The notes under the pieces: generated by a model
Database searches by the model: none
Told to the model about the DNA's origin: nothing
The model's input: only the letters and a program-made list of their open reading frames with translations
DNA from: Candidatus Mediterraneibacter guildfordensis
GTDB lineage: Bacteria; Bacillota; Clostridia; Lachnospirales; Lachnospiraceae
DNA length: 64,000 bases
NCBI GenBank assembly: GCA_019112735.1
Contig: DXIS01000017.1
Span: 1 to 64,000, forward strand
Reading direction: 5' to 3'
Part shown: piece by piece, positions 1-64,000 of the stretch
How positions within the stretch are numbered: position 1 is the stretch's first letter
Layout: every line of letters begins with the position of its first letter
Translations under genes and position numbers: made by a program

Positions 1-5
1 AAATA

Positions 6-47
6 TGCATTGTAAATGCATAAAAATACATAATAAAATGCATAAAA
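6..47. promoter_or_regulatory. Cluster of ArgR-box-like half-sites at the window edge
   Basis: TGCAT occurs at 6, 17 and 39, with a TACAT at 27, so half-sites recur about every 11 bp. Positions 15-32 fit the ARG-box pattern TNTGNATWWWWATNCANA at every fixed base except the first. The known ARG box is bound by the arginine repressor ArgR. The target could be a gene left of the window or the gene at 122; the sequence does not decide. This is inference from motif matching only. Confidence 0.35.
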
Positions 48-121
48 GTGGATCGGGAAGACGCACGGGTCCGGAACAGCGGGCATAAACTGAGATATAA
101 TGAAAGGCCGGAGAAAATCCT

Positions 122-1204
122 ATGGTTACACTCAGTTTATGCATGATCGTCAGAGACGAAGAAGATGTACTTGGAAGATGTCTGGAAAGTGTAAAAGATC
201 TGGCGGATGAGATCATTATCGTGGATACGGGATCCAGTGACCGTACGAAAGAGATCGCGGCATATTATACGGACTGGATTTATGATTTCGAGTGGTGCGA
301 TGACTTTTCTGCGGCGCGCAATTTTGCCTTTTCAAAAGGGACAAAGGATTTCCTCATGTGGCTGGACGCGGACGACGTGATCCCCGGGGAAGAGGCGGAG
401 CGGTTTAGGAGTTTTAAAGAGAACCTCACACCGGATACGGATGTGGTGATGATGCCTTATGCGGTTTCTTTTGACGGGGCGGGGCGGAGTACATTTACCT
501 ATTACAGAGAGCGCATTTTCCGGAACCATGCGGGCTATTATTTTCAGGGCAGAGTGCATGAGGCGGTCACCCCGTCTGGGCAGATCATTTATTCGGACAT
601 CCGGGTGGAACATCATAAGATAAAGGCGTCGGACAGCGGGCGTAATCTGCGGATCTATGAAGAAATGGAGCGCTCGAAAGAGACGTTCGACAGCCGGGCG
701 CTCTATTACTATGGGCGGGAACTTCTGTATCACCGGAAATATAAAAAAGCCGCGGATGTGCTGGAAAAATTCCTTGACCGTCCGGACGGCTGGATCGAGA
801 ACCGGATCGATGCGGCCCGGAAGCTTGCCGCCTGTTGTTACGGGGTGGGAGATGAGAGCGCGGCCCTTGGATGGCTGTTCTGTACATTTGAGTATGATGT
901 CCCGAGAGGAGAAGCCTGCTGCGATCTGGGCCGGCATTTCATGGACAGAGGTAAATATGACCAGGCCGTATTCTGGTACAAAGAAGCGCTGCATGCGAAA
1001 AAGGCGGAAGCGTCCGGCGCGTTTATAGAAGAAGACTGTTACGGATTCCTTCCGGCAATCTGCCTGTGCGTTTGTTATGACAGGATGGGGCAGCGGGCGG
1101 AGGCTGTGAAATATAACGAGCTGGCCGGAACGTATAAACCGGAATCGCCGTATTATCTGGAGAATAAGAAATATTTTGCGCGTGAGCCGGCCCGGATAGG
1201 TTGA
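122..1204 (+). CDS. Family 2 glycosyltransferase with C-terminal TPR-like region
   Basis: The first ~110 residues are a GT-A glycosyltransferase domain: the N-terminus SLCMIVRDEE leads to a nucleotide-sugar binding DTGSSD at residues 35-40 and a metal-binding DADD at 82-85. Residues ~190-345 are helical and TPR-like (repeated alanine/tyrosine/glycine pattern). This architecture is shared with SunS-like and cell-surface glycosyltransferases, which use a UDP-sugar to glycosylate peptide or glycan acceptors in the cytoplasm. The substrate cannot be read from sequence. The ATG at 122 follows a GGAG at 111-114 with TATAAT at 96-101 further upstream. It stands alone, 82 bases before the MarR gene. 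Family assignment is firm, acceptor unknown. Confidence 0.85.
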   Translation: MVTLSLCMIVRDEEDVLGRCLESVKDLADEIIIVDTGSSDRTKEIAAYYTDWIYDFEWCDDFSAARNFAFSKGTKDFLMWLDADDVIPGEEAERFRSFKENLTPDTDVVMMPYAVSFDGAGRSTFTYYRERIFRNHAGYYFQGRVHEAVTPSGQIIYSDIRVEHHKIKASDSGRNLRIYEEMERSKETFDSRALYYYGRELLYHRKYKKAADVLEKFLDRPDGWIENRIDAARKLAACCYGVGDESAALGWLFCTFEYDVPRGEACCDLGRHFMDRGKYDQAVFWYKEALHAKKAEASGAFIEEDCYGFLPAICLCVCYDRMGQRAEAVKYNELAGTYKPESPYYLENKKYFAREPARIG

Positions 1205-1286
1205 CAAGAGATTTTAAAGCGGTATAATGTTTATTTGGAAACAGTTCATAAAGAAACTAATTGCAAAAACTGTCAGGAGAAAGATT

Positions 1287-1733
1287 ATGGAAAGAACAAC
1301 GGAAATATGGACGGGGCTTCGAAGTCTGCTCAGACTCTATGACCATATGTTGAAAGATGTGTGCAAAGAGCACGGCCTCACACTGGTGGAAGCAGAGGTG
1401 GTCAGCTTTCTGCGGAACAATCCAAAGAAAGATACGGCCGCAGATATCGTGGAACTGCGTATGATTTCCAAAGGCGCGGTCTCAAAAGCGGTGGAGGAAC
1501 TGATCCGGAAGTCACTCCTGGAACGGATCCCGGATCCGGAAGACCGCAGGAGGATCCACCTGAAGCTCAGGCCGGAGGCTGTTCCGGTGACGGAAAGTAT
1601 CGACCGGGCAGGAAAAGAGTTCAGAAAATATATTCTTGAGGGATTCGCCGAAGAGGAACTGGTCATGCAGGACAGGCTGTTTCAGCGCCTCACGGGAAAT
1701 GCAAAAGCAGCAATGGAAAGGATGGGATCATGA
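1287..1733 (+). CDS. MarR family transcriptional regulator
   Basis: A 148-residue winged-helix regulator. The start at 1287 is chosen because CAGGAGAAAG lies just upstream; an in-frame ATG at 1227 lacks a comparable site. The recognition region is around residues 48-72 (KGAVSKAVEEL) and the wing carries the MarR-type PEDRRRIHLKL at 84-94. MarR proteins are dimers that usually repress a neighbouring transporter or detoxification gene and release DNA on binding a small ligand. The stop codon overlaps the start of the downstream MATE exporter by ATGA, so the two are co-transcribed and probably translationally coupled. Regulation of that exporter is inferred from position. Confidence 0.88.
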   Translation: MERTTEIWTGLRSLLRLYDHMLKDVCKEHGLTLVEAEVVSFLRNNPKKDTAADIVELRMISKGAVSKAVEELIRKSLLERIPDPEDRRRIHLKLRPEAVPVTESIDRAGKEFRKYILEGFAEEELVMQDRLFQRLTGNAKAAMERMGS

Positions 1734-3109
1734 TCATGGAACAGACAAACGATAAAGAATTTCTGCGGACGGAACCGCTGGGAAAACTGCTTTTAAAGCT
1801 GGCGCTCCCCACGGTGGCCGCTCAGCTTATCAATATGCTTTATAATATCGTGGACCGGATCTACATCGGGCATATCCCGGAGATCGGCGCCGCGGCGCTG
1901 ACCGGCGTGGGCGTGTGCATGCCGCTGATCATGATTGTCTCCGCGTTCGCCGCCCTGGTGGGATACGGCGGCGCGCCACGAGCGTCCATCTTTATGGGAA
2001 AGAAGGACAGGGCGTCTGCGGAAAAGACGCTGGGAAACTGCTTCGTGCTGCAGATCCTGATCTCGGTCGTGCTTACGGCCGTCCTTCTGATCTGGAACCG
2101 GGACCTGCTGATGGCCTTCGGAGCCAGTGAAAATACCATTGAATACGGCGTGCGGTATATGAATATCTATGCGCTGGGCACCGTGTTCGTGGAGATCACA
2201 CTGGGGATGAACGCCTTTATCACCGCCCAGGGATTTGCAAAGACAGGCATGCTGTCTGTCCTGATCGGCGCGGTGGCCAACATTATCCTGGATCCGGTTT
2301 TTATCTTCGGACTGGATATGGATGTGCAGGGGGCGGCGCTGGCGACCATCATTTCGCAGGCCCTGTCCTGTATCTGGGTGGTCCATTTCCTGTGCGGAAA
2401 GAAGACATATCTGAAGATCCGTAAGGCCAACCTGCGCCTTTCGCCGAAGATCATACTTCCCTGTCTTGCACTCGGTGTGGCGACATTTATCATGCAGGCC
2501 AGCGAGAGTGTGATCTCCGTGTGCTTCAACAGCTCCCTGCAGAAATACGGCGGGGATGTGGCCGTCGGCGCGATGACGATCCTCACGAGCGTCATGCAGT
2601 TCGCCATGCTGCCGCTCCAGGGGCTGGGGCAGGGCGCCCAGCCGATCATCAGTTATAACTACGGCGCCGGGGATGCAGGACGGGTGCGCGGGGCATTCCG
2701 GCTTCTTCTGAAAGTCAGCCTGGGGTATGCGACCCTTCTGTGGTTGCTCGTGATGCTGCTGCCGGGCGGATTTGCGGCTATGTTTACTTCTGACGCGGCG
2801 CTGCTTGACTACACCAGGACCGCGCTCCGGATCTATATGGCGGCCATGTTCCTGATGGGGATCCAGATGGCCTGCCAGATGACATTCAACGCGCTGGGTA
2901 AGGCGACCGAATCGATCATCGTGGCTGTGATGAGGAAGTTTGTGCTCCTGATCCCGCTGATCTACATTATGCCGCACGTGATCCGCGGCAATCAGACCAT
3001 GGGCGTCTATCTGGCCGAACCGATCGCGGACACCCTGGCTGTAACATTTACGGCGATCCTGTTTACGGTGCAGTTCAGGAAGATTATAAAGAAGATCGGG
3101 ACACAGTAA
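1730..3109 (+). CDS. MATE family multidrug/Na+ antiporter
   Basis: A 459-residue polytopic membrane protein with the twelve hydrophobic segments of MATE exporters, arranged as two halves. The first half begins with the typical LLLKLALPTVAAQLINMLY near residue 20 and GYGGAPRASIFMGKKD near 80; the second half shows LQGLGQGAQPIISYNYGAG near 300. These proteins sit in the cytoplasmic membrane and expel cationic drugs or metabolites in exchange for Na+ or H+. Start 1730 overlaps the MarR stop (ATGA); an in-frame ATG at 1736 is an alternative. Pairing with MarR suggests drug-inducible export. Substrate unknown. Confidence 0.9.
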   Translation: MIMEQTNDKEFLRTEPLGKLLLKLALPTVAAQLINMLYNIVDRIYIGHIPEIGAAALTGVGVCMPLIMIVSAFAALVGYGGAPRASIFMGKKDRASAEKTLGNCFVLQILISVVLTAVLLIWNRDLLMAFGASENTIEYGVRYMNIYALGTVFVEITLGMNAFITAQGFAKTGMLSVLIGAVANIILDPVFIFGLDMDVQGAALATIISQALSCIWVVHFLCGKKTYLKIRKANLRLSPKIILPCLALGVATFIMQASESVISVCFNSSLQKYGGDVAVGAMTILTSVMQFAMLPLQGLGQGAQPIISYNYGAGDAGRVRGAFRLLLKVSLGYATLLWLLVMLLPGGFAAMFTSDAALLDYTRTALRIYMAAMFLMGIQMACQMTFNALGKATESIIVAVMRKFVLLIPLIYIMPHVIRGNQTMGVYLAEPIADTLAVTFTAILFTVQFRKIIKKIGTQ

Positions 3110-3121
3110 ATAGCCTATTCA

Positions 3122-4205
<1,084 letters not shown>

Positions 4206-4279
4206 TTTTGGCACTGTCTTTTTTACCTGAAGTATGATAAGATTTCAGAACAGAAATGAAAGACAGGAGATAAGATGGT

Positions 4280-5626
4280 ATGGGATTTTCTATCGAAGCC
4301 GGCGTATCGGTGCTGACCGTATTTCTGCAGGGGCTGCTCAGCTTTTTCTCGCCCTGCGTCCTCCCTCTGGTGCCTCTGTATCTGGGGTATCTCTCAGGAG
4401 GGGTTAAAGGAGAGGTGGAAGAGGCGGATGCCGGGGCCGCTGCTGCAAAGGCGAAGCTTTTCCTTCGCGTTCTCTGCTTTACGCTGGGGATCAGCGGCGC
4501 ATTTTTCGTCCTCGGTCTGGGCGCCTCGGCCGCGGGCAGTTTCTTCGGGGAACACCGGATGCTGTTCGCGCGGATCGGCGGCGTGCTGATCATTTTGTTC
4601 GGCTTATATCAGCTGGGCCTGTTCGGCAGCTCCAGGGTGCTCGGGGAAGAGCACCGGCTGCCGTTCAGGCTGGAGAAGATGACCATGTCCCCGCTCACGG
4701 CGCTGATCATGGGATTTACATTCAGCTTTGCCTGGACGCCCTGCGTGGGACCGGCGCTTACAAGCGTGCTCCTGATGGCCGGAAGCGCGCAGAGCAGCGG
4801 GCTGGGATTCCTGCTGATCGGGGTGTATACGCTGGGGTTCATCCTGCCGTTCCTTGCGGCCGGGATCTTCACGGCGCAGCTGCTCGGATTTTTCCGCCGC
4901 CATATGAAGGTTGTCCGCTATACCGTGAAGGCGGGCGGTGTGCTGATGATCCTTATGGGTGCGCTGATGTTTACCGGGAAGATGAACGATATTACCGGAT
5001 ATCTGTCCGCCGTACAGACGGAAACGGTACAGGAGGATCCGGACCGGGAGAATGCCGGAGACGCAGCGGAAGAACCGTCGGACATAGACGGCGGTGCGGA
5101 TGGCACGACTGGCAGCGCGGATGAGGGCACAGCGGATGATGAGGATGATAAGAAAAAAGAGGAGCGGGCTCTGACGCCGGCGCCGCTTGCAGACCTTGAA
5201 CTGACGGATCAGTTCGGAAATGTGCACAGGCTGGAAGATTATAAAGGAAAGGTGGTCTTTCTGAACTTCTGGGCCACCTGGTGCGGACCGTGCCGCAATG
5301 AGATGCCGGATATCCAGAAGCTCTACGAGGAGTACGCCGCCCGGGGAGATGAAGCTGAAGTAGTGATCCTGGGCGTGGCCGGACCGGGGATCGGCCAGGA
5401 GGGATCGGCGGAAGATATCGCCGCATTTATGGAGGAAAACGGATATACCTACCCGGTGCTCATGGATGAGAGCTCGGAAATGTTTATGCAGTACGGGATC
5501 TCTGCATTCCCGACCACATTTATGATCGATAAAGACGGAAATGTATACGGATACGTCCCCGGTCAGATGACGGAAGATATCATGAGAAGCATCATAGATC
5601 AGACACTGAATGGCAGCGCTTCATAG
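4280..5626 (+). CDS. CcdA-type membrane electron transporter fused to TlpA/ResA-like thioredoxin
   Basis: 448 residues combining two normally separate proteins. Residues 1-~235 are a six-helix CcdA/DsbD-beta domain with its paired redox cysteines at C26 (FFSPCVLPL) and C155 (AWTPCVGPAL). A charged acidic linker of about 60 residues follows. Residues ~298-448 are a thioredoxin fold with the active site W334-C335-G-P-C338, ending with the cis-Pro region SAFPTTFMI. CcdA passes electrons from cytoplasmic thioredoxin across the membrane; the tethered domain can use them outside to reduce disulfides, for cytochrome maturation or repair of oxidised surface proteins. A single-gene relay is the inference. 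Start 4280 follows AGGAGATAAG. No cytochrome genes are adjacent. Confidence 0.88.
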   Translation: MGFSIEAGVSVLTVFLQGLLSFFSPCVLPLVPLYLGYLSGGVKGEVEEADAGAAAAKAKLFLRVLCFTLGISGAFFVLGLGASAAGSFFGEHRMLFARIGGVLIILFGLYQLGLFGSSRVLGEEHRLPFRLEKMTMSPLTALIMGFTFSFAWTPCVGPALTSVLLMAGSAQSSGLGFLLIGVYTLGFILPFLAAGIFTAQLLGFFRRHMKVVRYTVKAGGVLMILMGALMFTGKMNDITGYLSAVQTETVQEDPDRENAGDAAEEPSDIDGGADGTTGSADEGTADDEDDKKKEERALTPAPLADLELTDQFGNVHRLEDYKGKVVFLNFWATWCGPCRNEMPDIQKLYEEYAARGDEAEVVILGVAGPGIGQEGSAEDIAAFMEENGYTYPVLMDESSEMFMQYGISAFPTTFMIDKDGNVYGYVPGQMTEDIMRSIIDQTLNGSAS

Positions 5627-5634
5627 GCGCTGTC
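5612..5634 (+). terminator. Weak hairpin at the end of the CcdA-thioredoxin gene
   Basis: GGCAGCGC (5612-5619) pairs with GCGCTGTC (5627-5634, one G-U) around a 7-base loop, then ATTTT. It overlaps the stop codon of the preceding gene. Short T-tract, so a weak terminator at best. Confidence 0.4.
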
Positions 5635-5659
5635 ATTTTGCGTTCAATTGTGGTATAAT
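5630..5659 (+). promoter_or_regulatory. Sigma-A promoter for the isochorismatase-like gene
   Basis: CTGTCA (5630-5635), 18-bp spacer, perfect TATAAT (5654-5659). The -35 matches four of six bases. A 44-base leader would precede the ATG at 5711. Confidence 0.55.
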
Positions 5660-5710
5660 GATTGCATTGTGGTAACGGATATTCGATTCTGATTAGTGAG
5701 GTAAGGACAG

Positions 5711-6238
5711 ATGAACGTACTTGTAGTTGTGGACATGCAGAAAGATTTTATAGACGGCTCTCTCGGGACGAAGGAAGCGGTGGCGATCGTGCCGGGCGTT
5801 GTGGACAAGATCCGCGGGTTTGAGGGGCAGGTGATCGCGACCCGGGATACCCACGGGGCGGATTATCTGGAAACAGAGGAAGGCCGGCATCTTCCGGTCG
5901 TTCACTGTGTAAAGGATACGCCGGGCTGGCAGATCCATCCGGATGTGGAAGAGGCTGTGCTTGCGAAAGCGGGCAGCAGGATCATTGACAAACCAACCTT
6001 TGGCAGTGTGGAGCTGGGCGGATATGTCCGGGAACTGGATGAGAAGGAACCGGTGGAGAAGATCACGGTCATCGGGCTATGCACCGATATCTGTGTGATC
6101 TCCAATGCACTGCTTCTGAAAGCGTATCTGCCGGAAGTGCCGGTTGAGGTTGACATTTCCTGCTGCGCGGGCGTCACGCCTGCGACGCATGAACAGGCGG
6201 CGGAAGCGATGAAGATGTGCCAGATCGGGATTGTGTGA
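5711..6238 (+). CDS. Isochorismatase-like cysteine hydrolase (nicotinamidase-type)
   Basis: 175 residues, a typical length for small cysteine hydrolases of this superfamily. The catalytic Asp is in VVDMQKDF (D8), the Lys in the IIDKPTFGS stretch, and the Cys nucleophile in GLCTDICV, giving the family Asp-Lys-Cys triad; a cis-peptide region precedes the Cys. RDTHGADY near residue 45 resembles the metal-binding segment of nicotinamidases (PncA), which deamidate nicotinamide to nicotinic acid for NAD salvage. Related enzymes hydrolyse other amides, so substrate is inferred. Start 5711 follows GAGGTAAGG. It is 44 bases before the alcohol dehydrogenase gene, on the same strand, and may be co-transcribed. 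Confidence 0.8.
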   Translation: MNVLVVVDMQKDFIDGSLGTKEAVAIVPGVVDKIRGFEGQVIATRDTHGADYLETEEGRHLPVVHCVKDTPGWQIHPDVEEAVLAKAGSRIIDKPTFGSVELGGYVRELDEKEPVEKITVIGLCTDICVISNALLLKAYLPEVPVEVDISCCAGVTPATHEQAAEAMKMCQIGIV

Positions 6239-6282
6239 GGATCCTGGATCCTCTGCAAATAGAACCATGAAAAGAAAGGGGA

Positions 6283-7470
6283 ATGGTCATGGAAAATTTT
6301 CAGTATTACACACCGACAAAAGTTGTATTTGGCAAAGGAACAGAGGATCAGACCGGTGAGCTTGTAAAAGCGCAGGGCTGTAAAAAAGTGCTGGTCCATT
6401 ACGGGAGCGGAAGCGTGGTAAGGAGCGGCCTTTTGGACCGCATTTACCGCTCCCTGGATGCAGCCGGGATCGACTATATTTCACTTGGCGGCGTGGTGCC
6501 GAACCCGAGGCTGTCCCTTGTATATGAAGGGATCGAACTGTGCAGGAAAGAAGGCGTGGACTTTATCCTTGCCGTTGGCGGGGGCAGCGTGATCGATTCT
6601 GCCAAGGCCATCGGCTACGGCGTGTACAATGGCGGTGATGTGTGGGATTTTTATGAAGGAAAACGTCAGGCGGACGGCTGTCTTCCGATCGGCGTCGTGC
6701 TGACGATCTCTGCAGCCGGTTCGGAGATGAGTGATTCTTCGGTCATCACGAATGAGGACGGATGGCTGAAAAGAGGATATAACTGCGATCACTGCCGCGC
6801 AAAGTTCGCGATCATGGATCCGGTGCTGACCATGACTCTTCCGAAATATCAGACGGCAAGCGGGTGTGTGGATATCATGATGCACACGATGGAGCGTTAT
6901 TTTAACCAGTCCGACAATATGGAACTGACGGACGGCATCAGCGAGAATCTGATCCGTACGGTGATGAAGAATGCAAAGATCCTGATGGAGGAGCCGGACA
7001 ATTATGACGCCCGGGCTGAAGTGATGTGGGCGGGGAGCCTCTCACACAACGGGCTGACCGGCTGCGGAACAGGCGGCGGTGACTGGGCGAGCCATCAGCT
7101 GGAGCATGAGCTGGGCGGCATGTTTGATGTGGCACACGGCGCCGGCCTTGCGGCTGTATGGGGAAGCTGGGCCCGCTATGTCATGGACGCACGGCCGGAG
7201 CGTTTCGCGCAGTTTGCCGTTCGTGTCATGGGTGTGACCCCGGGCGCGGATGATACGGAGACTGCGGTGAAGGGCATCGAAGCGATGGAAGCATTTTACC
7301 GTTCCATTGATATGCCGGTCTGCATCCGGGATATGGGCATCGATGTGACAGAGGAACAGCTTGAAGAACTGGCGATGAAATGCAGCAAATTTGAGACGCG
7401 TACGATCGGCTGCGTAAAGAAACTGGACCGTGAGGATATGTATCAGATCTATAAGAATGCCAGGGGATAA
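6283..7470 (+). CDS. Iron-containing alcohol dehydrogenase (butanol dehydrogenase/YqhD type)
   Basis: 395 residues of a group III alcohol dehydrogenase. The N-terminus has NAD(P)-binding GGGSVIDSAKAIG around residues 97-109; the C-terminal half supplies metal ligands in the pattern D...H...H...H, including HTMERYF and the ELGGMFDVAHGAGLA segment. These enzymes reduce aldehydes to alcohols with NAD(P)H and a divalent metal, consistent with fermentative redox balance. The closest family by motif is BdhA/YqhD. Start 6283 lies behind AAAGGGGA; an ATG two codons further (6289) is equally possible. Downstream is a nitroreductase, separated by 37 bases with its own strong ribosome binding site. Confidence 0.9.
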   Translation: MVMENFQYYTPTKVVFGKGTEDQTGELVKAQGCKKVLVHYGSGSVVRSGLLDRIYRSLDAAGIDYISLGGVVPNPRLSLVYEGIELCRKEGVDFILAVGGGSVIDSAKAIGYGVYNGGDVWDFYEGKRQADGCLPIGVVLTISAAGSEMSDSSVITNEDGWLKRGYNCDHCRAKFAIMDPVLTMTLPKYQTASGCVDIMMHTMERYFNQSDNMELTDGISENLIRTVMKNAKILMEEPDNYDARAEVMWAGSLSHNGLTGCGTGGGDWASHQLEHELGGMFDVAHGAGLAAVWGSWARYVMDARPERFAQFAVRVMGVTPGADDTETAVKGIEAMEAFYRSIDMPVCIRDMGIDVTEEQLEELAMKCSKFETRTIGCVKKLDREDMYQIYKNARG

Positions 7471-7507
7471 CAGATACACAGCGCATGAATATAAGGAGGA
7501 GACAACA

Positions 7508-8032
7508 ATGGAGTCGACATTGAAAGATTTAAAAGAGCGAAGGAGCATCCGGGCCTATAAGCCGGATCAGATCAGGGATGAGGAACTGCAGAAGATCCTG
7601 GAGGCCGGGACTTACGCACCTACAGGGATGGGGATGCAGTCTCCGAAGATCATTGTCGTGCAGGACAGGGCAACAAGGGATTATCTTTCGGAACTGAATG
7701 ATAAATATATGGGCAGCGGGAGCGATCCGTTCTACGGGGCGCCAACCGTGCTGGTCGTGCTGGCGAGCAAAGAGCGCCCCACCTGTGTGGAGGACGGCTC
7801 GCTCGTGATGGGGAATCTCATGAACGCGGCCCATGCCATCGGTGTGGGATCCTGCTGGATCCACCGGGCAAGGGAAGTCTTTGACTCGGAAGAGGGGAAG
7901 GCGCTGCTTAAAAAGTGGGGCGTAGAGGGCGATTATATCGGAGTCGGCCACTGCATCCTGGGATACCCGGCGGATGATGTCTCGCCAGAGGCAAAACCGA
8001 GAAAAGACGATTATATTGTTATGGTACAGTAA
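7508..8032 (+). CDS. Nitroreductase family flavoprotein
   Basis: 174 residues with the FMN-binding N-terminus of nitroreductases: LKDLKERRSIRAYKPDQI, in which the basic RRSIR motif contacts the flavin phosphate. The segment GSCWIHRAREVFDSEEG near residue 120 and the terminal GYPADDVSPEAKPRK are also characteristic. Such enzymes use NAD(P)H to reduce nitro compounds, quinones or other flavin-accepting substrates in the cytoplasm. The ATG at 7508 is chosen because AAGGAGGAGACAACA lies directly before it; the frame stays open back to 7430, inside the preceding dehydrogenase gene, without a usable site. It is 23 bases upstream of proA and likely in the same transcript. Natural substrate unknown. 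Confidence 0.88.
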   Translation: MESTLKDLKERRSIRAYKPDQIRDEELQKILEAGTYAPTGMGMQSPKIIVVQDRATRDYLSELNDKYMGSGSDPFYGAPTVLVVLASKERPTCVEDGSLVMGNLMNAAHAIGVGSCWIHRAREVFDSEEGKALLKKWGVEGDYIGVGHCILGYPADDVSPEAKPRKDDYIVMVQ

Positions 8033-8055
8033 AGTAAGAAGGGAGAGCGCATCAC

Positions 8056-9306
8056 ATGGAAACATATATGGAAATGCTTACAAGACGCGCAAAAGCCGCT
8101 TCTGCGGAAGCGGCGAAGCTTGGTACGGAAGATAAGAACAGAGGGCTTCTCTCTGTGGCGGAGGAACTGACCGCGCAGCAGGATATGATCCTTGCAGAAA
8201 ACGAAAAGGATCTGGAAGCGGCAAGAGAGAAAGGGATCAAACAGTCTCTGATCGACCGGCTGGCTCTTTCGGAAAAACGGATCGCCGATATGGCGGAAGG
8301 TCTCCGGCAGATCGCGGCGCTGGATGATCCGGTGGGCGAGGTGCTCTATATGAAGACACGTCCGAACGGGCTCAGAGTCGGCCAGAAACGGGTGCCGCTG
8401 GGCGTAGTGGGCATCATTTACGAGTCCCGTCCCAATGTGACGGCGGATGCGTTCGGACTCTGCTTTAAGACCGGCAATGCGGCGATCCTGCGCGGCGGAA
8501 GCGATGCGATCCATTCCAATCAGGCGATCGTACATGCAATAAAGGCAGGACTTCGGAAAGAGCGGCTCTGCCAGGATCTGATCGTGCTTGTCGAGGATAC
8601 AAGCCGTGCGGTGGTTTCCGAGATGATGAAGATGCACGGCGGCATCGACGTCCTGATCCCGAGAGGCGGGGCAGGGCTGATCGCAAATGTAGTGGAGAAC
8701 AGTACGGTTCCGGTGATCGAAACGGGAACCGGAAACTGCCATATTTATGTGGATGAGACGGCGGATGTGCGGATGGCTGCGGATATCATCGAGAATGCCA
8801 AGACACAGCGTATGGGCGTGTGCAATGCATGTGAGTCACTGGTGATCCACAGCGGAATCCTGGAAGAAGCGCTTCCCCCGATCGTACAGAAACTGAAGAA
8901 CCACGGCGTTGAGATCCGGGGAGATGAGCGCGCACAGGCGGTTTCGGATCACATTATCCCTGCATCGGAAGAAGACTGGGGGACAGAATATCTGGATGCC
9001 ATTATCTCGGTGAAGACCGTGGATTCTATAGACGAGGCAATCGCGCATATTAATAAATACAATACCGGCCATTCTGAATCGATCATCACAAAAGACTATG
9101 ACAATGCCCTGAAATTCCAGGACGAGATCGATGCGGCGGCGGTGTATGTGAACGCGTCCACCAGATTTACGGACGGATTTGAGTTCGGATTCGGCGCGGA
9201 GATCGGGATCAGTACACAGAAGCTTCATGCAAGAGGGCCGATGGGGCTTGAAGCGCTGACAACGACGAAGTACATTATTTTCGGAAACGGACAGGTGAGA
9301 AAGTAG
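8056..9306 (+). CDS. proA: Gamma-glutamyl phosphate reductase (ProA)
   Basis: 416 residues, the usual ProA length. It reduces gamma-glutamyl phosphate to glutamate-5-semialdehyde with NADPH, the second step of proline synthesis. Visible family features: [31 protein letters not shown] in the cofactor domain (split here only by reading), the catalytic Cys in [16 protein letters not shown], and the C-terminal [22 protein letters not shown]. Start 8056 follows GAAGGGAGAGCG. The partner kinase proB is not in the window, so unlike many Firmicutes the two are not adjacent here. Its position before the arginine operon is thematically linked, since both begin from glutamate, but a hairpin and ~200 bases separate them. 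Confidence 0.95.
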
Positions 9307-9362
9307 CTGTTTCCGGAGAGCGGATCTCCGGATAAGCGGAAAAACAGGATATAAAATGAATT

Positions 9363-9408
9363 AGCACTTGCATAATATGCAGAAAAGATGTATTATTATG
9401 CAAGTGCT
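9363..9408. promoter_or_regulatory. 15-bp perfect inverted repeat: proA terminator and/or ArgR-type operator
   Basis: Arms 9363-9377 and 9394-9408 are perfectly complementary with a 16-base loop, followed by TTTTATTTTTAT, as in an intrinsic terminator for proA. The same DNA contains TGTATTATTATGCA (9389-9402), which matches the core of the ARG box, and TTGCAT (9368-9373) spaced 17 bp from TATTAT (9391-9396), a possible promoter. Terminator and operator readings are both supported; they need not exclude each other. Confidence 0.55.
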
Positions 9409-9442
9409 TTTATTTTTATACAGCCGGATTTCATGGAAACGC

Positions 9443-9471
9443 TTTACTTCCGGTGCATCCGGGTATATGAT
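9443..9471 (+). promoter_or_regulatory. Sigma-A promoter for argC
   Basis: TTTACT (9443-9448), 17-bp spacer, TATGAT (9466-9471), giving a leader of about 35 bases before argC. Good spacing with four to five matches in each hexamer. Confidence 0.6.
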
Positions 9472-9512
9472 AAAAACCTGTATGACAGATAAGGTATGAA
9501 AGGATATAAAGA

Positions 9513-10553
9513 ATGATCAGAGTAGGGATAATCGGAGCCACCGGCTATGCGGGCGGCGAGCTCGTAAGAATATTAACAGGGCATAAAGATGCAGAGATCA
9601 GATGGTACGGATCACGCAGCTATGTGGATCAGAAATATGCGGATGTATACAGAAACATGTTTCAGATCGTTGACGCGGCCTGCATGGATGACAACATGGA
9701 AGAACTGGCGTCACAGGTCGATGTGATCTTTACAGCCACACCGCAGGGCCTGTGTGCGTCTCTTGTAAACGAAGAGATCCTCTCAAAGACAAAGATCATA
9801 GATCTGAGCGCGGATTTCCGGCTTAAAGATGTGAATGTTTATGAAGAGTGGTACAAGATCGAACATAAAGCTCCCCAGTATATTGAGGAGGCGGTATACG
9901 GCCTGTGCGAGATCAACCGTGAAGATGTGAAGAAGGCACGTCTGGTCGCAAATCCGGGTTGCTACACAACCTGTTCCATCCTGACGGCTTATCCGCTGGC
10001 AAAAGAAGGGCTCATCGATATGGGCACCCTGATCATCGATGCCAAGTCCGGAACGTCCGGTGCCGGAAGAGGCGCAAAACTTCCTAACCTCTTCTGCGAG
10101 GTGAACGAAAACATCAAGGCGTACGGCGTTGCCACACACCGGCATACACCGGAGATCGAAGAACAGCTTGGGTATGCGGCAGGCGAGAAGGTAGTGCTGA
10201 ATTTCACGCCCCATCTCGTACCCATGAACCGCGGCATCCTTGCGACAGAATATGCAAAACTGAAGAAGGACGTGAGCTGGGAAGAAGTAAAAGCGGTTTA
10301 CGACAAATATTATGCAGATGAAAAATTCGTGCGCGTTCTCGACAGAGACGTTTGCCCGGAGACAAAATGGGTCGAGGGAAGCAATTATGTGGATATCGGA
10401 TTCAAGATCGATCCCCGGACCGGCAGGATCATTATGATGGGCGCCATCGACAATCTGGTCAAGGGAGCGGCAGGACAGGCGGTCCAGAACATGAACCTGA
10501 TGTTCGGACTGGAAGAGAGCGAAGGGCTTGAACTTGTGCCGATGTTCCCTTAG
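9513..10553 (+). CDS. argC: N-acetyl-gamma-glutamyl-phosphate reductase
   Basis: 346 residues. ArgC reduces N-acetylglutamyl phosphate to N-acetylglutamate semialdehyde with NADPH, third step of arginine synthesis. Seen: Rossmann start IRVGIIGATGYAGGELVRIL at residues 2-20, and the catalytic cysteine in VANPGCYTTCSIL near residue 150, with the conserved SGTSGAGR and HRHTPEIEEQL following. Start 9513 has GAAAGGA upstream. It heads the arg operon. The final base of the TAG stop is also the first base of a GGGAC repeat cluster (10553-10629) that separates it from the acetyltransferase gene. Confidence 0.96.
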   Translation: MIRVGIIGATGYAGGELVRILTGHKDAEIRWYGSRSYVDQKYADVYRNMFQIVDAACMDDNMEELASQVDVIFTATPQGLCASLVNEEILSKTKIIDLSADFRLKDVNVYEEWYKIEHKAPQYIEEAVYGLCEINREDVKKARLVANPGCYTTCSILTAYPLAKEGLIDMGTLIIDAKSGTSGAGRGAKLPNLFCEVNENIKAYGVATHRHTPEIEEQLGYAAGEKVVLNFTPHLVPMNRGILATEYAKLKKDVSWEEVKAVYDKYYADEKFVRVLDRDVCPETKWVEGSNYVDIGFKIDPRTGRIIMMGAIDNLVKGAAGQAVQNMNLMFGLEESEGLELVPMFP

Positions 10554-10629
10554 GGACGTAGTAAAATTCAATCTGACTACGTCCCGGATTGAGATTTACG
10601 GTGTCCCAGATTGGAAAATGGGGTGTCCC
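10553..10629. repeat. REP-like repeat cluster A (hairpin plus two reversed 22-bp units)
   Basis: GGGACGTAGT (10553-10562) pairs with ACTACGTCCC (10576-10585). Two 22-bp units in reversed orientation follow, 10586-10607 and 10608-10629, each ending GTGTCCC. Read on the minus strand each unit is GGGACACC followed by an A/T-rich middle and CAATC at its end, the same family as the units at 12381-12424. The order is the mirror image of cluster B. GGGAC-type palindromes of this kind resemble REP elements moved by RAYT transposases; no RAYT gene is in the window. Confidence 0.8.
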
Positions 10630-10658
10630 AAAATGAAGGAAAGGGAGAGAAGACAGCG

Positions 10659-11105
10659 ATGATACGCACAATGACTATAGATGACTATGATGAGGTATAT
10701 GCTTTGTGGAAGAAGATCCGGGGCTTCGGAATCCGCAGCATCGATGATTCCCGGGAGGGAGTGGAGCGTTTCCTGAAGCGGAATCCAACGACCAGTGTGG
10801 TTGCGGTTAAAGATGAAAGGATCGTCGGCAGTATTCTGTGCGGGCATGACGGGCGGCGGGGCTGTCTCTATCATGTATGTGTGGATGAAGCGTACCGGCG
10901 TCACGGGATCGGACGGGCAATGGTCGTTCATGCGATGAAGGCGCTCCAGGCGGAGAATATCAACAAGGTTTCGCTGATCGCATTTACAAAAAATGATATC
11001 GGAAATGCGTTCTGGAATACGATCGGCTGGACGGAACGTCTGGATCTTAATTATTATGATTTCACATTGAATGAAGAGAATATTACTGCATTTAATGAGC
11101 AGTAA
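10659..11105 (+). CDS. GNAT family acetyltransferase inside the arginine operon
   Basis: 148 residues forming one GNAT domain. The acetyl-CoA pyrophosphate loop is VDEAYRRHGIGRAMVVHAM (residues ~75-93); the preceding GSILCGHDGRRGCLYHVCV is the central beta pair. The overall pattern resembles the YpeA-like group. GNAT enzymes transfer acetyl groups to amines of small molecules or proteins. Its place between argC and argJ invites the idea of N-acetylglutamate synthesis, but ArgJ normally supplies that and no ArgA-specific feature is visible. ATG 10659 is preferred, with AAGGGAGAGA upstream; the frame also opens at 10611 within repeat DNA. The gene lies between two mirrored repeat clusters, so it may have been inserted into the operon. 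Confidence 0.8.
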   Translation: MIRTMTIDDYDEVYALWKKIRGFGIRSIDDSREGVERFLKRNPTTSVVAVKDERIVGSILCGHDGRRGCLYHVCVDEAYRRHGIGRAMVVHAMKALQAENINKVSLIAFTKNDIGNAFWNTIGWTERLDLNYYDFTLNEENITAFNEQ

Positions 11106-11148
11106 CATACATTTACAGATCAGAATAAAAGAAAGCGGGGAAATATCC

Positions 11149-12372
11149 ATGCAGATTATCGAAGGCGGCGTAACAGTGGCGAAAGGATTTGAGGCGGCGG
11201 CAGCGGCGGCCGGGATCAAGTATCAGGACCGTACGGACATGGCGCTCATTTACAGCGAAAAGCCATGCAAAGTGGCCGGAACATTTACCACGAACCTGGT
11301 AAAAGCGGCGCCGGTCAAATGGGACCGGGCGATCGTGGAAAGCGGTCTGAAATCTCAGGCGGTCATAGTTAATTCCGGGATCGCAAACGCATGTACCGGC
11401 GAGGAAGGGATGAATTACTGTGCCGAAACGGCAAAAGAAGCCGCAAAGGTGCTGGGAATAGACGAGAAAAGCGTTCTGGTAGGCTCGACCGGCGTGATCG
11501 GAATGCAGCTTCCTATGGATCGTGTAAAAGCCGGGATCCGGGAACTGGCATTATCGAAAAAAACTGGAACTGAGGCGGGAACGCAGGCGGCGCAGGCTAT
11601 CATGACGACAGATACGCGAAAAAAAGAAGCGGCGGTCACGGTGGAGATCGGCGATACGCTTGTAACGATCGGCGGTATGGCGAAAGGATCGGGCATGATC
11701 CATCCGAACATGTGTACCATGCTGGCATTTATCACAACGGATGCAAAGATTTCCAGAAAAGCCCTCCAGGCGGCGCTGAGCGAAGATGTACAGGATACAT
11801 ATAATATGATCTCGGTGGATGGCGATACATCTACAAACGACACGGTGCTGCTCCTGGCGAACGGCGCCGCGGGAAATGAAAAGATCACATACGGAACATG
11901 GGAATATGAAGCTTTCAAACAGGCGCTTCATTATGTAAATGAGACACTGGCAAAGAAAATGGCCGGGGACGGCGAAGGGGCGACCGCGCTTTTCGAGGCA
12001 AAGATCATCAACGCCGATACAAAGGAACAGGCAAAAACACTGGCAAAATCAATCGTCTGCTCCAATCTTACAAAGGCGGCCATCGCCGGACATGATGCCA
12101 ACTGGGGCAGGATCTTGTGCGCAATGGGATACTCGGGAGCCAGATTTGATCCGGAAAAAGTGGATCTGTATTTTGAGAGTGCTGCCGGGAAAATACAGCT
12201 TATCGAAAACGGCGTAGCACTTGAATATAGTGAAGAAAAAGCGACGGAAATCCTGTCGCAGCCGGAAGTGACTGTTATCGCAGATATAAAAGAAGGCGAT
12301 GTGGAGGCAGCTGCGTGGGGATGTGATCTGACGCATGAATACATCAATATCAACGCAGATTATCGCAGCTAG
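11149..12372 (+). CDS. argJ: Bifunctional ornithine acetyltransferase/N-acetylglutamate synthase
   Basis: 407 residues once started at 11149, the normal ArgJ length. ArgJ moves the acetyl group from N-acetylornithine to glutamate, closing the acetyl cycle; many forms also use acetyl-CoA. The protein is made as a precursor that cuts itself before a conserved threonine: here KGSGMIHPNMCTMLAF with T190 as the expected nucleophile (the preceding residue is Cys instead of the common Ala). The C-terminal NLTKAAIAGHDANWGRILCA is conserved. Start 11149 follows AAAGCGGGGAAA; upstream in-frame ATGs back to 11071 would overlap the GNAT gene. A REP-like cluster begins 8 bases after its stop. Confidence 0.95.
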   Translation: MQIIEGGVTVAKGFEAAAAAAGIKYQDRTDMALIYSEKPCKVAGTFTTNLVKAAPVKWDRAIVESGLKSQAVIVNSGIANACTGEEGMNYCAETAKEAAKVLGIDEKSVLVGSTGVIGMQLPMDRVKAGIRELALSKKTGTEAGTQAAQAIMTTDTRKKEAAVTVEIGDTLVTIGGMAKGSGMIHPNMCTMLAFITTDAKISRKALQAALSEDVQDTYNMISVDGDTSTNDTVLLLANGAAGNEKITYGTWEYEAFKQALHYVNETLAKKMAGDGEGATALFEAKIINADTKEQAKTLAKSIVCSNLTKAAIAGHDANWGRILCAMGYSGARFDPEKVDLYFESAAGKIQLIENGVALEYSEEKATEILSQPEVTVIADIKEGDVEAAAWGCDLTHEYININADYRS

Positions 12373-12380
12373 TTTAAAAA

Positions 12381-12465
12381 GGGACAGGGCAAAATCCAAT
12401 TTGGGACACCGTAAAATTCAATTGGGGACGTAGTAAAATTGAATTTTACTACGTCCCCAATTGAA
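12381..12465. repeat. REP-like repeat cluster B with a 49-bp near-perfect palindrome
   Basis: Two tandem 22-bp units (12381-12402, 12403-12424) start with GGGAC and end with CAATTT or CAATTG. A third GGGAC unit at 12425 is the left half of a palindrome whose arms, 12417-12440 and 12442-12465, are perfectly complementary over 24 bp around one base. The right arm ends at the first bases of the argB ribosome binding site (AAGGAGG, 12464-12470). In RNA this would be a very stable stem just before argB. Confidence 0.85.
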
Positions 12466-12476
12466 GGAGGTTAAGT

Positions 12477-13376
12477 ATGAACAGTAATATGCAGCAGTAT
12501 CTTGAAAAGGCGCAGGTGCTTATTGAGGCCCTGCCGTACATCCAGCGTTTTAACCGCAAGATCATCGTGGTGAAATACGGCGGCAGCGCCATGGTTGATG
12601 AGGAACTGAAGAAGCGTGTGATCGAGGATGTGACGCTTCTGAAGCTGGTCGGCTTTAAGCCGATCATCGTCCACGGCGGCGGCAAAGAGATCAGCAAGTG
12701 GGTCGGGAAAGTCGGCATGGAGCCGAAGTTTGTGAACGGTCTGCGTGTGACGGACGAGGAGACGATGGAAGTGGCGGAGATGGTTCTCGGCCGTGTGAAC
12801 AAGAGTCTGGTCCAGCTGGTGGAAAGCCTGGGCGTACGTGCGATCGGCATCAGCGGCAAAGACGGGGCGCTGATGAAGGTGGATAAGAAGTATTCAAACG
12901 GCGAGGATATCGGCTATGTCGGAGATGTGAAAGAGGTGAACGGACAGATCCTCTATGATCTTCTGGAGAAGGATTTTCTCCCGATCGTCTGCCCGGTGGG
13001 ACTGGATGATGAGTTCAATACATACAATATCAACGCGGATGATGCGGCATGCGCCATTGCAAAGGCAGTTAAGGCGGAGAAGCTGGCGTTCCTGACGGAT
13101 ATCGAGGGGGTTTACAAGGATCCGGACGATCCGTCCACGCTGATCTCAGAGCTTCATGTGGATGATGCGCGGAAACTGATGGACAGCGGCTATATCGGCG
13201 GCGGCATGCTGCCGAAGCTTCAGAACTGCATCGATGCCATCGAGGCAGGGGTTTCCAGGGTGCATATCCTGGACGGGCGGATCCCCCATTGTCTGCTCCT
13301 TGAGATCTTTACGAACAAAGGAATCGGCACGGCCATTTTAAACAGTGAAGAAAGCAGGTATTATCATGGTGAATAA
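12477..13376 (+). CDS. argB: Acetylglutamate kinase
   Basis: 299 residues. ArgB phosphorylates N-acetylglutamate with ATP, the committed step of arginine synthesis and the usual point of arginine feedback. Family marks: [17 protein letters not shown] near residue 30, [19 protein letters not shown] near 63, the substrate region [14 protein letters not shown] near 85, and [20 protein letters not shown] near 185. The length and an N-terminal helix (residues 1-25, [19 protein letters not shown]) are like the arginine-inhibited hexameric form, which is inference. Start 12477 has AAGGAGG seven bases upstream, right at the edge of a strong palindrome. It overlaps argD by 11 bases. Confidence 0.96.
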
Positions 13377-14550
13377 TAAAATACAGGCGGCGGAAGAGAA
13401 TCTGATTCATGTCTACAACCGTTTCCCAGTTGTCCTGGACCACGGGGAAGGCATGTATCTCTATGATGCGGACGGAAAGGAATATCTGGATTTTGCCGCG
13501 GGGTTTGCGGTGACAGGCCTTGGATATGACAACAAAGAACTCAATGAGGCTTTGAAAGCGCAGATCGATAAGCTGTACCATACGTCGAATCTTTACTATC
13601 ACGAAAGCTGCGGGGAGGCGGCACGGGAACTGAACCGTGCCTGCGGCATGGACCGGGTGTTCTTTACCAACAGCGGCGGCGAAGCAATCGAGGGCGCGCT
13701 GAAATCCGCGAGACGCTATGCCTATACAAAAGGAACGGGCAGATATGAGTTTATCGCTATGGAGCATTCCTTCCACGGCCGGACGTTCGGCGCGGTATCC
13801 GTGACAGGGCATGCGCCGTACCGGGAGCCCTTCGAGCCGCTGGTTCCGGGGGTGAAGTTTGCGCGGTTCAATGATCTGGACAGTGTAAAAGAGCTGGTGA
13901 ATGACAAAACCTGCGCGATCATCCTGGAACCGCTCCAGGGCGAGGGCGGGATCAATCTGGCCACACAGGAGTTTATGGAAGGCATCCGCAGGATCTGCGA
14001 TGAAAATGACATCCTGATGATCTGTGATGAGGTGCAGTGCGGGATGGGCCGGACAGGCACCATGTTCGCATGGCAGGGATTTGGAACCAGACCGGATATA
14101 ATGACAATGGCGAAAGCCATTGGAAACGGGATCCCGGTGGGCGCATTTGCCATGACGGAAAAAGTGGCGGAGTATTCCTTAAGGCCTGGCGACCACGGGG
14201 CGACCTACGGCGGCAATCCGCTGGCCTGCACCGCAGTAAAAACGGTGCTTGAGATCTTTGAGCGGGACCGTATCGTGGATCATGTAAATGAAGTGGCGCC
14301 GTATCTGACCCGGAAACTGGATGAACTGGTGGAAGAACTGGACAGTGTGGTAAAACGGAAAGGAAAAGGCCTGATGCAGGGACTGGAGCTTGCAGTGCCG
14401 GTCGCCGAGGTCAACCGCCGCTGCGTGGAGAACGGCCTTCTGGTGATCCAGGCGGAAGGAAATGTGCTCCGTTTTGTGCCGCCGCTGATCGTGGAAGAGA
14501 AGCATATCGATGAAATGATCGGGAAACTGAAGAAAGCTCTTGGCGCATAA
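13366..14550 (+). CDS. argD: Acetylornithine aminotransferase
   Basis: 394 residues of a class III PLP aminotransferase. It converts N-acetylglutamate semialdehyde to N-acetylornithine using glutamate as amino donor. Visible: [11 protein letters not shown] and TSNLYYHE near the N-terminus, [18 protein letters not shown] for phosphate binding, [13 protein letters not shown] with the PLP-contacting Asp, and the Schiff-base lysine in [16 protein letters not shown]. Start 13366 lies in the end of argB (11-base overlap) with AGAAAGCAGG upstream, so translation is probably coupled; an in-frame ATG at 13345 is less likely. It is the last recognisable gene of the operon; argF, argG and argH are not in the window. 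Confidence 0.95.
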
Positions 14551-14644
14551 AGCGGTTTCCAAACAGGACAATATATGTATATAAAACCGGTTATAGGACA
14601 TACTAACCGTTCAGCAGACATAAACTGTACGGGAGGGAAGTTTT

Positions 14645-15076
14645 ATGACCGGTTTTTTTATCGCGCTGATCTCCGGCGCGCTGATGAGCATCCAGGGGGT
14701 ATTTAACACACAGGTTACAAAAACGGCGGGCGTGTGGGTGAGCAACGGATGGGTCCAGATCACGGCCTTTGCGGTCTGCCTCGCTCTGTGGTTCTTTACG
14801 GGCAGGGACAGCATTGCCGCCATCGGAAAGGTTGAGCCCCGGTATCTGCTCCTGGGCGGCGTGATCGGTGCCGGGATCACCTGGACCGTGATCAAAAGCA
14901 TTGAGGCGCTGGGCCCGGCGAAGTCGGCGCTCCTTATCGTTGTGGCGCAGATCGCCGTGTCGTATCTGATCCAGATCTTCGGTCTGTTCGGGATGGACCG
15001 GGAACCGTTTTCCTGGAGAAAACTCGGCGGGCTTATTGTTGCGGTTGTCGGAATTGCCGTATTTCAGTGGGAATAA
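14645..15076 (+). CDS. Small DMT-superfamily membrane protein (YdcZ/DUF606 type)
   Basis: 143 residues with five hydrophobic segments, roughly at 3-20, 33-52, 66-86, 94-112 and 120-140. The start ALISGALMSIQGVFNTQ is typical of the DUF606/YdcZ branch of the drug/metabolite transporter superfamily, half-size proteins thought to work as dimers. Substrate is unknown. Start 14645 follows GGGAGG. It sits 94 bases after argD with no terminator seen between, so it could be read from the arg promoter, but nothing ties it to arginine. Confidence 0.75.
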   Translation: MTGFFIALISGALMSIQGVFNTQVTKTAGVWVSNGWVQITAFAVCLALWFFTGRDSIAAIGKVEPRYLLLGGVIGAGITWTVIKSIEALGPAKSALLIVVAQIAVSYLIQIFGLFGMDREPFSWRKLGGLIVAVVGIAVFQWE

Positions 15077-15091
15077 AAAAAGGAAAACAAA

Positions 15092-15130
15092 CTGTAATAA
15101 AGCTGTAACATAACGTCAAATCCTTAACAA
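15092..15130. promoter_or_regulatory. 11-bp-spaced CTGTAA direct repeat upstream of the comEA-like gene
   Basis: CTGTAA occurs at 15092-15097 and 15103-15108, and a related TTAACA follows near 15124. On the minus strand these read TTACAG-N5-TTACAG, the layout of PhoP/PhoB-type boxes. An OmpR-type response regulator is encoded downstream in the same direction, so autoregulation is possible. Inference only. Confidence 0.3.
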
Positions 15131-15145
15131 ACATTTAATTATCTA

Positions 15146-15174
15146 TTGTAATTTTGGAAAAGATTCGTTACAAT
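15146..15174 (+). promoter_or_regulatory. Sigma-A promoter of the competence/two-component block
   Basis: TTGTAA (15146-15151), 17-bp spacer, TACAAT (15169-15174). Transcript would start about 15181, leaving a leader of about 48 bases before the ATG at 15229. Confidence 0.75.
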
Positions 15175-15228
15175 ATTTGTGTCCGGCATTTAAGGGGTGT
15201 TTCTCCCGGCAGAAAGAGCAGGGAGAAA

Positions 15229-15900
15229 ATGCAAGACACTTTTTGGAGAAAATTAAAAATCTGTTTGTTCGGAATGCTGGTCATAACAGCATTTTTATTT
15301 CCTGCGGGCTGCGCAGCAGAATCGGAGGAGCAGGGCCTCACCGAACTTGCCGCTGCCGGAGGACAGACGGACACTGATCCGGGATCCGGTCCGACGGAAG
15401 AGGAAAGTGCAGGCCGGAAGACAGACGGCGCGGACGGATCGGACAGTGAGCAGACGAAAGGCGAAAGACTGGTCTGCATCTATGTATGCGGTGCAGTTTC
15501 TGATCCCGGCATCTATGAGCTGGATGAAGGCGCCCGCCTGTATGAGGCGGTTGAGGTTGCAGGCGGTATGACAGAGGAAGCTTCGGCGGATTCTGTTAAT
15601 CTGGCCCGTGCGGTGTCAGACGGTGAGCAGATCTATATTCCTACATTGGAGGAAACAAAAGCTCAGGGAATCATGCCGGGAACATACAGTGCGTCTTCGG
15701 ACACACAGGAAAAAGTGAATATCAATACAGCTTCTGCGGAGGAACTGATGACACTGACCGGGATCGGCGAGGCGAAGGCGGAGAGCATTATCCGTTATCG
15801 TGAAGAGAACGGCGGTTTTCAGAGGATTGAGGATCTGATGGAGATCAGCGGGATCAAAGAAGGTGTATTTGAGAAAATAAAAGATGACATTATAATATGA
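15229..15900 (+). CDS. comEA: ComEA-like DNA-binding lipoprotein (SLBB + helix-hairpin-helix)
   Basis: 223 residues. The N-terminus is a lipoprotein signal with lipobox FPAGC (Cys about residue 25), then a charged low-complexity linker. An SLBB domain follows (VCIYVCGAVSDPGIYELDEG, residues ~82-135), and the C-terminal ~65 residues contain the double helix-hairpin-helix of ComEA (VNINTASAEELMTLTGIGEA and GGFQRIEDLMEISGIKE). ComEA binds incoming double-stranded DNA outside the membrane for transformation. ATG 15229 is taken because GCAGGGAGAAA precedes it and it yields the signal peptide directly. comEC lies 3.1 kb downstream, separated by a two-component system and a GerMN lipoprotein. Functional competence is not shown by sequence. 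Confidence 0.85.
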   Translation: MQDTFWRKLKICLFGMLVITAFLFPAGCAAESEEQGLTELAAAGGQTDTDPGSGPTEEESAGRKTDGADGSDSEQTKGERLVCIYVCGAVSDPGIYELDEGARLYEAVEVAGGMTEEASADSVNLARAVSDGEQIYIPTLEETKAQGIMPGTYSASSDTQEKVNINTASAEELMTLTGIGEAKAESIIRYREENGGFQRIEDLMEISGIKEGVFEKIKDDIII

Positions 15901-15923
15901 CACAGGAGTCGTGAACAGGGAGT

Positions 15924-16610
15924 ATGAGCAAGAAAATATTGGTTGTAGATGACGAAAAACTGATCGTGAAAGGAATCCGGTTCAGCCTGGAGCAGGAAGG
16001 CATGGAAGTGGACTGCGCCTATGACGGCGAGGAGGCGCTGGAGTGTGCCAGAAAGTGCGAATATGATCTGGTCCTGCTTGACGTTATGCTGCCCAAGATG
16101 GACGGGTTTGAAGTGTGCCAGCAGATCCGGGAGTTTTCGGACATGCCGATCGTGATGCTGACGGCGAAGAGTGAGGATATGGATAAAATCCTCGGGCTTG
16201 AATACGGGGCAGACGACTATATTACAAAACCGTTTAACATCCTCGAGGTAAAAGCGAGGATCAAAGCGATCATGAGACGTACATCCAAGCGCAAAGAGAC
16301 ATCCGGAAGTCCTGTTCTTATCAAGGGGAATATGAAGATCGACTGCGAGAGCAGACGCGTGTTTATCGGGGAGAGAGAGATCAACCTGACGGCAAAAGAA
16401 TTTGATGTGCTGGAGCTTCTCGCAACAAATCCGAACAAGGTATACAGCAGGGAAAATCTTCTGAACCTTGTCTGGGGATATGATTACCCGGGGGATGCAA
16501 GGACCGTGGATGTGCATATCCGCCGTCTGAGAGAGAAGATCGAACTTAATCCGAGTGAACCAAAATATGTACATACAAAGTGGGGAGTTGGTTACTATTT
16601 CCAGGGATAA
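15924..16610 (+). CDS. OmpR/PhoB family response regulator (WalR/PhoP-like)
   Basis: 228 residues. The receiver domain shows acidic D9-D10, phosphoacceptor D53 (LLDVMLPKMDG), T80 and K102 (ITKPF). The C-terminal winged helix has the OmpR pattern LTAKEFDVLELLATNPNKVYSRE and DVHIRRLREKIE, ending VHTKWGVGYYF. Phosphorylated dimers bind direct repeats in promoters. Similarity by eye is closest to WalR/PhoP regulators. The sensor kinase starts within or just after its 3' end. Its location between competence genes is unusual; a CTGTAA direct repeat upstream of comEA could be its own target. Confidence 0.92.
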   Translation: MSKKILVVDDEKLIVKGIRFSLEQEGMEVDCAYDGEEALECARKCEYDLVLLDVMLPKMDGFEVCQQIREFSDMPIVMLTAKSEDMDKILGLEYGADDYITKPFNILEVKARIKAIMRRTSKRKETSGSPVLIKGNMKIDCESRRVFIGEREINLTAKEFDVLELLATNPNKVYSRENLLNLVWGYDYPGDARTVDVHIRRLREKIELNPSEPKYVHTKWGVGYYFQG

Positions 16611-18045
16611 ACGCCCGTTTATACTTCGGGACAGAATATTTAAAAATATGCGGGTTCGCTTTATTGTTTTGTTTATGCTGGCAGGGCTTTTGCCCTGCCT
16701 GGCTGTGCTTTTCGGAGCAGAAAAATTCTATGAGCTCCGGGCCGTGGAGCTTCGGACCGCCGAGATCCAGAACCAGTGCACGATCCTGGGGAATCAGCTC
16801 GACAATTACAGCTATCTGACGGATCCCACGTCCGAGGTGATCAATACAAATCTTGTTCAGCTTACCAATATTTACAACGGCCGTGTGATGATCATCAACC
16901 GGGAACTCAGAGTGGTCAAAGACACATACAGTCTGGATGAAGGAAAGACGGATGTTTCAGAAAATGTCGTAAGGTGCATGTCCGATGGTGAGGCGACGAA
17001 TCACTATGACAGGAAAAATCATTATATCGAGGTTACATCCCCGATCTATGAACCCGGCGGCGAAGATGTGATCGGCGTGATGCTTGCAAGTGTATCCACG
17101 GATACGATCGAAGTGACAAGGCAGATCATTTTTACACAGGGAAGCATTGTTGTCGGCATCCTTATGATAATCCTTGCCGTACTAAGTGTATTCCTTGCTG
17201 ACCGGATGGTAAGGCCGCTGCACAGGATCACAAAAGGGATTGAGACCGTTACGGAAGGATACGGGGATGATGTACTTCATGTGGATACATTTACGGAGAC
17301 GAGAAAATTAAGCGAAGCATTTAACAAGATGCTGGGACGGCTGAAAATCCTGGATGAGTCCCGGGAGGAGTTTGTTTCCAACGTGTCTCATGAGCTGAAG
17401 ACGCCGATGACATCCGTAAAAGTCCTGGCGGATTCCCTTCTTGAGATGCCGGACGCACCGGTGGAGATGTACCGTGAATTTATGGAGGATATTGCAAAAG
17501 AGATCGACCGGGAAAATCAGATCATCACGGATCTGCTGTCGCTTGTTAAAATGGATAAGACCGGTCAGACGATGAATATTTCCTCGGTCAATATCAATGA
17601 TCTGCTGGAACAGACGCTGAAGCGGCTGCGTCCGATCGCGAATAAGAAAAAAGTAGAAGTGGTAATGGAGAGTTTCCGCCCGGTTATCGCAGAGATTGAT
17701 GAAATGAAGTTTTCTCTTGCGGTTTCAAACCTTGTGGAAAATGCGATCAAATACAACCATGAAAACGGCTGGGTCCATGTATCGCTTAATGCAGATCACC
17801 AGTATTTTTATATTAAAGTGGAAGATTCCGGCATCGGGATCCCGGAAAAGGATCAGCCTCACATTTTCGAGCGGTTTTACCGGGTGGATAAATCCCATTC
17901 CCGGGAAATCGGAGGCACGGGACTGGGCCTTGCTCTTGTGCGGAGTGCGGTGATCGCCCACAGGGGATCGATCAAAGTGCACAGCAGCGTGGGAGAAGGA
18001 ACAACGTTTACCGTCCGGATCCCGCTGATCTACGTTGCGGCATAA
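16555..18045 (+). CDS. Membrane sensor histidine kinase with HAMP domain
   Basis: Up to 496 residues. Two membrane helices (about 37-57 and 197-217) flank an extracytoplasmic sensor domain of ~140 residues. Then come HAMP (DRMVRPLHRITKGIETV), the phosphoacceptor H279 in VSNVSHELKTPMTS, and the ATPase domain with N box NLVENAIKYN, VEDSGIGIP and GGTGLGLAL. It autophosphorylates and passes phosphate to the regulator encoded just upstream. The start is uncertain: ATG 16555 would overlap the regulator by 56 bases; TTG 16588 or ATG 16648 (MRVRFIVLF, directly before the first helix) are alternatives and none has an ideal ribosome binding site. The signal sensed is unknown. Confidence 0.88.
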   Translation: MNQNMYIQSGELVTISRDKRPFILRDRIFKNMRVRFIVLFMLAGLLPCLAVLFGAEKFYELRAVELRTAEIQNQCTILGNQLDNYSYLTDPTSEVINTNLVQLTNIYNGRVMIINRELRVVKDTYSLDEGKTDVSENVVRCMSDGEATNHYDRKNHYIEVTSPIYEPGGEDVIGVMLASVSTDTIEVTRQIIFTQGSIVVGILMIILAVLSVFLADRMVRPLHRITKGIETVTEGYGDDVLHVDTFTETRKLSEAFNKMLGRLKILDESREEFVSNVSHELKTPMTSVKVLADSLLEMPDAPVEMYREFMEDIAKEIDRENQIITDLLSLVKMDKTGQTMNISSVNINDLLEQTLKRLRPIANKKKVEVVMESFRPVIAEIDEMKFSLAVSNLVENAIKYNHENGWVHVSLNADHQYFYIKVEDSGIGIPEKDQPHIFERFYRVDKSHSREIGGTGLGLALVRSAVIAHRGSIKVHSSVGEGTTFTVRIPLIYVAA

Positions 18046-18072
18046 ATAAAGAAGGCACAGGAGGAATGAAAG

Positions 18073-19017
18073 ATGTTAAAAAGAATACGGATCTTTGCGC
18101 TTATTATGGCTGTCGCCGTAATTTGCGTCTCTGTGCTGGCGGCATGCAGGAATTCTGCGCCGGAGGACGAATCATATGATTCTTATGTCTATTGCCTGAA
18201 TGCTGACCGTACGGGGCTGGTGAAAGTTGAATACGACATTCCCGATGGGAAACCGCAGGAACAGGCGGAACAGATCCTGGAGAAGTTAAAACAGCCCTCG
18301 GATGATCTGGAATGCGTGGCTCCGATCCCGGAAGACGTGGAAGTGCTTAAATGCGTTCTTAACGGAAGCATCCTGGATGTGGATTTTAGCGGACAGTATC
18401 TGAATATCAAACGGATACAGGAAAAGCTTGTGCGGGCGGCGGTCGTCCAGTCTCTCGTGCGGGTCGAGGGGATCAATGCGGTCCGGTTTACAGTGGAGGG
18501 TGAGCCGTTTACAGACAGCAGCGGTACGGAGACCGGACTGATGAATGAGGATGATTTTGTGGGAAATACCAGTTCATCCCCGAGTTCTTACCAGACAGAT
18601 ACGCTTACGCTGTACTTTGCAAATCCGGAAGGAGACAAGCTGGTGGAACAGAAGATATCTGTCCGGTACAGCAGCAATGTGTCCAAGGACAAGCTGATCG
18701 TGGAGAAGCTGATGCAGGGGCCTGCCGGAAACAGTGCGGGACCGACCATTAATCCAAATGCGAACCTGCTCAGCGTGACGACAAAAGATGAGATCTGCTA
18801 TGTGAATTTTGACAGTGCATTTTTAACCGGGGCGTATGACGTTCTCCCCGAAGTTACCGTATATTCGATCGTTAATTCTCTGATCGAGGGAACAGAGGCC
18901 GGACAGGTACAGATTACGATCAACGGGGAAACCAATGCAGAATACATGGATGCGGTGGATCTGTCCCAGCCGCTTTCTGAAAATCGGGATCTGCTCGCAG
19001 TCAAAGATGATGAATGA
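18073..19017 (+). CDS. GerMN-domain lipoprotein (GerM/LpqB-like)
   Basis: 314 residues beginning with a lipoprotein signal (lipobox VLAAC, Cys at about 25). Two GerMN-type repeats are visible: residues ~38-150 (VYCLNADRTGLVKVEY ... LDVDFSGQYL) and ~178-300 (LTLYFANPEGDKLVEQ ... CYVNFDSAFL). GerM is needed for spore cortex and germination in Bacillus, and LpqB pairs with a two-component kinase in actinobacteria; this gene directly follows a sensor kinase, so an accessory role in signalling is a reasonable inference. ATG 18073 follows CAGGAGGAATGAAAG. Its stop overlaps the comEC start by ATGA, so the two are translationally coupled. Confidence 0.82.
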   Translation: MLKRIRIFALIMAVAVICVSVLAACRNSAPEDESYDSYVYCLNADRTGLVKVEYDIPDGKPQEQAEQILEKLKQPSDDLECVAPIPEDVEVLKCVLNGSILDVDFSGQYLNIKRIQEKLVRAAVVQSLVRVEGINAVRFTVEGEPFTDSSGTETGLMNEDDFVGNTSSSPSSYQTDTLTLYFANPEGDKLVEQKISVRYSSNVSKDKLIVEKLMQGPAGNSAGPTINPNANLLSVTTKDEICYVNFDSAFLTGAYDVLPEVTVYSIVNSLIEGTEAGQVQITINGETNAEYMDAVDLSQPLSENRDLLAVKDDE

Positions 19018-21308
19018 GAAAACGTCCGCTTTGTGCGATCTGTGTTTTATTTCTGATAATACAGGCCTTTCGGGTGCTCTTCTCCGGCGCGGGAGATATA
19101 GAAATCTCTGAGCTGGAGAGGGCTGCATCCGGAGAGGCAGGTGTCATCCTGACAGGGTCTGTATACAGGATCGAGAAAAAAGAAAAGGTTACAGCCTTTT
19201 ATCTGAAAGATAACGCCGTTTCTGCGGCGGGCAGGGAACTTGCAGAAGAAAGAGTCCTTGTTTATTATTCCGGTGATACAGTTAAAAATGTAATAAAGAT
19301 AGGGAATATCCTGCATGTGAGAGGCGAACTGCAGGTTTTTGACAGTGCACGCAATCCAGGGAATTTTGACCAGCGGGAATATTACCGGCGGCAGGAGATC
19401 CGCGTACTTGTCTGGGCGGAGCAGATGGAAGTCCTGTCGAAAGATACGGACCGGCTGCGGCAGAGCCTTTATGAACTCCGGCAGGCCTGGGATCGGCTTC
19501 TGGTCCGGCATCTCGGGGAATATTACGGCGGCACCATGAGCGCCATCCTGCTCGGACAGAAAAGCGGGCTGGATCCGGAGATGAAGACCATGTATCAGAA
19601 GTGCGGGATCAGCCATATCCTTGCCATATCGGGGCTTCACATGACTTTTCTCGGGATGGGGATCTATAACGCACTTCGCCGTGCGGGGTTCGGCTTTACA
19701 GTCTCCGGCGCGGCGGGCGCAGCCCTTCTGATCCTGTACAGCCTGATGATCGGGGCCGGCGTATCCAGCCTGCGTGCGCTCATCATGTTCCTGGTGCGGA
19801 TCGGGGCCGAGATTACCGGACGGGATTATGATCTGCTGACCAGCCTGGCCGTGTCGGCGGCAATTTTATGCGCAGGGCAGCCCCTGTACCTGACGGATGC
19901 AGGGTTTCTTCTGTCTTACGGCGCGATCCTCGGAATCGCGCTCTTTGCCCCGGTGTTCGCAGAGGCTTTCGGCTGTGAACAGATCAGGAAAAAGCAGCAC
20001 TGGAAAAGCGGAGTGAAGAAACGGATATCAGCAGCCCTTCTGTGGGTGCTGACCGGACTGTCCACCAGTATCGCGGTGAACCTCATGCTTCTGGGCCCGC
20101 TGCTTTATTTTTATTTTGAGATCCCGCCTTATTCGGTGTTCCTGAATCTGATCGTGATCCCGCTCATGCCGGTCGCCATGGGAGCGGGGCTTTTTGGTTC
20201 TGCGCTGGATCTTCTCTGGGAACCCGGAGGCGGCGCGGTGCTCCAGCTCTGCAGGGCGGTCCTTGCTGCGTATGACCTGGTATGTGAGTGGAGCAGCGGT
20301 CTCCCTTTCGGCCGGATCGTGACCGGACGGCCGGACATGTGGCAACTTATGTTATATTACATGATGATTGCCATTGTCCTGATTCTTTATATCCGGATGA
20401 AGAAGCGGGAGAAGAAAAGGATCGGCAGGCCCCACGGCATGGCGCTCCTGCTCGTTTCAACAGGCATGATCCTTCTGTGCAGGACCGCGTGCAGGGAAGG
20501 GTTCCTGTCCCGCGACGAGGTCAGTGTCACCGTGCTGGATGTGGGACAGGGGGACTGTATCCACATAAGAGGCCCGTCCGCGGATATTCTGATCGACGGC
20601 GGAAGCAGCGATGTATCGGATGTGGGGACATACCGGATCAGCCCCTGTCTTCTGAGCCGGGGCGCGGACAGCCTGGATTATGTCTTTGTGACCCACGGGG
20701 ACAAGGACCATATCAGCGGCATCCGGGAAATGCTGGAAGATCAGACATTCGGGGTGCGGATATGCAATCTGGTCCTTCCGCCGGCAAAATATCATGACGG
20801 GGTGCTTCAGGGGCTGGCGTTCACCGCGGCAGAGGCCGGCACAAGAGTGCTGGTCATGGATGCGGGAGAGAAGATCACGGACGAGGGACTTACCCTGGAA
20901 TGCCTGGCGCCGGAGGCGGATGCCGGCCTGGAGCCGGGCAATGAGGCGTCTCTCGTGCTGGAAGCAGAATATGGAGCATTCCGGATGCTGTTTACCGGGG
21001 ATGTGGAAGGCAGCGGAGAAAATGCGCTGGTCAACAGCGGGCGACTGGAACGGTGCGATGTGCTGAAGGCTGCCCACCATGGTTCGAAGAATTCCGGCAG
21101 CGACGGATTCCTGGATATCGTGCAGCCTTCCCTGACCCTGATCTCGGCGGGGCGGGATAACCGGTACGGTCATCCGCATGCAGAGACGGTTGAACGGCTT
21201 AAAAAGACCGGCAGTAAAATATATTCCACGCAGGAGAACGGGGCGCTGACCGTGCGGACAGACGGACGCCGGATCCGGATCAGCGGAACGGTTTCCGGCG
21301 GAGTCTGA
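19014..21308 (+). CDS. comEC: ComEC/Rec2 DNA uptake channel with metallo-beta-lactamase-like domain
   Basis: 764 residues, near the full ComEC length. N-terminal part: a membrane anchor and the extracellular OB-like DUF4131 region (~50-165). Middle (~175-500): the competence domain of about ten helices, starting near GTMSAILLGQKSGLD and SHILAISGLHMTFLG. C-terminal ~260 residues: a metallo-beta-lactamase-like fold with LDVGQGDCIHIRG, THGDKDHISGI, LFTGDVEG and KAAHHGSKNSG. ComEC passes single-stranded DNA into the cell and the C-terminal domain is thought to degrade the other strand. Start 19014 overlaps the preceding stop (ATGA). Full-length and with intact motifs, so not obviously decayed. 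Confidence 0.93.
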   Translation: MRKRPLCAICVLFLIIQAFRVLFSGAGDIEISELERAASGEAGVILTGSVYRIEKKEKVTAFYLKDNAVSAAGRELAEERVLVYYSGDTVKNVIKIGNILHVRGELQVFDSARNPGNFDQREYYRRQEIRVLVWAEQMEVLSKDTDRLRQSLYELRQAWDRLLVRHLGEYYGGTMSAILLGQKSGLDPEMKTMYQKCGISHILAISGLHMTFLGMGIYNALRRAGFGFTVSGAAGAALLILYSLMIGAGVSSLRALIMFLVRIGAEITGRDYDLLTSLAVSAAILCAGQPLYLTDAGFLLSYGAILGIALFAPVFAEAFGCEQIRKKQHWKSGVKKRISAALLWVLTGLSTSIAVNLMLLGPLLYFYFEIPPYSVFLNLIVIPLMPVAMGAGLFGSALDLLWEPGGGAVLQLCRAVLAAYDLVCEWSSGLPFGRIVTGRPDMWQLMLYYMMIAIVLILYIRMKKREKKRIGRPHGMALLLVSTGMILLCRTACREGFLSRDEVSVTVLDVGQGDCIHIRGPSADILIDGGSSDVSDVGTYRISPCLLSRGADSLDYVFVTHGDKDHISGIREMLEDQTFGVRICNLVLPPAKYHDGVLQGLAFTAAEAGTRVLVMDAGEKITDEGLTLECLAPEADAGLEPGNEASLVLEAEYGAFRMLFTGDVEGSGENALVNSGRLERCDVLKAAHHGSKNSGSDGFLDIVQPSLTLISAGRDNRYGHPHAETVERLKKTGSKIYSTQENGALTVRTDGRRIRISGTVSGGV

Positions 21309-21317
21309 GAGAAAGGC

Positions 21318-21347
21318 TTGTCAAAGCGGGGGGATTTCCTTTATAAT
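21318..21347 (+). promoter_or_regulatory. Sigma-A promoter immediately before holA
   Basis: TTGTCA (21318-21323), 18-bp spacer, TATAAT (21342-21347). The predicted transcript start is within a few bases of the holA ATG at 21357, so the message would be leaderless or nearly so. Confidence 0.6.
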
Positions 21348-21356
21348 ACAAGAGTT

Positions 21357-22349
21357 ATGAAAAGCCTGAATGAAGATTTAAAAACAGGACAATTTAAACA
21401 GATCTATCTGCTGTACGGCGGAGAAAATTATCTCAAGCGGCAGTACAGGGACCGTTTTGTCAAAGCCATGATACCGGAGGGGGATACGATGAATTACACC
21501 CGGTATGAGGGGAAGAAGACGGAGATCAAAGAAGTGATCGATCTGGCGGAAACCCTGCCCTTTTTTGCAGAACGCCGTCTGATCGTGTTTGAGGACACCG
21601 GCTTTTTCAAAAGCGGCGGCGGGGATCTGGCGGATTATATCAACGGCGGCATGCCCCCGGCAACCTTTTTCATTTTCATCGAAAATGAAGTGGACAGGCG
21701 GAGCAGTCTGTACAAAGCCGTGAAAGCAAAGGGGCATATCGTAGAACTGACCGCGCAGGATGAAGCCACGCTGCGGAGATGGATCCTGAACCTGGTCCGG
21801 AAGGAGGAGAAAGAGATCTCACCGGCGGATGCGGCGTATTTTATCAGCAAGGTGGGGACGGATATGGAAAATATCACCCGGGAGCTGGAAAAGCTTTTCT
21901 GCTACTGTCTGGACCGGAAGACCCTGACCCGGGAGGATATTGACGCGGTGTGCATCACGCAGATCACGAACCATATATTTGATATGGTCAATGCCGTGGC
22001 GGAGCAGGATCAGAGGAAGGCGCTGGATCTCTATTATGACTTGCTGGCGCTCAGGGAACAGCCCATGCACATCCTGGTGCTGATGTCGAAACAGTACCGG
22101 GACCTTTTCCACGTAAAAGAACTGGTGAAGCATGGATGCCCGAGAAAAGAGATCGCTTCAAGGGCAGGGCTTCACCCCTTTGTGGCGGGGAAATATGAAA
22201 AGCTGGCCGGGCGGTTTACCGCGGGTGAACTCCGGGCCGTGATGGAAGAGATCGCGGATCTGGAACAGCGGATCAAGACCGGACTGATCACGGATCATCT
22301 GGCCGTGGAAATATTTATCGTTAAACATTCAGAGAAAAAACATGCATGA
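21357..22349 (+). CDS. holA: DNA polymerase III delta subunit
   Basis: 330 residues. HolA is the clamp-loader subunit that opens the beta sliding clamp. The N-terminus [21 protein letters not shown] with [10 protein letters not shown] is the usual start of Firmicutes HolA; the rest has the AAA+-like fold and a C-terminal collar ([25 protein letters not shown]). ATG 21357 is chosen for this match. A TTG at 21318 in the same frame has GAGAAAGG before it and would add 13 residues, but the -35 box of a good promoter overlaps it. It follows comEC as in Bacillus; rpsT, which usually comes next in Firmicutes, is absent here. Confidence 0.92.
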
Positions 22350-22387
22350 ACATTTCCGGCGCCATGCCGGAGGCTGGAGGAATAAAA

Positions 22388-24202
22388 TTGGCAGTAATAG
22401 ATCAGAGTAAAATCAGAAATTTTTGTATCATTGCCCACATCGATCACGGCAAGTCCACGCTGGCGGACCGGATCATCGAGATGACCGGGCTCCTGACGGA
22501 CCGGGAGATGCAGGCCCAGGTCCTGGACAATATGGAACTGGAGCGGGAGCGGGGGATCACGATTAAAGCCCAGGCGGTCCGTACGGTCTACAAGGCGGAC
22601 GACGGGGAGGAGTATATGTTCAACCTCATCGATACCCCGGGACATGTGGACTTCAACTACGAGGTTTCCCGGAGCCTTGCGGCCTGTGACGGCGCGATCC
22701 TCGTGGTAGACGCGGCCCAGGGCGTGGAGGCCCAGACGCTGGCCAATGTCTATCTTGCGCTGGACCACGATCTGGACGTGATGCCGGTGATCAATAAGGT
22801 CGATCTGCCGAGCGCGGATCCGGAGCGGGTGAAAGAGGAGATCGAGGATGTGATCGGCCTGGATGCGGAGGATGCGCCGCTTATCTCGGCCAAGACGGGG
22901 CTTAACGTCCATGAAGTGCTGGAGCAGATTGTGGAGAAGATCCCGGCGCCCACGGGTGATCCGGACGCGCCTTTAAAAGCGCTGATCTTTGATTCCAAAT
23001 ACGATTCATATAAAGGGGTTATCGTTTTCTGCAGGATCAAGGAGGGAACGGTAAGAAAAGGAACCCCCATGCTGATGATGGCCACCGGTGCGAAAGCGGA
23101 TGTGGTGGAGGTGGGAACCTTCGGCGCGGGCCAGTTCATCCCCTGTGACGAACTGTCGGCCGGCATGGTCGGTTATATTACCGCAAGCCTGAAAAATGTG
23201 AAAGAGACCCGTGTGGGCGACACCATTACCAATGCGGAACATCCCTGTGATGAACCTCTTCCGGGATATAAGAAAGTCAACCCCATGGTCTACTGCGGGC
23301 TCTACCCGGCGGACGGGGCAAAATACCCGGATCTCAGGGACGCCCTTGAGAAGCTGCAGCTTAACGATGCGGCGCTCCAGTTCGAGGCGGAGACGTCCGT
23401 GGCCCTGGGCTTTGGATTCCGCTGCGGATTCCTGGGACTGCTCCATCTGGAGATCATACAGGAGCGTCTGGAGCGAGAGTACAATCTGGACCTGGTGACG
23501 ACGGCTCCCAGTGTTATCTACAAGATCCATAAGACGGACGGCGAGGTCATCGATCTGACGAACCCGACCAACATGCCGGATCCGTCGGAGATCGATTATA
23601 TGGAAGAGCCGATGGTTAAGGCGGAGATCATGGTGACATCCGAGTACATCGGCGCGATCATGGACCTGTGCCAGGAGCGGCGCGGCATCTACCAGAGCAT
23701 GGAATACATCGAAGAAAAGCGCGCCGTGCTTCATTATCATCTGCCGCTCAACGAGATCATTTACGATTTCTTCGATGCGCTGAAATCCCGTTCGAGAGGC
23801 TATGCATCCTTCGACTATGAGATGCTGGGCTATCAGAGATCGGAGCTTGTGAAGCTGGATATTCTTATTAATAAAGAAGAAGTGGATGCACTGTCCTTCA
23901 TTGTATTTGCCGGAAGCGCCTACGAGCGCGGAAGGAAGATGTGCGAGAAGCTGAAACAGGAGATCCCGAGGCAGCTCTTCGAGATCCCGATCCAGGCGGC
24001 CATCGGCAGCAAGATCATTGCCCGTGAGACCGTAAAAGCGATGAGAAAAGACGTGCTGGCGAAGTGTTACGGCGGCGACATCTCCCGTAAGAAGAAGCTT
24101 TTGGAGAAGCAGAAAGAAGGAAAGAAGCGCATGCGCCAGGTGGGCAATGTAGAGATCCCGCAGAAGGCGTTCATGAGCGTCCTGAAACTGGACGACGACT
24201 GA
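22388..24202 (+). CDS. lepA: Elongation factor 4 (LepA), TTG start
   Basis: 604 residues, typical LepA length. EF-4 is a ribosome-binding GTPase that can back-translocate stalled ribosomes. Seen: P-loop [14 protein letters not shown], switch region [30 protein letters not shown], and the LepA-specific C-terminal end [20 protein letters not shown]. The start is TTG at 22388 (protein begins [11 protein letters not shown]), supported by GGAGG at 22376-22380. An ATG at 22346 would add 14 residues unlike the family and overlap holA. Downstream hemW follows after 14 bases, so they are co-transcribed. Confidence 0.95.
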
Positions 24203-24216
24203 TTGACAACGAGAAA

Positions 24217-25434
24217 ATGAGTAAACGTGGATTAGAACTGTATGTGCACATTCCGTTCTGCGTAAAGAAATGTGCCTACTGTGATTTCCTGTCCGGGCCG
24301 GCGGATGACCAGACAAAGCGCGTCTATGTGGATGCGCTGGCCCGGGAAATGGAATCAATGAAAGAAAAATACAGCGGTTACCGTGTGGACACGGTGTTTC
24401 TGGGCGGTGGCACTCCTTCCATCCTGGAGGGGAGCGAGACCGCCCGGATTTTTCATGCCCTTTTTGACAATTTTGACATTTCCCCGGATGCGGAGATCAC
24501 CATGGAAGTGAATCCTGGGACCGTGTCCGAAGAAAAGGCGGAGGCGTGGAAAGCGTGCGGCATCAACCGGCTGAGCATCGGGCTTCAGTCGGCGGATGAC
24601 AGGGAACTGAAAATGCTGGGGCGGATCCATACATTTGAAGCTTTTCTTGATACGTGGGGGATCGTCCGCCGGGCCGGATTCGACAATGTGAATATCGACC
24701 TGATCTCGGCGCTGCCCGGGCAGACGCCGGAAGGCTGGGAGAAAACACTGCGCGCTGCGGCGGAGCTCGATCCGGAACACATTTCCGCCTACAGCCTGAT
24801 CGTGGAAGAAGGCACCCCTTTTTATGAAATATACGGGGAGCCGGGACAGGACGTGCAGGCCTGCTGTGCGAACGGGCAGATCCGGATCCTGCCGCCGTTG
24901 CCGGATGAGGACGCGGAACGTGAGATTTATAAGGCGACGGAGCGGATCCTGGCAGCGTACGGCTACCACCGGTATGAGATCTCCAATTACGCAAAGGAAG
25001 GATACAAGTGTCGGCACAACCTGGGCTACTGGGACCGGAAAGAATATCTGGGGCTGGGGCTCGGCGCGGCCTCGCTGATCCGGGAATGCCGGTTCCACAA
25101 CACGACGGATATGGAGAAATATGTGAACATATTCGGAGGAGCAAAGGGGAAAATGTCAGATCCGGCAGCCGGAGAAAGCGCGGCGGAAGATTATGAAGAA
25201 CTTACGCTCAACGACCGGATGGAGGAGTTTATGTTTCTCGGCCTGCGCAAAACGAAAGGGATCCGGGAAGCGGATTTCCGGAATCTGTTCGGGAAAGAGA
25301 TCCGGCAGGTGTACGGGGACCAGATCGCCGGACTTATGGAGCAGGGGCTCCTTGCCGGGGTGGAAGGGCGGATCTTTCTTACGGAGCGGGGGACCGATAT
25401 CAGCAATTATGTATTCAGTGAATTTATTTTCTGA
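24217..25434 (+). CDS. hemW: Heme chaperone HemW / radical SAM coproporphyrinogen oxidase-like
   Basis: 405 residues. The radical SAM cluster motif is HIPFCVKKCAYCDF (CxxxCxxC, residues ~12-20), followed by FLGGGTPSIL (SAM binding) and the HemN/HemW-type SIGLQSADDRELKMLGRIH. The C-terminal HemN-C domain contains YEISNYAKEGYKCRHNLGYW. HemW differs from HemN by lacking the extra N-terminal cysteine, and this protein starts with LELYVHIPFC, fitting HemW, which binds and delivers heme. No heme biosynthesis genes are near. Start 24217 has only a weak GAGAA upstream; coupling to lepA is likely. It is in the conserved lepA-hemW-hrcA order. Confidence 0.92.
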   Translation: MSKRGLELYVHIPFCVKKCAYCDFLSGPADDQTKRVYVDALAREMESMKEKYSGYRVDTVFLGGGTPSILEGSETARIFHALFDNFDISPDAEITMEVNPGTVSEEKAEAWKACGINRLSIGLQSADDRELKMLGRIHTFEAFLDTWGIVRRAGFDNVNIDLISALPGQTPEGWEKTLRAAAELDPEHISAYSLIVEEGTPFYEIYGEPGQDVQACCANGQIRILPPLPDEDAEREIYKATERILAAYGYHRYEISNYAKEGYKCRHNLGYWDRKEYLGLGLGAASLIRECRFHNTTDMEKYVNIFGGAKGKMSDPAAGESAAEDYEELTLNDRMEEFMFLGLRKTKGIREADFRNLFGKEIRQVYGDQIAGLMEQGLLAGVEGRIFLTERGTDISNYVFSEFIF

Positions 25435-25439
25435 AATGG

Positions 25440-25468
25440 TTGACAAACGGAAAACCGAGTGCTATCTT
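25440..25468 (+). promoter_or_regulatory. Sigma-A promoter of the hrcA-grpE-dnaK-dnaJ operon
   Basis: TTGACA (25440-25445), 17-bp spacer, TATCTT (25463-25468). A half-CIRCE GAGTGCTA (25457-25464) overlaps the -10, and the full CIRCE lies just after the expected start near 25475. Confidence 0.85.
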
Positions 25469-25483
25469 AGTATACGAAAGATG

Positions 25484-25510
25484 TTAGCACTCATAAAAAG
25501 GGAGTGCTAA
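25484..25510. promoter_or_regulatory. CIRCE operator (HrcA binding site)
   Basis: TTAGCACTC (25484-25492), nine bases, GAGTGCTAA (25502-25510): a perfect CIRCE element. HrcA bound here blocks transcription at normal temperature. It is located in the leader, 22 bases before the hrcA GTG. Confidence 0.98.
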
Positions 25511-25532
25511 TAGCGCGAAAGGAGGAAATGAA

Positions 25533-26582
25533 GTGGCGGTCGATACGAATTTAAGCGAGCGAAAACTTATCATATTGAAAGCCATCATCCAGAATTACCT
25601 TGAGACCGGCGAGCCGGTCGGGTCGCGTACTCTTTCAAAATATACGGAGCTTAATTTAAGTTCCGCGACGATCCGGAATGAGATGGCGGATCTGGAAGAT
25701 CTGGGTTATATTTTCCAGCCCCACACATCAGCCGGCAGGATCCCATCGGATAAAGGATACCGGCTGTATGTGGATATGCTCATGGAGGAAAAAGAACAGG
25801 AGATCACCGAGCGCGAGGACGCGATGCTCGAGAAGGCTGACAAGGTGGAGAAAGTCCTGCAGCAGGCCGCGAAAGTGCTGGCTTCTAATACGAACTATGC
25901 GACAATGGTCTCGGCGCCGATCAACAGCCGGAATACGCTGAAGTTCATCCAGCTCTCGCAGGTCGATGCGGAGCAGGTTGTGGCGGTGATCGTGCTGGGC
26001 GGCAATGTGATCAAGAATAAGATCATCGAGGTCGGTGAAACACTAAGCAATGAGACGATGCTGAAGCTGAATATGCTTCTCAACACAACGCTCAACGGAA
26101 TGTCCATTGACCAGATCACACTGGGCCTGATCGCCAGGCTGAAAGAACAGGCCGGCATCCACAGCGAAGTGGTGGGGCATGTGCTGGACGCGGTGGCGGA
26201 GATCATCCATGTGGATGACGACATGAAGATCTACACCAGCGGAGCGACGAATATTTTCAAATATCCGGAGCTGAGCGATAAGCAGAGCGCGCAGGAGATC
26301 ATCAGCGCGTTCGAGGAAAAGCAGCAGCTGGAGGATCTGGTCACGGAAACACTCGCCAGCGAGAACAGCAACGGCATCCAGGTGTACATCGGGGATGAGG
26401 CTCCGGTGAAGACCATGAAGGACTGCAGTGTGGTGACGGCCACCTATGAACTTGGCGAGGGCATGAAGGGAACCATCGGTATCATCGGTCCGAAAAGAAT
26501 GGATTATGAACATGTCATGAAGACGCTGAAAACGCTGCAAAGCGAACTGGATGCGATTTACAATAAAAATCCGAAAGAATAG
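25533..26582 (+). CDS. hrcA: Heat-inducible transcription repressor HrcA, GTG start
   Basis: 349 residues. The N-terminal winged helix (LIILKAIIQNYLETGEPVGSRTL, then SSATIRNEMADLEDLGYIFQPH) is the canonical HrcA DNA-binding domain; a GAF-like middle and dimerisation insert follow, ending with GTIGIIGPKRMDYEHVMKTL. HrcA represses through CIRCE and needs GroEL to stay active, so unfolded protein induces the operon. GTG 25533 follows AAAGGAGGAAATGAA. The CIRCE site directly upstream makes it self-regulated. grpE follows after 15 bases. Confidence 0.97.
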   Translation: MAVDTNLSERKLIILKAIIQNYLETGEPVGSRTLSKYTELNLSSATIRNEMADLEDLGYIFQPHTSAGRIPSDKGYRLYVDMLMEEKEQEITEREDAMLEKADKVEKVLQQAAKVLASNTNYATMVSAPINSRNTLKFIQLSQVDAEQVVAVIVLGGNVIKNKIIEVGETLSNETMLKLNMLLNTTLNGMSIDQITLGLIARLKEQAGIHSEVVGHVLDAVAEIIHVDDDMKIYTSGATNIFKYPELSDKQSAQEIISAFEEKQQLEDLVTETLASENSNGIQVYIGDEAPVKTMKDCSVVTATYELGEGMKGTIGIIGPKRMDYEHVMKTLKTLQSELDAIYNKNPKE

Positions 26583-26597
26583 GAAGGTGGAAAGCTG

Positions 26598-29224
<2,627 letters not shown>

Positions 29225-29253
29225 ATCTCCCTCAGATCAGAGATATAAATAAG

Positions 29254-29295
29254 AAAAATTCTACGGGACCGCGCAGGCGGTTTCGTAGAATTTTT
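29254..29295 (+). terminator. Long hairpin between dnaK and dnaJ
   Basis: AAAAATTCTACG (29254-29265) pairs with CGTAGAATTTTT (29284-29295); GGACCGC and GCGGTTT extend the stem inward around GCAG, giving about 19 pairs. It ends in a T run. Probably a partial terminator or processing site, since dnaJ is 25 bases further on the same strand. Confidence 0.8.
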
Positions 29296-29319
29296 CGTGA
29301 AAGGTAGAGTATTCCAGTT

Positions 29320-30513
29320 ATGGCAGAGGCAAAGAGAGATTATTACGAAGTGCTGGGCGTGGGTCGGGACGCAGATGAGGCATCCATTAAAAAAGCCTAC
29401 CGTGCACTGGCGAAAAAATATCATCCCGACATGAATCCGGGTGACAAGGAAGCGGAGAAGAAGTTCAAAGAAGCTTCCGAGGCATATGCCGTTCTGAGTG
29501 ATCCGGACAAACGCCGTCAGTATGACCAGTTCGGTCATGCGGCCTTCGAGGGCGGAGCAGGCGGCGCCGGCGGATTCGGCGGATTCGACTTCAGCGGTGC
29601 GGATTTCAGTGATATTTTCGGGGATATATTCGGGGATCTGTTCGGCGGCGGACGCCGGGGCGGACGTGCCGGCAACGGGCCGATGAAGGGCGCGAATATC
29701 CGAAAGAGCATCCGCATCACGTTTGAAGAGGCTGTGTTCGGATGCGAAAAGGAACTTGACCTTGTCCTGAAGGATCCGTGTGAAGACTGTAACGGGACGG
29801 GGGCGAAGCCGGGAACATCTCCTGAGACCTGTCCGAAGTGCGGCGGCCGGGGACAGGTGGTTTACACCTCCCAGTCCTTCTTCGGCACCGTGCAGAATGT
29901 GCAGACCTGTCCGAACTGCGGCGGTTCCGGCAAGGTGATCAAAGAAAAGTGCCCGAAATGTGCGGGTACAGGCTATACATCCAGCCGGAAGAAGATCCAG
30001 GTATCGATCCCGGCAGGTATTGACAACGGTCAGAGCGTGCGCATCCGTGACAAGGGCGAGCCGGGGCTCAACGGCGGCCCGAGAGGAGACCTGCTTGTGG
30101 AGGTCAATGTATCCCATCATCCGGTATTCCAGAGACAGGACGTGCATATCTTTTCAACAGTCCCGATCTCATTTGCCGTGGCTGCGCTGGGCGGCGATAT
30201 CCGGATCAAAACGGTGGACGGAGATGTGATTTATACAGTAAAACCGGGAACAAAGACCGATACAAAAGTCCGTCTGAAAGGCAAGGGTGTGCCGTCACTG
30301 CGCAATCCGCAGGTGAGGGGCGACCACTATGTCACCCTTGTGATCCAGACGCCGGAGCGGCTGAGCGCCGAGGCAAAAGAAGCACTCAGGAGATTCGATG
30401 AACTCACCGGAAATACCCTGCATCAGAACGATGATGCGGACGACTCCGGAAAAGGAGAAAAGAAGAAAAAGAAAGGCTTCATGGACAAGATGAAAGAAGT
30501 CTTTGAGGATTAA
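29320..30513 (+). CDS. dnaJ: Chaperone DnaJ (Hsp40)
   Basis: 397 residues with all DnaJ parts in order: J domain 5-70 with HPD (YHPDMNPGD), Gly/Phe-rich region 75-115, four zinc-binding repeats [24 protein letters not shown] and CPKCAGTG at ~150-215, then the two substrate-binding beta domains. A Lys-rich end ([19 protein letters not shown]) closes the protein. DnaJ brings substrates to DnaK and stimulates ATP hydrolysis. Start 29320 follows GAAAGGTAGAGTATTCCAGTT, a spacing slightly long for a ribosome binding site. Last gene of the heat-shock operon; a large palindromic region follows. Confidence 0.97.
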
Positions 30514-30556
30514 CAGGAGCTGGCAGCATAGAATATAACAATAACTTTCCATTACA

Positions 30557-30785
30557 ATGCGGATTCACGGAATACGGGATAATGCCTTTCCGTCTCCGGT
30601 TCCGCAGCCTAATGAAAAGTTAAAAACCGGATCATTGACAAAAAACAGAGCCGCAGATGAGGAACTCACTAACGTTCAGACAACCTCATCTGCGGCTCTA
30701 AAGTCAATTTTCCGGTTTTTGCTTTTCCTAAGACCGCTCCACAGTCACCGGTCCGGCATTATCCCGTATTCCGTGAAAGTCGCAT
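30557..30785. repeat. Large imperfect palindrome (229 bp) after dnaJ
   Basis: Nested inverted arms: 30564-30586 with 30754-30776 (23 bp perfect), AAAAACCGG (30622-30630) with CCGGTTTTT (30712-30720), ATTGAC (30634-30639) with GTCAAT (30703-30708), and a perfect 16-bp inner stem 30647-30662 with 30684-30699. ATGCG/CGCAT mark the ends. The inner part (30622-30720) ends in TTTTTGCTTTT and can terminate dnaJ transcripts. No open reading frame of note inside; a MITE-like origin is possible. Confidence 0.8.
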
Positions 30786-30848
30786 CCGATCTAAAAATAA
30801 AGAAATGGGATGATGTTTTTATAAACACCGTCATATTTCTAAAAATTT

Positions 30849-31126
30849 GAATCTGGTCCGTATGAAATTTATTAATAATACGGACCAGATTCGCAAAATA
30901 AGGATTTGATCCGTATTCCAGAAAAAATTTTACGGTTCATTTGTCTAAAACGGACATTTAGACCGTATATCAACTCGTCAAAATACGGGTGAAATGCAGG
31001 AATCGTAAAATATGTCCGTATTCACTTGCTAAATCATACCGACGGAATAGTTGATTCCTTTATATTAACCGTATAGAGGTTCTAAAAATACGGACTAAAT
31101 ATATAAATGCTATTTTTAAACCGTAA
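30849..31126. repeat. Phased array of CCGTAT/ATACGG inverted half-sites, period 52-53 bp
   Basis: CCGTAT lies at 30858, 30911, 30963, 31016, 31069 and (as CCGTAA) 31121: spacings 53, 52, 53, 53, 52. Its reverse complement ATACGG, sometimes with one change, lies 19-20 bp later at 30878, 30930 (TTACGG), 30983, 31036 (ATACCG) and 31088. Each unit is thus an imperfect hairpin with a ~14-base loop; unit 1 has perfect 15-bp arms (30849-30863, 30878-30892). Sequence between half-sites is not conserved. It is A/T-rich and lies between dnaJ and aroA. Function unknown. Confidence 0.85.
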
Positions 31127-31234
31127 ATCCTTTAAGTGGTTTCCATTTATGCTTCAAGATTGTAGAACAGATCCGGCAAACAACAGAATAACAGCAAATT
31201 TCCTGTTTTCCGAACGGGCGATTTAAAAGTATCG

Positions 31235-31475
31235 GGCAGTCGATTCTGTGATGGGGAGATGATTCTGCGCAGCAAAGATGTGGGCAGGTGAATCTGAGAG
31301 AATTATAGAAAAAATCAGGCCACAAAAAGTCGGCGTTAAAAGAGGAATTGGAGTTGTCTGAGCCTGAAAGGCGAGTTCTCCAATTCCTCTTTTTGTATTT
31401 AGCCGGCTTTTCGTGGCCTTAGATTTTTCATAATTCTTGAACTGAACCTGTACACATCTTTTGCTGTGTCAGAAT
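31235..31475. ncRNA. Structured element, copy 1 (putative ncRNA or palindromic mobile repeat)
   Basis: A long stem spans 31299-31437: AGAATTAT/ATAATTCT, AGGCCAC/GTGGCCT and AAAAGTCGGC/GCCGGCTTTT stack, enclosing a second stem AAAAGAGGAATTGGAG with its complement near 31378-31393 and a small GCCT-GAA-AGGC cap. A separate hairpin follows (31448-31472, ACACA/TGTGT and CTG/CAG). A homologous copy at 59262-59501 keeps the unpaired blocks (GTGATGGGG, TGAATCTGAGA, GGCGTTAAAAG, TTTTTGTATTTAGCCGG, TTGAACTGAA) while changing stem bases in compensating pairs. Strand of function unknown. It lies downstream of both convergent neighbours, dnaJ and aroA. Confidence 0.6.
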
Positions 31476-31540
31476 CCATTCACTATTCCCTGAGCGCTGC
31501 CATGTTCATTAATGGATCAGCTCGTCCGGAAAACAGGAAG

Positions 31541-32830
31541 TTACAGCAATTCTTCGAATGTATCATAAAATGCAGGATAGGACACATCCACGCACCTGCT
31601 GTCCAGGATCATGGTATTCCCCTCCGCCACAAGTGCGGCGATGCTGAATGCCATGGCAATGCGGTGGTCGAGCAGGGTATGGATCACAGCCCCTTTCAGC
31701 TTCCCGCCGACGATGATCATACCGTCCTCGGTGGGGGTGACATTGCAGCCCATGGCTTTGAGGTTGTCGCATATGGTTTCGATGCGGTCTGTTTCTTTTA
31801 CTTTCAGTTCAGCGGCGTCTTTGATGACAGTCGTGCCTTCTGCAACAGCGGCCATGACAGCGATGACCGGGATCTCATCGATCAGGGTCGGGATAATGTC
31901 CCCCTGGATGGTTGTGCCGTGTAATCTGCTTGTGCGGACGAGGATGTCAGCTATCTTTTCGCCGCCTTCAGTGCGCTCGTTCAGGAGCGTGATATCGCCG
32001 CCCATGTCTTCGCATACTTTCAGGATGCCGGCACGGGTCGGATTGATCCCGACGTTTTTGATAAGGATCTCAGAGTCCGGAACGATCAGGCCGGCTGCGA
32101 TAAAGTAAGCGGCTGATGAGATGTCTCCAGGCACAGTGATCTTCTGGCCGTACAGCCCGCTGCACGGGTTGATGACGGCAGTTGCCTTCGTACTGCCAAG
32201 TTCGTGTATGGAACGGATATCCGCGCCGAATTCCTTCAGCATCAGTTCCGTATGGTTGCGGGAGAGTGAGGGCTCGCTCACGGAGGTTTCCCCGTCTGCG
32301 TAGAGTCCGGCCAGCAGGATGCAGGATTTCACCTGGGCGGATGCGACCGGTGATTCGTAATGGATCCCGTGGAGTTCTCCCGGAGTGATATAGAGCGGGG
32401 CGCAGCCGTTGCGCAGGATGCTTGAAATATTGGCGCCCATCTCAGTCAGTGGATCGATGATCCGTTTCATCGGACGTGAGTTCAGTGATTCATCGCCGGA
32501 AATCTTGGATTCGAAGGGCTGTCCGACCAGGATCCCGGACAGCAGACGTGTTGTCGTCCCGCTGTTGCCTACATCGAGGATGTCCGTTGGTGCCGAGAGT
32601 CCGTGCAGTCCCTTCCCGTGCACGAGCACTGTATCTTTGTTATCATCTATATCGATCCCAAGCGTGCGGAAACAGCGGATCGTGGCAAGGCAGTCCGCCC
32701 CTTCCAGAAAGTTGTGGATCTCAGTTGTCCCGTCTGCGATGGAGCCGAACATCACGCAGCGGTGGGAGATGGATTTGTCCCCCGGAACGCTGATCGTTCC
32801 TTTCAGCCCTGTAATACTGCATAATTCCAT
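31541..32830 (-). CDS. aroA: 3-phosphoshikimate 1-carboxyvinyltransferase (EPSP synthase)
   Basis: 429 residues. AroA joins phosphoenolpyruvate to shikimate-3-phosphate in the shikimate pathway. Seen: GTISVPGDKSISHRCVMFGSIADG at residues 10-33 (substrate lysine), LDVGNSGTTTRLLSG near 90, and the C-terminal KVKETDRIETICDNLKAMG and DHRIAMAFSIAAL. The start at 32830 has AGAAAGGACAACATGAACC upstream on the minus strand. It follows tyrA by 39 bases and is likely in one operon with it. A structured element lies about 65 bases past its stop. Confidence 0.96.
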   Translation of the reverse strand: MELCSITGLKGTISVPGDKSISHRCVMFGSIADGTTEIHNFLEGADCLATIRCFRTLGIDIDDNKDTVLVHGKGLHGLSAPTDILDVGNSGTTTRLLSGILVGQPFESKISGDESLNSRPMKRIIDPLTEMGANISSILRNGCAPLYITPGELHGIHYESPVASAQVKSCILLAGLYADGETSVSEPSLSRNHTELMLKEFGADIRSIHELGSTKATAVINPCSGLYGQKITVPGDISSAAYFIAAGLIVPDSEILIKNVGINPTRAGILKVCEDMGGDITLLNERTEGGEKIADILVRTSRLHGTTIQGDIIPTLIDEIPVIAVMAAVAEGTTVIKDAAELKVKETDRIETICDNLKAMGCNVTPTEDGMIIVGGKLKGAVIHTLLDHRIAMAFSIAALVAEGNTMILDSRCVDVSYPAFYDTFEELL

Positions 32831-32869
32831 GGTTCATGTTGTCCTTTCTTCTATGAATTGAATATCCGG

Positions 32870-33967
32870 TTATGTCTCGTAAACAATATAATGGAACTTC
32901 TGAAGCAGTTCCACGGCTTTTACGGATGAATCTTCATCATAAAATTCGATCCGAAGCGCCCCTTCCTCAAATTCCCGGTTATGGATGATCCCGATATTTT
33001 TGATATTGATATTGTTACTGGCAAGGATGGTCGCGATGGTTGCGATCCCGCCGGCCTCGTCGATGATATCGCAGTAAAGCGCGTACTGTTTCTTGATCGG
33101 GCCGGCCGAGGCGCCCGGCATGGAGTTCCGGTAATCCCTTGATGTCTCGAACAGGGAATAGAGCGCGCTTTCACTGCCGGAATCAACTGCGTTCTTTACA
33201 TTTTCAAGTGCCTGGATATAGCCGTCCAGTATGCGGGAAATATTTTCCCCGTTCTTCAGACAGATCTGCTGCCACATGACGGGGGAGGAGGATGCGATCC
33301 TTGTGAGGTCTTTGAATCCGCCGGCCGCCAGCGCCTTCATAAGCTCATCCTTTGTATCGTGGTCTTTCACGTAGTTGACAAGCGTCGCTGCGATGAGATG
33401 GGGCAGATGGCTGATGGTCCCGGTAATGCAGTCGTGCTCCCTGTAATCCAGGATGACCGGGATGGCTTTCAGAGATTCGACGAACGCCCGGTAGGCGTCG
33501 ATCTTATCCCGGGATACTTTCCCGGATGGCGTCAGGATATAGTAAGCGTTTTCAATAAGGTGCGGCCTGGAATTTGCGAAGCCGCTTTTCTCAGAACCGG
33601 CCATGGGGTGGCCGCCGATGAAGTTTTCTTCCATACCGAGTGCGATGATCTCTTCGTGGATGGACGTTTTAACACTGCCCACATCCGTGAGGATGCAGTC
33701 TTCATTTATGATAGTCTTAAGCTGTGCCAGATAAGCGGTGTTGCAGGAGACAGGCGCGCACAGGAAGATATAGCTGCAGCTTCCGAAATGTTCGTCGATG
33801 GAAGCGCAGGCCGTATCGATCGTATTGTCCTGTACGGCAAGCGCCAGCGTTTCCCTGCTTTTGTCAAATGCGATGATCTCATGATCCGGATAATATTTCC
33901 GGATGGCTTTGGCAACAGAACCGCCGATCAGGCCCAGCCCGATAAATCCGATCTTTACAGAATCCAT
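32870..33967 (-). CDS. tyrA: Prephenate dehydrogenase with C-terminal ACT domain
   Basis: 365 residues. The NAD-binding start MDSVKIGFIGLGLIGGSVAKA is followed by the dehydrogenase core (LTDVGSVKTS, FIGGHPMAGSEKSGF, SHLPHLIAATLV) and, from about residue 290, an ACT domain (DIIDEAGGIATIATILASNNINIKNIGI), which usually binds tyrosine for feedback inhibition. It turns prephenate into 4-hydroxyphenylpyruvate. The ATG at 33967 is preferred because the Rossmann strand starts immediately and GAAAGGA is upstream; an ATG at 34045 would add 26 unrelated residues. tyrA-aroA adjacency groups tyrosine and common aromatic steps. Confidence 0.94.
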   Translation of the reverse strand: MDSVKIGFIGLGLIGGSVAKAIRKYYPDHEIIAFDKSRETLALAVQDNTIDTACASIDEHFGSCSYIFLCAPVSCNTAYLAQLKTIINEDCILTDVGSVKTSIHEEIIALGMEENFIGGHPMAGSEKSGFANSRPHLIENAYYILTPSGKVSRDKIDAYRAFVESLKAIPVILDYREHDCITGTISHLPHLIAATLVNYVKDHDTKDELMKALAAGGFKDLTRIASSSPVMWQQICLKNGENISRILDGYIQALENVKNAVDSGSESALYSLFETSRDYRNSMPGASAGPIKKQYALYCDIIDEAGGIATIATILASNNINIKNIGIIHNREFEEGALRIEFYDEDSSVKAVELLQKFHYIVYET

Positions 33968-34034
33968 ATAAGTCAAAATCCTTTCTCTGTTTTTCCCTGT
34001 TTTTACGGGAAAAATCAGAACTGATGTACAGGGA

Positions 34035-34063
34035 TATCTTAGCACTTTACATCGTAAAAGTAA
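34035..34063 (-). promoter_or_regulatory. Sigma-A promoter for tyrA-aroA
   Basis: On the minus strand TTTACT (34063-34058), 17-bp spacer, TAAGAT (34040-34035), about 60 bases before the tyrA start. Reasonable hexamers and ideal spacing. Confidence 0.6.
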
Positions 34064-34099
34064 ACGATAAATAATATATGTGAAAAATGAATAAAATAG

Positions 34100-34128
34100 T
34101 TGTAATTATGCGCTGATTTTAGTACAAT
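34100..34128 (+). promoter_or_regulatory. Sigma-A promoter for the EF-G-like gene
   Basis: TTGTAA (34100-34105), 17-bp spacer, TACAAT (34123-34128). The leader of about 65 bases contains GCCTGCCGGATAGATTATGAGGCAGGC-type inverted arms (GCCTGCC near 34142 and GGCAGGC near 34163), a small hairpin before the AAGGAGG site. Confidence 0.8.
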
Positions 34129-34198
34129 ATATCCATGATGTGCCTGCCGGATAGATTATGAGGCAGGCGGAATAACTACATAACAAGGAGGCAGCAGC

Positions 34199-36274
34199 AT
34201 GAAGGTTTACAGAACGGACGAAATTAGAAACGTGGTATTGCTCGGACACGGCGGAAGCGGAAAGACAAGTCTTGTTGAGGCAATGCTGTACGTATCGGGT
34301 GCGTCGAACCGCATGGGCAAGGTTTCAGATGCCAGTACGGTGAGTGATTTTGATAAAGAGGAGCAGAAACGCGGATTTTCTATCAGCACAAGCCTGATTC
34401 CCATCGAGTGGGAAAAAGCGAAGATCAATATTCTTGACACGCCGGGATATTTCGACTTCGTGGGCGAGGTCGAGGAAGCGGTCAGCGCAGCGGACGCGGC
34501 GGTCATCGTCGTATCCGGCAAGGCGGGCGTGCAGGTCGGCACGGAGAAAGCATGGGAGCTCTGTGATAAATACAATCTCCCGAGAATGGTCTATGTGACA
34601 GAGATGGACGTGGATGACGCCAGCTTCCGCCAGGTAGTGGAAGATCTGACGGCGCGCTACGGCAAGAAGATCGCGCCTCATTTCCAGCCGATCCGCGAGA
34701 ACGAGAAACTGGTAGGCTACATCAATGTGATCAAGAACGCAGGAAGAAGATATACGGGCATCGGACAGAGAGAAGAGTGCGAGATCCCGGATTACTGTAA
34801 GCCGAATCTGGAGATCCTGAGGGATTCTCTTATGGAGGCGGTTGCAGAGACCAGTGAAGAGTTCATGGAGCGCTACTTCAACGGCGAGGAATTCTCGATT
34901 GAGGAGATCCGTGCGGCCATGCGTACAGAAGTTATGGAAGGCGATATCGTTCCGGTAGCCATGGGATCCAACATCCAGGCACAGGGCGTTGCAAACCTTC
35001 TGTCCGATATCGTTCGTTTCTTCCCGAGCCCGGACAAGAGAAAATGCGCGGGCATCAACCGCAGGACGAACGAGATCCTCGAGGCGGATTATGATTTCTC
35101 CAAGGCGAAGACCGCATATGTATTCAAGACAATGGTTGACCCGTTTATCGGAAAATATTCCTTTGTAAAGGTATGCTCCGGCGTGCTCAAGGGCGACGAT
35201 GTTCTCTATAATGCAGATACGGACGCAGAGGAGAAGCCGGGCAAACTTTATACGATGAGCGGCAATAAGCCGTCAGAAGTAAGCGAACTGTTCGCCGGAG
35301 ATATCGGCGCCATCGCAAAACTGGCGAATACACGCACGGGCGATACGCTTTCCACGAAGGCGTCACCGGTATCCTACGCGAAGACCGACTATTCCGTACC
35401 GTATACATTCATGAAATACACGGTTAAGAATAAGGGCGATGAGGATAAGGTGTCCCAGGCTCTGGCAAGGATGACGGCGGAAGATGTGACGCTGAAGGTT
35501 GTAAATGACAGCGAGAACCGTCAGACGCTCCTCTACGGCATGGGCGACCAGCATCTGGAGATCACGGCGAGCAAGCTTGCCGCAAGATATAAAGTGGAGA
35601 TCAATCTGGAGACGCCGAAGGTTGCGTTCCGTGAGACGATCCGCAAGAACTCCGATGTGGATATGAAGTACAAGAAACAGACCGGCGGACACGGCCAGTA
35701 CGGACATGTCAAGATGAAGTTCGAGCCGTCCGGCGACCTGGATACACCGTATATCTTCGAAGAATGCGTTGTAGGCGGCGCGGTTCCGAAGAACTATTTC
35801 CCGGCTGTGGAAAAGGGGCTTCAGGAATCGGTTGTAAAAGGACCTCTTGCCGGATATCCGGTTGTGGGTGTGAAAGCGATCCTGTACGATGGATCCTATC
35901 ATCCGGTAGACTCTTCGGAGATGGCGTTCAAGACCGCTACATCCCAGGCGTTCAAGAAAGGCTTCCTTGAGGCTTCACCGGTGCTCCTTGAGCCGATCGC
36001 ATCCATTAAGGTGACGGTTCCGGACGAATACACCGGAGACGTCATGGGCGATCTGAACAAGCGGCGCGGCCGCGTGCTCGGCATGAATCCGATCGCCGGC
36101 GGCAAACAGGTCATTGAGGCGGATATCCCGATGACCGGCGTGTTCGGCTACTGTACGACGCTCCGTTCCATGACCGGCGGACGCGGAACCTATGAGTATA
36201 CCTTCGCAAGATACGAGCAGGCTCCGTCAGACGTACAGGAAAGAGAGATCGCAGCGAGAGCATCAGAAGAATAA
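34199..36274 (+). CDS. Elongation factor G paralogue (EF-G-like GTPase)
   Basis: 691 residues with full EF-G architecture: G domain, domain II, then III-V ending in the EF-G C-terminal region GVFGYCTTLRSMTGGRGTYEYTF. The P-loop is GHGGSGKTSLVEA and switch I/II are QKRGFSISTS and DTPGYFDFVGEVEE. These deviate from housekeeping EF-G (AHIDAGKTT, ERGITI), and no str-operon genes (rpsL, rpsG, tuf) are adjacent, so it is an additional EF-G-like factor such as FusA2/EF-G2, whose role in translocation, recycling or ribosome protection cannot be decided here. Start 34199 follows AAGGAGGCAGCAGC. It is a single-gene unit with its own promoter and terminator. Confidence 0.87.
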   Translation: MKVYRTDEIRNVVLLGHGGSGKTSLVEAMLYVSGASNRMGKVSDASTVSDFDKEEQKRGFSISTSLIPIEWEKAKINILDTPGYFDFVGEVEEAVSAADAAVIVVSGKAGVQVGTEKAWELCDKYNLPRMVYVTEMDVDDASFRQVVEDLTARYGKKIAPHFQPIRENEKLVGYINVIKNAGRRYTGIGQREECEIPDYCKPNLEILRDSLMEAVAETSEEFMERYFNGEEFSIEEIRAAMRTEVMEGDIVPVAMGSNIQAQGVANLLSDIVRFFPSPDKRKCAGINRRTNEILEADYDFSKAKTAYVFKTMVDPFIGKYSFVKVCSGVLKGDDVLYNADTDAEEKPGKLYTMSGNKPSEVSELFAGDIGAIAKLANTRTGDTLSTKASPVSYAKTDYSVPYTFMKYTVKNKGDEDKVSQALARMTAEDVTLKVVNDSENRQTLLYGMGDQHLEITASKLAARYKVEINLETPKVAFRETIRKNSDVDMKYKKQTGGHGQYGHVKMKFEPSGDLDTPYIFEECVVGGAVPKNYFPAVEKGLQESVVKGPLAGYPVVGVKAILYDGSYHPVDSSEMAFKTATSQAFKKGFLEASPVLLEPIASIKVTVPDEYTGDVMGDLNKRRGRVLGMNPIAGGKQVIEADIPMTGVFGYCTTLRSMTGGRGTYEYTFARYEQAPSDVQEREIAARASEE

Positions 36275-36305
36275 AGGATCATGCGGGATGAAGATCCCGT
36301 CAGCA

Positions 36306-36340
36306 GGGCAGGAAATCATATGGTTTCCTGCCCGTTTTTT
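36306..36340 (+). terminator. Intrinsic terminator after the EF-G-like gene
   Basis: GGGCAGGAAA (36306-36315) pairs with TTTCCTGCCC (36324-36333) around an 8-base loop, followed by GTTTTTT. Confidence 0.93.
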
Positions 36341-36392
36341 GCCGCCTGTATTAAGATAGTGTTAAGATACTTGCTAAGAAAGCGCTAAAATA

Positions 36393-36421
36393 TTGTACTT
36401 TATATGCAAAGGTGATATAAT
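36393..36421 (+). promoter_or_regulatory. Sigma-A promoter for trkA
   Basis: TTGTAC (36393-36398), 17-bp spacer, TATAAT (36416-36421). The leader is about 75 bases and holds a GTG-started small reading frame and a hairpin (TTAGTG...CACTAA, 36448-36473). Confidence 0.8.
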
Positions 36422-36450
36422 TGCTCTGCTCCTTGAGAAAAGGAGGATTA

Positions 36451-36504
36451 GTGTCGGCCCGTGCCGGCACTAAAATATTGACATTACAGAGGAAAAAGGA
36501 ATGA
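36451..36504 (+). CDS. Putative 17-residue leader peptide coupled to trkA
   Basis: GTG at 36451, four bases after AGGAGG (36441-36446), opens 17 codons (MSARAGTKILTLQRKKE) and stops with TGA at 36502-36504, which overlaps the trkA ATG as ATGA. The start codon sits in a hairpin whose arms TTAGTG/CACTAA and CGGC/GCCG would hide or expose it. The ribosome binding site has no other use. The peptide itself shows no family; it may serve only to couple or tune trkA translation. The spacing of four bases is slightly short. Confidence 0.4.
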   Translation: MSARAGTKILTLQRKKE

Positions 36505-37859
36505 AGATTGTTATCATCGGAGATGGAAAAGTAGGGTATAAACTCGCAAAACAGCTTTCTGTCGAAAACTATGATGTGGTGATGATCGACAGCAATGAAA
36601 AGAAGTTAAAATATGCCGTTGACCGTCTCGATATTGCCTGCGTGACCGGCGATGCGGCTGATGCGGAGGTTCAGAGGGAGGCCGACGTGCCCCACGCGGA
36701 TCTTGTGATTGCCTGTACGTCAGCAGACGAGTGCAATATGCTGAGCTGCCTGATCGCCAGGAGACTGGGGGCAAGACATACGATCGCGCGCGTGCGCAAC
36801 CCGATCTATTTTAAGCAGATCGGGCTTCTGAAGGAAGACCTGCATCTGAGCATGGCGGTAAACCCGGAACTGATCGTGGCGGATGAGATCAGCAGGCTGC
36901 TGCTGTTCCCGGATGCCAGCAAGATCGAGACATTTGTAAAGGGAAGAGTGGAGCTGATCGAATATGCGATCCCCGAGGACAGCAAACTGATCGGGGTCAC
37001 ACTTGCGAACATGTACGCGCGGTTCCAGATCAAACTGCTTGTCTGCGCGGTGGAGCACGGCGGAGACGTGCTGATCCCGGACGGCGACTACGAGATCAGC
37101 AAAGGCGACCGTCTGCATATCGCGGTTTCCCATATCGAGATGGAGCGGTTCTTCCGGATGTTCGGAAAACATCGTGGAAAGATCCGGAAAGTCATTATCT
37201 GCGGCGGCGGAAGAGTATCTTATTATCTGGCGACGCAGCTCTGCAAGCTGGGCATGCAGGTCAAGATCATCGAGCGTGACGTGAAGCGCTGTGAGGAGCT
37301 TTGCGAACTCCTGCCGAAAGCGACGATCATTAACGGCGATGCGACGGATCACGATCTGCTGATCGAGGAAGGAATCGATGAGGCGGATGCGTTCGTCGGT
37401 CTGACCGGCATGGACGAGGAGAATATTATCACGGCGCTTTTCGCCAAGAGCCAGGGCGCTTCGAAGATCATTGCAAAGATCAACGAGGACCGGCGGGCAA
37501 GCATGGTGGAAGATTTCGGGATCGACAGCATCGTGTCGGCCAAAACGGCTACTGCGGATGCCATCCTGAGCTATGTGCGCGCCAGAAAGAACTCCCAGGG
37601 AAGCGCCAATGTGGAGACCCTCTACCAGCTTGTGGACGAGAAAGTCGAGGCGCTGGAGTTTATCATCAAATCTGCGACAACCTATACGGGGATCCCGCTT
37701 AAAGAACTTAAGCTCAAGCCGAACAACCTGATCGCCTGCATCGCAAGGAAGCGGCAGATCATCATCCCGGGGGGTGATGACTGCATGGAGCCGGGCGACA
37801 GTGTGATCGTGGTAACCATGGACAATCATATCGAAGATTTAGAGGATATTCTGGTATAG
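36501..37859 (+). CDS. trkA: Trk potassium uptake regulator TrkA
   Basis: 452 residues made of two tandem RCK units, each a Rossmann NAD-binding RCK-N plus an RCK-C. First nucleotide site KIVIIGDGKVGYKLAKQL at residues 2-18, second KVIICGGGRVSYYLATQL near residue 231. TrkA binds ATP/NADH on the cytoplasmic face of TrkH and gates K+ uptake. Start 36501 follows GAGGAAAAAGGA and overlaps the stop of a possible leader peptide. trkH follows after 10 bases, giving a two-gene potassium transport operon. Confidence 0.95.
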   Translation: MKIVIIGDGKVGYKLAKQLSVENYDVVMIDSNEKKLKYAVDRLDIACVTGDAADAEVQREADVPHADLVIACTSADECNMLSCLIARRLGARHTIARVRNPIYFKQIGLLKEDLHLSMAVNPELIVADEISRLLLFPDASKIETFVKGRVELIEYAIPEDSKLIGVTLANMYARFQIKLLVCAVEHGGDVLIPDGDYEISKGDRLHIAVSHIEMERFFRMFGKHRGKIRKVIICGGGRVSYYLATQLCKLGMQVKIIERDVKRCEELCELLPKATIINGDATDHDLLIEEGIDEADAFVGLTGMDEENIITALFAKSQGASKIIAKINEDRRASMVEDFGIDSIVSAKTATADAILSYVRARKNSQGSANVETLYQLVDEKVEALEFIIKSATTYTGIPLKELKLKPNNLIACIARKRQIIIPGGDDCMEPGDSVIVVTMDNHIEDLEDILV

Positions 37860-37869
37860 GTGCGGAAAA

Positions 37870-39315
37870 ATGAATAAACGAATGATCATATATATACTTG
37901 GCAGAATGCTGGGCGTTGAGGGGGCCGTCCTTCTGATCCCGGCATTCGTGTCCCTGCTTTATCAGGAGGAGAGCGGATTCTCTTTCCTGATCGTGAGCCT
38001 GATCCTGGGCGTGGTCTTCCTGATCTTCGGAAGAAAACGGCCGAAATCCACGAGGATCTACGGCAAGGAAAGCTTTGCCATTGTTGCGCTGGCCTGGCTT
38101 CTGTGGTCGGCCTTCGGGGCGCTCCCGTTTGTCATCTCGGGCAGCATCCCGGCGTACATCGATGCATTTTTTGAGACGGTGTCCGGTTTTACAACGACCG
38201 GTTCCACGATCCTGCAGGAGATCGAAAGCCTGCCGAAGGGGATCAATTTCTGGCGGTGCCTGACCCACTGGATCGGCGGTATGGGTGTGCTCGTATTCGT
38301 GCTTATGATCACATCCCTGGACGATGAGAACTCCATGCCCCTGATGCGGGCGGAGATGCCCGGGCCGGAATCAGACAAACTGGTGCCCAAGGCGAGAAAT
38401 ACGGCGACCATCCTGTACGGGATGTATTTTGCCCTGACAGCGGTGGAAGTAATCCTTCTGATGCTGGGCGGGATGAACCTCTATGACGCGCTGGTCCATT
38501 CTTTCAGTACGGCCGGCACCGGCGGGTTCAATAACCGGAACAACAGTGTCGCGTTCTACGACAGCGCATATATCGACGGAGTGATCACGGTGTTCATGAT
38601 CCTGTTCGGCGTGAATTTCAACCTGTACTTCCTGCTCCTTCTGAAAGACTGGAAGAGCGTGTTTAAGAACGAAGAGCTCCGGGCTTACCTCGGCGTGATC
38701 GCGGCGTCCATCGCAGTGATCACAGTAAATACGCTGAATATCTATGAAAATGTGCTCCACGCGTTCCGCTATGCGTCGTTCCAGGTGGCTTCGATCATCA
38801 CAACGACCGGATTCTACACGGCGGACTATGAGCTGTGGCCCGAATTGTCGAAAGCCATCCTGCTGGCCATCATGTTCATCGGCGCCTGCGCGGGTTCCAC
38901 CGGCGGCGGTATCAAGGTGTGCAGGTTCGTGATCCTTCTCAAGTCCATCCGGCATGAGATCCACAAGATCCTGCATCCCAATGCGGTGACGGTGGTCAAG
39001 TTAAACGGCAAAAGAGTCGGACAGGATACGCTGCGTGGGATCAACGTATATTTTGCGGCGTATGTGTTTATACTGGTTGCATCCGTGCTGATCGTGTCCA
39101 TCGATAATTTTGATTTTGCCACATCGTTCAGCGGCGTCCTGACAACGATCAATAACGTGGGACCGGGTATCTCGAAAGTGGGCCCGGTGGAGAACTTCCA
39201 TATGTTCTCGCCCCTTTCCAAGATCGTGTTCAGTTTTGACATGCTGGTGGGAAGGCTGGAGATCATCCCATTCCTTCTCCTGCTGTCCCCGGCGCTCTGG
39301 AGAAAAAAATTCTGA
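37870..39315 (+). CDS. trkH: Trk potassium uptake channel TrkH
   Basis: 481 residues, a polytopic membrane protein of the SKT family with four membrane-pore-membrane repeats. The selectivity segments are visible as TVSGFTTTGST (about residue 100), STAGTGGFNNRNNS near 215, ASIITTTGFYTADY near 310 and TINNVGPGISKVG near 425. It moves K+ inward with TrkA as cytoplasmic regulator. Start 37870 is preceded by a weak GTGCGGAAAA, so translation may depend on coupling to trkA. A 9-bp hairpin follows the stop. Confidence 0.95.
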   Translation: MNKRMIIYILGRMLGVEGAVLLIPAFVSLLYQEESGFSFLIVSLILGVVFLIFGRKRPKSTRIYGKESFAIVALAWLLWSAFGALPFVISGSIPAYIDAFFETVSGFTTTGSTILQEIESLPKGINFWRCLTHWIGGMGVLVFVLMITSLDDENSMPLMRAEMPGPESDKLVPKARNTATILYGMYFALTAVEVILLMLGGMNLYDALVHSFSTAGTGGFNNRNNSVAFYDSAYIDGVITVFMILFGVNFNLYFLLLLKDWKSVFKNEELRAYLGVIAASIAVITVNTLNIYENVLHAFRYASFQVASIITTTGFYTADYELWPELSKAILLAIMFIGACAGSTGGGIKVCRFVILLKSIRHEIHKILHPNAVTVVKLNGKRVGQDTLRGINVYFAAYVFILVASVLIVSIDNFDFATSFSGVLTTINNVGPGISKVGPVENFHMFSPLSKIVFSFDMLVGRLEIIPFLLLLSPALWRKKF

Positions 39316-39324
39316 TTTTTATTG

Positions 39325-39345
39325 CCCCGCAGGTTTCCTGCGGGG
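39325..39345. terminator. GC-rich hairpin after trkH
   Basis: CCCCGCAGG (39325-39333) pairs with CCTGCGGGG (39337-39345) with a TTT loop. The downstream bases are TATACTTAT, not a clean T run, so termination strength is uncertain. Confidence 0.6.
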
Positions 39346-39393
39346 TATACTTATATCAGTGCCAATTAAAAGAGACAGGAGAATAAGCAGAAT

Positions 39394-41001
39394 ATGAACA
39401 AAGTAAAACGCACGATCCTTATTATCGTGGCTGCAGTGATCGCGCTCGGGATTTATTATTATGCCGCGCTGCCGCCGCTCAACATCCATTCGGCGGAGAT
39501 CTGGGTATTTGCAGGGATCCTTATCCTTATTATCGCTGCAATCTATATCCGCAGGAAGAGACTGAATGCATATGAACTGAAGGAGTCGAAGGGGCTGAAA
39601 GTGATCATGGGGATCTTTGCTGCCGGGGTAGCCGTCTACCTGATCGGTGCGCTCTTTTCCTCACCGATCGTGAACGCGAAGAAATATCAGCAGCTTCTGA
39701 CGGTGGAGACCGGCGAGTTTACGAAAGATATCGAGGAACTGTCCTTTGACCAGATCCCGCTCCTGGACCGGGATTCGGCCGCCCTTCTCGGGAACCGCGA
39801 GATGGGGAGCATGGTGGATATGGTTTCCCAGTTCGAGGTGGATGAGCTGTATTCCCAGATCAATTACCAGGACCGCCCGGTGCGTGTATCGCCGCTCCGG
39901 TATGCCAGCCTGATCAAATGGCTGACCAACAACAGCGAGGGCATTCCGGCCTATATCAAGATTGACATGGCGACCCAGGACACGGAACTGGTGAAGCTGG
40001 ACCAGGGGATGAAATATACGACCAGCGACCATTTTAACCGGAATATCTACCGGCATCTGCGTTTCCGGTACCCGACCTATATCTTTAACGACCTGAGCTT
40101 TGAGGTGGATGAGGAAGGGACGCCTTACTGGATCTGTCCGGTGAAGAAATACAACATCGGACTGTTCGGCGGCGTGACCATCGGCAGGGTCGTGCTCTGC
40201 AACGCGATCACCGGGGAGACGGAAGATTATGCCATCGCGGATGCGCCCCAGTGGATCGACCGGGCGTTTTCCGCGGATCTTCTGGTGGAACTCTATGACT
40301 ATCACGGGACACTGAAGCACGGGTTCCTGAACAGCGTGCTTGGACAGAAGGACTGTCTGGCGACGACGGACGGGTACAATTATCTGGCTATCGATGACGA
40401 TGTGTGGGTGTACACCGGTGTTACGTCCATCACCGGAGACCAGTCCAATGTGGGGTTCGTGCTTATGAACCAGCGGACCATGGAGACCCGTTTTTACGAG
40501 GTGGAAGGTGCCACAGAGGCCTCGGCCATGGCTTCCGCGGAAGGGCAGGTGCAGAACCTGCATTATACGGCCACATTCCCGCTTCTCCTGAATATTTCGG
40601 GAGAGCCGACCTATTTCATCGCGTTGAAGGATGACGCGGGCCTTGTGAAGATGTATGCCATGGTCAATGTGCAGAAATATCAGATCGTGGCTACCGGTGA
40701 TACGGTCAGCGAATGTGAGGAAGAGTACACCCGTCTGATGTACCAGAGCGGGATCAAGGAAGTGGAAGAGGACACAAGAGAGATCCAGACCGTCACTGGC
40801 GCAGTTACCAAGATCGCCCAGGCGGTTGTCGAGGGGAATTCCCACTATTATCTGATGATCGAAGGATCGGATGAGATATTCGACGTATCAGTGGCGGATT
40901 ATATCGATGTGATCCGGTATAACGTGGGGGATCACGTGACCATCGAATACAAAGCAGGGGAAGAGACGAACACGGTGCTCTCGGTGAACAGGGCAGAATA
41001 G
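39394..41001 (+). CDS. Unknown membrane-anchored protein with large extracytoplasmic domain
   Basis: 535 residues. Three hydrophobic segments occur at about 7-26, 36-52 and 70-90; the remaining ~440 residues are soluble and probably face outside. No recognised domain or catalytic motif was found. A short C-terminal part (about 455-535, VTGAVTKIAQAVVEGNSHYYLM ... DVIRYNVGDHVTIEY) looks like a small beta-barrel module. Start 39394 follows AGACAGGAGAATAAGCAGAAT. It stands alone between trkH and a convergent P-loop gene. No function is proposed; an envelope role would fit the layout. Confidence 0.7.
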   Translation: MNKVKRTILIIVAAVIALGIYYYAALPPLNIHSAEIWVFAGILILIIAAIYIRRKRLNAYELKESKGLKVIMGIFAAGVAVYLIGALFSSPIVNAKKYQQLLTVETGEFTKDIEELSFDQIPLLDRDSAALLGNREMGSMVDMVSQFEVDELYSQINYQDRPVRVSPLRYASLIKWLTNNSEGIPAYIKIDMATQDTELVKLDQGMKYTTSDHFNRNIYRHLRFRYPTYIFNDLSFEVDEEGTPYWICPVKKYNIGLFGGVTIGRVVLCNAITGETEDYAIADAPQWIDRAFSADLLVELYDYHGTLKHGFLNSVLGQKDCLATTDGYNYLAIDDDVWVYTGVTSITGDQSNVGFVLMNQRTMETRFYEVEGATEASAMASAEGQVQNLHYTATFPLLLNISGEPTYFIALKDDAGLVKMYAMVNVQKYQIVATGDTVSECEEEYTRLMYQSGIKEVEEDTREIQTVTGAVTKIAQAVVEGNSHYYLMIEGSDEIFDVSVADYIDVIRYNVGDHVTIEYKAGEETNTVLSVNRAE

Positions 41002-41019
41002 AATCAGGCAGAATAAAAC

Positions 41020-41050
41020 AGCGGCGGCAGATTTCATATCTGCCGCCGCT
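41020..41050. terminator. Bidirectional terminator between convergent genes
   Basis: AGCGGCGGCAGAT (41020-41032) pairs with ATCTGCCGCCGCT (41038-41050), a perfect 13-bp stem with a 5-base loop. On the minus strand it is followed by GTTTTATT, which best serves the P-loop gene. Confidence 0.85.
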
Positions 41051-41069
41051 GGGTTTATATCGTGATATC

Positions 41070-41486
41070 TTATGCGATCACATTGTAATCGTCAATACCT
41101 GAAATCTCATTCTTATCTGCGCCGATGCTCAGATAGAAGTCGATGTTGTTTTCTTTGCCGATCTTATCTACTTTCTGAAGGAATACAGGCAGGCTCTCCA
41201 GTGTGATATTTGCCTGTTTCAGCACGCTGTCGATGAAGACTGCCTCGATGTCGTGGTTGCCGGCCGACATGCCGTATAAGAATCCTACAAATTCCTCGAG
41301 TGTCAGTATATCCGGATAATCAGCCATACGGATCGCACGGATGTTAAAGTCTACCGTGTATGTGTCTTTGTGGCTTTTCTTGATAAATACTACGTTACCG
41401 TTGGATGTTTTCACCTTCTCGTTTGCAAGGTCGATCATTTGCTGTGTCTTTCCGCTGCCTCTTGGGCCTGTGATTAAATTTACCAT
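41070..41486 (-). CDS. Small P-loop ATP-binding protein of unknown role
   Basis: 138 residues beginning MVNLITGPRGSGKTQQM, an N-terminal Walker A motif (GPRGSGKT). A hydrophobic strand ending in Asp (HDIEAVFIDSV, about residue 80) is a likely Walker B. The rest (VDKIGKENNIDFYLSIGAD) resembles RecA-like or thymidine-kinase-like small NTPases, but no family-defining motif follows. Start 41486 is chosen because AAAGGAGAGATTCGCC precedes it; an ATG at 41528 adds 14 residues. Single gene, facing the unknown membrane protein. Function not assigned. Confidence 0.75.
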   Translation of the reverse strand: MVNLITGPRGSGKTQQMIDLANEKVKTSNGNVVFIKKSHKDTYTVDFNIRAIRMADYPDILTLEEFVGFLYGMSAGNHDIEAVFIDSVLKQANITLESLPVFLQKVDKIGKENNIDFYLSIGADKNEISGIDDYNVIA

Positions 41487-41636
41487 GGCGAATCTCTCCT
41501 TTATGTATGTATTATTTGAGATTTTCAACCCTCAAATATCATATACCCATTATACACTAAAGCGCTGTGAGGAACAACTAAAAAAAGGATAAAAATATAA
41601 AAATGGATGAGCATATTTACTATATATGACAAATGG

Positions 41637-41666
41637 TTGACAAAAACTTCTTCCTGTGCATATGAT
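41637..41666 (+). promoter_or_regulatory. Sigma-A promoter for the ZIP transporter
   Basis: TTGACA (41637-41642), 18-bp spacer, TATGAT (41661-41666); leader about 35 bases. Confidence 0.75.
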
Positions 41667-41707
41667 AAAATATCGGGAAAATAAAAGGCTTATAAAGGAG
41701 AACATAT

Positions 41708-42490
41708 ATGAACCTGAATGTATGGATTGGGATCCTGATACCTTTTGCAGGCACCGCGCTTGGTGCGGCGATGGTATTTTTTATGCGGAAGGAAATGAAT
41801 GAGAAACTTCAGAAGATGCTTCTTGGGTTCGCGTCGGGCGTGATGATGGCGGCTTCTGTGTGGTCGCTTCTGATCCCGGCGATCGATATGGCGGAAGAGA
41901 AGGGCGGACTTCCGTGGATGCCGCCGGCGGTGGGCTTCCTGCTCGGCATGGGCTTCCTGCTCCTTCTGGACACCCTTACGCCGCATCTTCATTTCACAGA
42001 GGAGAAACCGGAGGGCGTGCCCGCCCATTTAAAAAAAACAACCATGCTTGTCCTTGCCGTCACCCTTCATAACATCCCGGAAGGTATGGCGGTGGGCGTT
42101 ACATTTGCCGGAGCGATGACCGGAAACGCTGCGATGACGCTGGCCGGGGCGTTCGCCCTGTCGGTCGGCATTGCCATTCAGAATTTCCCGGAGGGGGCGA
42201 TCATATCCATGCCGCTTCAGAGTCAGGGGCTGTCAAAGAGACGATCTTTCGTATACGGTGCGCTCTCGGGCATCGTGGAGCCAGCAGCGGCCCTCCTGAC
42301 GATCCTGCTGACCGGTCTGGTCGTTCCGCTGCTTCCGTATCTGCTTTCCTTTGCAGCCGGAGCCATGATCTATGTGGTGGTTGAGGAACTGATCCCGGAG
42401 GCGCAGACGGGGCCCCACTCCAATATCAGTACGATCGGAGTGGCTGTGGGATTTGTGATCATGATGATCCTGGACGTGGCGCTTGGATAA
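41708..42490 (+). CDS. ZIP family divalent metal transporter
   Basis: 260 residues with about eight membrane helices. The ZIP metal path is seen in helix IV as TLHNIPEGMAVGVTFAGAM (about residue 118) and helix V as QNFPEGAIISMPL near 160; a further VVEELIPEAQTGPHS is near 228. ZIP proteins import zinc, iron or manganese; the gufA/ZupT-like bacterial branch is the likely group. Start 41708 follows AAAGGAGAACAT. It is a single gene with its own promoter, ending at a hairpin shared with the convergent lipoprotein gene. Confidence 0.9.
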   Translation: MNLNVWIGILIPFAGTALGAAMVFFMRKEMNEKLQKMLLGFASGVMMAASVWSLLIPAIDMAEEKGGLPWMPPAVGFLLGMGFLLLLDTLTPHLHFTEEKPEGVPAHLKKTTMLVLAVTLHNIPEGMAVGVTFAGAMTGNAAMTLAGAFALSVGIAIQNFPEGAIISMPLQSQGLSKRRSFVYGALSGIVEPAAALLTILLTGLVVPLLPYLLSFAAGAMIYVVVEELIPEAQTGPHSNISTIGVAVGFVIMMILDVALG

Positions 42491-42512
42491 AATGAATATA
42501 AAATGAGATAAG

Positions 42513-42539
42513 ATAAGAGCGGCGTTTTGCCGCTCTTAT
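42513..42539. terminator. Hairpin between the ZIP transporter and the convergent lipoprotein gene
   Basis: ATAAGAGCGGC (42513-42523) pairs with GCCGCTCTTAT (42529-42539) across a GTTTT loop. It includes the stop codon of the minus-strand gene. Works in either direction, with A/T-rich flanks. Confidence 0.8.
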
Positions 42540-43714
42540 TCGTTGATCCTGCTGAATTCGCATCCGGTCAGCCGGGCGAAGAGCTCCTGGCCGACAAGGG
42601 GGCGTTCTTCAAGCGGGATGTGATCATCCCCGGAACAATAGTAATAATATTCTGACAGATAGTCTCCGTAAGCGGACTGCCGGGGCTTAGTCCTGTATGA
42701 ATAGGAAAATGAATATGCGGTCCCGTCAGCTCCGGTGAAAGAGAATTCTTCCGGCGTACCCTGCACATTGTAGCAGCCTTCTCTGAGCAGGACTTCGTAC
42801 AGACAGCCAAAAGACATGGAGTCTGAAGTGGAAAGGATGAGCTCCGGATAGCAGATGTCAGGTCTGCCCGGCCGGGTGAGGGTAAAGCGGTAATCGCTGT
42901 TCTTCTTTGCAACGTTCTCCAGTGCTTCCTCTGTGCACAGATCCATGCCGGTCCGGTAAGTGAGCACATACAGTGTCAATGTATTTTCTGCGGCTGATCT
43001 AAGCTGCTCTGACACAGATTCTTCCGTCCCGTCCGGATCAGGATCATTGTTCTTTACGGCATAGCCGGTGTTGTTTGTGCTTCCGCCTGTTGCATAGACA
43101 TAAGTTTCAGGCAGGGGAGCGTCTGATAAGGGGATCTCTTCTGCAGACGGGAATATTTCCGGCAGTGTCAGCGGCTCCCGGTAAGAGAGCGCATAGGTCA
43201 TCCGGCACGGATGTTCCTGCGAAGCCAGATAATCGTCCAGACGCTGTATATTATGACACAGGCTTTCAATCTCTGAGGGAGTATCGTACACTGCGTAGAG
43301 GGTCAGTTCGTCCGCGTATCTGTCCGGCGAAATTTCAAATCTGTCCAGAGCACCCGGGTTCCCTTCAAGGAACCGGTCCAGATAATATTCTCCCATTACC
43401 AGGTCATAGTCTGTTTCCATTTTGTAGCTGAAAAAGAGGCTGTAGTATCCGGTGCTGACCAGTTCAAACTCAACCTCAGGCAGATCCTTAAGGTGGGCGG
43501 TCCACACCCGTTCCGTATACCCCTCTTCATTTTCGCGTTCTGTATACTCTTTCGAGACGGCTACCGTCTCGTCAGCGATGTTCTTGCGGAACCATTCGGC
43601 CGCCTCTCTGCGCGTGTGCGGGGAGGCGCATCCGGACAGGGCTAGAATGGCTGCCAGAGACAGCAGGAGCAAAAACAGCCGTTTCGCAAGTCTATTTTTC
43701 ACAGGCGAGTTCAC
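42536..43714 (-). CDS. Lipoprotein of unknown function
   Basis: 392 residues. The N-terminus is a lipoprotein signal: positive MNSPVKNRLAKR, hydrophobic LFLLLLSLAAILAL, lipobox SGC with the Cys at about residue 29. The mature part is soluble, charged and rich in Glu/Tyr, with no known domain recognised. Its start lies inside the 3' end of the LacI-type regulator (23-base overlap on the same strand), so the two are co-transcribed and coupled. That links it to regulation of, or response to, maltodextrin metabolism, but the sequence does not show how. Confidence 0.75.
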   Translation of the reverse strand: MNSPVKNRLAKRLFLLLLSLAAILALSGCASPHTRREAAEWFRKNIADETVAVSKEYTERENEEGYTERVWTAHLKDLPEVEFELVSTGYYSLFFSYKMETDYDLVMGEYYLDRFLEGNPGALDRFEISPDRYADELTLYAVYDTPSEIESLCHNIQRLDDYLASQEHPCRMTYALSYREPLTLPEIFPSAEEIPLSDAPLPETYVYATGGSTNNTGYAVKNNDPDPDGTEESVSEQLRSAAENTLTLYVLTYRTGMDLCTEEALENVAKKNSDYRFTLTRPGRPDICYPELILSTSDSMSFGCLYEVLLREGCYNVQGTPEEFSFTGADGTAYSFSYSYRTKPRQSAYGDYLSEYYYYCSGDDHIPLEERPLVGQELFARLTGCEFSRINE

Positions 43715-44723
43715 CTCCCGGTGTCTCAGGGGCCTTTCCGGTGGATCCGCGGGTGATCAGTTCCGCGTGGAGAAGGACCGTTCCGATGGGAACGTCGTTC
43801 ATCAGCATACGGAGCGTATCGAAACCACTTTTCCCGAGCTGGATGCGGTTCTGGCGGACCGTCGTAAGCGGCGGGTCGGTATAGGCGGACATGGGGATGT
43901 CATCGAATCCGATGATGCTGATATCTCCCGGAACCCGATACCCCAGCTGTTTGCACTGGGTTACGGCGGCGCTGGCGAATGTGTCCTGGCAGCAGATGAT
44001 GGCCGTCATGCCCATATCAAGGAAACGGGGCAGGTGTTTCTCCATACATTCAGACAGATAATAGGAGCATCCCGCGTATGACGGGTCGGCTTTCAGGCCG
44101 TGGCTCCGCATCGCCTGGAAAAATGCGCGGTGGCGGACCTGCATGATATGGGAGCCCAGCGCGCTGGAAATATAGCCGATCTTCTTGTGTCCTAGTTCCT
44201 TGAGATGGCGGATCGCCAGATTCATTCCCTCTTCGTTGTCAATCCCGACGTAGGTTGTCATCGGGTTGCCGATGATATGGTTATCATAGAGCGCTGCCGG
44301 GGTGTGGCTGGTCTTCAGGTCCTTCATCCACGGTTCGCCCAGAGAGAATCCGAGCAGAAACGCCCCGGAGAAATCGTGCTGCAGCATAAATGCATCGTAA
44401 GAGATCTCGCGCTGGAGGGCGACGTCTACCGGTACGACGGAGACCTCACACCCGGACGGCTCGGCGGCCTGGCGGAATCCCATGACAATATCGTAGGCGA
44501 ACTGGTGGGGCTCCTCATATTCAATATTGTCCCGCTGTACGATGATGCACAGTTTCCGGACCGGTTTTTTATAGCGCCGGAGTTTCGTATAGCCCAGTTC
44601 TACGGCAGTCTCCAGCACCTGTTTCTGTAAAGTTTCGCTGATGTCAGGGGCGTTGTTGAGCGCTTTGGAAACCGCGCTTTTTGAAATGCCCAGCTTATCG
44701 GCAATATCCTGGATCGTAGTCAT
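43692..44723 (-). CDS. LacI family repressor, probable regulator of the maltodextrin operon
   Basis: 343 residues. The N-terminal LacI helix-turn-helix is MTTIQDIADKLGISKSAVSKALNN, with hinge around 45-60; the rest is a periplasmic-binding-protein-like sensor (FLLGFSLGEPW, VGIDNEEGMNLAIRHLKELGHKKIGYI, ISIIGFDDIPMSAYTDPPLTTV). Such repressors release DNA on binding a sugar. ATG 44723 is used because the DNA-binding domain starts at once and AAGAGGAAAACAGG precedes it; a start at 44771 is less likely. It is transcribed divergently from malE across a 283-base regulatory region, the usual MalR arrangement. Inducer unknown. Confidence 0.9.
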   Translation of the reverse strand: MTTIQDIADKLGISKSAVSKALNNAPDISETLQKQVLETAVELGYTKLRRYKKPVRKLCIIVQRDNIEYEEPHQFAYDIVMGFRQAAEPSGCEVSVVPVDVALQREISYDAFMLQHDFSGAFLLGFSLGEPWMKDLKTSHTPAALYDNHIIGNPMTTYVGIDNEEGMNLAIRHLKELGHKKIGYISSALGSHIMQVRHRAFFQAMRSHGLKADPSYAGCSYYLSECMEKHLPRFLDMGMTAIICCQDTFASAAVTQCKQLGYRVPGDISIIGFDDIPMSAYTDPPLTTVRQNRIQLGKSGFDTLRMLMNDVPIGTVLLHAELITRGSTGKAPETPGGELACEK

Positions 44724-44757
44724 ACCTGTTTTCCTCTTAAATAATAAATCTATAAAT

Positions 44758-44786
44758 ATTATATAGAACAAATATCTTTAAATCAA
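44758..44786 (-). promoter_or_regulatory. Sigma-A promoter of the LacI-type regulator
   Basis: On the minus strand TTGATT (44786-44781), 17-bp spacer, TATAAT (44763-44758), about 28 bases before the predicted ATG. Confidence 0.75.
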
Positions 44787-44790
44787 TGAA

Positions 44791-44830
44791 AAAAGTTTTG
44801 AAAAGTTTAGAGAGTTTAGCAAAGTTTATA
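44791..44830. promoter_or_regulatory. Helically phased A-GTTT repeats in the divergent mal control region
   Basis: GTTT occurs at 44795, 44805, 44814 and 44824, each within an (A/G)A(A/G)GTTT context, spaced 9-10 bp. They sit directly upstream of the regulator promoter. They may be A-tract bends or operator half-sites. Remaining sequence to 44928 is A/T-rich with no other clear motif. Confidence 0.35.
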
Positions 44831-44928
44831 ATCAAAGAAGAATAGAACGGAAACAATTAATAATGCACAAAAATGGAACTGAAAAATTGTATGATATATA
44901 TAAAAATAAGGCGATTTCAATAATACAA

Positions 44929-44957
44929 TTGACGGATTAGTGCAAAAGGCGTAATAT
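44929..44957 (+). promoter_or_regulatory. Sigma-A promoter of the maltodextrin operon
   Basis: TTGACG (44929-44934), 17-bp spacer, TAATAT (44952-44957). Downstream ATAACGAAACAATACGAAACAT contains a CGAAACA direct repeat (44965, 44976; 11 bp apart) that could be an operator. Confidence 0.75.
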
Positions 44958-45006
44958 ATCCATAACGAAACAATACGAAACATATTAAGGAAGCGAGGAA
45001 TGAAGA

Positions 45007-46245
45007 ATGAGAAGAAGAGCGGTGGCGCTTATGCTGGCGGCGCTGATGACTGCGGGTCTTGCCGTAACCGGACTGACCGGATGCGGATCCGACGCCGATG
45101 GAGTGGAAAAGGTCCGTCTTATGGTCTGGTCGCCTACGGCGGATCAGTCAAAAGATAACGGGGAATGGCTGCAGACATGCTGTGAGGCATTTGCAGATCA
45201 GCATCCGGAATGGGATATTGATTTTGTGTACGGGATCATGGATGAGGCCAGTGCATCCAGCCAGGTCGGACAGGACCCGGATGCCAGTGCGGATGTGTTC
45301 CTGTATTCAAATGACGGGATCGCATGGCTTACGGATTCCAAGGCGGCAGCAAAGTTCGGAGGCAAGTACAGAGAGGAGATCGAAGCGACCAACTCTCCGG
45401 AGATCCTCCAGTCTCTGATGCTCGGCGACGATCTGTACGGCGTGCCGTATACAACGAATACATGGTATATGTTTTATGATAAATCCGTATTCTCTGAGGA
45501 AGATGTGAAGAACCTGGATACAATGCTGGAGAAAGGGGTTGTATCTTTCCCGTTTACCAATTCCTGGTATCTCCCGGCGTTCTACGTGGGCAACGGATGT
45601 ACACTGTTCGGGGACGGTACGGATGAATCGGCAGGGGTTGATTTTACAGGTGATAAAGCGTATGAAGTGACCGATTACCTGATCGACCTGGAGAGCAATC
45701 CGAATTTCCGCATCGACCAGGACGGCTCCGGCATCGCGGGCCTGCGTGACGGAAGCATCAATGCCATGTTCACCGGTTCCTGGGACGCCAATGCGATCAA
45801 AGAGATCCTGGGAGACAACATGGGTGTGACGTCCCTTCCATCCTTTACACTGAACGGTGAGGAAGTACAGATGAAGGCTTATGCCGGTTCCAAGGCGGTG
45901 GGTGTCAACTCGCACAGCAAATATATGGAACAGGCGGTAGCGCTTGCGGTTTATCTTGGCTCGGCGGAGGTACAGCGTCTGCACTATGAACTGCTGAATG
46001 TGATCCCGTGCAATACAGAGCTGCTGGCGGATCCGGCGATCTCAGCCGATGATCTGGTTATCGCGCAGAACGATACATTCAACTATACTTCCATTCTTCA
46101 GCCGTTTGTGACGCAGATGAATAACTGCTGGACGCCGGTCGAGAACCTTGGCAAAGGGATCCGGAACGGCAGTGTAACGCATGACAATGCACAGCAGCAG
46201 ACGGACGCGATGAATGAAGCAATGAACAGTGACGGTATTTCATAA
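45007..46245 (+). CDS. malE: Maltose/maltodextrin ABC transporter substrate-binding lipoprotein
   Basis: 412 residues. Signal peptide with lipobox LTGC (Cys at about residue 26), then a family 1 solute-binding protein fold: VRLMVWSPTADQS, YGVPYTTNTWYMFYDKSVF, INAMFTGSWDANAIKE and the C-terminal NTFNYTSILQPFVTQMNNCW. It captures linear glucans outside the membrane and delivers them to MalF/MalG. Sugar identity is inferred from the glucan hydrolases that follow. Start 45007 follows AAGCGAGGAATGAAG. First gene of the operon. Confidence 0.9.
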   Translation: MRRRAVALMLAALMTAGLAVTGLTGCGSDADGVEKVRLMVWSPTADQSKDNGEWLQTCCEAFADQHPEWDIDFVYGIMDEASASSQVGQDPDASADVFLYSNDGIAWLTDSKAAAKFGGKYREEIEATNSPEILQSLMLGDDLYGVPYTTNTWYMFYDKSVFSEEDVKNLDTMLEKGVVSFPFTNSWYLPAFYVGNGCTLFGDGTDESAGVDFTGDKAYEVTDYLIDLESNPNFRIDQDGSGIAGLRDGSINAMFTGSWDANAIKEILGDNMGVTSLPSFTLNGEEVQMKAYAGSKAVGVNSHSKYMEQAVALAVYLGSAEVQRLHYELLNVIPCNTELLADPAISADDLVIAQNDTFNYTSILQPFVTQMNNCWTPVENLGKGIRNGSVTHDNAQQQTDAMNEAMNSDGIS

Positions 46246-46253
46246 GGAGGCAA

Positions 46254-47639
46254 ATGAGGATGGGTGTTTTTAAGAAGAGAGTAAATGAATTCCCTACGCC
46301 GTATACCTGCATGAATGCGATCAGGAAAGGCGGGATCGAGACGAAGCTTTCCATGATCCTTATGGGATTTGGAAATATTGTCCACGGTCAGCTGATCAAA
46401 GGACTGATCTATATGGCGCTGGAAGTTGTCTATGTTGTGTTTATGGTTATGACAGGCGCGCACTGCCTGGCCATGCTCCCGTCGCTTGGAAGCGTGGAGC
46501 AGCAGGAATACTGGGATGAGGCAACGCAGGTCTATATGTATACAAAGGGCGATCAGTCGGTGCTGATCCTTCTGTACGGCGTGGCAACGATCCTGATCAC
46601 GGTCCTGATGGTGCTGGCATGGCGCGGAACCCTCAGAAGCGCATATAAGGCGGAATGCCTTGCAAAAGAAAGAAGGCACATCAACAGTTTCGCGGAGGAT
46701 CTTAAGACCCTGCTTCACGAGAACCTGCAGAAGCTTCTGATGACGCCGCCCATGGTCTTAATCTCCCTGTTTACGATCCTGCCGCTGATCTTCATGATCT
46801 GCATGGCATTTACCAACTACAGCAAGATCGACGATCACCTGATGCTTTTTGACTGGGTGGGGCTTGATAACTTTGCGGCTCTGTTTGATTCCAGCAGCAT
46901 CCTTGGAAGCACGTTCTGGTCTGTCCTTGCGTGGACGCTTGTGTGGGCGTTCTTTGCAACATTTACAAACTATATCTTTGGTATGATCGTATCCCTTCTG
47001 ATCAACCGGAAAGGGACAAGAGGCAAGGCATTCTGGCGGTTCTGCTTCGTGCTGTCCTGCGCGATGCCGATGTTCGTATCGCTGCTGATCATGAGGACCA
47101 TGCTGCAGCCGGAAGGCGCGGTGAACGTTCTCTTAAGGAATCTGGGCCTGATCGCTGCTGACGCCAGCCTTCCGTTCTTTACGGATCCGACGTGGGCGAG
47201 GGTAACCGTTATTATCATCAATATCTGGGTCGGCGTTCCCTATACGCTTCTCCAGCTGACCGGCGTTCTCCAGAATATACCGGAGGACCTCTATGAGGCG
47301 GCGAGAGTGGACGGAGCCAATGCGGTGCAGATCTTTTTCAAGATCACACTGCCGTATATGCTCTATGTAACGACCCCGTACCTGATCACGACATTTACGG
47401 GAAATGTCAACAACTTCAACGTGATCTACCTGTTGTCAGGCGGAGATCCCGTTACGGATCTCGGGGCCACGGCAGGCAAGACCGATCTGCTCGTGACCTG
47501 GCTCTACAAGCTGACGATTGATAAACAGTACTACAACATCGGCGCGGTCATCGGCATCCTGACCTTTATCATCCTGGCAATCGGGGCGCTTATTACATAC
47601 CATAACAGCAGATCTTATAAAGAAGAAGGAGGGTTCTAA
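46254..47639 (+). CDS. malF: Maltodextrin ABC transporter permease MalF
   Basis: 461 residues. Residues ~155-455 form the standard six-helix permease with the EAA loop YEAARVDGANAVQIFFKITLP, which docks on the ATPase. The first ~150 residues are an added domain with two hydrophobic segments (about 32-70 and 100-122) not present in minimal sugar permeases but common in MalF-like proteins. Start 46254 follows AAGGAGG; ATG 46260 is also possible. malG follows after two bases. No ATPase gene (malK/msmK) is in the window. Confidence 0.92.
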   Translation: MRMGVFKKRVNEFPTPYTCMNAIRKGGIETKLSMILMGFGNIVHGQLIKGLIYMALEVVYVVFMVMTGAHCLAMLPSLGSVEQQEYWDEATQVYMYTKGDQSVLILLYGVATILITVLMVLAWRGTLRSAYKAECLAKERRHINSFAEDLKTLLHENLQKLLMTPPMVLISLFTILPLIFMICMAFTNYSKIDDHLMLFDWVGLDNFAALFDSSSILGSTFWSVLAWTLVWAFFATFTNYIFGMIVSLLINRKGTRGKAFWRFCFVLSCAMPMFVSLLIMRTMLQPEGAVNVLLRNLGLIAADASLPFFTDPTWARVTVIIINIWVGVPYTLLQLTGVLQNIPEDLYEAARVDGANAVQIFFKITLPYMLYVTTPYLITTFTGNVNNFNVIYLLSGGDPVTDLGATAGKTDLLVTWLYKLTIDKQYYNIGAVIGILTFIILAIGALITYHNSRSYKEEGGF

Positions 47640-47641
47640 AC

Positions 47642-48514
47642 ATGGCTGGACAGAAAATACATTCCGCAAAGAAAAAAAGATTTATCACGAACAGTGTTGT
47701 CCATATCGTGCTTGCGGTCCTGGCGGTGATCTGGGTATTCCCGGTCATCTGGGTCGTGCTTACCAGCTTCCGTGCGGAGCAGGGCTCCTATGTGTCAACC
47801 TTCCTGCCCCAGTCCTATACGCTGGACAATTATATCCGGCTGTTTACGGATACGTCGATCCTGAACTTTCCGCAGATGTTTTTTAACACGCTGTTCATCG
47901 CGATATTTTCCTGTATCCTGTCAACCTTTTATGTGCTTTCCGCATCTTACTGTCTGTCAAGGCTTCGTTTTAAGATGAGAAAGCCATACATGAACATGGC
48001 GATGATCCTCGGCCTGTTCCCGGGATTCATGTCCATGGTGGCCGTGTACTTTATCCTGAAGGCGCTGGGATTGTCGGAAGGCAACCTGATCAAACTGGCG
48101 CTGATCCTGGTATACTCGGGCGGCGCGGCGCTGGGATTCCAGATCGCCAAAGGGTTCTTCGACACGATCCCGTTCGCGGTCGATGAAGCGGCGATCCTGG
48201 ACGGTTGTACGAGATGGCAGATTTTTACAAAGATCACCCTTCCGTTAAGTAAACCGATCGTTGTGTACACGACGCTGACGGCATTCATGGGACCGTGGGT
48301 TGACTTCATTTTTGCCAAGGTTATCTGCCGGGCTAACTCCGACCAGTATACGATCGCCATCGGACTGTGGAGAATGCTCGAGAAAGAATATATCGACAGC
48401 TGGTACACCTGTTTCGCGGCCGGCGCGGTACTGATCTCGATCCCGATCGCCGCACTGTTCCTGTACATGCAGCGGTATTACGTGGACGGACTCTCAGGAG
48501 CGGTAAAGGGTTAG
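47642..48514 (+). CDS. malG: Maltodextrin ABC transporter permease MalG
   Basis: 290 residues with six membrane helices and the EAA loop VDEAAILDGCTRWQIFTKITLPLSKP. The order and spacing after malF are typical: start 47642 follows AGAAGGAGGGTTCTAAAC and overlaps nothing but leaves only two bases. It pairs with MalF as the membrane channel. pulA begins 11 bases after its stop. Confidence 0.93.
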   Translation: MAGQKIHSAKKKRFITNSVVHIVLAVLAVIWVFPVIWVVLTSFRAEQGSYVSTFLPQSYTLDNYIRLFTDTSILNFPQMFFNTLFIAIFSCILSTFYVLSASYCLSRLRFKMRKPYMNMAMILGLFPGFMSMVAVYFILKALGLSEGNLIKLALILVYSGGAALGFQIAKGFFDTIPFAVDEAAILDGCTRWQIFTKITLPLSKPIVVYTTLTAFMGPWVDFIFAKVICRANSDQYTIAIGLWRMLEKEYIDSWYTCFAAGAVLISIPIAALFLYMQRYYVDGLSGAVKG

Positions 48515-48525
48515 GAGCAGAATAT

Positions 48526-50490
48526 ATGAGAACAGCATTAGATTGGAAAAAGTATTATTCAAGTCCGGAATTCCTGGACAATTACATCTACGCTGGAAAT
48601 GATCTGGGGGTGACCTGTACAGACAGCGGGGCTTCATTTAAACTGTGGAGCCCCTCTGCAGACAGGGTCACCCTGAATCTGTATCAGGACGGCAGCGAGG
48701 GAAAGCCTTTTTTCCGTGTCCCGATGACGAAAGAGGAGAAAGGCGTATGGCACTGGAGCACGGCGGAGCGGCTGCACGGGATTTATTATGACTTCCTTCT
48801 GGAGATCGAAGGGAGGGAAGTGCGCTCGGCCGACCCGTGGGCAAAGGCCTGCGGACTGAACGGACAGCGCAGCATGGCGGTGGATCTTGCCCGGACGGAT
48901 CCGGAAGGCTGGGCGGACGACCGGGCGCCGGAGCGGACCCGGGAGCAGATCATCTACGAACTCCATGTGAAAGAATTTTCCTGGGATCCGGCCGGCGGCT
49001 TCCCGGAAGCTTACCGCGGGAAATATAAAGCGTTTACCTGTACGGATACGACGCTGAACGGCGACGGGATCCATCCCACAGGGCTCCGGTATATGAAAGA
49101 TCTGGGTATCACCCATGTGCAGATCATGCCGGCCTATGATTACGGTTCCGTAAATGAAGCGGGGGAAGACACGGAGTTTAACTGGGGCTATGACCCGGTG
49201 AATTACAATGTGCCGGAAGGATCCTATTCCACGGATCCGGCCCGCGGAGAGGTGCGTATCCGCGAGATGAAGGAAATGATACAGTCTCTTCATGCCAGCG
49301 GCTTCCGCGTGATCATGGATGTGGTGTATAATCATACTTATACAACAGACTCCTGGTTCCAGCGCACGGCGCCCTGGTATTTCTACCGGGTGTTTGAGGA
49401 CGGGCGGATCTCCAACGGCTCAGCCTGCGGCAATGACGTGGCCAGTGAGCGGGAGATGTGTGCAAAATATATCCTGGAGTCGGTACTCTACTGGACGGAA
49501 GAGTACCATATAGACGGATTCCGCTTTGACCTGATGGGGCTTCTGGATGTGGATCTCATGAACCGGATCCGCAGAGCGCTGGACGACCGGTATGGCAGAG
49601 GCGAGAAGATTCTGTTCGGGGAACCGTGGGCAGCGACGGAGACGGCGATGGAAGGAAATGCCGTGCCCGCACTGAAGAAGAATATTGCACTGCTGGATGA
49701 GAATATCGGCATGTTCTGTGATGATACAAGGGACGCGGTTAAAGGTTCCGCATTGAAGATCCGGCGGCCGGGCTTTATAAACGGCGCGAAGGGGATGGAG
49801 GCGGACATCCTCCGAGGCGTCCGGGCATGGTGCCTGGATTCCGGGGAATATGGCGAAGATCATGCCGCCGTAAAGGCGCCGTCCCAGATCATTACCTATG
49901 TATCATCCCATGACAACCAGACGCTCTGGGACAAGTTGACGGAAACCCTGCCGCAGGCGGATGATGCCGAGAAAATGCGGCTCAACCGGATGGCGGCGGC
50001 GCTCTACATGACCTGCCAGGGGACCCTGTTCTTCCTGTCAGGGGAAGAATTCGCCCGTACAAAGAACGGGATGGAAGATTCCTTTAATGCGCCGATCACG
50101 CTGAACCGTCTGGACTGGACGAAGGCCTGGGAGAATCATGAACTGGTGGAATATTACCGGGGGCTGATCGGGCTGAGAAGCCGTCTGCCGGGACTCTGTG
50201 ATAAATCCGCAAGGGGGCCGGAGCGGATCAGCGGTATGAAACGGTCGGAGGGGCTTGTAAGCTTTATCCTGGACAACCGGAGCGCGGACGGCTCTGAGCG
50301 GTGGGACTGTGTGAAGATCATTTATAACAGCAGCCGGGCAGTCCGGCCGGTTTCAGCCGGCGGCGGGGACTGGGAGATCCTCTGTAACGGGGAAGACAGT
50401 TCCCTCTGGGAAGGACATCATCCGGCGGAAAAAGGACTGATGATCGCCCCTCAGAGTGTGCTGATCCTTGGAAGAATAAAGAGAACATAA
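48526..50490 (+). CDS. pulA: Type I pullulanase (GH13, CBM48)
   Basis: 654 residues without a signal peptide, so cytoplasmic. An N-terminal CBM48-like domain (FKLWSPSADRVTLNLYQDG) precedes the GH13 barrel with the type I pullulanase signature NWGYDPVNYNVPEGSYSTDP. Catalytic elements: MDVVYNHTY, DGFRFDLMGL (nucleophile Asp), ILFGEPWA (acid Glu) and SSHDNQTLWDKL. It cuts alpha-1,6 branches of imported dextrins. ATG 48526 follows TTAGGAGCAG; the frame remains open upstream inside malG but has no site. Part of the maltodextrin operon. Confidence 0.94.
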   Translation: MRTALDWKKYYSSPEFLDNYIYAGNDLGVTCTDSGASFKLWSPSADRVTLNLYQDGSEGKPFFRVPMTKEEKGVWHWSTAERLHGIYYDFLLEIEGREVRSADPWAKACGLNGQRSMAVDLARTDPEGWADDRAPERTREQIIYELHVKEFSWDPAGGFPEAYRGKYKAFTCTDTTLNGDGIHPTGLRYMKDLGITHVQIMPAYDYGSVNEAGEDTEFNWGYDPVNYNVPEGSYSTDPARGEVRIREMKEMIQSLHASGFRVIMDVVYNHTYTTDSWFQRTAPWYFYRVFEDGRISNGSACGNDVASEREMCAKYILESVLYWTEEYHIDGFRFDLMGLLDVDLMNRIRRALDDRYGRGEKILFGEPWAATETAMEGNAVPALKKNIALLDENIGMFCDDTRDAVKGSALKIRRPGFINGAKGMEADILRGVRAWCLDSGEYGEDHAAVKAPSQIITYVSSHDNQTLWDKLTETLPQADDAEKMRLNRMAAALYMTCQGTLFFLSGEEFARTKNGMEDSFNAPITLNRLDWTKAWENHELVEYYRGLIGLRSRLPGLCDKSARGPERISGMKRSEGLVSFILDNRSADGSERWDCVKIIYNSSRAVRPVSAGGGDWEILCNGEDSSLWEGHHPAEKGLMIAPQSVLILGRIKRT

Positions 50491-50511
50491 AGACAGGAAG
50501 GAATGTAAGGT

Positions 50512-52515
50512 ATGAGTATAAAATGGATCTACGGCAGACAGGACTGGAAAACTTTTGTCAGGGGACAGGAGAACTGCTACCTGATGACGAACGGCCTGGG
50601 CGGCTATTCGTCTCTTACGATGACCGGATCCGCGGCGCGGGGAGATCACGCGTTTCTGATGGCCTGCCTGAAGGCACCGAATAACCGGTGGAACATGATC
50701 CACCGTCTGGCGGAGACGCTGGAATATCCGGGAAGCCGGGTGATCCTGTCCTCACAGGACTTCCCGGACGGCACCCGGGAGGAAGGATACCGGTTTCTGT
50801 CGGAATTCTCCTTTGAGGACACGCCGGTATGGCGTTTTCTTGTAAACGGGGTAGAGATCGAAAAAGAGGCCGGGCTGCGGCAGCAGGAGAATACGATCGC
50901 CCTCCGGTATCGTGTCATAAACAGGAGTAGGAAGGACGTGCGTCTTGTTGTAACGCCGTTTTACCGGTTCAGCCCGAAAGGGGAAGAGCGTGAGCAGGAC
51001 AAAAACTTTTCTTTCGTCCGGGAAAGTGGATCCGTAAGCCGGATAACGGAATCAGACCTGTCGCTTTACTGCATGACGGACGGTTCTGACCGGGAGATCC
51101 CGCAGGAGGAAGAAGTCTGTTATTATGCGTATGATGCCTGTGACGGCCGGAAGGACACCGGGCGGGCTTATGCCTGCCACCGCGTCGGACTGGATGTGCC
51201 GGCCGGATGTGAGAAGACCCTGTCCATTCTTTTTACGATGGATGAAAAATATGCCGGGAAGATGCATGATGCGAAGAAAGCCGGAAGTATTTCTGTTCGG
51301 GCGCTGGTGGAGAAAGTGATCGGAGAAGTGAAGGCGCAGCGGATGGAACTGGAAAAACAGGCCCGGCTTCAGGATGAGACAGCGCAGACGCTCGTAAAGA
51401 GCGCGCACCAGTTCATCTCCCTGCGTGCGTCTACCGGAGGAGAGACGATCCTGGCCGGCTTCCCGTTCTTCGAGGACTGGGGCAGGGATACCATGATCGC
51501 CCTGCCCGGGATCTGTCTTAGCACCCGCCGGTATGCGGACGCGGCCTCCATTCTGAGGACATTTGCACAGTACGAGCGGGACGGCCTGATGCCGAACCTG
51601 TTCCCGGAAGGGAAAAATGATCCGATGTACAATACAGTGGACGCGGCCCTTCTCTTCATCAACTGTGTGTGGCTGTACCGGCAGGCGACAGGGGATGCGG
51701 ACTTCGTGCGGGAGATGTTCCCGGTCATGGAGCGGATCATCGCATCTTATAAAAAGGGAACAGATTATAATATCCATATGGACCGTGACGGGCTGATCAT
51801 CGCGGGAAGCGGTCTGGATCAGGTGACCTGGATGGACGTCCGGGTGGGAGACATCCTGCCCACGCCCAGGCACGGGAAGCCGGTGGAGATCAATGCATAC
51901 TGGTACAATGCTCTCCGTATTATGGCAGAATTCGCAAAGCCTGCGGGTAAAGACGCAGAAGCGTATGAAATGCTGGCGGACCGCGTGCGCATGTCCTTTA
52001 TCCGTGAATTCTGGATGGAAGAGAAGCAGTGCCTTCGGGATGTGGTCTCGGGTACAGCGGCGGACGCCCAGATCCGCTGCAACCAGATATGGGCCCTTTC
52101 TCTGCCCTTTACCATGCTTGAAGAAGAGAAGGAACGGCAGATCATGGATACCGTGTTTGAAAAGCTGTATACGCCATACGGGCTGCGGACGCTGGATCCG
52201 GCGGATCCGGAGTTCCGGCCGGAATACGGGGGCGAAGTGCTGAAGCGGGACCTGGCCTACCATCAGGGAACGGTGTGGGTTTATCCCCTGGGCGCTTATT
52301 ATCTTGCATATCTGCGGATTAACGGCTATAGTGAAGATGCGAAGCAGTATGTGCGCGCTCAGCTGGAAGTCCTGCACAGCGCGCTCCGGGAAGGGTGCAT
52401 CGGACAGCTTCCGGAGATCTATGACGGGCTGGAGCCGGTTTCCTCAAAAGGATGCTTCGCCCAGGCGTGGAGCGTGGGAGAACTTCTCCGCGTATATGAG
52501 GCGCTGGAACGGTAA
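50512..52515 (+). CDS. Amylo-alpha-1,6-glucosidase / glycogen debranching enzyme (GH133-type)
   Basis: 667 residues. The N-terminal ~280 residues form the bacterial debranching N domain (YLMTNGLGGYSSLTMTGS); the C-terminal (alpha/alpha)6 region has AGFPFFEDWGRDTMIALPG, MPNLFPEGKNDPMYNTVDAALLFI, and DLAYHQGTVWVYPLGAY, typical of amylo-alpha-1,6-glucosidases. It removes single glucose stubs at branch points. Start 50512 follows AGGAAGGAATGTAAGGT. It complements the pullulanase just upstream, so branched dextrins can be completely linearised. Confidence 0.9.
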   Translation: MSIKWIYGRQDWKTFVRGQENCYLMTNGLGGYSSLTMTGSAARGDHAFLMACLKAPNNRWNMIHRLAETLEYPGSRVILSSQDFPDGTREEGYRFLSEFSFEDTPVWRFLVNGVEIEKEAGLRQQENTIALRYRVINRSRKDVRLVVTPFYRFSPKGEEREQDKNFSFVRESGSVSRITESDLSLYCMTDGSDREIPQEEEVCYYAYDACDGRKDTGRAYACHRVGLDVPAGCEKTLSILFTMDEKYAGKMHDAKKAGSISVRALVEKVIGEVKAQRMELEKQARLQDETAQTLVKSAHQFISLRASTGGETILAGFPFFEDWGRDTMIALPGICLSTRRYADAASILRTFAQYERDGLMPNLFPEGKNDPMYNTVDAALLFINCVWLYRQATGDADFVREMFPVMERIIASYKKGTDYNIHMDRDGLIIAGSGLDQVTWMDVRVGDILPTPRHGKPVEINAYWYNALRIMAEFAKPAGKDAEAYEMLADRVRMSFIREFWMEEKQCLRDVVSGTAADAQIRCNQIWALSLPFTMLEEEKERQIMDTVFEKLYTPYGLRTLDPADPEFRPEYGGEVLKRDLAYHQGTVWVYPLGAYYLAYLRINGYSEDAKQYVRAQLEVLHSALREGCIGQLPEIYDGLEPVSSKGCFAQAWSVGELLRVYEALER

Positions 52516-52542
52516 ATTATAAAGAAACCGGGAGGGGATAAG

Positions 52543-54297
52543 ATGGATTTTGCAGCAGTATATCATAAAACAACCGAACAGATGAGCTATGCGCTGGATG
52601 AGGATCATCTGGTGGTCAATCTGAAGACGGGGTACGATGTGAAACAGGTTTTTATCGTACACGGGGACCCTTATGCCGCCGGGATCCTGGGCGGAAATGA
52701 AAGATGGAGCGGGCAGCGGGAAGAGATCATTTATCAGAAGCGTCTGCCCCATCAGATCTGGTGGACGACCACTCTTACGCCGCCTTACAAACGGTGCAAA
52801 TATTATTTTGAACTCCATACAGATGATGAAGTCTGGTATTACTTCGAGGACGGCTTCCTGACAGAAAAGCAGCTGAACATGCCGGGACGTCTGCTCCAGT
52901 ACTTTATCGTGCCCTGGATGAACCCGGCGGATGTGAACCGGACGCCGGACTGGGTCAATGAGACGGTGTGGTATCAGATCTTCCCCGACCGGTTCTGCAA
53001 CGGCAGGCCGGACCGGAACGGGAAGGATATCCTGCCCTGGCAGACCGGCCCGGTAACCAACTATGAGAAATACGGCGGCGATCTGGAGGGAATACGGATG
53101 AAGCTTCCGTATCTTGCGGATCTGGGGATCACCGGTATCTACCTCAATCCGGTGATGGAATCGGAGTCGAACCATAAGTACGATACGACGGATTACACGA
53201 AGATCGATCCGTCCTTCGGAGATAATGCATCCATGCGCCGGATGGTGGACGAAGCCCACAGGCTTGGGATCCGGGTGATGGTGGACGCGGTGTTTAATCA
53301 CTGCGGAAGAAAATTCACCCCCTGGCTGGACGCCATGGAGAAGGGGGAAGCCTCCCGCTATGCGGACTGGTTCATGGTCAATGACTGGTCCGGCGTGGCG
53401 AAACGGGGCAATACCCGGGACGGCCGGTTCTATACATTCGCCTTTACCGACGGCATGCCGAAGCTCAATACTAACAATCCGGAAGTGATCGATTATTTCT
53501 GCGGGATATGTGAGCAGTGGATCCGGGAATTCGACATCGACGCCATCCGGTATGATGTGGGAAATGAGGTATCCCATACATTTCTCAAAGAGATGCACCG
53601 CCGTCTGAAAGCCCTGAAGCCGGACATCTATCTGCTGGGAGAGATCTGGCATGACGCCAGCCAGTGGCTTATGGGGGATGAATATGATTCCGTGATGAAT
53701 TACCCGCTGATGAGCGGCATCCACGACTTCTTCCTGGATGCCTCCATGGATAAGAAGGAGTTTGAGTACATGGTAAACCGGTGTTATACCATGTATATGC
53801 AGCAGAACAATAATGTGCTTTTTAATCTGCTGGATTCTCATGATACAGAGCGTCTTATGAACCGGTTCCATGATCTGGACATTTTCTATCAGCAGCTGGC
53901 GGTCCTTTTCACATTGCCGGGAAGCCCGTGTATTTATTACGGGACGGAGATCGCCATGGAGGGCGGGTTCGATCCGGACTGCCGGCGCTGCATGCCCTGG
54001 GATGAGATCCATACACCGGAGAATCAGGAGCGGATCGGGTACATGAAGGAACTGATCCGGCTGCGTCAGACGGAAGAGGTGTGCAGGAGTCCGCATTTCC
54101 ATTTTCCGAACCGGTATCCGGGCAGCAGGTGCGTGGATTACATCAAGATCGGTCAGGAGGGGCACAGGCTGGAAGTTGTGTTAAACTGTTCCGGTGAAGC
54201 GGCGGACGTGCAGGAGGGCGGAGAGATCCTCTTTGCGAGGAATTATGAGGGCGGAGTCCTCGGGAAAAACGGCACGCTCATCCGCCGGCTCCCGTAG
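52543..54297 (+). CDS. Neopullulanase/cyclomaltodextrinase-type GH13 hydrolase
   Basis: 584 residues. An N-terminal beta domain of ~120 residues (CBM34-like, as in maltogenic amylases) leads to the barrel: VWYQIFPDRFCNG, MVDAVFNHCG, IDAIRYDVGNEV (nucleophile Asp), LLGEIWHDA (acid Glu), and LLDSHDTERL. The MPKLNTNNPEV loop is typical of this GH13_20-like group, which hydrolyses cyclodextrins, pullulan and short maltodextrins. No signal peptide. Start 52543 follows GGGAGGGGATAAG. Exact specificity is inferred. Confidence 0.9.
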   Translation: MDFAAVYHKTTEQMSYALDEDHLVVNLKTGYDVKQVFIVHGDPYAAGILGGNERWSGQREEIIYQKRLPHQIWWTTTLTPPYKRCKYYFELHTDDEVWYYFEDGFLTEKQLNMPGRLLQYFIVPWMNPADVNRTPDWVNETVWYQIFPDRFCNGRPDRNGKDILPWQTGPVTNYEKYGGDLEGIRMKLPYLADLGITGIYLNPVMESESNHKYDTTDYTKIDPSFGDNASMRRMVDEAHRLGIRVMVDAVFNHCGRKFTPWLDAMEKGEASRYADWFMVNDWSGVAKRGNTRDGRFYTFAFTDGMPKLNTNNPEVIDYFCGICEQWIREFDIDAIRYDVGNEVSHTFLKEMHRRLKALKPDIYLLGEIWHDASQWLMGDEYDSVMNYPLMSGIHDFFLDASMDKKEFEYMVNRCYTMYMQQNNNVLFNLLDSHDTERLMNRFHDLDIFYQQLAVLFTLPGSPCIYYGTEIAMEGGFDPDCRRCMPWDEIHTPENQERIGYMKELIRLRQTEEVCRSPHFHFPNRYPGSRCVDYIKIGQEGHRLEVVLNCSGEAADVQEGGEILFARNYEGGVLGKNGTLIRRLP

Positions 54298-54343
54298 AGG
54301 ATTTTTGTTATTAAGATGATAAAAACAGAAAGGGGCGGTATTT

Positions 54344-55987
54344 ATGACAGAAATGAAGAAACCATGGTGGAAAAATGCAGTTGTCTATCAGATCTATCCG
54401 AAAAGTTTCCAGGATTCCAATGGCGACGGGATCGGGGATATAAAGGGGATCATCGGCAGGCTTGACTATCTGGAGGAACTGGGGATCGACGCGGTATGGC
54501 TCTCGCCCGTGTACTGTTCCCCTCAGGATGACAACGGATATGATATCTCGGATTATCAGGACATTGATCCCATGTTCGGAAATTTATCTGATATGGAAGA
54601 ACTGATCGGGGAAGCGAAAAAGCGGAATATCCGCATCGTCATGGACCTGGTGCTCAACCATACTTCGGATGAACACCGGTGGTTCCGGGAAGCGAAGAAA
54701 TCAAAAGATAATCCGTACCATGATTATTATGTGTGGCGGGATGGTGTGGAGGGCGAGTATCCCAATGAAATGAAAGCTGCCTTCGGCGGACCGGCCTGGG
54801 AGTGGGTGCCGGAAGTAAACCAGTATTATTTCCATCAGTTCTCGGTGAAGCAGCCGGATCTCAACTGGGAGAATCCGAAGGTGCGCCGGGAGATCTACGA
54901 CATGATCCTCTGGTGGATGGATAAAGGCGTGGGCGGATTCCGGCTGGATGTGATCGACCAGATCGCCAAGGAGCCGGACCGGATGATCACGAACAACGGG
55001 CCCAGGCTCCATGAATTCCTGCAGGAGCTGAGCCGGGAGACATTCCAGAAGGGCGATCTGATCACAGTGGGGGAGGCCTGGGGCGCGACTACCGAGATCG
55101 CAAAACTCTACAGCAATCCGGACGGCAGTGAATTCTCCATGGTATTCCAGTTCGAGCATATGGTCATGGACCAGCAGGAAGGGAAAGAAAAGTGGGATCT
55201 GGCGCCGCTCCCCTTTGTCCGTCTGAAGAAATGTCTGGCAAAATGGCAGAACGAACTGTACGGCAAAGGATGGAACAGCCTGTTCTGGGATAACCACGAC
55301 CTGCCCCGCATCGTATCCCGGTGGGGAGATGACGGGAAGTACCGCGTGGAATCCGCAAAGATGCTGGCGGTGATCCTTCACGGCATGCAGGGAACGCCCT
55401 ATGTATACCAGGGCGAAGAACTGGGCATGACCAACGTAAGATTCCCCGACATCAGTGATTACAAAGACATCGAGACGCTGAACCTGTACCGCGAACGGCT
55501 GGAAGGCGGATATGAAAAAGAGGATATCATGCGGTCCATCTACGCCAGAAGCCGCGACAACGCCCGCACGCCCATGCAGTGGAGTGCAGGGGCAAATGCC
55601 GGGTTCACAACCGGAACGCCGTGGATCGCGGTCAATCCGAATTATACGGAGATCAATGCGGAGGAAGAACGGAAAGATCCCGATTCCGTATATCACTTCT
55701 ATCAGAAGCTGATCCGTCTCAGAAAGACACATCCGGTATTCGTGGATGGAAAGTTCGACCTGCTCCTTCCGGAAGATGAGCGGATCTTCGCCTACACCCG
55801 GACAGACGGGACGCATCAGATGCTCGTCTGTGCAAACTTTACGGGAGAAGCGGCGGCGTGCCCGTTGGATGTAAAGTGGAAAGACGCGGAAATGCTGATC
55901 CATAATTACAGAGAAGATCCGGCGTGGAGCGATGACGGAGAGCGGATCATGCTGAAACCGTATGAAGCGGTGATGCTGTATATGTAA
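54344..55987 (+). CDS. Oligo-1,6-glucosidase / alpha-glucosidase (GH13_31-type)
   Basis: 547 residues. WWKNAVVYQIYPKSFQDSNGDGIGD is the standard N-terminus of oligo-1,6-glucosidases and related alpha-glucosidases. Catalytic parts: VMDLVLNHTSDEH, GGFRLDVIDQI (nucleophile), TVGEAWG (acid Glu), and FWDNHDLPRIVSR. The residue after the nucleophile is Val (DVID), usually associated with alpha-1,6 specificity, while Thr marks alpha-1,4 preference; this is family knowledge applied here. It releases glucose from isomaltose and panose left by the upstream enzymes. Start 54344 follows AAAGGGGCGG. Last gene of the operon. Confidence 0.9.
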   Translation: MTEMKKPWWKNAVVYQIYPKSFQDSNGDGIGDIKGIIGRLDYLEELGIDAVWLSPVYCSPQDDNGYDISDYQDIDPMFGNLSDMEELIGEAKKRNIRIVMDLVLNHTSDEHRWFREAKKSKDNPYHDYYVWRDGVEGEYPNEMKAAFGGPAWEWVPEVNQYYFHQFSVKQPDLNWENPKVRREIYDMILWWMDKGVGGFRLDVIDQIAKEPDRMITNNGPRLHEFLQELSRETFQKGDLITVGEAWGATTEIAKLYSNPDGSEFSMVFQFEHMVMDQQEGKEKWDLAPLPFVRLKKCLAKWQNELYGKGWNSLFWDNHDLPRIVSRWGDDGKYRVESAKMLAVILHGMQGTPYVYQGEELGMTNVRFPDISDYKDIETLNLYRERLEGGYEKEDIMRSIYARSRDNARTPMQWSAGANAGFTTGTPWIAVNPNYTEINAEEERKDPDSVYHFYQKLIRLRKTHPVFVDGKFDLLLPEDERIFAYTRTDGTHQMLVCANFTGEAAACPLDVKWKDAEMLIHNYREDPAWSDDGERIMLKPYEAVMLYM

Positions 55988-55994
55988 TAATGAT

Positions 55995-56021
55995 CAGTGG
56001 GCCTCAAAACGAGGCCCACTG
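55995..56021. terminator. Strong hairpin after the maltodextrin operon
   Basis: CAGTGGGCCTC (55995-56005) pairs with GAGGCCCACTG (56011-56021) around AAAAC. Eleven perfect pairs, no T run on either side, so it could act by stabilising the 3' end. Confidence 0.7.
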
Positions 56022-56041
56022 TAACGAGTGGAGAATCCCAT

Positions 56042-56335
56042 TTATTTTATGCCTTTTTTAGGAACAAAGACAATGCCGAGTTCCATATTCAGTCCATCAG
56101 CCAGACGTTTTAAAAGCTTTAAAGTCGGATTACGTGTACCATTTTCTAGTCGGCTGATATCCGCCTGGGGAATGCCTGTCTTTTCAGATAATTCTTTTTG
56201 AGTCATATTCTGTGAGGATCTGGCATTAACAATGGCTTTAATAATGTCGAATTCGGGTTCTAATGCGTCCCATTCTTTTTTAAATTCAGGATTTTTTAAC
56301 TGTTGGTTTAATGTTTCCCGGAAATTCTTCCCCAT
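56042..56335 (-). CDS. XRE-family helix-turn-helix antitoxin (HigA-like)
   Basis: 97 residues from ATG 56335 (AGGTG upstream). The HTH is NMTQKELSEKTGIPQADISRLENGTRNPTL, near residues 42-72; the preceding FKKEWDALEPEFDIIKAIVNAR is typical of antitoxins paired with RelE/HigB-like toxins. An upstream GTG at 56344 adds three residues. It overlaps the end of a toxin-like gene that has lost its middle, so it is now an antitoxin without a working partner, or a stand-alone regulator. Such proteins repress their own promoter. Confidence 0.82.
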   Translation of the reverse strand: MGKNFRETLNQQLKNPEFKKEWDALEPEFDIIKAIVNARSSQNMTQKELSEKTGIPQADISRLENGTRNPTLKLLKRLADGLNMELGIVFVPKKGIK

Positions 56336-56340
56336 TTTAA

Positions 56341-56566
56341 TCACCTGCTTTCTTCATATATTTTTCTGCATCGCTTAGCTAACTGAATTTCACGTTTTGG
56401 TGTTTTTTCTGTTTTCTTAACAAATCCGTTTAGCATTTCCGTTTAGCTCCAGAAGTTCGATCATCCGGAAAATTTTAGCCTGCATTTTATATTCCTGGGA
56501 TAAAATGAAATCTTCTACCGGATAGGTTCCGTCTCTGTTTTGAAAATACTCTACATTAAAGCTCAT
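56341..56566 (-). pseudogene. Internally deleted RelE/HigB-like (Gp49-type) toxin gene
   Basis: Read on the minus strand, ATG 56566 (GGGAGGGG upstream) gives MSFNVEYFQNRDGTYPVEDF ... FRMIELLELNGNAKRIC and stops at 56417 after 49 residues. A second frame then reads LNGFVKKTEKTPKREIQLAK ... YEESR to a stop at 56341. These match the two ends of phage-derived Gp49-like toxins of ~110 residues; the middle third is missing and the frame is shifted. At the junction the 10-mer TCCGTTTAGC occurs twice (56425-56434 and 56438-56447), suggesting slippage or recombination. The original pair order, toxin then antitoxin, is that of HigBA modules. Confidence 0.75.
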
Positions 56567-56676
56567 TTAACCCCTCCCTATCTTTAGTATATATTCATTA
56601 TATGTTGTATATCACATAAAGTCAATTATCGAATATAATTTCATATTCAGTACATCTGTTTTATGAAGAATCCGGC

Positions 56677-56706
56677 TTGACACATGCCGGCTCCCTGCGG
56701 TAGAAT
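56677..56706 (+). promoter_or_regulatory. Sigma-A promoter of the thrS leader
   Basis: TTGACA (56677-56682), 18-bp spacer, TAGAAT (56701-56706); start about 56713, just before the T-box stem I. Confidence 0.8.
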
Positions 56707-56712
56707 AACCGG

Positions 56713-56995
56713 TGTAGAAAGCGTTGAAGAGGACAGTAGGCTGTCTGCGCATCCAAAGAGAGGGATCCGCATGGTGAGAGGATCCTGATGCGGGACATGA
56801 CTGAAGACCACCTCCGAGCGGCCTTAATAGGGCACGGTGATTCCGTTATCATCACATGAATTAAGATGGTTTTCCATGGAAAACAAGCAGGGTGGAACCG
56901 CGGGAGCATCTCCCGTCCCTGTGTGGAGTGTTTCCGTGCGGCCGCATCGATTTCAGAGTGATCAGGAGACATTCTTTCGGGAGTGTCTCTTTTTT
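56713..56995 (+). promoter_or_regulatory. T-box riboswitch controlling thrS
   Basis: The 14-base T-box core AGGGTGGAACCGCGGG is at 56889-56904. Upstream stem I includes AGTA in GGACAGTAGGC (56731-56741) and, on its 3' side, GAAGACCACC with a plausible specifier codon ACC (Thr) at 56807-56809. The terminator is at 56965-56995 (GGAGACATTC with GAGTGTCTCT, then T6). Uncharged tRNA-Thr pairing with specifier and T-box favours the antiterminator and thrS transcription. Between the toxin remnant (56566) and the promoter the DNA is A/T-rich with no other signal. Confidence 0.93.
56965..56995 (+). terminator. T-box terminator hairpin
   Basis: GGAGACATTC (56965-56974) pairs with GAGTGTCTCT (56981-56990), one G-U, and a T run follows. 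It is the off-state of the thrS leader. Confidence 0.9.
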
Positions 56996-57079
56996 CGTTG
57001 CGGACGGCATGCGAATGGCAGTTTATAAAGCTCCGGAATAAAGACGCCGGAGCGGATATCAGGGAAAGGAAGAGGAAAG

Positions 57080-58981
57080 ATGAAGATCACATTGAAAGAC
57101 GGTTCATTCAAAGAGTATCAGGAACCAAAGAGCGTGTATGAGATAGCGCTGGATATCAGTGAAGGGCTTGCAAGAGTAGCGACAGAGGGCGAGGTTGACG
57201 GTGAGGCAGTGGATCTGCGTACCGTGATCGACCATGACTGCGAACTCAATATCCTGACATTTAACGATGAGAAAGGCAAAGGTGCGTTCCGTCACACCGC
57301 ATCCCACATTATGGCCCAGGCCATCAAGAGACTGTATCCGGAGACAAAGCTGGCGATCGGTCCGTCCATCGCAGACGGATTCTACTATGACGTGGACAGA
57401 GAGACGCCGTTTACCGCGGATGATCTGGAGAAGATCGAGGCGGAGATGAAGAAGATCGTCAAGGATAATTTGGAAATTAAGCAGTACACGATGCCGAGGA
57501 ATGAGGCGATCGCGTATTTTAAGGAGAAAGACGAGCCTTACAAAGTGGAACTGATCGAGGACCTGCCGGAGGATGAGGTTATCAGCTTCTATTCCCAGGG
57601 CGAGTTTACCGATCTCTGTGCCGGTCCTCATCTGATGACCACCAAGCCGGTGAAGGCGTTCAAGCTGACAAGCCTGGCGGGCGCATATTGGAGAGGCGAC
57701 GAGCACAATAAGATGTTGCAGAGGATCTACGGTACGGCATTCCCGAAGAAGGCGGAACTGGAAGAATACCTGACTATGATCGAAGAGGCGAAGAAGCGCG
57801 ACCACAGAAAGCTTGGCAAAGAGCTGGGACTTTTCATGATGCGCGAGGAGGGCCCGGGATTCCCGTTCTTCCTGCCCAACGGCATGGTATTAAAGAATAC
57901 GCTGCTTGACTACTGGAGAGAGATCCACCGCAGAGCCGGCTACGTGGAGATCAGCACACCGATCATGCTGAGCCGCCACCTCTGGGAGACATCCGGCCAC
58001 TGGGATCATTATAAAGAAAATATGTATACGACTGTGATCGACGATGTTGATTTTGCGGTAAAACCGATGAACTGCCCGGGCGGAATCCTTGTATACGAAT
58101 CCGAGCCCCGTTCTTACCGCGATCTGCCGATCCGCATGGGCGAGCTCGGTCTGGTACACCGTCATGAGAAATCCGGCCAGCTTCACGGCCTGATGCGCGT
58201 GCGCTGCTTCACACAGGATGATGCACATATCTTCATGACGCCGGAGCAGATCAAAGACGAGATCAAAGGTGTAGTAAAACTGATCGACGAGGTATACAGC
58301 CTCTTCGGATTCAAATATCATGTAGAGCTTTCCACCCGTCCGGAGGACAGCATGGGAAGCGACGAGGACTGGGAAATGGCGACAGACGCGCTGAGAGCCG
58401 CGCTCGACGACATCGGACTTCCGTATGTGGTAAATGAAGGCGACGGCGCATTCTACGGACCGAAGATCGACTTCCATCTGGAAGATTCCATCGGACGTAC
58501 ATGGCAGTGCGGAACCATTCAGCTTGACTTCCAGCTTCCGCTCCGGTTTAACCTGGAGTACACGGGCGCAGACGGAGAGAAGCACAGACCGATCATGATC
58601 CACCGCGTGGTATTCGGCTCTATCGAGCGGTTCATCGGAATCCTGATCGAGCACTTCGCAGGCGCATTCCCGACCTGGCTTGCACCGGTACAGGTGAAAG
58701 TGCTTCCGATCTCAGATAAGCACATGGAGTACGGAAATAAAGTCCTTGCTGCTCTGCAGGATGCAGGCATCCGTGCGGAGATCGACACAAGGGCGGAGAA
58801 GATCGGATACAAGATCCGTGAAGCGCAGATGAAGAAGATCCCGTACATGCTCGTCGTCGGCGCAAAAGAAGAGGAAGAGGAGAAAGTGTCCGTCAGAAGC
58901 CGTGCAAACGGAGATGAAGGACAGAGCGGACTTGGAGAATTCATCGCGAAGATCAAAGAGGAGATCGCACAGAAGAAGTAA
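57080..58981 (+). CDS. thrS: Threonyl-tRNA synthetase
   Basis: 633 residues, normal length. N-terminal TGS domain (residues 1-62), the editing N2 domain with HTASHIMAQAIKRLYP (His-rich site for removing Ser) and its partner DLCAGPHLMTT, then the class II core: motif 1 near MVLKNTLLDYWREIHR, motif 2 LVHRHEKSGQLHGLMRVRCFTQDDAHIF, motif 3 HRVVFGSIERFIGILIEH, and the C-terminal anticodon-binding domain from ~535. Zinc ligands Cys/His/His are in CPGGI, the motif 2 extension and the motif 3 area. Start 57080 follows AGGGAAAGGAAGAGGAAAG. Controlled by the upstream T-box. Confidence 0.97.
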   Translation: MKITLKDGSFKEYQEPKSVYEIALDISEGLARVATEGEVDGEAVDLRTVIDHDCELNILTFNDEKGKGAFRHTASHIMAQAIKRLYPETKLAIGPSIADGFYYDVDRETPFTADDLEKIEAEMKKIVKDNLEIKQYTMPRNEAIAYFKEKDEPYKVELIEDLPEDEVISFYSQGEFTDLCAGPHLMTTKPVKAFKLTSLAGAYWRGDEHNKMLQRIYGTAFPKKAELEEYLTMIEEAKKRDHRKLGKELGLFMMREEGPGFPFFLPNGMVLKNTLLDYWREIHRRAGYVEISTPIMLSRHLWETSGHWDHYKENMYTTVIDDVDFAVKPMNCPGGILVYESEPRSYRDLPIRMGELGLVHRHEKSGQLHGLMRVRCFTQDDAHIFMTPEQIKDEIKGVVKLIDEVYSLFGFKYHVELSTRPEDSMGSDEDWEMATDALRAALDDIGLPYVVNEGDGAFYGPKIDFHLEDSIGRTWQCGTIQLDFQLPLRFNLEYTGADGEKHRPIMIHRVVFGSIERFIGILIEHFAGAFPTWLAPVQVKVLPISDKHMEYGNKVLAALQDAGIRAEIDTRAEKIGYKIREAQMKKIPYMLVVGAKEEEEEKVSVRSRANGDEGQSGLGEFIAKIKEEIAQKK

Positions 58982-59006
58982 GGATATATTTATCTGAATG
59001 AAAATC

Positions 59007-59143
59007 AATCAGCGCGAAGATATGTTGCTCTAGCACACGCTTTCGCTCGGGACGCAGCATAGCAGTACATAAGGCGGCAAAAAACGCCGCCAAAGTACTG
59101 ATGCTGCTTTACGGTGCTCTCGCAACATATCTTCGCGCTGATT
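59007..59143. repeat. 137-bp palindrome after thrS
   Basis: Outer arms 59007-59028 and 59122-59143 are 22-bp perfect complements. Inside: AGCAC (59032-59036) with GTGCT (59114-59118), CAGCAT/ATGCTG and CAGTAC/GTACTG (59055-59068 with 59095-59106), and a GGCGGC/GCCGCC cap (59073-59078, 59086-59091). It is 25 bases after the thrS stop and probably helps end its transcript. From 59144 to 59261 no motif was recognised. Confidence 0.8.
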
Positions 59144-59261
59144 TTCCTTTCACAGACAAAATCTTCCCCCGTTCTGCAGTATTCCGCTATAGAGGTGGTG
59201 CTGGGGAGCATTGCGGGAGCCTGCCCACGGCTGATTCCTTCCGGGGAGTGGTTTGCGGCAG

Positions 59262-59501
59262 TGTGCAGCCGGTGAAGTGATGGGGCGATGATCCCGGCAG
59301 ATAAAGGGCGGATGGATGAATCTGAGAAAATTGTATGATAAAATTCGGATACGGGAATCCGGCGTTAAAAGCGAAATTGGAGGTGTTTGAGCCGTAAGGC
59401 GAGTTCTCCAATTTCGCTTTTTGTATTTAGCCGGATTTCCGTATCCGTTATTTTATCACAATTTTTGAACTGAATCCGGACGCCCTTTTATCTGTCCGGG
59501 A
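59262..59501. ncRNA. Structured element, copy 2
   Basis: Homologue of 31235-31475. Stems: AAAATTGT/ACAATTTT and GATAAAAT/ATTTTATC, CGGATACGG (59346-59354) with CCGTATCCG (59439-59447), GAATCCGGC with GCCGGATTT, AGCGAAATTGGAG (59370-59382) with CTCCAATTTCGCT (59406-59418), a GCC-GTAA-GGC cap, and a 3' hairpin CCGGAC/GTCCGG (59476-59499). Several stems differ from copy 1 on both strands so that pairing is kept. It ends 13 bases after the stop of the minus-strand glgX gene and lies downstream of thrS. Confidence 0.6.
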
Positions 59502-59513
59502 TCTCTCGTACCA

Positions 59514-61649
59514 TTAATTAATTGTCTGCCCGCTGCCGCAGGCCGCGCACCCCACAAACACGATCACCGACCGCTCCCCGAGCGTCAGCACCTTCTCCGC
59601 TGTGGGCATTTTATGCTCTTTGAATGTCTGCTGTTTCGGATCTCCGGTGTTGACGGCGATCTTCCAGCAGTATTCTTCGGGCAGGTCGGGCAGGGTCAGC
59701 TCCGCAGGGTACCAGTGGGCGTTGACCGCCACATAGACCAGGTCTTCCTGTTCTTCTTCCTCATCGTAGCCGGAGAAGAGTACACAGGATACATAGCCTT
59801 CTTCCAGATGTTCGTTTTCCCAGGGCCTCAGCCCGTGGATGCTCATGGACGGAAAGCCGATGTAGCTCGGCTCCAGATCCCGGCGGATGGCCGGATGTTT
59901 GTGCCGGAAGGCGATCATATACCGGAAGAATTCAAAGAGGTCTTTGTTTTTCTTAAGCAGGTTCCAGTCCAGCCATGAGATCTGGTTGTCCTGGCAGTAT
60001 GGATTATTATTGCCGTGGCGCGTGTCGCCGAACTCGTCGCCAGAGAGGAACATGGGCGTTCCACGGCTGCACATGAGCACGGCACAGGCGTTCTTGATCA
60101 TGCGGAAGCGGAGTGCCATGACATCCGGATCGTCCGTTTCGCCTTCTGCGCCGCAGTTCCAGCTGTTGTTGTCATCGAAGCCGTCGGTATTGTCCCAGCC
60201 GTTGGCTTCATTGTGCTTTACATTATAGCTGTACAGGTCGTACAGGGTGAATCCGTCGTGGCAGGTCAGGAAATTGACGGATGCGTTGCCGCCCCGGTAA
60301 ACTGGGTCATAGAGGTCCGGGGATCCGGTCATCCGCTGGGCTGCGATCCCGGCCATCTGCAGATCTCCTTTCAGGAAGCAGCGCATGTCGTCCCGGTAGC
60401 GCCCGTTCCATTCCGCCCATCGTTTCCAGGACGGGAATGAGCCGACCTGGTAGAGCCCGCCGGCGTCCCATGCTTCGGCGATGAGCTTGACATTTCCGAG
60501 GATCGGGTCAAAGGCCAGACTGCGGAGGAGCGGCGGCTGGTTAAGGGGCGTGCCGTTCTCGCTGCGTCCCAGGATGGAAGCCAGGTCGAAGCGGAAGCCG
60601 TCCACCCGGTAATCCGTGACCCAGTAGCGCAGACAGTCCAGGATCAGGTCCTGCACCACCGGATGGTTGCAGTTCAGGGTATTGCCGCACCCGCTGAAAT
60701 TATAGTATTTGCCGTCAGGAGTGAGCATGTAGTAGATGTTGTTGTCAAATCCTTTGAAACAGAAGGAAGGACCGATCTCATTGCCTTCGGCGGTATGATT
60801 GAACACTACGTCCAGGATCACGTCGATCTCGTTGTCGTGGAGCGCTTTTATGAGTTCTTTCAGTTCCATCCCTTCCCGGTTGTATTCAATCCGGGAGGAG
60901 TAGCTTGTATTCGGGGCGAAGAAACAGACCGGATTGTACCCCCAGTAATCCAGAAGGTCGTTGCCGTCGATGTTCCGCACGTCCCGCATCTCGTCAAATT
61001 CAAATACGGGCATCAGCTCGACCGCGTTGATCCCCAGCTTCTTCAGATAGGGGATCTTTTCTTCCAGCCCACGGAAGGTTCCGGGGTAATTAACCTTTGC
61101 GGAAGGCGACTGGGTGAATCCGCGCACATGGAGCTCGTAGATCACCAGGTCTTCCATGGGGATGGGCTCGCTGCGTTCCAGTCCCCAGTCAAAGTTGTTC
61201 TGTACCACGCGGGCGCGGTAGCCGTGCTTTGAATTGTTCGTGCAGCCCCAGCGGCTCTGGCCGGTCACTGCCCGGGCATAGGGATCCAGCAGGATCTTGG
61301 TCTTATCGAAGCGGAGCCCTTTTTTCTCATCATAGGGGCCGTCCAGCCGGTAGGCGTACTCGAATTCTTCCACGTCCAGGCCGAAGACGATCATGGAATA
61401 GACGAAGCCGATCCGGTAATTATCCGGAAACTTCAGCGCGGCGTAGGGCTCTTCCGCCTCCCGGTGGAAGAGGAGCAGTTCGCAGGAAGTGGCTCCGTGG
61501 GACTGGATCGTGAAATTCACGCCGCCCGGGATCGCGGTGGCGCCGAAGAACCGGAAGAATCCGGGGCGCACCGGGAAACCGGCGATCGTATCAAGTGGTT
61601 TTAGCTGGTCTTCGGGCTGGATGACCAGGTCTATTGTGTGAAGTGCCAT
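59514..61649 (-). CDS. glgX: Glycogen debranching protein GlgX (isoamylase-type GH13)
   Basis: 711 residues. N-terminal CBM48-like domain (PGGVNFTIQSHGATSCELLLFH), then the isoamylase/GlgX barrel: IYELHVRGFTQSPSAKVNYPGTF, LLDYWGYNPVCFFAPNTSYS, LDVVFNHTAEGNE, DGFRFDLASILGR (nucleophile), LIAEAWDAGGLYQVGSFPSW (acid Glu) and FLTCHDGFTLYDLYSYN. It hydrolyses alpha-1,6 branches of glycogen after phosphorylase action. ATG 61649 is chosen since GAGGAGATAACCGTT lies before it; ATG 61682 would add 11 residues. It is not near other glycogen genes and is convergent with thrS. Confidence 0.92.
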   Translation of the reverse strand: MALHTIDLVIQPEDQLKPLDTIAGFPVRPGFFRFFGATAIPGGVNFTIQSHGATSCELLLFHREAEEPYAALKFPDNYRIGFVYSMIVFGLDVEEFEYAYRLDGPYDEKKGLRFDKTKILLDPYARAVTGQSRWGCTNNSKHGYRARVVQNNFDWGLERSEPIPMEDLVIYELHVRGFTQSPSAKVNYPGTFRGLEEKIPYLKKLGINAVELMPVFEFDEMRDVRNIDGNDLLDYWGYNPVCFFAPNTSYSSRIEYNREGMELKELIKALHDNEIDVILDVVFNHTAEGNEIGPSFCFKGFDNNIYYMLTPDGKYYNFSGCGNTLNCNHPVVQDLILDCLRYWVTDYRVDGFRFDLASILGRSENGTPLNQPPLLRSLAFDPILGNVKLIAEAWDAGGLYQVGSFPSWKRWAEWNGRYRDDMRCFLKGDLQMAGIAAQRMTGSPDLYDPVYRGGNASVNFLTCHDGFTLYDLYSYNVKHNEANGWDNTDGFDDNNSWNCGAEGETDDPDVMALRFRMIKNACAVLMCSRGTPMFLSGDEFGDTRHGNNNPYCQDNQISWLDWNLLKKNKDLFEFFRYMIAFRHKHPAIRRDLEPSYIGFPSMSIHGLRPWENEHLEEGYVSCVLFSGYDEEEEQEDLVYVAVNAHWYPAELTLPDLPEEYCWKIAVNTGDPKQQTFKEHKMPTAEKVLTLGERSVIVFVGCAACGSGQTIN

Positions 61650-61717
61650 AACGGTTATCTCCTCAAAATAATCTACTTCCATTATAGTCGAAAATTGCGG
61701 GAAAGAAAAGAATGGAC

Positions 61718-61746
61718 TTGACTTCCGACCTCATTTTCATTATTCT
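61718..61746 (+). promoter_or_regulatory. Sigma-A promoter of the PurF-like gene
   Basis: TTGACT (61718-61723), 17-bp spacer, TATTCT (61741-61746), leader about 39 bases. No purine riboswitch or PurR-type box was recognised between it and the start. Confidence 0.75.
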
Positions 61747-61791
61747 TTATTAGGTAATTAAATAGTACTCTTCTTAAGGAGGTCATTATAA

Positions 61792-63204
61792 ATGGGTGGA
61801 TTTTTTGGCGTTGCATCGAAACAGGATTGTGTGCTGGAGCTTTTCTACGGCGTGGACTACCATTCTCATCTCGGCACGAGAAGAGGCGGAATGGCTGTTT
61901 ACGGTAAAGACGGGTTTAACCGCGCGATCCATAATATAGAGAATTCTCCGTTCCGTACCAAGTTTGAACGGGATGTGGAGGAACTGAAAGGAAATCTGGG
62001 GATCGGCTGCATTTCTGATTATGAGCCGCAGCCGCTGCTTCTGCAGTCCCATCTGGGCAGCTTTGCCATCACGACGGTGGGTAAGATTAACAATCAGGAA
62101 GAGATCCTGAAGAAAGCGTACAGCGACGGACGGACCCATTTCCTGGAAATGAGCGGCGGACAGATCAATGCCACAGAGCTCATCGGCTCCCTGATCTGCC
62201 AGAAAGCGACGATTGAAGAGGGGATCCGCTATGCCCAGGAGATCGTAGATGGTTCGTTAAGCGTGCTGATCATGACAAAGGACGGCATTTACGCGGCGAG
62301 AGACCTGATGGGCCGTACGCCGGTTGTGATCGGTAAGAAAGAAGACGCCTACTGTGTGTCCTTTGAGAACTTTGCGTACCTGAACCTGGGTTACAGCCAC
62401 GACCGTGAGCTGGGACCGGGCGAGATCGCATATATCACACCGGAGAGTGTGGAGACCCGGGTAGAGCCCCGGAAAGAGATGAAGATCTGTTCTTTCCTTT
62501 GGGTGTATTACGGATATCCGACTTCTTCCTACGAAGGGGTAAATGTAGAAGAGATGCGCTACCGCTGCGGAAGCATGCTGGCGAAGCGGGACGGAGATTC
62601 CGTGCATCCGGACATCATTGCAGGCGTACCGGATTCCGGTATCGCGCATGCCATCGGTTATTCCAATGAGTCCGGCATCCCGTATGCAAGACCGTTTATC
62701 AAATATACGCCGACCTGGCCCCGTTCGTTCATGCCGACGAACCAGAGTCAGAGAGATCTGATCGCCCGTATGAAACTGATCCCGGTGCAGGCGCTGATCG
62801 AGAACAAGCGTCTGCTGCTGATCGACGACTCCATCGTGCGCGGCACGCAGCTTCGTGAGACAACGGAATTCCTGTACCGCAGCGGTGCGAAAGAAGTCCA
62901 TGTGCGTCCAGCCTGCCCGCCGCTTGTATACGGCTGTAAATATCTGAACTTCTCCAGATCCAAATCCGAGATGGAACTGATCACAAGACGGGTGATCAGG
63001 GAGCAGGAAGGCGGAGAGTGCACAGAGGAAGTACTGGAAGAATATACGAATCCGGATTCCTGCCGTTATGCAAAGATGGTGGAGGAGATCTGCAGGATCC
63101 AGAACTTTACGACCCTCCGGTTCCACCGGCTGGATGACCTGCTTGCATCCATCGGGATCGAACCGTGCAAAGTATGTACGTACTGCTTCAGCGGTAAGGA
63201 GTAA
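61792..63204 (+). CDS. PurF-like amidophosphoribosyltransferase homologue lacking the N-terminal Cys
   Basis: 470 residues with both parts of PurF: an N-terminal Ntn glutaminase-like domain (~1-230) and a C-terminal phosphoribosyltransferase domain with the PRPP loop LLLIDDSIVRGTQL near residue 340. In true PurF the mature protein starts CGVFGI and that Cys attacks glutamine. Here the start is MGGFFGVASKQD: glycine replaces the Cys and there is no propeptide. C-terminal cysteines (ACPP, YGCKY, CKVCTYC) resemble the Fe-S ligands of Bacillus-type PurF. Start 61792 follows AAGGAGGTCATTATAA. It may use ammonia, another substrate, or be regulatory. No pur operon surrounds it; a MATE exporter follows by two bases. 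Confidence 0.85.
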   Translation: MGGFFGVASKQDCVLELFYGVDYHSHLGTRRGGMAVYGKDGFNRAIHNIENSPFRTKFERDVEELKGNLGIGCISDYEPQPLLLQSHLGSFAITTVGKINNQEEILKKAYSDGRTHFLEMSGGQINATELIGSLICQKATIEEGIRYAQEIVDGSLSVLIMTKDGIYAARDLMGRTPVVIGKKEDAYCVSFENFAYLNLGYSHDRELGPGEIAYITPESVETRVEPRKEMKICSFLWVYYGYPTSSYEGVNVEEMRYRCGSMLAKRDGDSVHPDIIAGVPDSGIAHAIGYSNESGIPYARPFIKYTPTWPRSFMPTNQSQRDLIARMKLIPVQALIENKRLLLIDDSIVRGTQLRETTEFLYRSGAKEVHVRPACPPLVYGCKYLNFSRSKSEMELITRRVIREQEGGECTEEVLEEYTNPDSCRYAKMVEEICRIQNFTTLRFHRLDDLLASIGIEPCKVCTYCFSGKE

Positions 63205-63206
63205 TT

Positions 63207-64000
63207 ATGTCTCGTAATAAAATGAAAAAGGATCACGCCCTGGGTATTGACTGGGGCGTTTTCTATCGGACAGTTATCGCACTGGTGGTGCCGATGGCGC
63301 TCCAGAATCTGATCAATGTGGGCGTGACGGCGGCGGACGTCATCATGCTCGGGGCCGTGGGAGAGACGGCGCTGTCGGGCGCATCCCTGGCCGGTCAGGT
63401 GCAGTATATCATGACTCTCTTTCTCTTCGGGCTGACGTCAGGGGCCACGGTCCTGACAGCCCAGTACTGGGGAAAAGGCGATGTAAAGACCATCGAGAAG
63501 ATCCTGGGAATGACCGTGAAAGCGGCCATCGCGGTGACCGCCCTCTTCACTCTGGCGGCGCTGGCCATACCGGAGCTTCTGATGATGATCTTTACAAGCG
63601 ACCCGGCGGTGATCGCGGAGGGCGTGCGGTATCTCCGGATCGTGGCTTTCACTTATGTGATGATCGGTATAACACAGGCTTATCTGTATGTCATGCGAAG
63701 CGTGGAGCGGGTGATCGTGGCGACAGTGGTGTATCTCTGTTCGCTGCTGTGCAATATCGTGATGAACTCGATCTTTATCTTCGGGCTCTTCGGCCTGCCG
63801 GCCATGGGCGTTGCAGGCGCTGCGCTGGGAACGTTGTGCGCTCGGATCCTGGAAGTGATCCTGACCTTCGGCTATGCCCGGATATTTAATAAAGAGATCA
63901 AGCTGCGGCCGAAATATATCCTGCACACGGACCGGGAACTCTTCCGGGATTTTATGAAGTACGCCCTCCCGGTGGTTGCCAATGAGATCATGTGGGGACT
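63207..64000 (+). CDS. MATE family efflux transporter (cut by window end)
   Basis: The first 264 codons are present and the frame is open at base 64000. The N-terminus MSRNKMKKDHALGIDWGVFYRT leads to LVVPMALQNLINVGVTAADVIML, then LFGLTSGATVLTAQYWGKGD, both standard for MATE antiporters, with six to seven helices visible. ATG 63207 follows AAGGAGTAATT and is two bases after the PurF-like stop, so they share a transcript. It is distinct from the MATE gene at 1730. Substrate unknown; the pairing with a PurF-like protein is unexplained. Confidence 0.9.
   Translation, partial: MSRNKMKKDHALGIDWGVFYRTVIALVVPMALQNLINVGVTAADVIMLGAVGETALSGASLAGQVQYIMTLFLFGLTSGATVLTAQYWGKGDVKTIEKILGMTVKAAIAVTALFTLAALAIPELLMMIFTSDPAVIAEGVRYLRIVAFTYVMIGITQAYLYVMRSVERVIVATVVYLCSLLCNIVMNSIFIFGLFGLPAMGVAGAALGTLCARILEVILTFGYARIFNKEIKLRPKYILHTDRELFRDFMKYALPVVANEIMWG

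Follow-up and report, generated by a model that had tools for sequence, protein, structure and literature searches.

Giant hairpins with covarying stems at converging gene ends in Mediterraneibacter: a candidate family of mobile extragenic palindromes

The window analysed here is a stretch of 64,000 nucleotides of Candidatus Mediterraneibacter guildfordensis DNA (contig DXIS01000017.1, positions 1 to 64,000), taken from a genome of 2.4 Mb in 40 contigs (denoted G000, the source genome). Two of its intergenic spaces are occupied by large palindromes. An earlier note, made from the letters of the window, had pointed out that 31235-31475 can be aligned with 59262-59501 over the whole length, the unpaired blocks being conserved and the stems changed on both sides together, and that both lie between convergent genes. 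Both observations hold: the first copy is found between dnaJ (+) and the EPSP synthase gene (-), the second between the threonyl-tRNA synthetase gene (+) and an alpha-amylase-family gene (-), which we take to be of the glycogen-debranching type. Each copy is part of a composite, composite 1 consisting of units B, C and A and composite 2 of unit E and copy 2; composites of giant hairpins of this kind reach approximately 1 kb. The features are as follows.

29320..30513, + strand: dnaJ, left convergent neighbour of composite 1
30549..30808, - strand: hairpin unit B (type 1, inverted with respect to A), in the space past the dnaJ stop codon, from its fold
30606-30742, + strand: covariance-model match of unit B, 109.1 bits
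30828..31176, no strand assigned: unit C, AT-rich and palindromic with CCGTAT/ATACGG motifs, between B and A, from its fold and from matches in genomes G019, G030 and G031
31196..31542, + strand: hairpin unit A (type 1), full palindrome of ~347 nt, fold z -12.0, ends from copy alignment; terminal inverted repeats TTTCCTGTTTTCCG / CGGAAAACAGGAA at these ends
31198..31215, + strand: left terminal inverted repeat of unit A, pattern match with 2 mismatches
31295-31435, - strand: covariance-model match of unit A, 131.6 bits
31355..31377, + strand: apical loop of unit A, TGTCTGA-mini-hairpin-GAGTT (reverse complement AACTC-n-TCAGACA), from the sequence
31524..31541, - strand: right terminal inverted repeat of unit A, at the EPSP synthase stop codon, pattern match with 2 mismatches
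31541..32830, - strand: EPSP synthase gene, right convergent neighbour of composite 1
57080..58981, + strand: threonyl-tRNA synthetase gene, left neighbour of composite 2
58982..59167, no strand assigned: unit E, type 2 giant hairpin with motif GCTTTCGCTCGG, beginning at the threonyl-tRNA synthetase stop codon, from its fold
59243..59553, + strand: copy 2, a diverged type 1 hairpin of ~311 nt that overlaps the last codons of the amylase-family ORF, fold z -14.8
59323-59463, - strand: covariance-model match of copy 2, 135.4 bits
59514..61682, - strand: alpha-amylase-family gene with an isoamylase N-terminal module, right neighbour of composite 2

None of 100 shuffles of unit A, and none of 100 of copy 2, folds as well as the natural sequence (z -12.0 and -14.8). 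The extent of 241 nt originally given to the element proved too short, as the stems continue outward and the near-complete hairpins measure 310-347 nt. Unit folds in the window span about 190-350 nt, outside the short 20-40 bp size of REPs. Unit B is homologous to unit A and lies in the opposite orientation. The CCGTAT/ATACGG array of unit C looks like multiple putative protein-binding sites, and the unit is itself dispersed in relatives (G030, C43 25340-25705; G031, C80 1148-1467). Unit E belongs to the same family as the second hairpin of the elements in G073, a closed genome of the genus; in these type 2 hairpins the loops are conserved and the stems variable (six representatives below 75% identity, from 23 distinct stretches). 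Type 2 hairpins, with the motif given above and a branched apex, accompany type 1 hairpins (window 58982-59167; G073 L127-L133 and L179, L342).

Neither copy has an Rfam match at gathering score, in agreement with the earlier statement that no RNA family could be assigned. The best sub-threshold match of both copies is to a microRNA model (45.1 and 38 of 211 bits), which we take to reflect the long hairpin only. The sole gathering-score match in an Rfam scan of the window lies elsewhere and is a T-box leader (56715-56923, RF00230, 104 bits) upstream of the threonyl-tRNA synthetase gene.

The element had been thought to exist in two copies, which was wrong. A DNA search of the source genome lists 25 matches, in which some palindromes appear once for each strand, and the covariance model gives 29, in which this may likewise be so. 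These dispersed copies are 88-97% identical, with the best full-length ones at 94-97% over 31235-31475. As is expected of a repeat, several contigs of the source genome end inside an element copy, and the elements seem to break assemblies of these gut bacteria. Full composites, for example that on contig 16 (~941 bp), have the ends AAATTCCTGTTT...AAACAGGAATTT or near variants of them; a search of the source genome with the end pattern returns 24 matches, against 0 for a reversed control.

A covariance search of relatives had been proposed in the earlier note, and the model built on the element core (R1) extends the family well beyond the source genome: at least 973 matches are counted, with some palindromes entering twice (once per strand), in 48 of the 58 genomes of the genus Mediterraneibacter. 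Four of these genomes have at least 55-56 matches each; copy numbers are rough, since up to 56 candidates per genome were scored in the genus and 11 in a sample of the order. In that sample, drawn evenly, R1 matches six of 295 genomes, the source genome among them. By DNA search nine of 61 genomes matched, and the whole composite used as query matched 20 of the 58 genus genomes, many at the hairpin apex only. R1 also matches over its full length in Diplocloster agilis and in two species of Hungatella, H. effluvii and H. hathewayi. Their hairpins are of equal or greater length, with predicted energies of -230 to -357 kcal/mol in 400 nt. The D. agilis hairpin at L214 (~5120-5530; predicted -357 kcal/mol in 400 nt) carries the same apical motif and, over a length of ~400 nt or more, has few mismatches. 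In a genome of another family (G241, C1 397040-452349), three of the four model matches fall within ~55 kb, perhaps inside one mobile region. A nucleotide search of plasmid and phage collections with unit A gave no match, nor did two motif patterns searched in viral contigs. Motif matches outside Lachnospiraceae-type hosts were not accepted as true members and are taken for chance or convergence, given weak model scores (Arsukibacterium, Anaerostipes, Paceibacterota), a score of 37 bits over part of the model (Desulfobacteraceae) or no model score at all (Alicyclobacillus).

The apical motif was first noticed as common to unit A, G073 and other sequences. DNA matches in relatives that were restricted to the apex yielded it in the form AACTC-mini-hairpin-TCAGACA, which was used to collect relatives. 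Among 89 distinct occurrences (loci L001-L197, most of them fetched through similarity to the element), 88 have at least 9 of 12 complementary flanking bases. Alignment A2 contains 30 representatives that are <80% identical in an ungapped comparison of the arms, what remained of 33 after one redundant sequence and two with an altered arm had been removed. Entry into A2 needed the loop motif and at least 9 of 12 complementary bases beside it; because the motif was the search key its constancy in A2 is by construction, and only the internal loops count as independent evidence of conservation. These loops, TAAA..CA and TTAAC, are nearly constant in A2, and the stems between them differ almost everywhere; the loops are kept in Hungatella and only partly in Diplocloster. 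Double changes are present at 29 of the 30 core pairs. The covariation score, for a structure derived from A2 itself, is 0.847 as opposed to 0.257 (sd 0.015) for shuffled alignments, none of 500 being as high, and 0.11-0.22 for slid structures; alignment A3 was fitted to the model. The outer 16 pairs lie beyond the complementarity filter, and here 85% of cells are paired and all 16 positions have double changes. Approximately nine-tenths of core cells are standard pairs, and about 87-91% are strictly Watson-Crick. Selection on the secondary structure, which the earlier note had proposed from two copies, is strongly supported. A hairpin whose stems turn over almost completely and whose internal loops do not is a rare natural data set, in which the recognised features are directly readable.

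All nine close pairs of cores on opposite strands (excluding one palindrome read twice) are arranged + then -, and the same arrangement is seen in the window (B, A) and on contig 16; it is the inverted pair that characterizes REPINs. The other type 1 cores are single or accompanied by a type 2 hairpin.

Without selection of the fold on one particular strand, G-U and A-C cells would be expected in equal numbers. A2, with its 30 rows, has 43 G-U and 21 A-C cells (by rows, 15:4) when read on the strand complementary to AACTC..TCAGACA. The same TGTCTGA..GAGTT strand gives 37:7 (by rows, 19:3) in 29 dereplicated rows not close to A2, from which 14 of 54 rows at least 85% identical to an A2 row had been removed and in which L268:2278-2405 is included. 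The ratio becomes 41:10 under a choice of rows without seven low-scoring matches, which were taken as opposite palindrome strands; L268:2278-2405, one of the seven, is a real core with the motif. For unit A and copy 2 this strand is the + strand of the window. Young copies of A and B have ratios of 53:23 and 63:38, and young copies in G073 are without asymmetry (71:71). Since G-U exceeds A-C on that strand only, it is seemingly this strand that folds, whether as RNA or as single-stranded DNA. The wobble excess could also be mimicked by mutation that is biased between the strands.

In the closed genome G073, 20 of 24 examined loci have the paired ends AAATCTGAGTTTG...CAAACTCAGATTT (at most 2 mismatches), 244-865 bp apart. 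The longest ORF inside these 20 elements is 147 aa, and like MITEs they thus combine terminal repeats with the lack of a coding gene. Every one of the 20 borders directly on the 3' end of one or more reading frames. Many start T|AA, and the stop codon of the upstream gene then takes its last two bases from the element. An automatic count places 12 of the 20 between convergent genes and none between divergent ones; once the translations of eight doubtful cases had been read, the count stood at 16 convergent, 4 tandem and 0 divergent (judged by eye). TA is present on both sides of 5 of the 20 (by eye).

Comparison of orthologous sites reveals differing inserts at one position. The convergent site on contig 16, with flanks that are 87-98% identical, differs in its insert among four close species; all four inserts begin and end at nearly the same positions. 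No clear target-site duplication is evident at this site.

G000: A+D+B, 941 bp
G030: mosaic of A end, C, D and B end, 686 bp
G031: unit C, 328 bp
G019: short C, 165 bp
G070, more distant (71% over the site): short spacer only

The spacer in G070 (L189, 1658-1760) consists of roughly three tandem copies of a 17-mer at the gene end (by eye). At the dnaJ locus, G031 is without unit A and was considered as an empty site; this was rejected, as slippage deletion is likelier given that GTT is common to the breakpoints and that the left terminal repeat has been kept.

We interpret the feature as an apparently undescribed family of non-autonomous, REPIN/MITE-like mobile extragenic palindromes that are probably recognised as a folded single strand, and give this reading a probability of roughly 0.55. 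Its basis is the combination of similar copies at dispersed places, terminal repeats, inserts that differ at one site, location at gene ends, covarying stems and an excess of wobble pairs on one strand. The earlier note had left three readings side by side. That of a mobile hairpin is now the best supported, by the dispersed copies, the terminal inverted repeats and the differing inserts at one orthologous site; a 3'-end element is compatible with it as a possible second role in view of the position at stop codons, and an ncRNA gene would fit the wobble excess on one strand.

In the mechanism that we propose, an element without a gene, bounded by terminal inverted repeats and built of imperfect hairpin units of ~200-400 nt that are often paired inversely around a spacer, would be recognised as a folded single strand by a mobility protein acting in trans. 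The folded strand would be single-stranded DNA in replication or transfer or, less likely, RNA. Recognition of this kind would make the loops the binding determinants of the protein and would leave the sequence of the stems free to drift while they continue to pair. Elements may persist between converging genes because insertion there would be least harmful and would supply a stop codon and a strong hairpin for the ends of both genes.

A structured RNA, made by read-through from the converging genes or from a promoter of its own, is a possible alternative that we consider less probable. The palindrome would then be a 3'-end element (a bidirectional terminator, a 3' stabiliser or an RNase III substrate) or an ncRNA, and its spread would be secondary. 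RNA predicts that G-U should exceed A-C on one strand only, as it does in both alignments and in the young copies of A and B, and this excess fits RNA as well as single-stranded DNA; the young G073 copies, however, lack it. The edges of the element coincide with the stop codons of the flanking genes and the inner stem of unit A is flanked by an A-tract and a T-tract, as a role at transcript ends would have it, but many families are without a T-tract past the inner stem (by eye) and paired units are in opposite orientation. A third site, the gap between one gene pair in 19 species, bears on the same question. The gaps are bimodal (64-200 nt in nine species, 329-784 nt in 10) and the long ones are mostly filled by the giant structure, least so in G035, a pattern that favours the RNA, but a crude scan for a strong intrinsic terminator on some strand fails to separate the two groups (5/9 short and 4/10 long gaps). 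The idea that ordinary terminators are displaced by the element was suggestive by eye and was set aside on the same counts.

It is improbable, though conceivable, that the palindrome is neutral or selfish and has arms kept complementary by mutation, through template switching or mismatch repair of extruded cruciforms, with no need for a selected fold. Quasipalindrome correction is a known process; the high proportion of strictly Watson-Crick core cells (given above) would suit it, as would the lower divergence of A copies in stems (0.067) than at unpaired positions (0.127). The same process would erase the asymmetric internal loops, which were not part of the search key and are kept across families and in Hungatella, and a wobble bias on one strand would not be expected from it. 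This explanation is already weakened.

A mobile palindrome, the reading that we prefer, requires a protein to move it. The few candidate ends examined in G073 include no autonomous, transposase-bearing copy. Four unpaired terminal-repeat matches in that genome were rejected as transposase carriers, three of them (L173, L180, L185) apparently lacking any continuation into element sequence and the fourth (L179) being another element. A Y1 family search of the genus identifies, besides IS200-type copies, a protein mostly of 255-310 aa that usually occurs once per genome (NCBIfam REP_Tyr_transpos, E 6.5e-20, 71.5 bits, below the curated 80). This REP-type protein is encoded in 38 of the 58 genomes including the source genome, 33 of the 48 with elements and five of the 10 without. 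Its gene was not found in G072, a genome with 42 element matches that is rated 100% complete, and no convincing hairpin was detected near Y1 genes in 20 loci (best E 0.35). In the source genome (contig 24, L291 2252-3070) and in G073 (L293 2391-3215) the gene is flanked by the same neighbours, which by recognition are presumably a glycyl-tRNA synthetase and an aminopeptidase. The Y1 transposase gene, usually single and with neighbours shared between distant species of the genus, looks as if it were domesticated. As the motor of the elements it was rejected, being unsupported by this distribution and neighbourhood. It is thus very unlikely that the elements are REPINs proper with the REP-associated tyrosine transposase, present in most genomes of the genus, as their motor. 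The 38 carriers (the source genome included) and the inverted-pair architecture would suit this reading, but the gene shows no association with the presence of elements, is missing from complete genomes rich in them, such as G072, and is not flanked by hairpins in the 20 loci. The conserved internal loops can be used to seek the mobility protein.

More speculatively, the family may represent a new class of mobile element that is inherited as a fold. At least two giant single-strand hairpin architectures would travel together, swap modules at converging gene ends and double as the 3' boundary of both neighbouring genes; the protein that recognises them, from the loops and the shape of one strand, would belong to none of the known transposase families. 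We hold this wider proposal to be doubtful at present.

The elements are abundant and lie at the 3' ends of many genes, yet they matched no Rfam family; in the literature searched, at the level of titles and abstract openings, no description of them was found, and they are to that extent apparently undescribed. At the same level, the REP, BIME and REPIN literature describes multicopy extragenic palindromes, mosaics in alternating orientation and a role of the folded strand (PMC2817692, PMC3733652, PMC3116915, PMC6006769), with REPs of 20-40 bp (PMC3733652). The present elements resemble these systems in being multicopy extragenic palindromes and mosaics of units in alternating orientation. They differ in that the units are 200-400 nt, with hairpins ~10 times longer and conserved internal loops, and in that they show no association with a RAYT-like gene. 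Since the family has neither the size of REPs nor their transposase, and since no target duplication of the kind by which MITEs are judged could be defined, we have filed it under neither name. MITEs such as Correia and RUP are dispersed elements without genes that are bounded by terminal inverted repeats. All of this applies to the element described here; unlike a MITE it has an interior that is a covarying hairpin, and neither a parent IS (among the ends examined in G073) nor a clear target duplication was found. BOX and ERIC are modular or palindromic stem-loop repeats of intergenic regions; the present stem-loop repeats are likewise intergenic, but are much larger and have at least two distinct conserved apex types, and are set apart from BOX and ERIC by description. 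The attC sites of integrons are imperfect palindromes in which the folded strand rather than the sequence is conserved. No cassette genes were seen in our elements, but they share with attC both the imperfect palindrome and the retention of the fold over the sequence.
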